Of a stretch of DNA of 39,966 nt, positions 1 to 39,966 are shown in pieces. Below the pieces are notes generated by a model that was not told the origin of the DNA, searched no databases, and saw only the letters and a list, made by a program, of their open reading frames with translations. Source of the DNA: an uncultured Flavobacteriales bacterium (GTDB lineage: Bacteria > Bacteroidota > Bacteroidia > Flavobacteriales > Schleiferiaceae); NCBI GenBank assembly GCA_950073045.1, contig CATMQD010000007.1, forward strand, positions 1-39,966. Direction: 5' to 3'. The position numbers and the translations under genes were made by a program. Positions within the stretch are counted from its first letter, which is position 1. Every line of letters begins with the position of its first letter.

Positions 1-500
1 GCTTTAACGGCGGGGGTTGGACTACCGATTACCTAATGGCGGTGCTAAATGTTCGTCAGCATGCTTATACCATTCCACGTGGTGCGGCTAGCTCTTTAGA
101 TGAGAATAAGAAGTTTAGCGACTATTATCCATATAGTGAGCGATTGCCATTAGCTGCCTGGACTAAGCCCTCGGTGGCTTTATGTAATGAAAGCTCGTAT
201 TCCAATGCTGAGATATTTAGTCATGCTTATAAAACTTTGGACCTAGGAACTTTGGTAGGTCAACCCACCTTTGGAGCAGTGATTTCTACCGGAGGCTCTA
301 GTCTTTTAAATGGTAGTTTTATCCGCCTACCTTTCCGTGCATGGTATGTAAAGGAAACCGGAGAAAATATGGAGAACGGTCCGGCGGTACCTGATGTTTT
401 GGTGGAAAACCCACCAGCGAGCCGCGCGGCAAATACCGATGCTCAATTGCAAAAGGCCGTTCAGATTCTTTTAGAACAAATCGATAAATCAAATAAGTGA
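1..500 (+). CDS. S41 family peptidase (tail-specific/tricorn-like), C-terminal part; 5' end outside window
   Basis: Frame is open from base 3 (FNGGGWTTDYLM...). Contains CNESSYSNAEIFSHAYK, resembling the S41 Ser-nucleophile region, and G.PTFGAVISTGG. Confidence 0.85.
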   Translation, partial: FNGGGWTTDYLMAVLNVRQHAYTIPRGAASSLDENKKFSDYYPYSERLPLAAWTKPSVALCNESSYSNAEIFSHAYKTLDLGTLVGQPTFGAVISTGGSSLLNGSFIRLPFRAWYVKETGENMENGPAVPDVLVENPPASRAANTDAQLQKAVQILLEQIDKSNK

Positions 501-502
501 TA

Positions 503-1681
503 ATGAAGTACAGAGTACTGGCGCTCAGCGCGTTTTTTAGTGTGGGTCTTTCGGCTCAGGACGATCTAATTAATAAGGTGAAAGGTAATGGTTCGGATAC
601 TGCCGGTTATCAATTCACCACTGTTATAGACTTGGAGGCTACTCCGGTTAAAAATCAGGGACGCAGTGGTACCTGCTGGTCTTATGCCACCACTGGCTTT
701 GTAGAAAGCGAAATGCTCCGCATGGGTAAGGAGCCGGTAGATATTTCAGAGATGTTTACTGTGCGCCATGTGTATAGCGATAAAGGTGAGAAATATGTGC
801 GCTTACACGGTCATCTAAACTTTGCCCAAGGTGGAGCCTTACCAGATGTGATGTATGTAATTAAAAAGTATGGTGCTGTTCCTCAAGAGCTTTATGAAGG
901 ATTGGAATATGGCACCGACATCAATAATCATGGTGAATTAGAAGGTGTGCTTAAGGCTCAACTAGATCACATTATTAAGAGTGAAAACGGAAAAATCACT
1001 CCGGTTTGGAAAGAAGGTTTCGAAAGTACGCTTGATGCCTATTTAGGAGAGTTGCCAGAAACTTTTAAATGGGAAGGAAAGACCTACACTCCTCGCAGTT
1101 TTGCTGATGAGTATATGGAAATCAATCCCGATGATTATGTGCAATTAACTTCTTTTACTCACCATGAGATGAATGAAGAAGTTATGATTCAAGTACCTGA
1201 CAACTGGGCTTGGGGTAAGGCTTATAATGTATCCTTAAATGATATGATGGGTGCTTTGGATGGCGCTTTGGAGGAAGGCTATACCGTAGCTTGGGCTACC
1301 GATGTTAGTGAGAAAGGATTTTCTTTACGCAATGGCGTTGCTATTGTTCCGGCTAAAGATTACTACGATATGACTGCAGCGGAGCGTAAATCAATGTTTG
1401 ACGGTCCAAAGGAGGAAATGGAAATCACTCAAGAGCTTCGCCAAGAGGCTTATGACAATTACGAGACTACCGATGACCACGGAATGTTAATCACCGGTAT
1501 TGTAAAGGATCAGGACGGAAATAAATACTATATCGTAAAAAACAGTTGGGGCGAGCGTGGTAATGACTTCCGTGCGGGTTATATCAATGCTTCTGAGGCT
1601 TTTGTGGCTTATAAGTCGATTAGTATTATGATGCATAAGGATGCTTTGCCTAAAGCTTTACGCAAGAAATTAGGTCTATAA
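503..1681 (+). CDS. C1 family papain-like aminopeptidase (bleomycin hydrolase/PepC-like), secreted
   Basis: Catalytic Cys region NQGRSGTCWSYATT, His region DDHGMLITG, Asn region VKNSWGERG. Signal peptide MKYRVLALSAFFSVGLSAQ. ORF track starts at GTG 497; ATG 503 preferred. Confidence 0.9.
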   Translation: MKYRVLALSAFFSVGLSAQDDLINKVKGNGSDTAGYQFTTVIDLEATPVKNQGRSGTCWSYATTGFVESEMLRMGKEPVDISEMFTVRHVYSDKGEKYVRLHGHLNFAQGGALPDVMYVIKKYGAVPQELYEGLEYGTDINNHGELEGVLKAQLDHIIKSENGKITPVWKEGFESTLDAYLGELPETFKWEGKTYTPRSFADEYMEINPDDYVQLTSFTHHEMNEEVMIQVPDNWAWGKAYNVSLNDMMGALDGALEEGYTVAWATDVSEKGFSLRNGVAIVPAKDYYDMTAAERKSMFDGPKEEMEITQELRQEAYDNYETTDDHGMLITGIVKDQDGNKYYIVKNSWGERGNDFRAGYINASEAFVAYKSISIMMHKDALPKALRKKLGL

Positions 1682-1764
1682 ATAAACTCTTTATTTTTCC
1701 TGTTAAGGGAAAACTGTTCCATTTAGGGAGTATTTTAGGAAAAGAGGAATATTCAAAGCTTTGT

Positions 1765-1798
1765 AAATGAGTGTGTTGTATTTTCGGCACACTCATTT
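1765..1798 (+). terminator. Rho-independent terminator after the C1 peptidase gene
   Basis: Perfect 11-bp stem AAATGAGTGTG / CACACTCATTT with a 12-nt loop, followed by CTTATTTATAG. Confidence 0.75.
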
Positions 1799-1817
1799 CT
1801 TATTTATAGGCAAAATC

Positions 1818-2249
1818 ATGGATATGAAGAAGCGTATAATATTATTAAGTTTTCTAAGTGCAGGACTTTTGGTTTCCTGTTCTAAAGATGAGCCCGCGGG
1901 CAATACCGGAAACACATCTGCCGTAGAGCGATTTGAAGACCTACAGGTAAATGATGATTTTAACTGGTCGACCAATAGTAGCTACGAGCTTGAATTACAA
2001 GGCTTAAAAACTTTACCTTTTGCGAAGAAGGGCCTAATCGAGGTTCGTAATTTAGACAATGAGCTCATCGCTCGCAGAAATACTGAGATTTCTCAGGATT
2101 TAAAATTTGAATTCGAGGCAGCGGCTGGTATAGATGCCTTTGTAGTAAGCTTTGGCAGCATTAGTAAACAAGTTATGGTGTCTAATAATAAGGCCGTATT
2201 CGACTATCTGCCAGTAGATGATACTAGTGATATTGACGAATCAAACTAA
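1818..2249 (+). CDS. Hypothetical lipoprotein upstream of LruC-domain protein
   Basis: Lipobox MDMKKRIILLSFLSAGLLVSCSKDEP. The track start at 1767 lies inside the terminator hairpin, so ATG 1818 or 1824 is preferred. Confidence 0.75.
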   Translation: MDMKKRIILLSFLSAGLLVSCSKDEPAGNTGNTSAVERFEDLQVNDDFNWSTNSSYELELQGLKTLPFAKKGLIEVRNLDNELIARRNTEISQDLKFEFEAAAGIDAFVVSFGSISKQVMVSNNKAVFDYLPVDDTSDIDESN

Positions 2250-2261
2250 AGGAATTATAGC

Positions 2262-3704
2262 ATGAAAAATTTAGCAATCGCCCTTGGACTAAGCTTAAGT
2301 TTTGGACTTTCTGCCCAAACTGTGAGCACTGATTTTGAAAGCTCGAAAGGAAATCGTTCGGCAGAAACCTGTTGGGGTTTTGGCGGATTTAGTCTTACAG
2401 CAAAGTCAAACCACAAACCCATTAACGGTTATAGTGCCCGCAGTGGTTCTTTAAATTCAAATAAAAATTCCTTTTGGATGAAATCGCCTTTTATTGAGTT
2501 AAAAGGAGGTAACATCACTTTTGATGCACGCTTAAGTAGCAGCGATGGCTCACGTTCTTTTATAGTTTATGTGGACTTCATTCCTTATGATGCCAATGAC
2601 ACCTATGGAGAGGATGATGCCAATATAGTGAGTGGAGGTAGTTATACCTTAAATAGTCCACAAGAAAACATTCAGGCAGTGAGTATTCCAGTGCCAGCCA
2701 CTGTTGCTAATAATGGAAAAGCTTACAAGGTATATTGGCGCTTTGAGTCGGCAGCGGGTAACCGTAACCGTCGTATGATTGTAGATAATATCTCAATCCC
2801 AGGAGTTTATGTTTCAGACCCAAGCAATAACTGTAAAGTTTTAACTCAAGTTGCCGATAGCGACTTTGATGGTGTTGATGATGATATTGATCAATATCCT
2901 AATGATCCAGACCGTGCTTATGCGGCCTATAATCCAGGTGAAAACACCTATGGTACTTTTGCTTACGAGGATTTATGGCCAGCAAAAGGGGATTACGACT
3001 TTAATGACTTGGTATTAGATCATCAAGAGTTATTCATCTTCGATGCGAACAACCGTGTAAAAGAGATTCAAGCTAAATTTGTAGTGCGCGCTTTAGGTGG
3101 TGATTTAATTCAAGGTTTTGGGGTACACTTCTTCGGTATTAATCCTTCTCAAATTGAGAGTGCTACAGGAGCCAGTCTTACTACGGGTACTATTGCTACA
3201 AATGCGAATGGCACAGAGCAAGGTCAGAGCAGTGCTGTGCTTATTGTTTGCGATGATGTTGAACAGGTAATTAACCGTACTTCTGGTGCCTTCTTTAATA
3301 CCGTGCCAGAAAACCCCGAGGGAACTTCGGATACCATTTCAGTTAATGTGGTTTTCACCACTGCGATAAGCATGAGTGACATGGATAATGTATCCATTTT
3401 CGCTTATAAAAACCGCGATCAAGAGATTCATCGCAAAGGCAAACGTCCTACTGATAAGGCTGATCAAAGCTTATTTGGAACCATGGACGATGCTTCAGAT
3501 CCAGCTAATGGCACTTATTACTGCACAGAGCAAGGTCACCCTTGGGCCATTGAACTATCACAGCGTTTCGACTACCCAGCCGAGCGAGTTGACATTGTAC
3601 AAGCTTATTTGAATTTTGCAAATTGGGCCCAGTCCAATGGCGGTGCTTATGAGAATTGGTACACCCAAGAAAGCGGTAACCGTAACTCTGGAAATTTATA
3701 TTAG
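2262..3704 (+). CDS. LruC domain-containing secreted protein
   Basis: Signal peptide MKNLAIALGLSLSFGLSAQ. DSDFDGVDDDIDQYPNDPDRAY (Ca-binding-like) followed by the LruC-type block FAYEDLWPAKGDYDFNDLVLDHQ. Confidence 0.88.
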   Translation: MKNLAIALGLSLSFGLSAQTVSTDFESSKGNRSAETCWGFGGFSLTAKSNHKPINGYSARSGSLNSNKNSFWMKSPFIELKGGNITFDARLSSSDGSRSFIVYVDFIPYDANDTYGEDDANIVSGGSYTLNSPQENIQAVSIPVPATVANNGKAYKVYWRFESAAGNRNRRMIVDNISIPGVYVSDPSNNCKVLTQVADSDFDGVDDDIDQYPNDPDRAYAAYNPGENTYGTFAYEDLWPAKGDYDFNDLVLDHQELFIFDANNRVKEIQAKFVVRALGGDLIQGFGVHFFGINPSQIESATGASLTTGTIATNANGTEQGQSSAVLIVCDDVEQVINRTSGAFFNTVPENPEGTSDTISVNVVFTTAISMSDMDNVSIFAYKNRDQEIHRKGKRPTDKADQSLFGTMDDASDPANGTYYCTEQGHPWAIELSQRFDYPAERVDIVQAYLNFANWAQSNGGAYENWYTQESGNRNSGNLY

Positions 3705-3750
3705 GAATTCCTTTGGCTCAGCTTTTGCTTGAGAAAGGTAAATCAGGATT

Positions 3751-3876
3751 ATGGTCGCCTTAATTTTTATTCTACTTTTTATGCTTGCCATCCTTAATTG
3801 GATCTTAAATTCTTCATATCCGAAATTTATGGCGGAGGATAGTGCTAAGCTCTCTTATGCACTTGTGCAGATGTAG
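3751..3876 (+). CDS. Putative 41-aa single-pass membrane microprotein
   Basis: ATG...TAG translates to MVALIFILLFMLAILNWILNSSYPKFMAEDSAKLSYALVQM. N-terminal hydrophobic helix; sits between the lruC-like gene and a terminator. Below the ORF-track length cutoff. Confidence 0.35.
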   Translation: MVALIFILLFMLAILNWILNSSYPKFMAEDSAKLSYALVQM

Positions 3877-3915
3877 TGAAAGTCAAAGGAATAGAGCTTT
3901 AAGCGCGAGCAATAG

Positions 3916-3953
3916 AAAAGTACCTGAGAAAATTTCAAAAGTACCTGAGAAAA
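3916..3953 (+). repeat. Short tandem direct repeat AAAAGTACCTGAGAAAA (2 copies)
   Basis: AAAAGTACCTGAGAAAA tttc AAAAGTACCTGAGAAAA read directly, just upstream of a terminator. Confidence 0.6.
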
Positions 3954-3956
3954 ATA

Positions 3957-3998
3957 AAAAAGCTCCTGTGTTTTTTCCTAAAAGCACAGGAGCTTTTT
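3957..3998 (+). terminator. Rho-independent terminator
   Basis: Perfect 14-bp stem AAAAAGCTCCTGTG / CACAGGAGCTTTTT with a 14-nt loop; U-rich 3' arm. Confidence 0.85.
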
Positions 3999-4180
3999 AG
4001 TTTCTTGACCTTAGTATTTAAGTGGCTTGCGCTGAGCATTGCTCTTATTGCTCGCCTCAAGGAGAAAAGAAGAACTAGTCGAATTCTGAATATCAACTAA
4101 CCTCTAGCTAGAATTGACTTTTTAGGTAGGCCTTAAAGCACTACAAAATGCGTGGTAGCTAGTCCCATGGAGATGGTACC

Positions 4181-4298
4181 ATTGTTATGTCGCCCCTATG
4201 GGGCTAATGAAATGATTGGTGTAGGTAATGTTACAAAAGTCAAGCTCCTACGGAGCTAGTTCAGAGGCAGTCCCTTCTCTACTACACCTAATAACAAT
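4181..4298. repeat. Nested inverted-repeat (REP/MITE-like) intergenic element
   Basis: Outer arms ATTGTTAT / ATAACAAT (4181-4188, 4291-4298), second arms ATTGGTGTAG / CTACACCTAAT (4215-4224, 4282-4292), and internal palindromes GCCCC-TAT-GGGGC (4192-4204) and AGCTCC-TAC-GGAGCT (4243-4257). Confidence 0.5.
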
Positions 4299-4356
4299 GT
4301 ATATTCACCGGAAAATTCAATAACCATTTCCCCCTGGGACAAAACCACTTTGCCTT

Positions 4357-5166
4357 ATGAAAAAAACCTTAATCGCCCTATCCATGATCTTCATGGTTGC
4401 TTGTGGAAACAGAACCAATAAACAGGGGAGCGACGAAGAAGTGAATTTTAGCTGGGATTTTAGCCAGCCTAAAAACATAATCTACTCTTATACCCAAGAA
4501 GTTGAAGCGGATTTTAAAATGGATAAAGAGGGGGCGAGCGACAAAACCAAAATGTGGGGAGATGGTCAGCTTAAGGTCCAAGTGAAGGATAGCAAGTTGG
4601 CCGATTTGAGCATAAGTGATTTTGAAATAAAGATGGTAAGTTTTGGTAAGGATGATACACCTGGGGATACCACTACTCAAACATCAGGGATTAGTGTAGT
4701 GCAAGACATGAATGCGGATGGAAGTTTTGCCGCGCATAGTGATGTAATCTTTAATATGCTATTCCCCTTACCTAAAAAGAACATAGGGCTGAATGATACA
4801 GATGAGATCCCTTTACAAATGCCTTTTAATGTGAGTGGTTCACGTTTAGTAAGCAAAGGGCAAATTACTCTAAGCTTCCTAAAATACGGAGAGCTCGATG
4901 GCCGATCATGTGCAATTTTTAAAGGAGAGATTGATATTTCAAAACTTGATATTCCAGAGGAATTAAATGGAGAGTACAGGTCTTCAACAACTGGCACAGG
5001 CACCTATTACTTTGATGTGGATAATGGCTATTATTTAGGATCCGATGTTGAAATGATTATGTACAACTTGATTGATACGGGATCTGAGGATGAATATGAT
5101 TTTGGCTTTGGGGAGACTAGTTCAAAAAATATCTTTAAGATTAGATTTCAGGAAGTAGAGGAATAG
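4357..5166 (+). CDS. Hypothetical lipoprotein
   Basis: Lipobox MKKTLIALSMIFMVACGNR; complete 269-aa ORF. Confidence 0.75.
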   Translation: MKKTLIALSMIFMVACGNRTNKQGSDEEVNFSWDFSQPKNIIYSYTQEVEADFKMDKEGASDKTKMWGDGQLKVQVKDSKLADLSISDFEIKMVSFGKDDTPGDTTTQTSGISVVQDMNADGSFAAHSDVIFNMLFPLPKKNIGLNDTDEIPLQMPFNVSGSRLVSKGQITLSFLKYGELDGRSCAIFKGEIDISKLDIPEELNGEYRSSTTGTGTYYFDVDNGYYLGSDVEMIMYNLIDTGSEDEYDFGFGETSSKNIFKIRFQEVEE

Positions 5167-5197
5167 CTAGTTGCCTCTAGGAATTGAACCCTAAAAT

Positions 5198-5218
5198 GCT
5201 TTTTTGGATTAAAAAAGC
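5198..5218. terminator. AT-rich hairpin between convergent genes (possible bidirectional terminator)
   Basis: GCTTTTTT-ggatt-AAAAAAGC perfect 8-bp stem 32 nt after a stop codon; a second hairpin TTAATCG...CGATTAA follows at 5225-5254. Confidence 0.4.
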
Positions 5219-5368
5219 TTTGCCTTAATCGCAATCGGCTTTTAGGTCGATTAAGATGGTCATTTTAATCAATCAGAAACAAATCGGTTCAATCATCTAA
5301 AAAAGAGAAATCCAGAAGCAATTTAATTTTGCCCCTGGATTTTAATTTTTGGTATTGCTTTCTTCAGC

Positions 5369-6253
5369 TTAAAAGCCAAACATACCATTATTATTGGCTA
5401 AGCCTTCACTTGGAATAGGCTGGATAACATCCCAATGCTCCACGGCTTTACCATTTTCAAAACGTAAGAGGTCATAAAAAACATTGTTAGTACCATTCCA
5501 CTGTCCCTCGCTAACGGTTAAAACAAAGTTTCCTTCGCCAAGAACTTTGTGAATTTTAGTGTACTGGAACATATTGTTTTGAGAACTTAGGTATTCAACC
5601 GCTTCACCGATTCCGGCCAAACCATCTTTAATTTGAGGGTTATGCTGGTCATATTGCTCCGAACTAATGTAGTCTGCGATTTTACCAGGATTTTTACCCA
5701 TGAGGATATCCTCTACCATCTTTTTTGCAATAGCCTTATTGGCTTCGGTTTTATCCAAATCGGTAGGACTTGTTGGGCCATCAGTTTGACTTCTACCACT
5801 GGCAGTTTGCTTTACTAAAGGGGTCATTGCATCCCAATGTTCGGCTACTTTACCATTTTCGTCAACTCGGATAATATCAAAGGAAACCATTTCTTCTGCT
5901 CCAAATGGCTTGGCATTTCTCCAGATATTATGCATAAACACATAGTTGCCATCTTGAAACATTCTTACGTTCTCAGCGGTGGTACCATTTTCTTGAAGAA
6001 CAGGCAACATATTGATGAATGGTTCTAAACCTGTTGGAATAAATGGATTGTGTTGGATGTAATTGGTGTTGGCATAGCTCCGCATTGTAGCGGTGTCGGC
6101 CTTAAGTACCGCTCCTAAAAAGGTACCTACGATTTCTTTGTTGGTCATTTTTGTTTTTTTTGGTTCGCTTAATTCGCTTGTTGACTTAGTTTTACTTGAG
6201 CTGCAGGAGCTTAGAATTCCCGCTAGCGCAACTAGAGCTATTGCTTTTCTCAT
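5369..6253 (-). CDS. Lipoprotein with two tandem SnoaL/NTF2-like domains
   Basis: Lipobox MRKAIALVALAGILSSCSSS. Two repeats each with a QHNP motif and a terminal (A/V)EHWD motif. ATG at 6253 preferred over track start 6298. Confidence 0.8.
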   Translation of the reverse strand: MRKAIALVALAGILSSCSSSKTKSTSELSEPKKTKMTNKEIVGTFLGAVLKADTATMRSYANTNYIQHNPFIPTGLEPFINMLPVLQENGTTAENVRMFQDGNYVFMHNIWRNAKPFGAEEMVSFDIIRVDENGKVAEHWDAMTPLVKQTASGRSQTDGPTSPTDLDKTEANKAIAKKMVEDILMGKNPGKIADYISSEQYDQHNPQIKDGLAGIGEAVEYLSSQNNMFQYTKIHKVLGEGNFVLTVSEGQWNGTNNVFYDLLRFENGKAVEHWDVIQPIPSEGLANNNGMFGF

Positions 6254-6338
6254 GTGATTAGTTTGTTTTACTTTTGATTCGCAAGCAATATTACACAATA
6301 ACTTTCAAATTGCAAGTAATAATTTAATTGGAATTTTC

Positions 6339-6779
6339 ATGCCCCTAGATTTTAGATGTAATTGTCCTTTCACTTCAGCCCTCGATATGCTAGGAGATAA
6401 GTGGATACTAGTTATCGTTAAGCAAATGCTCATAGAGGGCAAGGAAACCTTTAAGGACTTTACTGAAAGCGAAGAAGCGATTGCAACCAATATCCTTTCC
6501 TCAAAACTTAAATTGCTAGAAGAGATTGGAATTGTTGTTAAAACGATGCGTCCAAATAATAAGAAAACCAAGCTTTATCTACTAACAGAAAAGGGCTTGG
6601 CTTTAACCCCGATTTTAGTTGAACTCGCTCGATGGAGCGACGGAAACCTAAGGGATATTCACCCGACCATTGTAAATGGGGAAGGAATGGAAATGCTGAG
6701 GAAGGATAAACAGGCCTTTGCTATGAGTCTAGAAAATCGATACCGAGAAAAGTTAGCAAGCTTGGAGCTAAATGCCTAA
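6339..6779 (+). CDS. HxlR-family winged-helix transcriptional regulator
   Basis: CPFTSALDMLGDKWILVIVKQML...FKDFTES.E.IATNILSSKLKLLEEIGIV is typical HxlR; divergent from the SnoaL-like gene. Confidence 0.9.
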   Translation: MPLDFRCNCPFTSALDMLGDKWILVIVKQMLIEGKETFKDFTESEEAIATNILSSKLKLLEEIGIVVKTMRPNNKKTKLYLLTEKGLALTPILVELARWSDGNLRDIHPTIVNGEGMEMLRKDKQAFAMSLENRYREKLASLELNA

Positions 6780-6993
6780 TCAAGATTGAGGTTTCCGAAT
6801 CCGGGGCCCAATTAAAATATTTACTCCTTCGAATCCTTCTAAGAATAGTTAATTCAAGTGCTTTCCAGATCTTCATTCTCAGGAAGGATTTAATTACCTT
6901 TTGCCTCTCTAAAAGACTAGGCTAATAACTTTAGGAGCCAAGTTTTACCATTATAGTAGCCAAAAATTTTAAGGCTACTGAATTTGACTTTTC

Positions 6994-8007
6994 ATGAATA
7001 AAACTCTGCTTCAAAGGCTCTGGCTAAGTACGACCCTCATTTTATTTATAGCCTGTAGGCCGACTGTAGGAACGAAAACAGCGGCATTAGATTCACAAAT
7101 TCAAAGCTCCATTGATAGCTTAGCTCTGCGCTATTTAGACCTTGGACGATTTAGCGGTAGTATATTACTAGCGAAGGAGGGGCAGGTGATCTACCATAAA
7201 TTCTTTGGCTTAGCCGATTACGAAAACCAAAAGCTCTTTACTGCAAACTCCGGCTTTCAAGTATGGGGAGTAGAGTATTTGGTAAATGATATTTTGCTTG
7301 AAAGGGAAATTAAAGGTCAGTCTTATCCAAAGAAACTCAAAAAACTAGGGCAAGAGTTAAAGCTCGACTACACTTTTAGTGAAAGCAGTGCGCCAGAGAA
7401 GGCGGTGGGATACCTTTATCATAATTATCGTGGCCGTGGTTTGGAACTACAGCGAGCAAAGGCCCCTAGTGCTGATGCAGAAATTGATGCAAAGAGTTTC
7501 TATACAACACCTAAAGACCTTTTGAAAATCCTTGAAGCTTATGCTAAGGAAACCCATATATCGGGTTACCTGGAGGATGATGGTTTTAGCTATGCCTTAA
7601 TCCATAATCAAGAAATAGATCAAAGTCTAATTATTCTCAGCAATCGTCGCCATCCGGTATGCCAAGAAATAGCCGAAAGTATTAAGGCCATCCTAGCAAT
7701 TAAAGACTATCAATTACCCCTAGCTCGCAAAGCTATTGCCATGGATAGTAGTAGCTTAAAAGAGTTTTATGGTGATTATGCTCTGAATGCCAATGTGAAA
7801 TTCACGATTGGCGGAGCGGCCGATAGCCTATGGGTTCAGCTTGGGCCCCAGAAAATAAAGCTAATTGCCCAATCAGCCAATCAGTTTTACTTGGCAGATA
7901 GAGATGCCTCAATGAGATTTCTAAAGGACGAAGGTGGGCAGTATAATCGAGTAATGCTTTTAGATGGATTTCTGGAAAGTGAACAGATTGCTTATCGCGA
8001 AGAGTAA
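6994..8007 (+). CDS. Serine-hydrolase/beta-lactamase-family homologue (lipoprotein) lacking catalytic motifs
   Basis: Lipobox LFIACRP. FSGSILLAKEGQVIYHKFFGLADYEN matches the family N-terminus; GYLYHNYRGRG...FYTTPKDLLKILEAY and IILSNRRHP match later blocks. SxxK and YxN are not where expected. Confidence 0.7.
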   Translation: MNKTLLQRLWLSTTLILFIACRPTVGTKTAALDSQIQSSIDSLALRYLDLGRFSGSILLAKEGQVIYHKFFGLADYENQKLFTANSGFQVWGVEYLVNDILLEREIKGQSYPKKLKKLGQELKLDYTFSESSAPEKAVGYLYHNYRGRGLELQRAKAPSADAEIDAKSFYTTPKDLLKILEAYAKETHISGYLEDDGFSYALIHNQEIDQSLIILSNRRHPVCQEIAESIKAILAIKDYQLPLARKAIAMDSSSLKEFYGDYALNANVKFTIGGAADSLWVQLGPQKIKLIAQSANQFYLADRDASMRFLKDEGGQYNRVMLLDGFLESEQIAYREE

Positions 8008-8023
8008 TTGGTATTTATAAAAG

Positions 8024-8833
8024 ATGAAAAAGCTCGTAATTATTTCTGCCTGGCTACTCTGTATTCTCCTTAACTCTTGTCAGATGGTAGACGAAGAGAA
8101 AGAATCTAAGCCCATTAAGCCTCAAAGCAGCTTAGAATCGAATGTTAAGCCGGAAAAGCTTCTTGCTAGTTTTCCCAATTGGTGGGCCTATCATACCGCA
8201 AACATCTCATATACTGACCCATTTATAGCTTTGAATGAAGATTCGGATACCATTAGTAAAGGTCAGTTTTTAGAGGCCCTAAGTAGTGGGGAATATATTC
8301 CGATTAAAATGAAGTCGGCTTCAGGGTTAAATTATTACACACTATTTCCAATTGATGCAGAAACTAATGTCGACATTGCCAATACTATTAAAAGTGAGGC
8401 TACACGCAAGCTCAAGCATTTTCGCCTCGAAGGACAGATTCTTCCAGATTATCAATTTCAGGACTTAAAGGGGCAAGTTTATACTAAAGAAAATACCCTA
8501 GGAAAAACGATCATTTTAAAAACCTGGTTTACCAGTTGTGTGGCCTGTGTAGCTGAATTCCCAGAGCTCAATGAATTTGTGAGTAAACACGAAGAACGAG
8601 AAGATTTACTTTTCCTGAGTTTGGCCCTTAATACAAAGGATGAATTGCAAAAGTTTCTGAAAACTAGAGAGTTTGACTATGCAGTGATTCCCGAGCAAAG
8701 AGTTTTTATAGATGCGCTGGACTTACAGGTTTATCCAAGTCATATCATTGTAAACGAGAAGGGAGTCATCTTAAAGGTCTGCAATAAGGCCACTGAAATG
8801 ATAAGCTTTTTTGAACTCAATCTTGATCAGTAA
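8024..8833 (+). CDS. TlpA-like thioredoxin-fold lipoprotein (redoxin family)
   Basis: Lipobox LLNSCQ. LPDYQFQDLKGQVYT...TIILKTWFTSCVACVAEFPELNEF with a CVAC (CxxC) motif. Confidence 0.85.
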   Translation: MKKLVIISAWLLCILLNSCQMVDEEKESKPIKPQSSLESNVKPEKLLASFPNWWAYHTANISYTDPFIALNEDSDTISKGQFLEALSSGEYIPIKMKSASGLNYYTLFPIDAETNVDIANTIKSEATRKLKHFRLEGQILPDYQFQDLKGQVYTKENTLGKTIILKTWFTSCVACVAEFPELNEFVSKHEEREDLLFLSLALNTKDELQKFLKTREFDYAVIPEQRVFIDALDLQVYPSHIIVNEKGVILKVCNKATEMISFFELNLDQ

Positions 8834-8840
8834 TACCTAA

Positions 8841-9455
8841 TTGTTGAAGCCTAAGACCTTTTTGCTGAGCATACTGAAACTAAGTATTTTGTGCACTTGG
8901 CAAACGAGTATCGCACAATTCAGCTCAATTAGTAAAAACTCTATATTCGTACCACAGGTAAAGGAAAAATTTGGAGAATTGCTTCTTCTCAAGGGTTGGA
9001 CTGTAGATGAGTTTAATGGAGATACCTTGCCCCTGGTCTCTCTGCATATTTACTCTGGTGCTCAAAAACTGGTGTCCTCCCAATCCGATTTAGATGGTGT
9101 CTTTTACATTTGGCTATGCAGCAGCGAGATTTTGGGCGATTCGATAACTATCCAAATCGATTATCCGAACTATCATTCAGCCAAGTTCAATTTTTCGAAA
9201 AATGATCTTCAAGATAGAGTGCTCGAGATGAGGGAACTCGATTCTGCCGATCAGGATATTATTGTGGAACTAAGCTCCTCAGTAATGAACTACTGTCCAG
9301 ATTTAAGACAAATGGAATTGGACTCCAACTTTGCGGCAACTGAAAAAGGTAAAACTAAATACCAACATTATTGTACCGGCGAGATAAAGACCTATAATTA
9401 CTTAGCCAAGGGTCAGCATGATTTTAATAATTGGGCGCTTTTGGATTCTCTTTAA
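8841..9455 (+). CDS. Hypothetical secreted protein, possible carboxypeptidase-regulatory-like fold
   Basis: TTG start; hydrophobic leader LLSILKLSILCTWQTSIAQ. WTVDEFNGDTLPLVSLHIYSG...SDLDGVF resembles a regulatory-like beta-sandwich. Confidence 0.6.
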   Translation: MLKPKTFLLSILKLSILCTWQTSIAQFSSISKNSIFVPQVKEKFGELLLLKGWTVDEFNGDTLPLVSLHIYSGAQKLVSSQSDLDGVFYIWLCSSEILGDSITIQIDYPNYHSAKFNFSKNDLQDRVLEMRELDSADQDIIVELSSSVMNYCPDLRQMELDSNFAATEKGKTKYQHYCTGEIKTYNYLAKGQHDFNNWALLDSL

Positions 9456-9596
9456 AATATACTCCCTATTGGTTTATAAAGATCATTACTACTTAGGAGC
9501 TAATGTCTTTCAGGTCAAACGTTCTTGTTTGTGAAATTGTGAAATCTGAATATTACCTTATTTTACACAAAAGAGAATTCAGCAAAAAATGTGATT

Positions 9597-10154
9597 ATGA
9601 AAACCAGAATATACGTCTCAAACAAAATAAAAAAAGTACACCGTGGCCTTGAACTAAAACCCCTTCCCGAAAAGGAAGACATGCTCGCACATGAAAATTC
9701 TTGGAATGCCAATTATCTGTCTTATGATGGTAAGAAGTGTTGGATTTTAAGTCACTCTAAAACTCGATATACTGTGGTTCTTCCCGATGTGTCGGCTAAG
9801 AAACTGAAGGAACTTCGCTGGTTTTTCTTAGATCAAATTGTTAATCAGTATTTGAAAGGTTTTGGTATGGATAGATTTGAGGCGCAAATTGATCCCTATC
9901 ATTTCAATTCATTTTTTGGCGACTTTGAATTTTACCCTACCAATAATGATAAATCCTGTATTGGGTATGTAAACCAAAAAATAGTGGCCCTCGATTGGCA
10001 TAAATACGTAGGTCGATCTTTTGAGGATATTCCATTTTATCGTTTCGGAGCAGCATTAAATGAACTGGGGACCATGAAAAGAGGGGGCAAGTCCGTTTAT
10101 ATACATCCCGATCAGGAAATGCTAGAACATATTAAACAGTTCCATTTGCTTTAG
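9597..10154 (+). CDS. Conserved hypothetical protein (DUF6933-like)
   Basis: N-terminal WNANYLSYDGKKCWILSHSKTRYTVVLPDV pattern resembles DUF6933. ATG 9597 preferred over GTG 9591. Confidence 0.55.
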   Translation: MKTRIYVSNKIKKVHRGLELKPLPEKEDMLAHENSWNANYLSYDGKKCWILSHSKTRYTVVLPDVSAKKLKELRWFFLDQIVNQYLKGFGMDRFEAQIDPYHFNSFFGDFEFYPTNNDKSCIGYVNQKIVALDWHKYVGRSFEDIPFYRFGAALNELGTMKRGGKSVYIHPDQEMLEHIKQFHLL

Positions 10155-10241
10155 GATGGGGATATTTATAAATACAAAAGCCAGATAATAAGGAGAATAG
10201 CTTTAGGGCTTTCGATAATTGCATTATTCGCCTTTAGCCCG

Positions 10242-10430
10242 ATTCTCTTGAGCATGGCAGGGGAATGGTTCACCGATGAACCTTGTCATGAAGGAAATTG
10301 CGCTTGGGATGCCATTGTTTGGCTGGTTGGGATAAGCTTTCCGATAGCTCTTTTATTATTAGTGATTTTTGTTTTTCTGGTAATCTTGGACTTGGTCAAT
10401 TTAAAACAACAGAGTAGAAAAAGTACTTGA
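10242..10430 (+). CDS. Small membrane protein, true 5' end uncertain
   Basis: Hydrophobic segment VWLVGISFPIALLLLVIFVFLVIL. Same frame is open upstream to the TAG at 10152-10154 and encodes another hydrophobic helix (ALGLSIIALFAFSPILL). Confidence 0.45.
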   Translation: MLLSMAGEWFTDEPCHEGNCAWDAIVWLVGISFPIALLLLVIFVFLVILDLVNLKQQSRKST

Positions 10431-10561
10431 GGTCTAAAAACTTAATAGTAACCGTAGTGGAAATATGTTCATTTTAAGATTACCGAGCTTTGTTCTTCGG
10501 GTTTAAATGAAAATGCGATATAATCCTCCTATATTTAATGCATTAATTTTAGAATTATAAA

Positions 10562-11284
10562 ATGAAACACCTGATTTTACCTCTAGTTATTTTAGGCCTT
10601 TTGGGCTGCCAACGCAATCCCGATAGTCAAGCTGCCAAGTTTAAAACGATTATGATCAAATCTGAGGGAGAGGTGGAAATCGCCCCTGATATAGCAAGCT
10701 TTTATGTCAATTTAGAGTGTTTAAACCCATCCATTGAAGCTTCTAAAAACTGCTTGGTTGAAAAGTCAAATGAGCTTATGGCTGAGCTGCGCTCTCATGG
10801 AATAGCAGACGATGACTTAGTAAGCACATCTTTAAATATGCGTAAATCTTACACGTGGAGAAATGGTTCAAATGTTTTTCAAGGCTATGAGAGTTCAAGC
10901 CAAGTTTTTGTTACGCTCAGGGATCTCAGTAAAATCGAAGGGATTTACACGAAGCTTTTAGCGAACCCTAAGCTTGATTTAGGGGGGCTAAACTATTCTC
11001 ATAGTCAAATGGACAGCCTACAAAATGAGGCCTATGTGAAAGCCTTGGCTAAAGCGGGTAAATTATCTGATAAAATATTAAATGAATTACCAGAAACGAA
11101 GAAAGAGATTTTAAAGATTGGAAATGTTCAAGTTTCTTCCTCTTTACCTGAAGCTAAATCGTTATTTAATAATGAGGGTAATTTTCTAACTGAAGTGGTA
11201 ACGGTACCTAATAGCACGGTAGCTATTAGTAAAGGTACAATAAGGGTTTCGGCCAATTTATTTGTTGAGTATCAAATAAAGTAG
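10562..11284 (+). CDS. SIMPL domain-containing (DUF541) lipoprotein
   Basis: Lipobox LLGCQ. KSEGEVEIAPDIASFYVNLEC...SQVFVTLRDLSKIEGIYTKLLA...GGLNYSHSQMDSLQNEAYVKALAKA. Confidence 0.85.
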   Translation: MKHLILPLVILGLLGCQRNPDSQAAKFKTIMIKSEGEVEIAPDIASFYVNLECLNPSIEASKNCLVEKSNELMAELRSHGIADDDLVSTSLNMRKSYTWRNGSNVFQGYESSSQVFVTLRDLSKIEGIYTKLLANPKLDLGGLNYSHSQMDSLQNEAYVKALAKAGKLSDKILNELPETKKEILKIGNVQVSSSLPEAKSLFNNEGNFLTEVVTVPNSTVAISKGTIRVSANLFVEYQIK

Positions 11285-12196
11285 ATGCTTTTTGAAAGTC
11301 AATATTTATCGTTGCCCACAAAAGGCATATTAAGTGGTATAGTTGTTTTGTTTTTCTTGTCTAGTTGCCAGAATAGTAGAGAAGAGAATTCACAAGTTTC
11401 TGACCAAATGCCTTTTATTAAAGAGGAACGCGCCTTGGAAATTGAAGCATCTCAGAAATTCAATCCGAAAAAGAAAAGAGAGGAAGTTCGGCACAATGCA
11501 AAACTGGATAGTCTTAGAATGGCCAAGGCTTTAAGCTTTGCCCAGGAAATAGCGCAGTCTAAGCTTAATCAAAAACAATATCACAAGGAGTTTTTATTCA
11601 ACCCTGGAGATAGTTCCTACCTCATAAATGTGGCGATTTTAATGGGCGATTTTTTCGACGATGAATTCAAATATTTAATTTTTAAGCGGGGGTGCACTTG
11701 GGCAAGTTTCCGTGATGTTTTTCGGATAGAAAATGAGGAAAAAGTGAAGCTTTTTTCGACAACCGGATCGGGCGTGATTACTGACCGAGATACAATTTTT
11801 GATGTTAATGGTGATGAGCGGAAAGACTATGTGATTCAGTGGTACGCGGCATCAGGATGTTGCCGCAGAAATGCTTATGATGTTTATTTAAACTTGCCTG
11901 GAGGGACTTTTAGTTCTAAGTATGAGTTTATAAATCCCACCTTTTCAGCCGATGAAAGATTAATACGTGGAGTAACGTATGGCCATCCCGGAGAAGCTGG
12001 ATTGTATAAATACAGGTGGAATGGGTTAAAAGTAGATACCTTAGAATATATCTATCATGACACTAGTCAGGTTGGACAGTTTATAAAAACCCATAAACCC
12101 ACTTTCTTTCCTTCAGCCGAAGAAGGTGTTGTTTTAAACGATTTGCCAGAAGAATATAAAGGGATTGAAGATTATGATTGGTTTTCGATTTATTAA
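11285..12196 (+). CDS. Hypothetical lipoprotein
   Basis: Lipobox VLFFLSSCQNS; abuts the DUF541 gene stop with no gap. Confidence 0.7.
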   Translation: MLFESQYLSLPTKGILSGIVVLFFLSSCQNSREENSQVSDQMPFIKEERALEIEASQKFNPKKKREEVRHNAKLDSLRMAKALSFAQEIAQSKLNQKQYHKEFLFNPGDSSYLINVAILMGDFFDDEFKYLIFKRGCTWASFRDVFRIENEEKVKLFSTTGSGVITDRDTIFDVNGDERKDYVIQWYAASGCCRRNAYDVYLNLPGGTFSSKYEFINPTFSADERLIRGVTYGHPGEAGLYKYRWNGLKVDTLEYIYHDTSQVGQFIKTHKPTFFPSAEEGVVLNDLPEEYKGIEDYDWFSIY

Positions 12197-12279
12197 AACG
12201 TAATGGAATCTAGCACCTAAGTTGTACTAAAAACAGTTAAGCCAATCGAACTTCATCAGTATAAGCCCTTTTAATCTCC

Positions 12280-13305
12280 CTACAACCTTGCGTGATGCGA
12301 TTTGATAAAATCGGTAATTAGGTAAACCATTGCCTTGGCACTAAGCTCCGCTTCCATGGCATTATTAGCCAAATCGGGAGCGGCTTCCGCCAGATGGAAA
12401 TAACGAGGAGCACCTAAAGCAGCAGCCGTTTTCACCAAAGTACGTACTTGGCGCATCGTAAAACCACTGGCGTTTAAAGCACTAACGGGATAAGCGGTAA
12501 TGCTATCCATATCTAACTCTAAACCAATCGGACCAGGACCTAACCAACGCAAGGCATCTTTAAACAAACGGTCGCGTTCTTCAGTGCTGAAGGTGAGTAG
12601 CTCATCATAGGTTAAGTAATAGAGGTCGGAGGCCGCACGGAATTTTTCTAATATATCCTGGTTATTATAGGACTCATGCATACCAAACACCGCATAACGT
12701 CCCAAAAATCCTTCTTTACGTGCATAGCTGAAACCATTGCCACTATGTCGACCTTCCAAAGCACGATAATCTGCATGAGGGTCAATATTTAGCACATCAA
12801 TATCTCCCTTGAGGGCCTGCGACATACCCTTAATAATGCCATAAGAGTTATTATGTCCGCCGCCAATTACAATTGGAATTAGGCCTTCACTGGCTACCGC
12901 TTTTATTAAGGCACTAACTTCTTCATCAATCATAGCGGTTAGTTCTCGTAAGCGCTCTAAATCAGCATCCCGATTAGGGTCCAGGTTTTGGGCACTTTCC
13001 ATTAGATCTTTAAAATCCAAAATGGGACCTAAAGCAATATTGTCGGCATGTAAAAAGCGATTAATCTGCACATTGCACAATGGCGCCAAAATATGCTGGA
13101 AAGCCGTAGCGCAACCCTGTCGTCCCAAATTAGCCCGTACTCCGATATCTTCTAAAATACCGATAATTACAAATTGGAGCTTCTTATTTTTTAGGTCTTC
13201 TAGACTTTCAACCAATTGTACTGCCTCACCAAATTTAGTTTCACCCTTGCGGGGAAAAACATGGTCCTGTAAATGGTGTAAGTCTAAAAATCGCAAATGC
13301 TTCAT
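12280..13305 (-). CDS. hutG: Formimidoylglutamase (ureohydrolase/arginase family)
   Basis: GGGHNNSYG, NIDPHADYR, GLELDMDSIT metal-binding motifs; overlaps hutI by 4 nt. Confidence 0.88.
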   Translation of the reverse strand: MKHLRFLDLHHLQDHVFPRKGETKFGEAVQLVESLEDLKNKKLQFVIIGILEDIGVRANLGRQGCATAFQHILAPLCNVQINRFLHADNIALGPILDFKDLMESAQNLDPNRDADLERLRELTAMIDEEVSALIKAVASEGLIPIVIGGGHNNSYGIIKGMSQALKGDIDVLNIDPHADYRALEGRHSGNGFSYARKEGFLGRYAVFGMHESYNNQDILEKFRAASDLYYLTYDELLTFSTEERDRLFKDALRWLGPGPIGLELDMDSITAYPVSALNASGFTMRQVRTLVKTAAALGAPRYFHLAEAAPDLANNAMEAELSAKAMVYLITDFIKSHHARL

Positions 13306-14540
13306 ACTATCTTGTTTCCTTTGAGGTAAACTTCTTCAATTAAATTATGTCCCATGTGATAGGGGATGGAGGCCAAAGTAAATTCTTGTGGTAATACTAA
13401 GAAGTTAGCCAATTTACCTTGCTCTAAACTTCCAAGGTCATCACTTAATTCCATAGCGGCAGCGCCATTTAAAGTGGCTGCCACAAGGGCTTCTTCGGTT
13501 CTTAATTTCATCTGGCTACAAGCCAAGCCCATCATTAAAGCCATATTCCCACTAGGTGCAGAACCAGGGTTTAGATCGGTTGCCAATGCAAGGGCTGCCC
13601 CTTTATCAATCAATTTACGACCAGGAGTATAGGAGATGTCTAAAAATAAACTGCATCCCGGTAGGGCAGTGGCAATAGTTTGACTTTCGGCGAGGTATTC
13701 CACCTCAGCATCGTCCATTACCTCTAAATGATCTAAGCTTACCGCTCCCATGTCCACCATCGGTTTAATAGCACCTAAACTGTTAAACTGATTAACATGC
13801 ACCTTGGCGGACAGTCCATAAGCTTTTGCCGCTTCTAAAACGCGCATACTTTGATCTAGGCTGAAATAGCCCTCTTCACAAAAAACATCTACATAATCGG
13901 CCAGAGATTCTTCCGCCACAGCTGGCAGCATTTCTTCAATAACCAAGTTTATATAGTCATCCACGCGACCTTTATATTCTTCTGGAAGGGCGTGGGCGCC
14001 TAAAAAGGTACTCTTAATACTTACTGGCGATTCGGCTTGTAATTTGCGGATCACACGCAACATTTTGAGCTCGGTTTCGGTGCTTAGGCCATAGCCGCTC
14101 TTTATTTCAATAGTTCCGGTTCCCATTTTCACCAAAGCCGAAAGTCTTTTTCGGGCATCGGCCAACAGTTCCTCTTCGGAGGCTTGAGTCATTTTCCGAG
14201 CCGAGTTTAATATTCCACCACCGGCTTCTGCAATCTCTGCATAGCTTTTACCTGAAAGACGCATTGCAAATTCATCCTCGCGGTTAGCGGCGTATACTAA
14301 GTGACTATGACTATCAACAAAGGCCGGTAAAAGCTTTTTGCCTTCCATGTCAATGGCCTCATCATACCTACTATCCTCCGGTAGAGCGCCAACACCAATT
14401 TCTTTAATGCGATCATCTGCCACTAAAATCCAAGCGTTTTTTAAGATTGGCATTTCGCTCATTTCGGCGCCACGCTTAAAAATACGGCCTTGGTTTTCAA
14501 CTTGAATAATCTCGGAACAATTATGAAAGAGGCGAGTCAT
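13302..14540 (-). CDS. hutI: Imidazolonepropionase
   Basis: LLPAFVDSHSHLVYAANREDEFAMRLSGKSYAEIAEAGGGI, GTGTIEIKSGYGL, ATDLNPGSAPSGN. ATG 14540 (MTRLFHNC) preferred. Confidence 0.95.
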   Translation of the reverse strand: MTRLFHNCSEIIQVENQGRIFKRGAEMSEMPILKNAWILVADDRIKEIGVGALPEDSRYDEAIDMEGKKLLPAFVDSHSHLVYAANREDEFAMRLSGKSYAEIAEAGGGILNSARKMTQASEEELLADARKRLSALVKMGTGTIEIKSGYGLSTETELKMLRVIRKLQAESPVSIKSTFLGAHALPEEYKGRVDDYINLVIEEMLPAVAEESLADYVDVFCEEGYFSLDQSMRVLEAAKAYGLSAKVHVNQFNSLGAIKPMVDMGAVSLDHLEVMDDAEVEYLAESQTIATALPGCSLFLDISYTPGRKLIDKGAALALATDLNPGSAPSGNMALMMGLACSQMKLRTEEALVAATLNGAAAMELSDDLGSLEQGKLANFLVLPQEFTLASIPYHMGHNLIEEVYLKGNKIV

Positions 14541-14612
14541 GATTATATTTTTCGCGAAGATACCAAAGCGGGACTTCCTAGCGAGCATTTTGTAAATTGC
14601 CGCAAATTCGAT

Positions 14613-16694
14613 TTGTTGAAGAACTACTATTTACTCTGCATCTTCCTGCTTGGACTTGTTATAAGCTCTTGTAGACCAGATATCAAACCCGCTAATTGGG
14701 AGGTGGATACCTTGGTTCCTATTTTGAAGACTCGAGTTAATATGCAGGATATTACCGATCTCGACTCTAATCTCCAAAGTGCTAGCGATGGCCAGCTGCA
14801 GTTTATTTTCAGCGAAAAGCTGGCGAGCTTAAAACCAGGTGAAATTGCTCCTCCTTTTAATGAAGAGTTCGAAAATACTGCCAAGCTTACCAATATTGTG
14901 CTTGGTCGACGGGTGATTCAAAACCGGATTTCATTAGGAACCATCGCTTCTCAAATGGGATTGCAGGGCGCTTTATTAGTTGCGGCCAATGGTACTAATC
15001 AGGTAATTCCTCCTATAAACGGAGTAGGGCCTTCCAATTTTAATATTGATGCCACCGAGTATTTTCAAAGCATGACCCTTAGGGACGGATGGTTGGTATT
15101 AAGACTAGAGAATAATTTTCCAATCGACCTCACCAATTTGCAATACTCTATTCAGAATGTAAATGCTGGGAACTTCATCTTGCAAAATACAATTGCCACC
15201 TTACCGAGTGGCGCCGTGCACTATGATTCGGTACAGCTCATCAACAATTTCTTAATTGAAGGTAACCTGGTAGCTTCCCTTACTAATTTGGATTCACCAG
15301 GTAGTAATGGTAATTCAGTTTTGGTAGATACTTCCGATGCGATTGACCTTCAGGTTACCCTAGATCAGCTCGATCCCATTTCGGCTACCGCGGTTTTTCC
15401 AGCTCAAAATTTATTTGATGAAACAGCGGAAGCCTTTATTTTTCCGCCATCAGCCCTTTTAACTTCGGTACATGTGGCACAAGGAGATATTTATATGGAT
15501 GCCTACAGCACCATTAATGATAGTATTAACCTTTCTTACATTCTGCCGGAAGCGCAAAATATAAACGGCGATACCCTGCAATTTTTAAGGGTTATTCCCG
15601 CGGCACCCAATGGTTTGGTGGTTAATGAATACGTAGAAATTCCAGTAAAGAATTACAATTTGAAGCTGGAAGGCATGCCTGGTTCCACGAATATTCACAA
15701 TACTTTTTACACCACTTTTATTGGTAGTATCGATTCTACGGGACGTATTATAAATCTATCTCTACAAGATTCGGTTTTCGTGAAAACAGGTATTAAAGAT
15801 CTTATTGCCGATCGCGGTTATGGCTTTTTGGGCTACGATACTATTTATGGAGATGATAATATCACCATCGAATCTGTTTCTGAATTCTTCAGCGGAAGGG
15901 TGCAGTTAGATGATGTTCAACTGGCCGTTGAAGTAGAGAATTACATCGGTGCTCCATTTGGTTTTAAAGTTTTGGAGCTAACTACTAAAACAACCGATGA
16001 GCAGCGAAATTTAACTTGGAATCAGCTCGCTTATGAATTTAATGTTCCACGGGCTCAGGAACTTATTCCGGGTGCACAACCTGTTCCTGGGCGATTAACA
16101 GTAGATCTGGATAAGAACAGTAGTAATATTCAAGACTTATTTGAAATTCTGCCCAATGAGGTAGATTACCGCATGGAAGCCTATATGAACTCCGGCGTAC
16201 CAGCAAGCGATTTTAGTCAGTTTTTAAATACCAACTATGGCATAGAGGCTAATTTACTCGCTACCGTTCCCTTGCAATTGGGTTTAGAAGATGTGAGCTT
16301 ACAGGATACGGTAGCCTTTGATTATTCGGACTTTGATCCTGAGAAACGCATGCGCGGTGGTGACCTTATTCTTAAAGCGAAAAATAGTTTCCCCTTTGAT
16401 TGTCGCGTAGATATTATTCTCTTGAACAACGGATATGAGCCTTTAGACACATTAAGTATTAATGATTGGATTGCAGCGGCTGAGGTAGATGCCAACCAAC
16501 GCAGTATTGGTGAGAAAGAAAGCAGCGTGAAGTTTCCAATTTTTAATGAAAAGCTTTTGACTTTGCAAAACACCGGCTATATGATTTTTAAAAGCAGTTT
16601 CCGCACAGACCCCCAAAGTGGACTGGTAAAAATCTATTCCGATAATTACCTGGATCTGCAGATGATTGCCGATTTCAGAATAGCAACCGACTAA
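14613..16694 (+). CDS. Large hypothetical surface lipoprotein
   Basis: TTG 14613/14616 gives the signal peptide LLKNYYLLCIFLLGLVISSCRPD. Track start 14490 and ATG 14523 overlap the divergent hutI start. Confidence 0.75.
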   Translation: MLKNYYLLCIFLLGLVISSCRPDIKPANWEVDTLVPILKTRVNMQDITDLDSNLQSASDGQLQFIFSEKLASLKPGEIAPPFNEEFENTAKLTNIVLGRRVIQNRISLGTIASQMGLQGALLVAANGTNQVIPPINGVGPSNFNIDATEYFQSMTLRDGWLVLRLENNFPIDLTNLQYSIQNVNAGNFILQNTIATLPSGAVHYDSVQLINNFLIEGNLVASLTNLDSPGSNGNSVLVDTSDAIDLQVTLDQLDPISATAVFPAQNLFDETAEAFIFPPSALLTSVHVAQGDIYMDAYSTINDSINLSYILPEAQNINGDTLQFLRVIPAAPNGLVVNEYVEIPVKNYNLKLEGMPGSTNIHNTFYTTFIGSIDSTGRIINLSLQDSVFVKTGIKDLIADRGYGFLGYDTIYGDDNITIESVSEFFSGRVQLDDVQLAVEVENYIGAPFGFKVLELTTKTTDEQRNLTWNQLAYEFNVPRAQELIPGAQPVPGRLTVDLDKNSSNIQDLFEILPNEVDYRMEAYMNSGVPASDFSQFLNTNYGIEANLLATVPLQLGLEDVSLQDTVAFDYSDFDPEKRMRGGDLILKAKNSFPFDCRVDIILLNNGYEPLDTLSINDWIAAAEVDANQRSIGEKESSVKFPIFNEKLLTLQNTGYMIFKSSFRTDPQSGLVKIYSDNYLDLQMIADFRIATD

Positions 16695-16699
16695 AGAGA

Positions 16700-17944
16700 A
16701 TGAGAAAATTCTTTGCAAGCCTATTTATTTTAGGAGCCACCCTCGCTATGGCTCAAGAAAGTGATACCACCGAAATTAATATACCTAGGAATCCACGTTT
16801 TGGCGAGTATAATCGACCCTTTCTCGAACTTAATACCGAGTTTGGCGCAGCTAGCCGACAATGGTCGACCAATCAAATGGTGGATTTCTTTTACGGTGAT
16901 TTTATAGATGAAAATCAAAAGGCCGCCATGATGGATAAAAGTCCCAATGGCTTAGCCCTAGCCGCGGTGCAAAATTGGGAAATCCGCTTTGTTTATTCTG
17001 GGCATTTTAAAACTAGAATGCTTCCACTGCCCGCACGTTCCATTTATATGTACAATCGCTATTATACCAATCTCACCATGCCAAGCGATTTGGTGGGCTT
17101 GTTTTTATACGGTAATAAAGGTACCGCTGGGCAAGCGCAGAATATTGGTGACTTTTCATATCAATCATGGTTTTATTCGGGTATCGGACATCAAATGACT
17201 TTTATGGCGGATACCTTCCCAGTTTCCTTGGGGGTTTCTTTGGTGGCCATTCATAATTTAACCAAATACCAAGTAGAAAGCGGTAGCTTATACACCCAGC
17301 CAGATGGTTCTGCCATTGAGTTTAACGGTCAATATGACTTTGGAGAAACTACTTCCCCTAACAGTTACAGTATAAGCGGCTGGGGATTAGCGGTTAATTT
17401 GGAAACCGCCGAAGAAATGGGAAAGCATAAAATCCGATTGGGGGTTTATGATTTCGGCTTGGCTTATATGAGCAACTGGGAACGAATTCAAAGGGATTCA
17501 TCCTTTGTATTTGAAGGCTTAGATGTAGGTTCGGTGTTTACCTTGGAGGAAGAAGGATTTAACTCCCTTGTAGATTCTTTACAAGCCGGTGTAGTTGGAC
17601 AAAGCCAAATGGGAAGTTGGCAAGCCTTACCCTTTAACCTAAAAGCCTATTATTCTTACCAGTTTTTAGATCGTCATTTTGCCTTTATGGAGATGCAATA
17701 TTTGCATTTACCTCAATACCGTTTAAGAGCTGCCTTGGGTTATGGTTACGAATGGGAGAACTTTGAAGCTCGCGGTGGCTTTGGTTATGGCGGCTTTAAT
17801 GCCTATAGTTTTAATCTCTCTTTAAACTGGAAGCTAAATCGCTATTTACGTTTACAAGGTGGACTCACAAATTTATTTGGAGTAGTAAGTCCAGCTTGGT
17901 CGGGCGGATCAATTGGTAACTTTGCCATTCGCTATTACTTTTAA
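16700..17944 (+). CDS. Outer-membrane beta-barrel protein (DUF5723-like)
   Basis: Signal peptide MRKFFASLFILGATLAMAQ, alternating aromatic/polar strands, C-terminal ...NFAIRYYF. Confidence 0.7.
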   Translation: MRKFFASLFILGATLAMAQESDTTEINIPRNPRFGEYNRPFLELNTEFGAASRQWSTNQMVDFFYGDFIDENQKAAMMDKSPNGLALAAVQNWEIRFVYSGHFKTRMLPLPARSIYMYNRYYTNLTMPSDLVGLFLYGNKGTAGQAQNIGDFSYQSWFYSGIGHQMTFMADTFPVSLGVSLVAIHNLTKYQVESGSLYTQPDGSAIEFNGQYDFGETTSPNSYSISGWGLAVNLETAEEMGKHKIRLGVYDFGLAYMSNWERIQRDSSFVFEGLDVGSVFTLEEEGFNSLVDSLQAGVVGQSQMGSWQALPFNLKAYYSYQFLDRHFAFMEMQYLHLPQYRLRAALGYGYEWENFEARGGFGYGGFNAYSFNLSLNWKLNRYLRLQGGLTNLFGVVSPAWSGGSIGNFAIRYYF

Positions 17945-19554
17945 TGAGGCTACTTAAACTTTTAATCTTTTCGGTTTTTTTTATTTCCTGCTCGGGTCCA
18001 CCAAAACGCGATCCTAGCACTGTATTTCGCTATAACGAAGCAGCGGGAATAAGTAGTTTAGATCCGGCTTTTGCCCGAAATCAAGCAAATATTTGGGCTT
18101 GTCACCAGCTATTTAATGGATTGGTGCGCATGGATGACCAATTAAAAGTACAGCCTGATTTAGCAAAGTCATGGGAAATATTGGATAGTGGCAAGCTGTA
18201 CCGTTTTCACTTGCGTGATGATATCCGTTTCCATAAGGATGCCTGCTTTGGAAAGGATAGCAGTCGTACTTTAAAAGCCAACGATGTTCTTTATTCCCTA
18301 AATCGTTTACGAGATCCTAATCTTGCGGCACCTGGTGCTTGGGTTTTAAATAATGTGGCGGATATTAAAGTGATTTCGGATGAAATAATTGAAATCCATC
18401 TTAAAGAAGCTTTTGCTCCCTTTTTAGGAATCCTCAGTATGAAGTATTGTTCCATAATTCCAAAGGAAGCAGTGGATCATTATGGTAGTGAGTTTAGCCA
18501 ACATCCTGTTGGTACTGGTCCTTACAAATATCAGCTTTGGCTAGAAAATGAAAAGCTGGTTTTACGTCGTAACCCATTGTATTTTAAGTTTGATGAGGAT
18601 GGCCAGCGTTTGCCCTATTTAAAGGCGGTAGCGGTAGATTTCATCAGCGATAAGCAAAGTGCCTTTTTGGAATTTTTAAAAGGGAACTTAGATTTCCTAT
18701 CGGGATTGGATGCCAGCTATAAAGATGAGCTCCTAGATGCAGAGGGGAAATTACAGCCTAAGTATAAAGAGCGATTTGAATTATACCGACAGGCTTATTT
18801 AAATACCGAGTACTTAGCCTTTTTAAATGATCCTGATGCAGGCTTAACGGAAACTAGGTATTGGCAGATTAAAGAAATACGGCAGGCTATCAATTATTGT
18901 TTCGATCGAGCCAAAATGATTCGTTTTTTACGCAATAATGTGGGTACTCCTGCAGAGCAAGGAATGATTCCTAAAGGATTACCAGCTTACGATTCATTAG
19001 CCAATTATGGTTATCATTATAATCCCGAAAAAACTGATTCACTTTTAGCAGCGGCCGGATATCCTAAAGGTAAAGGACTCCCCACTTTACGCTTGCAAAC
19101 CAATAGTAGTTATTTAGATCTCTGCGAATACCTTCAGGCGGAAGCCGCAAAACATGGTATTCCCTTAAAAGTAGAGTTAGCGCCGCCTAGTACCTTGAGG
19201 CAGGCAATGGCTACCGGCAAAAGTCCCTTCTTTAGAGCCAGCTGGATTGCCGACTATCCCGATGCAGAAAATTACTTATCTCTATTTTACAGCGAGAATA
19301 AAGCACCTAATGGACCGAATTACAGTCGATTCGATAATACCCAGTTTGATGCTTGGTACGAACAGGCTAATACCACTGCTAATGATAGTTTACGCTTAAG
19401 TCTATATCGTAGAATGGACTCTTTAGTGATGGCTGAAGCACCGATTGTTCCCCTTTACTATGATCAAGTTTTACGTTTTTACCCAAAAACAATAAGTGGT
19501 TTAGGGGGAAATGCCTTAAATCTCCTGGATTTAAGTGAGGTTCGTAAAGACTAG
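17944..19554 (+). CDS. ABC transporter substrate-binding lipoprotein, family 5 (peptide/nickel type)
   Basis: Lipobox VFFISCSG. SLDPAFARNQANIWACHQLFNGLVRMDDQLKVQPDLAKSWEI..., HPVGTGPYKY, DYPDAENYLSLFYSEN. Confidence 0.9.
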   Translation: MRLLKLLIFSVFFISCSGPPKRDPSTVFRYNEAAGISSLDPAFARNQANIWACHQLFNGLVRMDDQLKVQPDLAKSWEILDSGKLYRFHLRDDIRFHKDACFGKDSSRTLKANDVLYSLNRLRDPNLAAPGAWVLNNVADIKVISDEIIEIHLKEAFAPFLGILSMKYCSIIPKEAVDHYGSEFSQHPVGTGPYKYQLWLENEKLVLRRNPLYFKFDEDGQRLPYLKAVAVDFISDKQSAFLEFLKGNLDFLSGLDASYKDELLDAEGKLQPKYKERFELYRQAYLNTEYLAFLNDPDAGLTETRYWQIKEIRQAINYCFDRAKMIRFLRNNVGTPAEQGMIPKGLPAYDSLANYGYHYNPEKTDSLLAAAGYPKGKGLPTLRLQTNSSYLDLCEYLQAEAAKHGIPLKVELAPPSTLRQAMATGKSPFFRASWIADYPDAENYLSLFYSENKAPNGPNYSRFDNTQFDAWYEQANTTANDSLRLSLYRRMDSLVMAEAPIVPLYYDQVLRFYPKTISGLGGNALNLLDLSEVRKD

Positions 19555-19770
19555 GTGTCGGTTTAAGCTCTCGCGGTCAATGGATTGGATGTTAATGTGA
19601 ACGGCTTAACCTTTTGTTAATCTGTTTTGTAAGTCAGGTCCTTTCAGTTTAAATTTCAGCTCTTTATTTTCGGCTCACCTTTCGGGATCATTCTTATTGA
19701 TTTCTACAGCCACAGGCTATCGGCCCCCGGATTCCTTGCAATCGGGTCATTTTGAAATCGCTGATCCCTG

Positions 19771-19787
19771 AGACCCAGAATGGGTCT
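19771..19787 (+). promoter_or_regulatory. Hairpin spanning the upstream ATG candidate of the kamA-like gene
   Basis: AGACCCA-gaa-TGGGTCT, perfect 7-bp stem containing ATG 19780. Confidence 0.35.
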
Positions 19788-19815
19788 TCGAATTTTGGAC
19801 CGAGTTATTAACAGT

Positions 19816-21135
19816 ATGGACATTAGTGCACCGAAGTTTCAGGTATATTCTCTCAATAACTTCCTAAAGATTCCACAGGTAGAAAGATACCTAAGCAAGG
19901 AGCAAATTAGGAATATTCAAACCGTAGGAAATGTTCTGCCATTTAAGGTGAATAACTATGTGATAGACGAACTAATTGATTGGGAGAATGTTCCAAATGA
20001 TCCTATCTTCAAGCTTACTTTTCCTCAGGTAGAAATGCTCTCTAAGCCTCATTACTCTAAAATGGAGTCGGCCTTAATGCAAGAGCTTCCTCGTGCCGAG
20101 TTAAAGAAGGTGGCGAATGATATTCGATTAGAACTTAATCCACATCCAGCAGGACAAAAGAGTAATATTCCTGAATTAGACGGCGACAAACTCACGGGTA
20201 TCCAACATAAGTATCGGGAGACGCTATTGTTCTTCCCAAGTAATAGTCAGACTTGCCATGCTTACTGCACTTTTTGTTTCCGTTGGCCACAATTTGTAGG
20301 CATGGATGAGCTAAAGTTTGCCATGAAAGAAACGGATTTACTGGTTAAATACTTACAGCGTAATCCGGAAGTAACCGATGTTCTCTTTACTGGAGGTGAT
20401 CCGATGATTATGAAGACCAATAAATTTGAACAGTATATTAATCCACTTTTAGAAAGTGAAATTCCGAATCTCCAAACTATTCGAATCGGCTCTAAAGCAT
20501 TGGGATATTGGCCCTACCGATTTATTACCGATAATGATGCGGATGATATGCTACGGCTGTTCGAGAGGGTAACCAAAAGTGGAAAGCAATTGGCCTTTAT
20601 GGCCCATTTTAATAATGTTCAAGAATTACGGACTCCTGCGGTAGAACGCGCTATGCAGCGAATTATAGATACCGGAGCAGTAATTCGCACCCAGTCGCCT
20701 ATTATGAATCATATTAATAATAGTGCTGAAGATTGGGCGCAGATGTGGCGTAAGCAGGTAAAGCTAGGTGCCATACCTTATTATATGTTTATGGCTCGCG
20801 ATACCGGAGCTCAAGATTACTTTGCGGTAAGCATAGAAGAAGCTTGGAATGTCTTTAAGAGTGCCTATAATCAGGTAAGTGGCATTGCGCGTACCGTTCG
20901 GGGACCTAGCATGTCTGCTGCACCAGGCAAAGTTCAAATCTTAGGTATTAATGAGATTAATGGAGAAAAGGTGATGGTCTTGCGCTTTTTGCAAGGAAGA
21001 AACCCAGACTGGGTGGCCAGACCATTTTTTGCAAAATATAATCCTGAGGCTATTTGGTTGGATGATTTAGAGCCTTTTGGTGATGAGGAGCATTTTTTCT
21101 TTGAAAAGGAATATGCCGAAATGCCCTTTGTTTAA
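19816..21135 (+). CDS. KamA-family radical SAM protein (lysine 2,3-aminomutase-like)
   Basis: CHAYCTFC (CxxxCxxC) cluster motif, VLFTGGDPMIM, IPYYMFMARDTGAQDYF, SMSAAPGKVQ. Start ATG 19816 or 19780. Confidence 0.85.
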   Translation: MDISAPKFQVYSLNNFLKIPQVERYLSKEQIRNIQTVGNVLPFKVNNYVIDELIDWENVPNDPIFKLTFPQVEMLSKPHYSKMESALMQELPRAELKKVANDIRLELNPHPAGQKSNIPELDGDKLTGIQHKYRETLLFFPSNSQTCHAYCTFCFRWPQFVGMDELKFAMKETDLLVKYLQRNPEVTDVLFTGGDPMIMKTNKFEQYINPLLESEIPNLQTIRIGSKALGYWPYRFITDNDADDMLRLFERVTKSGKQLAFMAHFNNVQELRTPAVERAMQRIIDTGAVIRTQSPIMNHINNSAEDWAQMWRKQVKLGAIPYYMFMARDTGAQDYFAVSIEEAWNVFKSAYNQVSGIARTVRGPSMSAAPGKVQILGINEINGEKVMVLRFLQGRNPDWVARPFFAKYNPEAIWLDDLEPFGDEEHFFFEKEYAEMPFV

Positions 21136-21391
21136 GCAGTTTTCATTTCTTCTAATGCTTGTCGCCACATAATTAAATATGGCGTTAAAAAGAGCAGCCC
21201 CCCTTAGATAAAGAGTCACCAGTGTGTAACTGTATATGCTAGGGTAATCCTAGCTCGAAGAAATTAAGTTTTATTAAGCAGCAGATTCAAATCTGGCGAT
21301 TAGATACCGGTGTCTTTTTTATTTGCTAATTAAGGGCCTTAAGGCAGAAGCATAATCTTAAAGGATTATTTTGCAAGAAAATCGATAACCT
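21136..21391 (+). other. Structured intergenic region; candidate sRNA/3'UTR
   Basis: GCTAGG-gtaat-CCTAGC (21238-21254), CAGATT-ca-AATCTG (21282-21295), AGATA-CCGG-TGTCT followed by T6 (21302-21320), TTAAGG-G-CCTTAA (21330-21342). Confidence 0.3.
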
Positions 21392-22003
21392 GTGATTATT
21401 CCTTCGGGCTTCCGTCGCTTGATTCTTAGCGAAAAAATTGACGAAACTATTTGCTGTCCGCACTGCAATTCTACTTATGGTGCAAGAATTGAGGTTAGTC
21501 GAATGCATTTTCATGTTTTTTGGATTCCAACTTTAGCCTATCGTAAGCGATTACGGATTTACTGTATAGAATGCCAGAAAAAAATTAAGCTAAAGACTTT
21601 AAGAGACTCTCAGCAGATACCCATTTTAAACCTGCGCAGCAAAGCACGTGGTCCTTGGTGGCAGTTTACAGGCTCATTTATTTTGTTGGGACTTACAGCT
21701 ATAATCCTCGTATTTATGAATTTGGGTGAAACAGCTACTGCTGTAGAACTAAGCTACGAAGATCCTAATGTTGGTGATCGATTGATTTATAAAGTATCGG
21801 AAGGAAAGTACTCTTCCTATTTAGTTGAGGGTATTGAATCTGATACCTTGAAACTTCGCAGGAATCTAATCTCCAGTGATAAAAAGTATTATATCAATGA
21901 TTTACTGGAAGGTGAAAAGCTGGATAGCATCATTGTAAAATTAAGTTTGAAGGATTTAAAGCAATTACGTGAAGAAGGTATTTTTTATGCCTCTCGCCCT
22001 TAA
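21392..22003 (+). CDS. Hypothetical membrane protein with N-terminal zinc-ribbon-like cysteines
   Basis: GTG start; CPHC...CIEC pairs followed by one TM segment (WWQFTGSFILLGLTAIILVFM). Confidence 0.6.
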   Translation: MIIPSGFRRLILSEKIDETICCPHCNSTYGARIEVSRMHFHVFWIPTLAYRKRLRIYCIECQKKIKLKTLRDSQQIPILNLRSKARGPWWQFTGSFILLGLTAIILVFMNLGETATAVELSYEDPNVGDRLIYKVSEGKYSSYLVEGIESDTLKLRRNLISSDKKYYINDLLEGEKLDSIIVKLSLKDLKQLREEGIFYASRP

Positions 22004-22014
22004 TTGGCCTTTCC

Positions 22015-22042
22015 AGGATTTAAGTCTATATTGCTAAATCCT
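22015..22042. terminator. Hairpin between convergent stop codons
   Basis: AGGATTTA / TAAATCCT perfect 8-bp stem, 12-nt loop; no obvious U-tract. Confidence 0.4.
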
Positions 22043-22045
22043 AAT

Positions 22046-23497
22046 CTAGTTCTCGCTTTTCTCAGCCTTTAACTTTCGAATCTTCAAATCAAAGCCCGCT
22101 ACTATTAAGGTTATTATTGGACTTAGATAATTAAAGAAAGCATAAGGAAGGTAAGCCATAACACTAACTCCTAGAACACTACTTTGGTAAGCGCCGCAGG
22201 TATTATGGGGAATAAGCACTGAGGTTACGGTGCCGCTATCTTCTAGGGTTCTACTTAAATTTTCAGGGGCTAAGCCTTGCTTTTTATAAGCATCCGAAAA
22301 CATTCTTCCGGGAACTACAATTGCCAAATATTGATCGCTGGCGGTAATGTTTACCGCTAAACAAGTGCTTACAGTAGTAGCTACCAGGGAGAAGGTTCCT
22401 TTGGCTAAACTTAAAAGAGCAGCGGAAATGGCTTTCAAGAAACCACAAGCTTCCATGGCCCCGCCAAATATCATGGCCGCTACAATTAGCCAAACCGTTT
22501 TTAGCATACCATACATTCCAGAAGAGTTTAATAATTCGGCGAGAATAGGATGTTCTGCCGGAATGCTAACATCTACTGTAAGGGCATTCATTAAAACTTT
22601 ATAGATGCCCACAAAGCCGCTATCTCCAAGATCGGTGGCTAGCTTACTTACCAAATCGTATTGGAAGATTAAAGCAGCGGCAATTCCAGCTAAGGCACCA
22701 ACTAAAATCGCCGGTAAGGCCGGTACTTTACGCACAATTAAAAAGATTACGAGGGCTGGAACTAGGAAGAGCCACGGACTTAAATTAAAGGTACTTAGTA
22801 GTTCTGCATTTAAAGCAGAGGTATCTTCTACTACCGCCGAACCTGTGTTCCAAAATCCTAAGGCAAAAAATAAAATAAGGGCAATAACAAAAGAAGGAAT
22901 GGTAGTGTAAAGCATGTAGCGAATATGGGTGAATAAATCGCTTCCGGCCATGGCTGGCGCCAGATTAGTGGTGTCGGAAAGGGGAGAGAGTTTATCACCG
23001 AAATAAGCTCCGGAGATTACCGCACCGGCTACCATGGCCTCATTTAAACCCAAAGCTCTACCAATGCCAATTAATGCTAAACCTACCGTGGCAGTGGTGC
23101 TCCAACTACTGCCGGTGGCTAAAGATATTATCGCACAAATAATGGCTGTGGCTGGTAAAAAGTAGGAAGCATCTAAAATTTGAAGTCCATAATAAATCAT
23201 GGCTGGAACAATGCCGCTTATCATCCAAGCTCCAGCAAGAGCACCAATGAGCAATAAAATGATTAAAGCTCCTACGGTTTGTTTAATAGAGTCGGCTATA
23301 CCTTCTAAAATATCTTTCCAAGGAATTCCTCGCCTAATACCAATTAAAGCAGCTACCGCTCCGCTTACCATCAATATAAATTGATTGGAACCATCTGGGG
23401 CACTCTTGCCATAGGCGTATAGAACATTGAAAAGTAAAAGTGCGATGAGCACAAAAACGGGAATTAGGGCAATGCCCAGCGGTGTTTTTTTCTCCAT
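22046..23497 (-). CDS. nhaC: Na+/H+ antiporter, NhaC family
   Basis: GDKLSPLSDTTNLAPAMAGSDLFTHIRYMLYTTIP and TGSSWSTTATVGLALIGIG are NhaC hallmarks; polytopic. Confidence 0.93.
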   Translation of the reverse strand: MEKKTPLGIALIPVFVLIALLLFNVLYAYGKSAPDGSNQFILMVSGAVAALIGIRRGIPWKDILEGIADSIKQTVGALIILLLIGALAGAWMISGIVPAMIYYGLQILDASYFLPATAIICAIISLATGSSWSTTATVGLALIGIGRALGLNEAMVAGAVISGAYFGDKLSPLSDTTNLAPAMAGSDLFTHIRYMLYTTIPSFVIALILFFALGFWNTGSAVVEDTSALNAELLSTFNLSPWLFLVPALVIFLIVRKVPALPAILVGALAGIAAALIFQYDLVSKLATDLGDSGFVGIYKVLMNALTVDVSIPAEHPILAELLNSSGMYGMLKTVWLIVAAMIFGGAMEACGFLKAISAALLSLAKGTFSLVATTVSTCLAVNITASDQYLAIVVPGRMFSDAYKKQGLAPENLSRTLEDSGTVTSVLIPHNTCGAYQSSVLGVSVMAYLPYAFFNYLSPIITLIVAGFDLKIRKLKAEKSEN

Positions 23498-23541
23498 AGT
23501 GCTTTAAAGCCCCCGATAATACGAAAAAAAGAGGGAGCCTG

Positions 23542-24123
23542 CTAAAAGCGTTGGCGGAGGTATTTCACAATTCGGTGGGTAGGCAAGCCCATTACTGTAA
23601 AATAGGATCCTTCAATGGCTTCAATCGCACTGAGGCCAATCCATTCCTGAATGCCATAAGCACCGGCTTTGTCAAAGGGTTGATATTCATCTACATAATA
23701 GCTTATTTCGGCCTCGTCTAGCTCGCGAAAGCGAACCTTACAAGAATCGGAAAAAGTGCTTGTTCCCTCTGGGGCGATGCAGCAAACCGCAGTTATAACT
23801 TCATGCTCACCGCCAGAAAGTTTCCTTAACATTTCTAAAGCTTCGGCTCGATTAGCCGCTTTTTCTAGGGATTCGCCTTTGTTCCAAACCACAGTATCGG
23901 AGCAAATTAATATTTCTTCTGGGCGACGTTTATCAGCAAGGGCCTCAGCTTTAGCCTGCGCTAAATATTCTGCAATTTCAGCGCCTTTTAGATAATAGGG
24001 ATAATGCTCATCCAAATCGGCCTTTTCTTGTCGGAAGTTTAGGCCTAATGCTTCGAGTAGCTGCGCCCTTCGCGGGGACTGTGATCCTAGTAAAATGGGG
24101 GTATTTTGCCAGTTTAAGGCCAT
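23542..24123 (-). CDS. maf: Maf-family nucleoside triphosphate pyrophosphatase
   Basis: LLGSQSPRRAQLLEALGL, CSDTVVW, LSGGEHEVITAV, DKAGAYGIQ. Confidence 0.95.
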   Translation of the reverse strand: MALNWQNTPILLGSQSPRRAQLLEALGLNFRQEKADLDEHYPYYLKGAEIAEYLAQAKAEALADKRRPEEILICSDTVVWNKGESLEKAANRAEALEMLRKLSGGEHEVITAVCCIAPEGTSTFSDSCKVRFRELDEAEISYYVDEYQPFDKAGAYGIQEWIGLSAIEAIEGSYFTVMGLPTHRIVKYLRQRF

Positions 24124-25049
24124 CCGTAATAAAATGCAAGGGTGAAGAAGGGCATACTTAAAATGCCTAATAACATGATAACTTTACTCAAGGTACTAGC
24201 CTTATGATACTGCTGGGCATTTCGAGCTCTGATAATTTGTACCGCTAAAAAAAGAAGCGGAATAACGACAGCAATAAAGATGTATAAAGCCGAAGTTTTA
24301 TTTTGGACCAGCCATAAATCCTTAATGCTAAACTCAATAATCGGGTAAAGCCCCAAGGCGAGTAGCAGAATTAAAAGGGACTTTATCCAAATTTTTGGAA
24401 GTAAAATCGCTAAGGTTTGATATCCCGCAAGGCTATCGCCATTTTCATCTTCGAGGTCTTTAATAATTTCCCGAATCAAATTCAGCCAAAAGGCTAAAAT
24501 GGTATAATAGCTTACTACCCTAAAACCTTCTCTTATTAGCGGACCATTTTCTGGAGTAGTAGCCGGCAGGAAATCGAAAACTGCAACCAAGAAAATAGGC
24601 ATGGCCGTTAATAAGGAGACCAGAAAATTTCCAATTAATGGTCGCTTCTTTAAATCGTAGGCGTAAAGGTAGAGTAGGGAAGCGGCAAGAGGAGTGATCA
24701 TCCATAGAGAGTCTATCTCCACCTTAGTGGTTAAAATATAGGTGCCGGCGGTAGCTAGAATAACACTGCCAAAGTAAAAGTACCAAGCGAAATCCTCCGA
24801 AATCTTTTTGCCAATGGTAATACGATCGGGCTTGTTTAAGGCGTCGGTTTGTAAATCGTAAAGGTCATTGATAACATAACCTCCAGCTGCCAGTAAAATA
24901 GAAATAAATGTGCCTAGCGCAAAGTACCAATGATCGAGAGCATGCGGCAAACTCATGGCCTCGGTAAAGCTAAAGCGGATGAGGTACTGAATGAAAATTA
25001 TCATCAGCAAATTGGGCCAGCGAATAAGTTTTAAAAGGGCTTTTACCAT
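24114..25049 (-). CDS. UbiA-family prenyltransferase (geranylgeranylglycerol-phosphate synthase-like)
   Basis: VINDLYDLQTDALNKPDR and REIIKDLEDENGD are UbiA aspartate-rich motifs; polytopic. Confidence 0.9.
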   Translation of the reverse strand: MVKALLKLIRWPNLLMIIFIQYLIRFSFTEAMSLPHALDHWYFALGTFISILLAAGGYVINDLYDLQTDALNKPDRITIGKKISEDFAWYFYFGSVILATAGTYILTTKVEIDSLWMITPLAASLLYLYAYDLKKRPLIGNFLVSLLTAMPIFLVAVFDFLPATTPENGPLIREGFRVVSYYTILAFWLNLIREIIKDLEDENGDSLAGYQTLAILLPKIWIKSLLILLLALGLYPIIEFSIKDLWLVQNKTSALYIFIAVVIPLLFLAVQIIRARNAQQYHKASTLSKVIMLLGILSMPFFTLAFYYGWP

Positions 25050-25576
25050 ATATGATCGTCTTCCAGCATCCAGTTGTCCTGAACCTTCAAAGTTTGTTCA
25101 ATTACGTCTCTTACACAGCCTGCGCCCCCCATTACTGGTGAAACGTAATCGACCACCGAGCGAACTTCTGGAACGGCATTAGAAGGACAAGCAGCTACTC
25201 CTGCTACTTTTAGAACGGGAATATCAGGCACGTCGTCTCCCATATAAAGAATGTTTTCGGCTTTAATACCTTGATGCTCGTAAACAGCGAGAAAATCCTC
25301 CCACCTTTCAATTTTATTACTGGCACTCATATAGATGTCGGTAAGCCCTAAGCTCCGCAAAACTTTTTTAACGCCATCGCAATGTCCACCCGAGATTACC
25401 GCAACTGGATACGACTTTTTTATCGCCAATTGCATCGCATAGGAATCTTTAGAATTTAAATTCCGAACCGGACGACCATCGGCACCAATCTGAAAAAGAC
25501 CGCTGTTTAAAACCCCGTCCATATCAAAAGCAAAAGCCTTTATTTTCGGGAGAAGCTCTTTATAACTTTTCTTCAT
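25043..25576 (-). CDS. KdsC-like HAD phosphatase (KDO-8-P phosphatase type)
   Basis: FDMDGVLNSGLF, ENILYMGDDVPDIPVLKVAGVAACPSNA, GGAGCVRDVIE. Confidence 0.88.
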   Translation of the reverse strand: MKKSYKELLPKIKAFAFDMDGVLNSGLFQIGADGRPVRNLNSKDSYAMQLAIKKSYPVAVISGGHCDGVKKVLRSLGLTDIYMSASNKIERWEDFLAVYEHQGIKAENILYMGDDVPDIPVLKVAGVAACPSNAVPEVRSVVDYVSPVMGGAGCVRDVIEQTLKVQDNWMLEDDHIW

Positions 25577-26303
25577 ATTCTTTTTGAATCAATTCACTGA
25601 TCTTGCTGTAAAGGTCCGCAAGTTCTGGATTTTCGAGCATTTTTAAATGCGCTTCAATGGTATTAAAATCACCGCGCACCGCCGGACCGGTTTGATGCAT
25701 AATTGGGTCTTCAGATTCTAGACCTGCAACTTGTTGCTTAAGTAAGGGCTTTAAAATAGCCAGGGGTAAATCGGATTTTTTTAGCTCTAGGTAGGCCCAA
25801 TGGTAAAGTAAATTGCTGAAATTATGACCAATAACCGCAGCTAGGTGTAAGCGCTTTCGCTGATGGCTGGGCACGCGATAATGTTTCAAACTTAGAGTTT
25901 CGGCCCAATCTTCTAAATCTTGAAGTACAGAATCATCAGTGGCTTCTAAACAAAATGGAATCTCCATTAAATCTACCTGGCTATTTTCGGCAATGCTCAT
26001 CAAGGGATAAAAAATGCCTCGCTTTTCATGCTTGGAATCTAAATCCTCTAGGGCAATAGTGCCCGAACTATGAGCTAAAATGCCATGCTGAGCAGGAATC
26101 TTGGTGGATACTTTTGCTACATTTCGATCAGCTACACATATCAAACAGAGGTCGCTATCTTGATCAAGCTCAGAAAGGTTTAATTCGGTTTTTGATTTAG
26201 GACTACGAGCGTAAACCTGAACCTTAATTCCCTTCCGCCGAAAGGCGCGAGCCATATAGGTGCCTACTTTGCCATTGCCAATAATTGCCACCGACTTAAT
26301 CAT
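25560..26303 (-). CDS. Rossmann-like/DUF2520 domain-containing oxidoreductase-like protein
   Basis: VAIIGNGKVGTYMARAFRRKG; DUF2520-like C-terminal half; conserved neighbour of kdsC/ubiA/maf in Bacteroidota. Confidence 0.85.
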   Translation of the reverse strand: MIKSVAIIGNGKVGTYMARAFRRKGIKVQVYARSPKSKTELNLSELDQDSDLCLICVADRNVAKVSTKIPAQHGILAHSSGTIALEDLDSKHEKRGIFYPLMSIAENSQVDLMEIPFCLEATDDSVLQDLEDWAETLSLKHYRVPSHQRKRLHLAAVIGHNFSNLLYHWAYLELKKSDLPLAILKPLLKQQVAGLESEDPIMHQTGPAVRGDFNTIEAHLKMLENPELADLYSKISELIQKEYEEKL

Positions 26304-26382
26304 AGCTCAAAAGTAAGCAAAGACCATGGCCCAAAGGCAAACATAAATTATAAGTATCTTGAGCCCTCTAACTCTGCTGTGA

Positions 26383-28320
26383 ATGATTTACCCGATGAGA
26401 ATTTTAGCTTTCCTTTTCCTCATTATTGCTGGAATGGGAAACCTAAAGGCCGCACATTTAATTGGAGGAGAAATTACTTATACCTGTCAAGGTAATAACC
26501 TATACACCATCTCTTTAAGAGTGTACCGCGATTGCGGGGGAGGAGGTGCCGCCTTCGATGCAAACGCCAATATTGCTATCTATGATATTAACAATCAGTT
26601 GATTGCGACGCTAGCTCCACCGCGGGGCCAAATCATCTCTCTAAATAATAGCCTAACTAGTGATCCTTGTGTTACCGTTCCCCCAAATTTATGCGTAGAA
26701 TATGCCGATTATGAGGATACCATTACTCTAGCTCCGCTTATCGGTGGCTATACTCTTGTGCATCAACGTTGTTGCCGAAATTCGATTATTGGAAATGTAA
26801 ATAACCCCGGTAATTTCGGTAATACCTATTCGATTCGGATTCCAAGCATGGACACCACCTGTAACTCTGCACCGCAAATATTAAGTCCACCCGATAATGT
26901 TCTCTGCTTAAACCGCCCTGCTACCATCGACCTACAGGTATCTGAAGCGGACGGCGATTCTTTGAGCTATGATATTTGTCAAATTTTTGCGGGCGGTGGC
27001 AATGCGGGCGGTGGCGGAAACTGCTTTGCAGTTGTTCCTAATCCTCCTTGTCCGCCACCTTTTACTGCAATTCCTTTTGCAGCGCCCTATACCTTCTCTA
27101 ATCCAATACCGGCTTCGGTAAATTTCACTATTAATCCACGAACTGGTAAAATACGGGGTACAGCTAACCAAGCGGGGGTTTATGTAGCGGGAATTTGTAT
27201 TACCGAATGGCGAGATGGTCAGATAATGAGTACCGTTCGACTGGATTACCAATTTGCGGTAACTACTTGTACACCTACCATTGTTTCGGATATGAAAACG
27301 CCGATAGAAGATCCTACCATTTTATGTGATGGCTTAACTGTGCAGTTTGAAAACGAAACTAGTAATGCCAATGGGGTGCTTTGGAAATTTGGCGACCCGA
27401 GTACTAATGCCGATACCAGCAGCGATCCTAATCCTACTTGGACTTACCCAAGGCCCGGGACTTATTTTGTGGAACTGATTGCCAATCCAGGGGAAACTTG
27501 CAGCGATACCACTTTTGCACCTTTTGAAGTGATTGCTCCGGTGCAAGGCGATTTCTTGTGGGATGGGGTGCCTTGTTTTGAGGTGCAAGACATTCGCTTT
27601 GAAGCTACCGGTAGTAATATTAGACCCAATACCCGCTTTGTATGGGAGTTTGGTGCCGACGCCTTAATTCCAAGTGTGCAAGGTCGGAATGCTTTTGGTA
27701 TTTCTTGGACGCAACCAGGGCCAAAGCCAGTAAAGTTAACCCTGTATTGGGATAGCTGCTCCCAAGAAGTAGTGGATACTATTGATATTGTACGTGGAAA
27801 CGTATTTGCATTTGCCGGTAATGATACCAATATTCAAAGAGGTTCGGACTTAAGACTTCGTTCCAATTTTGGCGCCGATTATTATTGGTCGGCCAGTTCG
27901 CCCATTGAAATTGATAATCCCTTTTCTCGAGAACCAACTTTCCGCTTTAGGCGCGAAGATGATACGGTACAGGTATTTTTAGAGCTCACCGATCAATATG
28001 GTTGTAAAGGCTGGGACTCGCTTTGGGTTTATATCAGCGATGATTTGGATGCAGCGGTGTATAATATTATCTCGCCCAATGGCGATGGTATCAACGACTT
28101 CTTTGATCTCAAATACATTAATCCTTCGGGCAATTGCGGCTTAGTAATTATTAATCGCTGGGGCGCAGAAGTGTATAGAGATAATAGCTACAATAATGAT
28201 TGGTATGGAACCGATCAGGATGGGAATACCCTTCCTGATGGTACCTATTACTACATTGTTCAATGCGGAGTTGAGGTCCGTTCTACCGGACCTATTACCA
28301 TTAATCGATTTTACGACTAG
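26383..28320 (+). CDS. Large secreted protein with PKD-like region and CHU_C (T9SS type B) C-terminal domain
   Basis: NIISPNGDGINDFFDLKYI...VIINRWGAEVYRDNSYNNDWYGTDQDGNTLPDGTYYYIV; PKD-like WKFGDPS...WTYPRPGTYFVELIA. Confidence 0.93.
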   Translation: MIYPMRILAFLFLIIAGMGNLKAAHLIGGEITYTCQGNNLYTISLRVYRDCGGGGAAFDANANIAIYDINNQLIATLAPPRGQIISLNNSLTSDPCVTVPPNLCVEYADYEDTITLAPLIGGYTLVHQRCCRNSIIGNVNNPGNFGNTYSIRIPSMDTTCNSAPQILSPPDNVLCLNRPATIDLQVSEADGDSLSYDICQIFAGGGNAGGGGNCFAVVPNPPCPPPFTAIPFAAPYTFSNPIPASVNFTINPRTGKIRGTANQAGVYVAGICITEWRDGQIMSTVRLDYQFAVTTCTPTIVSDMKTPIEDPTILCDGLTVQFENETSNANGVLWKFGDPSTNADTSSDPNPTWTYPRPGTYFVELIANPGETCSDTTFAPFEVIAPVQGDFLWDGVPCFEVQDIRFEATGSNIRPNTRFVWEFGADALIPSVQGRNAFGISWTQPGPKPVKLTLYWDSCSQEVVDTIDIVRGNVFAFAGNDTNIQRGSDLRLRSNFGADYYWSASSPIEIDNPFSREPTFRFRREDDTVQVFLELTDQYGCKGWDSLWVYISDDLDAAVYNIISPNGDGINDFFDLKYINPSGNCGLVIINRWGAEVYRDNSYNNDWYGTDQDGNTLPDGTYYYIVQCGVEVRSTGPITINRFYD

Positions 28321-30734
28321 GCCTTTTTAATTCGCTGCCATACGGCGATAAAGCTGCCAATCACCATAAGGATAGAGCCAATCCAAAGGATATTAATCAT
28401 CGGGAAGATGATCGCCTTTTGCACAATGAAAGGCTTTTCCCTTTGATCTTTTTTGGTCCATGCTTTTAAAATGATTTCATCGGTATCGTAGTCGATATCC
28501 TCAAAACGGAATTTTAAGCGTGGAGCCTCCAAAGTGGTATCGCGGTATTCCTTTATATCATCCTCAACAATAAAGGCCGGACTAATAGGGTACTCCGTGC
28601 CCATGGCATTTACAATTCGCAATTCGGCCGTGAGCATGATGGTCTTTAGTTCGCCTGTTTCTTCATTTACCAAAGCATTCACCTTATTCTTATCGAAAAT
28701 GATAAAGTGATTGCGGTATAAAGCTGTGTCGCCTTCATTTAGGCGCACCTCTGCTTCATTGCCAAAGCCATCTGGGCTCACTGGCTCCAAATAAGAGGAA
28801 TAGGTAACATGGGTGTAAATATCACGATCCCAAAAATGTTTAGTATCCGGATTAGGCGTTGGACCCATTTGGTCGCTCATCTGTAAAAAAGGCTTAAGCC
28901 TGAAAAGTGGCTCCGATTCACCAATTTGATTGAAATAGGAAATACTGTAAAACTGTTTGTTATTTACGGTATCCATATCCTCAAAAACGGCAAAGTACTT
29001 ACCCATTTCAACGGTATCACCTTGGTCCATTAAGGCATTTTCATTGGCCGGTAGGCTTTCGCCAAGATTTACTTTCGAGTGCGAAATAATATCCTTGCGA
29101 CCATTGGAAATTAAGGCACCCACCAAAATCAAGGCAAAGCCAATATGCGCAACCGAAGATCCTGCAAAGGTCCACTTGGCTTTCCCAAGCACTAGCCAAA
29201 ACCACAGGTTAGAGACGGCAGCAAAGAAACCAGTTAATAATAAACTGAGGTACAAAGGATCGGTCCAAAAGTCATAGAGCTGGGCAAATATACCGGTGAT
29301 TAACAAGCTCAAGGCTAGAGACACACTGATATTCTTCCAAAATAGCGTGGAACTAGTTTTACCATAGCGTAGATACTGGCCAATGGCAATAAGCAAGGCA
29401 ATGATGATGGAAAAAGGTAATTGCCAGCTATTATAATGTTTAATGGCATCTAAGGGCGGAGCCATCTTATCATTTAAAATTTGAATGAGTCCTTCTGGTC
29501 CAATAAGCTTATTGATAACGGGGATAGAAGTACTAAAGATGATCTGGAAAGAGGAAATTAGTAATACTAAACTTCCGATAAACATCCAAAACTCACGAGA
29601 GCTTAAATCGTCGCCGGAGTCTTCTTTTGGAAACTTCTTAAAGCGCCAAATCATTAATCCAAACGAGGCGAGGGTAAAGAATAGCAGGTAAACTAATAGC
29701 TGCCCACTTAATCCTAAATCTACAAAGGCATGTACGGAGGAGTCGCCAAGCACACCACTTCGAGTTAGGAAAGTGGAGTAGAGAATTAACAAAAAGGTGA
29801 GGATGCTCATAAAGACTGCCGCCTTTAGTCCAGTGCGCTTATTGCGATAAACAAGCAAAAGGTGTGCGGCTCCAACCATAGTAATCCAAGGAACGAGGGA
29901 GGAGTTTTCTACTGGATCCCAAGCCCAAAAGCCGCCAAAGCTCAAGGCTTCATAGGCCCAAGCACCGCCCATTAGAATTCCTAATCCGAGAATGCCTACA
30001 CTAAAGAAAGCCCAAGGCATTGCCGGCTTTACCCACGATTTAAAGTCACCTTTAATAAGTGCTGCCACCGCAAAGGCAAAAGGCACCAAGGTGGAGGCAA
30101 AACCAAGAAAAAGGGTAGGTGGGTGGATAGTCATCCAGTAATTCTGTAGTAGCGGGTTTAATCCCGAGCCATCCATAAAATGTGGAAAGCGCTCTAGGTA
30201 GTCGGCAATCTGCGTCCAAGGCAAACCAATATTATCGCTTGTTTCACGCATTAAGATAAAAGGACTACTACCAATTTTTACTCCTAAAGGATAAATGCCT
30301 AAAACCATAGAGGCAAGGAAGGCCTGCACTGCAGAGAAAACCATCATAGTGTGGCTTTCCCATTTACGTGCGGTAAACAATAGGATAAGCCCTAATACCG
30401 CATGCCAAAAAAGCCAAAGAATAAAGCTTCCTTCTTGACCCTCCCAAAAGGCGCTAAATACAAAGCGACTTTCTAAAGATAGAGAGGAGTGTTGCCAAAC
30501 GTAATCGTATTCGAAGTAATGACTCAGTAATAAATAAAAAAGGCTAAGCACAATTCCTAAAACCCCCACGCTATGCGCCAAAAAGGCGGAGCGGGCAACT
30601 TTTAGATAGCGATCATCCTCGCTGCGGCTATTTAAAAAATAGGCGATAAAGGCAATTATTGCCGCAGCAAAAGCCAGACTTACTGAAAAGCGGCCAATCT
30701 CACCTGGTAAGAGGTGTTCTCCAATGTATTCCAT
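28317..30734 (-). CDS. ccmF: Heme lyase CcmF/NrfE-type cytochrome c maturation protein
   Basis: Tryptophan-rich motif FGGFWAWDPVENSSLVPW, FWEGQEGSFILWLFWH, WMTIHPPTLFLGF, LTRSGVLGDSSVHAF. Confidence 0.95.
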   Translation of the reverse strand: MEYIGEHLLPGEIGRFSVSLAFAAAIIAFIAYFLNSRSEDDRYLKVARSAFLAHSVGVLGIVLSLFYLLLSHYFEYDYVWQHSSLSLESRFVFSAFWEGQEGSFILWLFWHAVLGLILLFTARKWESHTMMVFSAVQAFLASMVLGIYPLGVKIGSSPFILMRETSDNIGLPWTQIADYLERFPHFMDGSGLNPLLQNYWMTIHPPTLFLGFASTLVPFAFAVAALIKGDFKSWVKPAMPWAFFSVGILGLGILMGGAWAYEALSFGGFWAWDPVENSSLVPWITMVGAAHLLLVYRNKRTGLKAAVFMSILTFLLILYSTFLTRSGVLGDSSVHAFVDLGLSGQLLVYLLFFTLASFGLMIWRFKKFPKEDSGDDLSSREFWMFIGSLVLLISSFQIIFSTSIPVINKLIGPEGLIQILNDKMAPPLDAIKHYNSWQLPFSIIIALLIAIGQYLRYGKTSSTLFWKNISVSLALSLLITGIFAQLYDFWTDPLYLSLLLTGFFAAVSNLWFWLVLGKAKWTFAGSSVAHIGFALILVGALISNGRKDIISHSKVNLGESLPANENALMDQGDTVEMGKYFAVFEDMDTVNNKQFYSISYFNQIGESEPLFRLKPFLQMSDQMGPTPNPDTKHFWDRDIYTHVTYSSYLEPVSPDGFGNEAEVRLNEGDTALYRNHFIIFDKNKVNALVNEETGELKTIMLTAELRIVNAMGTEYPISPAFIVEDDIKEYRDTTLEAPRLKFRFEDIDYDTDEIILKAWTKKDQREKPFIVQKAIIFPMINILWIGSILMVIGSFIAVWQRIKKA

Positions 30735-30750
30735 CCCAAAAAATTAATGG

Positions 30751-31143
30751 CTAGTAGGTTTCGTAACCTGCTATTTCATTTTGCTCGTTGTATTTACTCG
30801 GACATTTCATGAGGATTTCCTCCGCCATAAAGGCGCTATCGGTGGCAAAACCCTTCATGGTGATTTCTTCACTACGTTCGAAATCTTGAGGTTTGGGTTG
30901 GTTATAAAATACTTTTTGTTTCTGTCCTTCCTTATCAATAGCTGTAAAGGTGAAGCGATTGGCACGGGCATCATAGTCCATGGCAGCTTCTTTATCAAGA
31001 TATCCAATTACCGTGTATTTGGTTCCCATGTTTTCTTCTGCTTGTGCAAAGCCAACATAGGTAGAGGCATCATTAATGGTTACCATAATTGCTCCAATGG
31101 CAACGGCAATAAAAAATATGATCGCGATGTGAGTTCTCTTCAT
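30751..31143 (-). CDS. ccmE: Cytochrome c maturation protein CcmE (CxxxY variant)
   Basis: N-terminal TM then OB-fold-like region; heme-attachment-region motif MKCPSKYNEQ. Confidence 0.88.
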   Translation of the reverse strand: MKRTHIAIIFFIAVAIGAIMVTINDASTYVGFAQAEENMGTKYTVIGYLDKEAAMDYDARANRFTFTAIDKEGQKQKVFYNQPKPQDFERSEEITMKGFATDSAFMAEEILMKCPSKYNEQNEIAGYETY

Positions 31144-31144
31144 T

Positions 31145-31360
31145 TTAATCCTTCTTTTCTAGTTTACTAATCTTACGATCGAGATTAAAGAGATAGCCAG
31201 CAATTCCTAAAAGGATGATAGACATGATGGCTACCACTACATAAATTTTTCCTTCCGCACGAAAGGCATCTGCCATTTCAACCTCTTCTCCCATCTGCGC
31301 GATAGCGCTAAAAGGCGTTAATAAAATGGCCAAGATGAAATATTTAAAACTATGCTTCAT
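31145..31360 (-). CDS. CcmD-like small membrane protein
   Basis: 71 aa, between ccmE and ccmC; signal/TM plus KIYVVVAIMSIILLGIAGYLFNLDRKISKLEKK. Confidence 0.75.
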   Translation of the reverse strand: MKHSFKYFILAILLTPFSAIAQMGEEVEMADAFRAEGKIYVVVAIMSIILLGIAGYLFNLDRKISKLEKKD

Positions 31361-32000
31361 GATTTAAAGATTTAAAGCGGATTCTCAAGTGAGAAATCCA
31401 GGTACCGATTAAAATCCATCCAATAACGGCGGCGTAAAAAATCGGACGCATATCAGAGTTTAGGTCGTATTGATTAAAGCCAGGATTACCACCATTCCCT
31501 GGGTGCAGACTATCGGTCATTCGCGGAAGAATTCCGATAAAGACAATCATCATTACAAAGGCAAAAATATTGTAAACACCCGCTAGACGGGCTTTTTTAG
31601 CGGGATCCTCTACGGAATTGCGCAAAACAAAATAGGCCAAGTAAATTAACATGGTCACTGCTGTGCCATTCAGTTTTGGATCATTGGTCCAGAAACTTCC
31701 CCAAGTAGCATTTGCCCAAACCATTCCTGTTAATAAACCTAAACTGGCCAATAGAAAACCGGTTTGTGCAAATTCGGAGGCTCTTAGATCAGCGCCGGGT
31801 TTATCGCCCAAGGCACGGATACTAAAAATCAGGCTGAGGAGCATCATGGTGATCATGGCAAACCACATGGGAACGTGGTAGTATAAAACCCGAATAGACT
31901 CGTTAAGAATGATAAGTCGTGGTACTTCGCCTAATAAACCAGCGATAAATGAGTAGAGTACTAAAAGGATGCCGAGGGCTTTCCACCAAATGCCTTTCAT
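31350..32000 (-). CDS. ccmC: Heme ABC transporter permease CcmC
   Basis: ATWGSFWTNDPKLNG (WWD-type variant), YYHVPMWFAMI; polytopic. Start ATG 32000 (MKGIWWKAL). Confidence 0.9.
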   Translation of the reverse strand: MKGIWWKALGILLVLYSFIAGLLGEVPRLIILNESIRVLYYHVPMWFAMITMMLLSLIFSIRALGDKPGADLRASEFAQTGFLLASLGLLTGMVWANATWGSFWTNDPKLNGTAVTMLIYLAYFVLRNSVEDPAKKARLAGVYNIFAFVMMIVFIGILPRMTDSLHPGNGGNPGFNQYDLNSDMRPIFYAAVIGWILIGTWISHLRIRFKSLNHEA

Positions 32001-32008
32001 AGCTGTTT

Positions 32009-32662
32009 TTAATCGCGCCAAAGGTAGGGAAATAAGAGGAAGGAGAGTAGCAAGGATACCAATGCCAGTAAGGCTAAAACTATCAGAAGTTGAGCATTTA
32101 TCTCCCAACTAAAACCGGTTAAACTGCGGATACTTAATTTGCTCAAAGTGAGAATTTGGGGATAGAGCAAGGGAATACTTAAAATGGCGGGCAGGGCAGG
32201 GTTGTTTCCTGCTTTCGCGGAGATGGCAGCTACTAAAGTTAAAATGGCACTAAAACCCAATGAGGCCAAAAACAATACACAAATGAAGGCCCAAGGTGAG
32301 GCGATCGGAAAGCCCATTAAAAATCCGAAAAAGCCACTGGTAAAGAGGGCGACAATTAAAAGATACAGGAAGTTATAAATAATCTTCCCTAAAATAAGAT
32401 GCTCAGGTTTAACCCAGCCGTAGTACAGCAAAAAGCGCTGATCGGCCTCAAAATGAAAAGATCGATAGGCGGCTTGTACCGCGGCAAACAAAAAGATGAC
32501 CCAAAAAAAGGCGTTCCAGCTTTCGGTGCTCAGAATTTCATTAAAAACCAAATTACTGAGGTAAACCGTACTTAAAACGTAGATAAGAATTGAGAAATAG
32601 GAACGCCGCTCTGACCACTCTAACTGAAAATTAAGCTGTATAACCTTTAAGGTTGTTTTCAT
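32009..32662 (-). CDS. ccmB: Heme exporter protein CcmB
   Basis: Six-TM pattern; FEADQRFLLYYGWVKPEHLILGKIIYNFL, ALPAILSIPLLYPQIL; adjacent to ccmC. Confidence 0.88.
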   Translation of the reverse strand: MKTTLKVIQLNFQLEWSERRSYFSILIYVLSTVYLSNLVFNEILSTESWNAFFWVIFLFAAVQAAYRSFHFEADQRFLLYYGWVKPEHLILGKIIYNFLYLLIVALFTSGFFGFLMGFPIASPWAFICVLFLASLGFSAILTLVAAISAKAGNNPALPAILSIPLLYPQILTLSKLSIRSLTGFSWEINAQLLIVLALLALVSLLLSFLLFPYLWRD

Positions 32663-32706
32663 GGGGCTAAAGGTACAGCCCAAAGGCTGAAGTGGAAAGG
32701 AGGAAA

Positions 32707-33450
32707 TTATTTGTTTATACTTCTAGCCAAGTCATAGAGCCTTTTAACTTGCAAATCGCCAAAGCCATATATAGTCTCCGACTTATAAATGCTTCTGAAA
32801 ACTTCTGGAAAGGACTTTCCTTCTGCTACTAGCTTCATCACCATATCCAAAGGTCTACCGTAAGAGGTATCAGTTTGCAATCGCTCCAATTGAGCATTAA
32901 TAGCTGGCATTAAAAATGGATAATGAGGATTTAAACTTGCTCCTAGTTTCTTCAATTCCGACCAATCTTCATTTTGGTAGGCTTTCCATAAGTCCGACCA
33001 AGGTTTAAGGTTAATTATAGTAAGCTTATTGGCATACAGCACCTCTAATTGCTGCGAATTATAGAAGCCAAAGCTATAGGGACTGTGATGATCAGGTTTA
33101 ACCAGAAATGCCTGGTCTATAGAACTATACTCCTGTAAAATATAAAGGCAAAACCATAAATTAACTTGGCAAAAGAGGTCCTCTTCAAACCAGAGATAGA
33201 GGCTATCCTCGGTACTCGAATTCTTTAAGGCATTAATTTGAGAGATCGTCTTTTCTTCATACTCCTTAAAAGAAAGGTCTCCAGATAATTCATTTAAAAA
33301 GGAGCAGCGCTTTCGGAAAAACTCCTCGAGTGAAGGACTTGCCACCGGTCCATCCATTAAACACTCACGCATAACCAATCTTTTACCGGGAATGGAGTCC
33401 GGAATTTGAGCCAGTAATGCGTCACCATTTAAAATGTGGATATCTGCCAT
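32707..33450 (-). CDS. DUF1835 domain-containing protein
   Basis: N-terminus ADIHILNGDALLAQIPDSIPGKRLVMRECLMDGPV typical of DUF1835. Confidence 0.85.
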   Translation of the reverse strand: MADIHILNGDALLAQIPDSIPGKRLVMRECLMDGPVASPSLEEFFRKRCSFLNELSGDLSFKEYEEKTISQINALKNSSTEDSLYLWFEEDLFCQVNLWFCLYILQEYSSIDQAFLVKPDHHSPYSFGFYNSQQLEVLYANKLTIINLKPWSDLWKAYQNEDWSELKKLGASLNPHYPFLMPAINAQLERLQTDTSYGRPLDMVMKLVAEGKSFPEVFRSIYKSETIYGFGDLQVKRLYDLARSINK

Positions 33451-33462
33451 AGATCAAAAAAG

Positions 33463-33502
33463 AAATCCTCCAATTTAAGCAAGGCTGTAAAATGGAGGAT
33501 TT
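33463..33502 (-). terminator. Rho-independent terminator downstream of gpx
   Basis: On the minus strand: AAATCCTCCA...TGGAGGATTT 10-bp stem followed by CTTTTTTG. Confidence 0.8.
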
Positions 33503-33526
33503 AAATTATTGCGGAGTTTAAGTATC

Positions 33527-34117
33527 CTATTTCCCCGAGGCGAAGGCTACAATTTCTTCGTCCATTGGTTCGGTGCGTGAGCCATAATGAGCTACCCAAT
33601 TACCTTCGGCATCCACCAAAAATTTATTGAAGTTCCAGCTTACCCGGGCATCATCTTTACCATTAAGTTCTTCTTCGCAAAGCCATTTGTACACTGGATG
33701 CTGCTCGTCGCCTTTCACATTGATCTTATCCATCATCGGAAAGCTTACCCCATAGTTCTTCTTGCAAAAGCTGGCGATCTCTTCATTGTCACCAGGCTCC
33801 TGGTTCATAAATTGATTACATGGAAAGCCAATAATGGTGAAATTCTCACCACCGAATTTTTCATACAATTCTTGTAAACCCTCATATTGGGGGGTAAATC
33901 CACATTTACTAGCGGTATTTACGATTAAAACTCTTTTTCCCTCTAAGGAAGAGAAAGCGAATTTTTCACCATTTAAATCGGTAACCACAAAATCGTGAAA
34001 GCTAGACGCTGCTGGTTCGGCCAAAGCCAATTTCTGACTTTTAGTTTCTGATTCAGCGGGGCTATTACAAGCGCTAATCAACACTAAGCTTAAAAGTGGA
34101 AGAAGGAATTTTTTCAT
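33527..34117 (-). CDS. Glutathione peroxidase family lipoprotein
   Basis: ASKCGFTPQYEGLQELYEKF, IIGFPCNQFMNQEPG, VSWNFNKFLVD. Lipobox start MKKFLLPLLSLVLISACN at 34117. Confidence 0.92.
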   Translation of the reverse strand: MKKFLLPLLSLVLISACNSPAESETKSQKLALAEPAASSFHDFVVTDLNGEKFAFSSLEGKRVLIVNTASKCGFTPQYEGLQELYEKFGGENFTIIGFPCNQFMNQEPGDNEEIASFCKKNYGVSFPMMDKINVKGDEQHPVYKWLCEEELNGKDDARVSWNFNKFLVDAEGNWVAHYGSRTEPMDEEIVAFASGK

Positions 34118-34244
34118 GATTGCATTTTGTTGAAGAAACAAATATAATAGAGTGAGGTTCATGATTGGCCCCGCTTTATTAATTAAGATTTCGAAGGCTA
34201 ATAAGTCCCCTGTTTCACCCACCAAGCTTTCTTACCTTTGCAAA

Positions 34245-35585
34245 ATGGAAATGAATGGGAAAAAGGTTGCTTTTCACACCTTAGGATGTAAGCTCAACTT
34301 TTCGGAAACCGCTACCATTGCTCGTGATTTCAAGGGTAAAGGATTTGATCAGGTCGATTTTAAAGAAGCGGCTGATGTTTACGTAATTAACACTTGTTCG
34401 GTTACCCATAATGCCGATAAAGAGTGTAAACTTTGGGTTCGTCGCGCTAAAGAAGCAAACCCGGATAGTTTGGTGGTGATTGTAGGTTGTTATGCCCAAT
34501 TGCAACCCGAGGAAATTGCAGCCTTAGAAGGAGTGGACCTCGTTTTAGGAGCTACCGAGAAATTTAAGATTACCGATTACCTCGATGGCCTTACCCAAAG
34601 TGACAAAGGTGAAGTCCATTCTTGTGAGATTAACGAAGCAGACTTTTACGTTGGGGCTTATTCTATGGGGGATCGCACGCGAGCCTTTTTAAAGGTGCAA
34701 GATGGTTGCGATTATAAATGTACCTATTGCACCATTCCACTTGCTCGGGGTATTTCCCGTTCGGATACCTTGGAAAACGTAATGGCTAATGCCGAAAAGA
34801 TAGTAGGTGAAGGAGCCAAGGAAATCGTTCTCACCGGCGTTAATATTGGTGATTATGGCAAGGGGGAGTTCGGTAATAAACGCCATGAGCATACCTTTTT
34901 AGAACTGGTGCAAAACCTAGATCAAGTTGAAGGTATTGATCGTTTTAGAATATCCTCGATTGAGCCAAACCTACTAAAGGATGAAACCATCGAATTTGTA
35001 GCCGCTTCCGAACGCTTTGTTCCTCATTTTCATATCCCTCTACAAAGTGGTAGCAATAAGATTCTTAAGAAAATGAAGCGCCGCTATTTAAGAGAGCTTT
35101 ATCAAGAAAGAGTTGCTAAAATAAAAGACCTTATTCCACACTGCGCCATTGGTGTAGATGTGATTTGTGGTTTCCCAGGAGAAACGGAAGAAGATTTTAT
35201 GGAGACCTACAATTTCTTAAAGGATCTGGATATTTCTTACCTCCATGTGTTTACTTACAGTCGGCGGCCTAATACGGAGGCTGATGAAATGGAAGCCCAA
35301 GTACCTTACGGTGAAAGAAAAAAGCGCTCTAAAATGCTAAGGGTACTAAGTGCCAAAAAGCGTCGCGCTTTTTACGAATCTCAATTAGGTACTGAGCGTG
35401 AAGTACTTTTTGAGGAAAACTTTAAGGATGGCTTTATTACGGGTTTCACCGAAAACTACGTGAAAGTGAAGACCCATTGGAATCCAGAATTGATTAATCA
35501 GAAGGCAAAAATTAGATTAAAAGATATTGATGAAGATGGTGTAGTTCGTTTTGACTACCTCGATAATGTCCCTATCTTGGCCTAA
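34245..35585 (+). CDS. mtaB: tRNA t6A37 methylthiotransferase MtaB
   Basis: AFHTLGCKLNFSET, CDYKCTYCTIPLARG, LTGVNIGDYG, TRAM-like C-terminus. Start MEMNGKK at 34245. Confidence 0.95.
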   Translation: MEMNGKKVAFHTLGCKLNFSETATIARDFKGKGFDQVDFKEAADVYVINTCSVTHNADKECKLWVRRAKEANPDSLVVIVGCYAQLQPEEIAALEGVDLVLGATEKFKITDYLDGLTQSDKGEVHSCEINEADFYVGAYSMGDRTRAFLKVQDGCDYKCTYCTIPLARGISRSDTLENVMANAEKIVGEGAKEIVLTGVNIGDYGKGEFGNKRHEHTFLELVQNLDQVEGIDRFRISSIEPNLLKDETIEFVAASERFVPHFHIPLQSGSNKILKKMKRRYLRELYQERVAKIKDLIPHCAIGVDVICGFPGETEEDFMETYNFLKDLDISYLHVFTYSRRPNTEADEMEAQVPYGERKKRSKMLRVLSAKKRRAFYESQLGTEREVLFEENFKDGFITGFTENYVKVKTHWNPELINQKAKIRLKDIDEDGVVRFDYLDNVPILA

Positions 35586-35891
35586 ATGTTTGCAACCTTA
35601 ATCCAATACCGCCTAAACCCTATTTTTAAAGCGGATTTTTTCCACTACTGGCAGGAGCATCGCAGCTATCTGCGTGGAATAGGAGCTTTACACAATTCGG
35701 TTTTACATCGCGAATCTCCCATCTCTTATTTGAGTTATAGTCGCTGGAAAGATCGTGAAGAGTTTGAAAAGCACATTTTAGATCCTAGCGGGGCGGTGCA
35801 AGACTGGCAAGCAAAAATCGAAGACTGTTGTAATGATGTGCGGATTATCTACCGCATGGATATCGTAAAAGACGTTCCGGAATATGAATAA
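35586..35891 (+). CDS. Small conserved protein (ABM/dimeric alpha-beta barrel-like)
   Basis: 101 aa; FATLIQYRL...HRESPISYLSYSRWKDREEFEKH resembles monooxygenase-like (ABM) folds; overlaps suhB by 8 nt. Confidence 0.6.
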   Translation: MFATLIQYRLNPIFKADFFHYWQEHRSYLRGIGALHNSVLHRESPISYLSYSRWKDREEFEKHILDPSGAVQDWQAKIEDCCNDVRIIYRMDIVKDVPEYE

Positions 35892-36687
35892 TAATTGGGA
35901 GGCTCTCCTTGGTGAAACCGCCGAAATTTGTCGGGAAACAGGAAAATTTATTGCCTCTCAGCGCAGAAAGGTTCAAGCTGGCCAGGTTGAAACTAAATCC
36001 CTTAATAGTTTAGTTTCTTATGTAGACCAAGAAGCGGAGCGCAAGCTGGTTGATGGCCTAAGCAAGGTTTTTCCTGAAGCGGGATTTATCACTGAAGAAG
36101 AGACGGTTGCCCAAGAGCGAAAGGAGTGGAACTGGATTATCGATCCATTAGATGGTACTACTAATTTTCTTTTCGACTTACCCATTTTCGCGGTTAGCGT
36201 GGCTTTGTATCAGAATAATCGTCCACAATTAGGGGTGATCTACGAAATAGGACAGGATGAACTTTTTACCGCTTATGCGGGTGGAGGAGCATTTTGCAAT
36301 GGTCGTTCAATCTCTGTATCCCCTCAGAATGAATTGGCTAAAAGTTTAATAGCTACCGGTTTCCCTTATTATGATTTCAAAAGGTTGAATGAATTCAATG
36401 AGCTTTTAGCTCATTTATACACCCATGCCCGTGGGGTTCGTCGCTTAGGCTCGGCAGCCACCGATTTGGCTTATGTGGCTGCTGGTCGATTTAATGGCTT
36501 TTTCGAATATGGCTTATCGCCCTGGGACGTGGCTGCCGGAATATTACTGGTACGCGAAGCAGGAGGTGTTGTAGGCGACTTTAATGGTGAAGATAAAGCT
36601 CTCTTTGGCGGAGAAATCTGTGCCTCAGCGGAAGCTATTCACCAAGATTTTAGCAGCCTAGTAAAACAATATATGCTCGAAGATTAA
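35884..36687 (+). CDS. suhB: Inositol monophosphatase family protein
   Basis: FITEEETVA, WIIDPLDGTTNFLFDLP, LGSAATDLAYVAAGRFNGFFEYGLSPWDVAAGILLVREAGG. Confidence 0.95.
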   Translation: MNNNWEALLGETAEICRETGKFIASQRRKVQAGQVETKSLNSLVSYVDQEAERKLVDGLSKVFPEAGFITEEETVAQERKEWNWIIDPLDGTTNFLFDLPIFAVSVALYQNNRPQLGVIYEIGQDELFTAYAGGGAFCNGRSISVSPQNELAKSLIATGFPYYDFKRLNEFNELLAHLYTHARGVRRLGSAATDLAYVAAGRFNGFFEYGLSPWDVAAGILLVREAGGVVGDFNGEDKALFGGEICASAEAIHQDFSSLVKQYMLED

Positions 36688-37178
36688 GCTATTGGTAGCC
36701 AGTCTTTATGCCAGCTATTGCTGATGGTGGTTTCCCACTTAGACTCTAATTCCTGCTTAGTACTTACCAAATTGTTAAATACCACGGTATTGGCGTCTAG
36801 GTCGCCATTCTCTAAAGCGGCCCTAAAGTCCATCATATGCGCAGTATCTATCATCGCGTTATGATCGCGATAAGCAATTTGAGTGCGATCAAGTAGGGAT
36901 ATATTTAGTTCCTTTTCCAAAGCTTGGATATGCTGTACTAATTTATCAATACTACAACCGGTTGCTTGGTAGGAAGCTTCATCTAGGCTAACTACAATAA
37001 AGCGATCATAAATAATGGTGAAGCTGGCATTAAGCGCATGTCCGTGGGCTTTCCAGCTATCCAAAAAGTTCATTAATCGAGCAGAAATACGCTCTACCTT
37101 TTCGAACTCTAAAAACTCGGTGCTCTGAAAAATCCAGATTCGAGCTTCAGGTTTCATTTCATCAAATGCTCCGTACAT
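36684..37178 (-). CDS. Conserved hypothetical protein (often labelled 'ABC transporter ATPase' in Flavobacteriia)
   Basis: IWIFQSTEFLEFEKVERISARLMNFLDSWKAHGHALNASFTIIYDRFIVVSLDE; no Walker motifs seen. Confidence 0.7.
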   Translation of the reverse strand: MYGAFDEMKPEARIWIFQSTEFLEFEKVERISARLMNFLDSWKAHGHALNASFTIIYDRFIVVSLDEASYQATGCSIDKLVQHIQALEKELNISLLDRTQIAYRDHNAMIDTAHMMDFRAALENGDLDANTVVFNNLVSTKQELESKWETTISNSWHKDWLPIA

Positions 37179-37187
37179 AAACTTACT

Positions 37188-37979
37188 TTAGAGGTCTTGC
37201 GCTTCTACGATTAATTCGGCTAAATCCATTACTGGTAAATCGCCTTCTCTTTCACTATTCTTCACGCCATCCGTCATCATAGTATTGCAGAATGGGCAAG
37301 CCGCAGCAATATAATCTGGTTTGGTTTCTAGAGCTTCTTCAGTACGCTCGATATTAATATCTTTTTTACCAGGTTCGGGCTCCTTAAACATTTGAGCTCC
37401 ACCAGCCCCACAGCATAAGGCATTGCTTTTACAGCGACGCATTTCCACTAACTCGGCATCCAGTTTTTGAATAAGCTCGCGAGGGGCCTCATACACGCCA
37501 TTTGCTCGACCTAAATAACAAGGATCGTGGAAGGTAATTTTCTTTCCTTTAAAATTCCCGCCTTCAATCGCTAAACGACCATCCTTTAAAAGTTGATTGA
37601 TAAACTGGGTATGATGCAAAACCTCATATTTACCTCCCAATTCAGGATATTCATTAGCTAGAGTATTAAAGCAATGTGGACAGGTAGTCACAATCTTTTT
37701 TACATCGTAGGCATTTAAAACTTCAATGTTTTGCATGGCCTGCATCATGAAGGTAAACTCGTTTCCAGCTCTTTTAGCAGGATCGCCGGTACAGCTTTCT
37801 TCGGTTCCTAATACACCAAAATCTACATTGGCTTTATTTAGGATTTTCACAAAGGCCTTGGTGATCTTTTTAGCGCGATCATCAAAACTGCCGGCACAAC
37901 CAACCCAAAATAATACTTCAGGTAATTTATCGCTGGCCATAAGTTCGGCCATGGTAGGTACTACTAACTTTTCTTCCAT
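37188..37979 (-). CDS. (Fe-S)-binding protein with two CCG domains (HdrB/GlpC C-terminal-like)
   Basis: VLFWVGCAGSFD...TTCPHCFNTL...HDPCYLGRANGVYEAPRELI...CKSNALCCGAGG...AACPFCNTMM. Confidence 0.92.
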   Translation of the reverse strand: MEEKLVVPTMAELMASDKLPEVLFWVGCAGSFDDRAKKITKAFVKILNKANVDFGVLGTEESCTGDPAKRAGNEFTFMMQAMQNIEVLNAYDVKKIVTTCPHCFNTLANEYPELGGKYEVLHHTQFINQLLKDGRLAIEGGNFKGKKITFHDPCYLGRANGVYEAPRELIQKLDAELVEMRRCKSNALCCGAGGAQMFKEPEPGKKDINIERTEEALETKPDYIAAACPFCNTMMTDGVKNSEREGDLPVMDLAELIVEAQDL

Positions 37980-38605
37980 CAGTTGATCAATTCATAAGTT
38001 ATGCCCTCATGGGTACGAAAGCCCACTAATCCTCTATTCAATTTAATGTAAAACATGCGATTCTCATTGGGATCAGTGATATGGGGACCGAAAACCTCTG
38101 TAAAGGTCTTCGAAATTAAAGTTAAAGAGTCTTGGTAAAAAGCGGGATTGCTATTTAAAAAGACGCTGTCGTTTCGGTAAATAAAACTCAGTTCATCGTT
38201 TAAAGTTCCGATGCTATCGTTTAAGCTATAGCTCAGTATATCAGAGTAGCCGCGTTCATCAGCCGCATTTCCAACTAGAAAGAATCGGTAATTAAAATTA
38301 AATTGAGGATTATCGCAGTTAATGATATAGCTGCGTCGCTCTGCGGTAGTTTGGCCAATATCTCCTATAGAACCGAAATTACCACTTTGATTAAAATCTT
38401 CCTCGGAGCTAAGGCTTTCACTAAGGTATAGATCAACAGTATCGCCATCAGCATTAGCAAATTTCTTAGTGTATTCGGAGGTTGGCTTTAAGCTTAAAAA
38501 AGCAGTATTTAAGCTGAGACTTCGGCTAGATTCTGTTTCACAGCTACTTAGGCCAATTAGAACTATGGCTATGAAAAAGAAGATATGAATTGGGCTATTT
38601 TTCAA
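37979..38605 (-). CDS. Hypothetical lipoprotein
   Basis: Lipobox FFFIAIVLIGLSSCETE; overlaps neighbours on both sides. Confidence 0.75.
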   Translation of the reverse strand: MKNSPIHIFFFIAIVLIGLSSCETESSRSLSLNTAFLSLKPTSEYTKKFANADGDTVDLYLSESLSSEEDFNQSGNFGSIGDIGQTTAERRSYIINCDNPQFNFNYRFFLVGNAADERGYSDILSYSLNDSIGTLNDELSFIYRNDSVFLNSNPAFYQDSLTLISKTFTEVFGPHITDPNENRMFYIKLNRGLVGFRTHEGITYELIN

Positions 38606-39029
38606 AAACCTGGATTTTTACTTCGCGCTCCACTAAATCGGTGAACTTCCCTTCGTAGCGAGTGGCTTTCACCAAGTGATTGTCGATCCAGTGATAATTA
38701 CCGCCACGAGGTTTACCCATTAACATACCATGGTACTTAAAGCCCTTTTCCTCTAGCCATTTCTCAGTTACTTCCCGGTGCTCTTCGGTGCGGGAAGTAA
38801 AAAAGTAAATAATATGTCCTTGCTCGTACCAGCGGTTTAAAGTCTCTAAAGCATCTGGATAATGCTCGGCTGTCGCCATACGTTCGGGTTCCTCATTAGG
38901 AATATCATCGCAAATGGTTCCGTCGATGTCGATCAGGTAGTTTTTTATACCCTTGGGTAGTTGAGGGCTAAGCTTCTTACCATCGAGCTCGAGCTCTTCT
39001 AATTTAGGATTGCTTTTACTCTGACTCAT
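38595..39029 (-). CDS. HAD-superfamily hydrolase
   Basis: NYLIDIDGTICDD (DxD), YFFTSRTEEHREVTEKWLEEKG, GNYHWIDNHLVK. Confidence 0.85.
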   Translation of the reverse strand: MSQSKSNPKLEELELDGKKLSPQLPKGIKNYLIDIDGTICDDIPNEEPERMATAEHYPDALETLNRWYEQGHIIYFFTSRTEEHREVTEKWLEEKGFKYHGMLMGKPRGGNYHWIDNHLVKATRYEGKFTDLVEREVKIQVFEK

Positions 39030-39038
39030 AAGGTGGGT

Positions 39039-39966
39039 TTATTCAGTAATCCAATTAGCTCGATCAGCCTGAGCGTAAGCCCATGGAGCAGCATTATTCT
39101 CAATATTAGTCATCATGGTATTGAGCGAAGGATTAGCTGCAGATTCTTCCATCACCAAATAGCGACGCATTTCTACAATAATCGACATTGGGTCGATATT
39201 TACCGGACAGGCTTCTGCGCAAGCATTACAAGTGGTACAAGCCCAAATTTCTTCGCGACTCACAAAGTCATCTAGTAAGCTACGGCCATCTTCTTCAAAT
39301 TTTCCTTTGGCATCTACAATGGCACTCACTTCCTCTAGCCGGTCGCGGGTATCCATCATTATTTTGCGAGGGGAAAGTTTTTTACCAGTTTGGTTTGCTG
39401 GGCAGGATGCTGTACAACGTCCACATTCGGTACAAGAGTAAGCATTCATCAACTGAATCTGGTGAAGATCCAAAACATCTTTGGCACCAAATCGCGAAGG
39501 TTCTTCAGCTGGTGCATCTTCGGCAGGAGCGGCAAAAGGATCAGCATTGGGATCCATCATTAATTCCACTTCTTTTTTAACGCTCTCCATATTATTAAAC
39601 TGTCCGGCTGGCTCTAATTTGCTATGCCAAACATTTGGGAAAGCCATAATCACGTGGAAGTGCTTGGAATAGGGGAGGTAATTTAAAAAGGCTAAAATGC
39701 CGAGGATGTGGAACCACCAAGCAGCACGCTCAACAATATGCAGAGTAGCTTGATCCATTCCAGAAAAAATCGGGGCTAACTGTGAACTAACTAGCCAACC
39801 ATCTACATTATTCCCTTCGATATTTGCTTCGGCCGCACCTAAAAGCAAAAGGGCGAACATCAATACTAATTCGATAAAAAGGATATAGTTACCATCCTTC
39901 TTGGCCCATCCTTTAAGTTCCTTAAAACGGGGTACAGTGCCAATGTTACGGCGATAAAGGAATACT
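39039..39966 (-). CDS. Membrane-anchored (Fe-S)-binding oxidoreductase (4Fe-4S dicluster, HdrC/NarI-like), 5' end outside window
   Basis: CTECGRCTASCPANQTGK and CTTCNACAEACPVNIDP. Frame stays open to the window edge (VFLYRRNIGTVPRFKELKGWAKKDGNYILFIELVLMF). Confidence 0.92.
   Translation of the reverse strand, partial: VFLYRRNIGTVPRFKELKGWAKKDGNYILFIELVLMFALLLLGAAEANIEGNNVDGWLVSSQLAPIFSGMDQATLHIVERAAWWFHILGILAFLNYLPYSKHFHVIMAFPNVWHSKLEPAGQFNNMESVKKEVELMMDPNADPFAAPAEDAPAEEPSRFGAKDVLDLHQIQLMNAYSCTECGRCTASCPANQTGKKLSPRKIMMDTRDRLEEVSAIVDAKGKFEEDGRSLLDDFVSREEIWACTTCNACAEACPVNIDPMSIIVEMRRYLVMEESAANPSLNTMMTNIENNAAPWAYAQADRANWITE

Follow-up and report, generated by a model that had tools for sequence, protein, structure and literature searches.

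Lysine 2,3-aminomutase (LAM; KamA/AblA) is the closest structurally solved relative of the protein described here. LAM positions 293 and 330 touch the lysine side chain, and Arg134 binds the carboxylate. A basic residue replacing Asp293 is presumably the hallmark of glutamate 2,3-aminomutases, as in the Clostridioides enzyme. Published work places ablA under Na+ and c-di-AMP riboswitches and eam under Na+ riboswitches, both as osmoprotectant genes (PMC9337991); beta-glutamate is itself a known compatible solute (PMC1224877). In the biosynthesis of incednine, labelling and gene disruption point to the conversion of glutamate to beta-glutamate, a pathway intermediate, by IdnL4 (PMC11284099), a presumed glutamate 2,3-aminomutase (PMC11284099; PMC9230918) that displayed no activity in vitro (PMC11284099).

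A KamA-like protein below every family cut-off

The window, that is, the whole stretch of 39,966 nucleotides from an uncultured Flavobacteriales bacterium analysed here, carries an uninterrupted KamA-like open reading frame at 19816-21135 on the + strand (439 aa). An in-frame ATG at 19780 gives a 451-aa version (19780..21135, +), to which all residue numbers below refer. The reading frame is real from either start, and the open reading frame, the family searches and the predicted model identify its product as a KamA-like radical SAM/PLP protein. KamA-family profiles of NCBIfam do match the protein, each under its cut-off: TIGR00238 (KamA family) scores 129.5 bits against 199.2, TIGR03820 (lysine 2,3-aminomutase) 110.9 against 525.4, TIGR04368 (clostridial glutamate 2,3-aminomutase) 96.7 against 650, and TIGR03821 (EpmB) 89.4 against 369.3. 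No Pfam model matched it. Among solved structures, a sequence search turned up LAM alone (2A5H; phmmer E 1.3e-22), which is also the best structural match of the AlphaFold model (pLDDT 89.8, pTM 0.89) at E 5.6e-19, the next other protein following at 7.6e-6. With its CxxxCxxC motif, PLP lysine, carboxylate-binding Arg and LAM-like predicted fold, the protein has the features of the KamA-type radical SAM/PLP superfamily. A search for paralogues in its own genome and in congeners returned none, leaving the window gene as the sole KamA relative found in its genome. Upstream in the window (12280-14588) lie amidohydrolase and arginase-family genes, which may complete the degradation of histidine to glutamate.

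An invariant arginine replaces the lysine-contacting aspartate

Pocket residues were assigned by alignment with LAM from a lysine-fermentation operon (L114), arginine aminomutases, EpmB-like proteins and other KamA proteins, and conservation was counted over 112 members of the window protein's family. The CHAYCTFC cluster motif with Cys159, Cys163 and Cys166 (20254..20277, +), Arg168 at the LAM Arg134 position for the substrate carboxylate (20281..20283, +) and Lys384 at the position of the PLP lysine, LAM Lys337 (20929..20931, +), are each invariant in 112/112. The initial annotation had quoted CHAYCTFC, MNHINNSAED and VRGPSMSAAPGKVQ from the reading frame at 19816-21135, where all three are indeed present, and had rightly described the PLP lysine as kept. 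It had further taken the Asp of GVND in characterised enzymes for a lysine-contacting residue, which is wrong: in the phmmer alignment, residue 261 of the 2A5H chain is the first Leu of LLRGVND, so the GVND Asp is Asp267, and Asp293 sits in YYIYQCD. The corresponding INNS of the window protein (20713..20724, +) aligns with LAM VNDC (Asp267) rather than with Asp293, and its Asn is not family-wide, as 98/112 relatives have Asp there.

The loss of both acidic residues, as claimed at the time, stands once the alignment is corrected and this misplaced residue is exchanged for the proper one: the LAM Asp293 position is occupied by Arg340 (20797..20799, +), and the Asp330 position by Ser377 (20908..20910, +). 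Neither is acidic. The basic residue at 293 is found in all 112 members, and the residue at 330 is Ser in 97, Val in 14 and Ile in one. Thr342 and Gly343 are likewise invariant (112/112), and given this constancy of Arg340, Thr342 and Gly343, the replacement of Asp293 is not due to chance. Asp is kept at 293 in LAM, EpmB-like, TIGR03822-type and arginine aminomutase sequences of the alignment, the last of which have Thr at 330. Enzymes whose substrates are cationic (LAM, EpmB-like proteins, arginine aminomutases) have Asp at position 293; the window family has Arg, and Arg340 would bind an acidic side chain. The earlier proposal of a probable substrate other than free L-lysine gains support: the protein lacks the two acids that contact lysine, and an invariant Arg takes the place of Asp293. 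No KamD/E, Kdd, Kce or EF-P gene was detected among the window proteins scanned with Pfam, in agreement with the initial annotation. The protein lacks the acidic pair at 293/330, the TIGR03821 score and the nearby EF-P genes expected of EpmB; judged by its residues or profiles, it lies outside the lysine, EpmB and clostridial glutamate families. At least three Bacteroidota-phylum genomes with the window family also hold a separate KamA protein with both Asp residues.

Horizontal gain and scattered distribution

The window gene is single copy; six congeners and 29 further genomes of the same bacterial family lack it, and two genomes from a different family of the order have a member. In two congeners (L143, L146), the matches to the flanking SBP and NhaC genes are separated by just 63 and 17 bp that contain no KamA-like gene, and three others (L144, L145, L147) have different genes at this site. 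The SBP-NhaC interval (window 19555-22045), empty in L143 and L146, differs in gene content among congeners and constitutes a small variable site. Because the flanking genes adjoin without it in congeners and the interval is variable, we conclude that the KamA-like gene was gained horizontally. In phylogenetic trees, the window protein joins proteins of other bacterial families within its phylum, not those of its own order (support 89/98; second tree, 89).

The family is scattered across Bacteroidota, Chloroflexota, Pseudomonadota and Actinomycetota. Full-length members were found in 42/396 genomes of the window's phylum, in 13/399 genomes drawn around the phylum of Idiomarina, and in 9/301 drawn around the phylum of a Chloroflexota MAG; one class of that phylum gave 65/393. 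Members also reside on actinobacterial and Burkholderiaceae plasmids, Actinomycetota having been sampled from plasmid records only. Phage relatives were considered and set aside as distant (22-27% identity).

c-di-AMP riboswitches precede the gene in many Chloroflexota

Most non-actinobacterial copies are stand-alone genes. In one Chloroflexota class, 27/30 loci carry a c-di-AMP riboswitch (RF00379) upstream of the gene and on the same strand, as does the member in L161. In 23 of 27 measured loci, 59-243 bp separate the end of the aptamer from the start codon, and no same-strand reading frame intervenes. The 30 proteins of this class form 16 clusters at 80% identity, and 14 of these hold a riboswitch-linked member. 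A genome-wide search returned 1-11 c-di-AMP riboswitches per positive genome, one of which is linked to the KamA-like gene in 25/33 positive genomes (0.02 expected under random placement). The linkage requires three changes on the tree and is therefore old and conserved rather than repeatedly regained. At L201, two such riboswitches (1206-1338 and 3068-3211) flank one KamA-like gene; the second lies 3' of the gene on the same strand, and a further downstream gene may be under its control too.

Rfam scans revealed no riboswitch in the window or in the tested Bacteroidota and Pseudomonadota loci. ProVWX adjoins the gene in two more Chloroflexota, which are close kin of each other, and MscS lies just upstream of it in three genomes of one family (f32). 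NhaC was rejected as an osmotic partner of the window gene, being an ancestral neighbour that congeners without the gene also have. The c-di-AMP switch in many Chloroflexota relatives points to a role against salt stress. Our open-access literature search produced no paper besides PMC9337991 linking c-di-AMP riboswitches with aminomutases.

Relatives in natural-product gene clusters

In Mycetohabitans and Streptomyces, relatives adjoin NRPS genes. In a genome of the same order as the window organism, a member interrupted by an internal stop belongs to an NRPS cluster (L113, 3-8113) that also has CmlA-type hydroxylase and TauD-type dioxygenase genes. Rhodococcus and Burkholderia plasmids (L026, 9968-15545; L027, 9914-16710) have KamA-like, lysine N-monooxygenase-type, MetRS-like and ATP-grasp genes in common, gene sets resembling hydrazine (N-N bond) biosynthesis modules.

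In Streptomyces NBC_00334 (L025), a relative is located amid type I PKS genes, next to genes for a PLP enzyme, a hydrolase of the iminopeptidase type and an AMP ligase. This relative, as opposed to the window copy, belongs to a macrolactam PKS cluster in which the AMP ligase is of the beta-aminoacyl kind. The nearest solved relatives of this ligase are the entries of CmiS6, HitB and IdnL1, and it is nearer CmiS6 than IdnL1. The arrangement in L025 matches the plmJ/plmK layout of the pretilactam cluster (PMC6631532) and that of the incednine cluster (PMC11284099). By analogy of length and layout, IdnL4 may belong to the window family. Two candidate partners were dismissed: the window genome lacks the class I/II aminotransferase that lies directly 3' of the gene in L079, L082 and L097, and other genomes have it at an unlinked position; an aminotransferase of the L025 type is likewise found where there is no KamA gene.

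A sister branch (~33% identical, Arg at 293) sits between HTH-cupin regulator and AtoDA-type CoA-transferase genes (L021, 1234-2739; L022, 1456-3003), as if a beta-amino acid product were broken down. KamA-like proteins with Arg at 293 are also encoded on rhizobial plasmids (L032, 7785-8864; L033, 7737-8879), amid genes of the ATP-grasp type and of the ectoine type (ectB and those for ectoine synthase and aspartate-semialdehyde dehydrogenase).

Discussion

To our knowledge, no member of this family has a known activity. From what the analysis observed directly (sequence, motifs, predicted fold, conservation, horizontal gain, and riboswitch linkage in relatives), we infer its chemistry, its substrate and its use in the window organism. 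The protein would be a stand-alone 2,3-aminomutase of the radical SAM/PLP type, from a family other than the clostridial one, and at rest its Lys384 would carry the PLP. The 5'-deoxyadenosyl radical, formed from SAM on the [4Fe-4S] cluster, would abstract a hydrogen from C3 of the substrate bound as an aldimine on PLP, and the amino group would shift from C2 to C3. The alpha-carboxylate would be held by Arg168, and an anionic side chain by Arg340 in place of LAM Asp293. L-glutamate to beta-glutamate (3-aminoglutarate) would be the most likely reaction. Where the gene stands alone, as in the window, the most likely role of beta-glutamate is that of a compatible solute; in actinobacterial clusters it would be a beta-amino acid building block. 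The assignment to the aminomutase class is well supported and that of an acidic substrate moderately so; glutamate itself is proposed by analogy. Taken together, a glutamate 2,3-aminomutase-type enzyme making beta-glutamate as a compatible solute or a precursor in secondary metabolism is a reading to which we give even chances.

Several observations count against glutamate. The rhizobial relatives with Arg at 293 adjoin ectoine-type genes and may act on a substrate that is not acidic; the ligase of L025 is nearer CmiS6, IdnL4 was inactive in vitro, the window and the other tested Bacteroidota lack a riboswitch, and NhaC is ancestral. It is conceivable, if rather unlikely, that a 2,3-aminomutase of the same fold acts on other alpha-amino acids (neutral ones, another acid or a derivative) that vary among members, Arg340 binding a group other than the glutamate carboxylate. 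The great diversity of contexts, from NRPS and PKS clusters to hydrazine-like modules and stand-alone genes, would suit such a spread of substrates, and the Arg-bearing sister branch beside AtoDA genes could fit the breakdown of several beta-amino acids. However, the pocket positions are nearly invariant across all of these contexts, which argues for a single substrate class.

We consider it improbable that the KamA scaffold has been put to another radical SAM reaction altogether. Scores under all KamA cut-offs, a changed C-terminal part and the failure of IdnL4 to act in vitro (PMC11284099) would all be in keeping with such a departure, but the PLP lysine, the Arg134 equivalent, the cluster cysteines and the predicted fold are all kept, and the labelling results for incednine agree with an aminomutase step (PMC11284099). 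It is very improbable that the protein is a true lysine 2,3-aminomutase, or an enzyme for the lysine of EF-P, with an unusual pocket. Relatives do carry the database name lysine 2,3-aminomutase, and ablA is osmotically regulated elsewhere as well (PMC9337991), but Asp293 is replaced by Arg and Asp330 by Ser or Val, the window has no EF-P, kam or abl partner genes, and a canonical LAM-like protein is also present in some genomes with the window family. The name given to family members in the records is very probably wrong. The initial annotation, which had argued against free L-lysine, was sound in this respect; it had relied in part on the wrong residue, had put forward no substrate and had missed the large family, its clusters and the c-di-AMP riboswitches.

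For the glutamate 2,3-aminomutase that we favour, the invariant pocket Arg and the c-di-AMP riboswitch lead to two predictions: an acidic substrate and osmotic control. More tentatively, and with somewhat less than even confidence, we propose that the family forms a second widespread class of beta-glutamate synthases that branches separately from the clostridial enzyme, that in Chloroflexota it makes a compatible solute and is controlled by c-di-AMP riboswitches, that it has been transferred horizontally between phyla, and that it is the source of the IdnL4-type aminomutases of natural-product pathways.

Among known systems, KamA/AblA LAM (2A5H) shares the predicted fold, the Cys motif, Arg134 and Lys337 with the window protein, which differs in having Arg for Asp293, Ser for Asp330 and SMSAAPGK for PGGGGK. 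EpmB and the arginine 2,3-aminomutase BlsG have the KamA fold and catalytic residues in common with it, but unlike the window protein keep Asp at 293; EpmB in addition goes with EF-P genes, and none were seen in the window. The Clostridioides glutamate 2,3-aminomutase (TIGR04368, eam) belongs to the same superfamily and would catalyse the same reaction if the glutamate assignment is right, yet the window protein reaches 97 bits against its cut-off of 650, and no such clostridial enzyme scored above cut-off in the genomes searched. The Clostridioides enzyme has Lys at 293, where the window protein has Arg, and Asn where the window protein has Ser. L025 resembles the systems of IdnL4 (incednine) and PlmK (pretilactam; plmK, 450 aa) in length, annotation and position by a class I/II PLP enzyme and a beta-amino acid ligase. 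The window copy differs in standing by itself, outside any cluster, in a genome of the Bacteroidota phylum.
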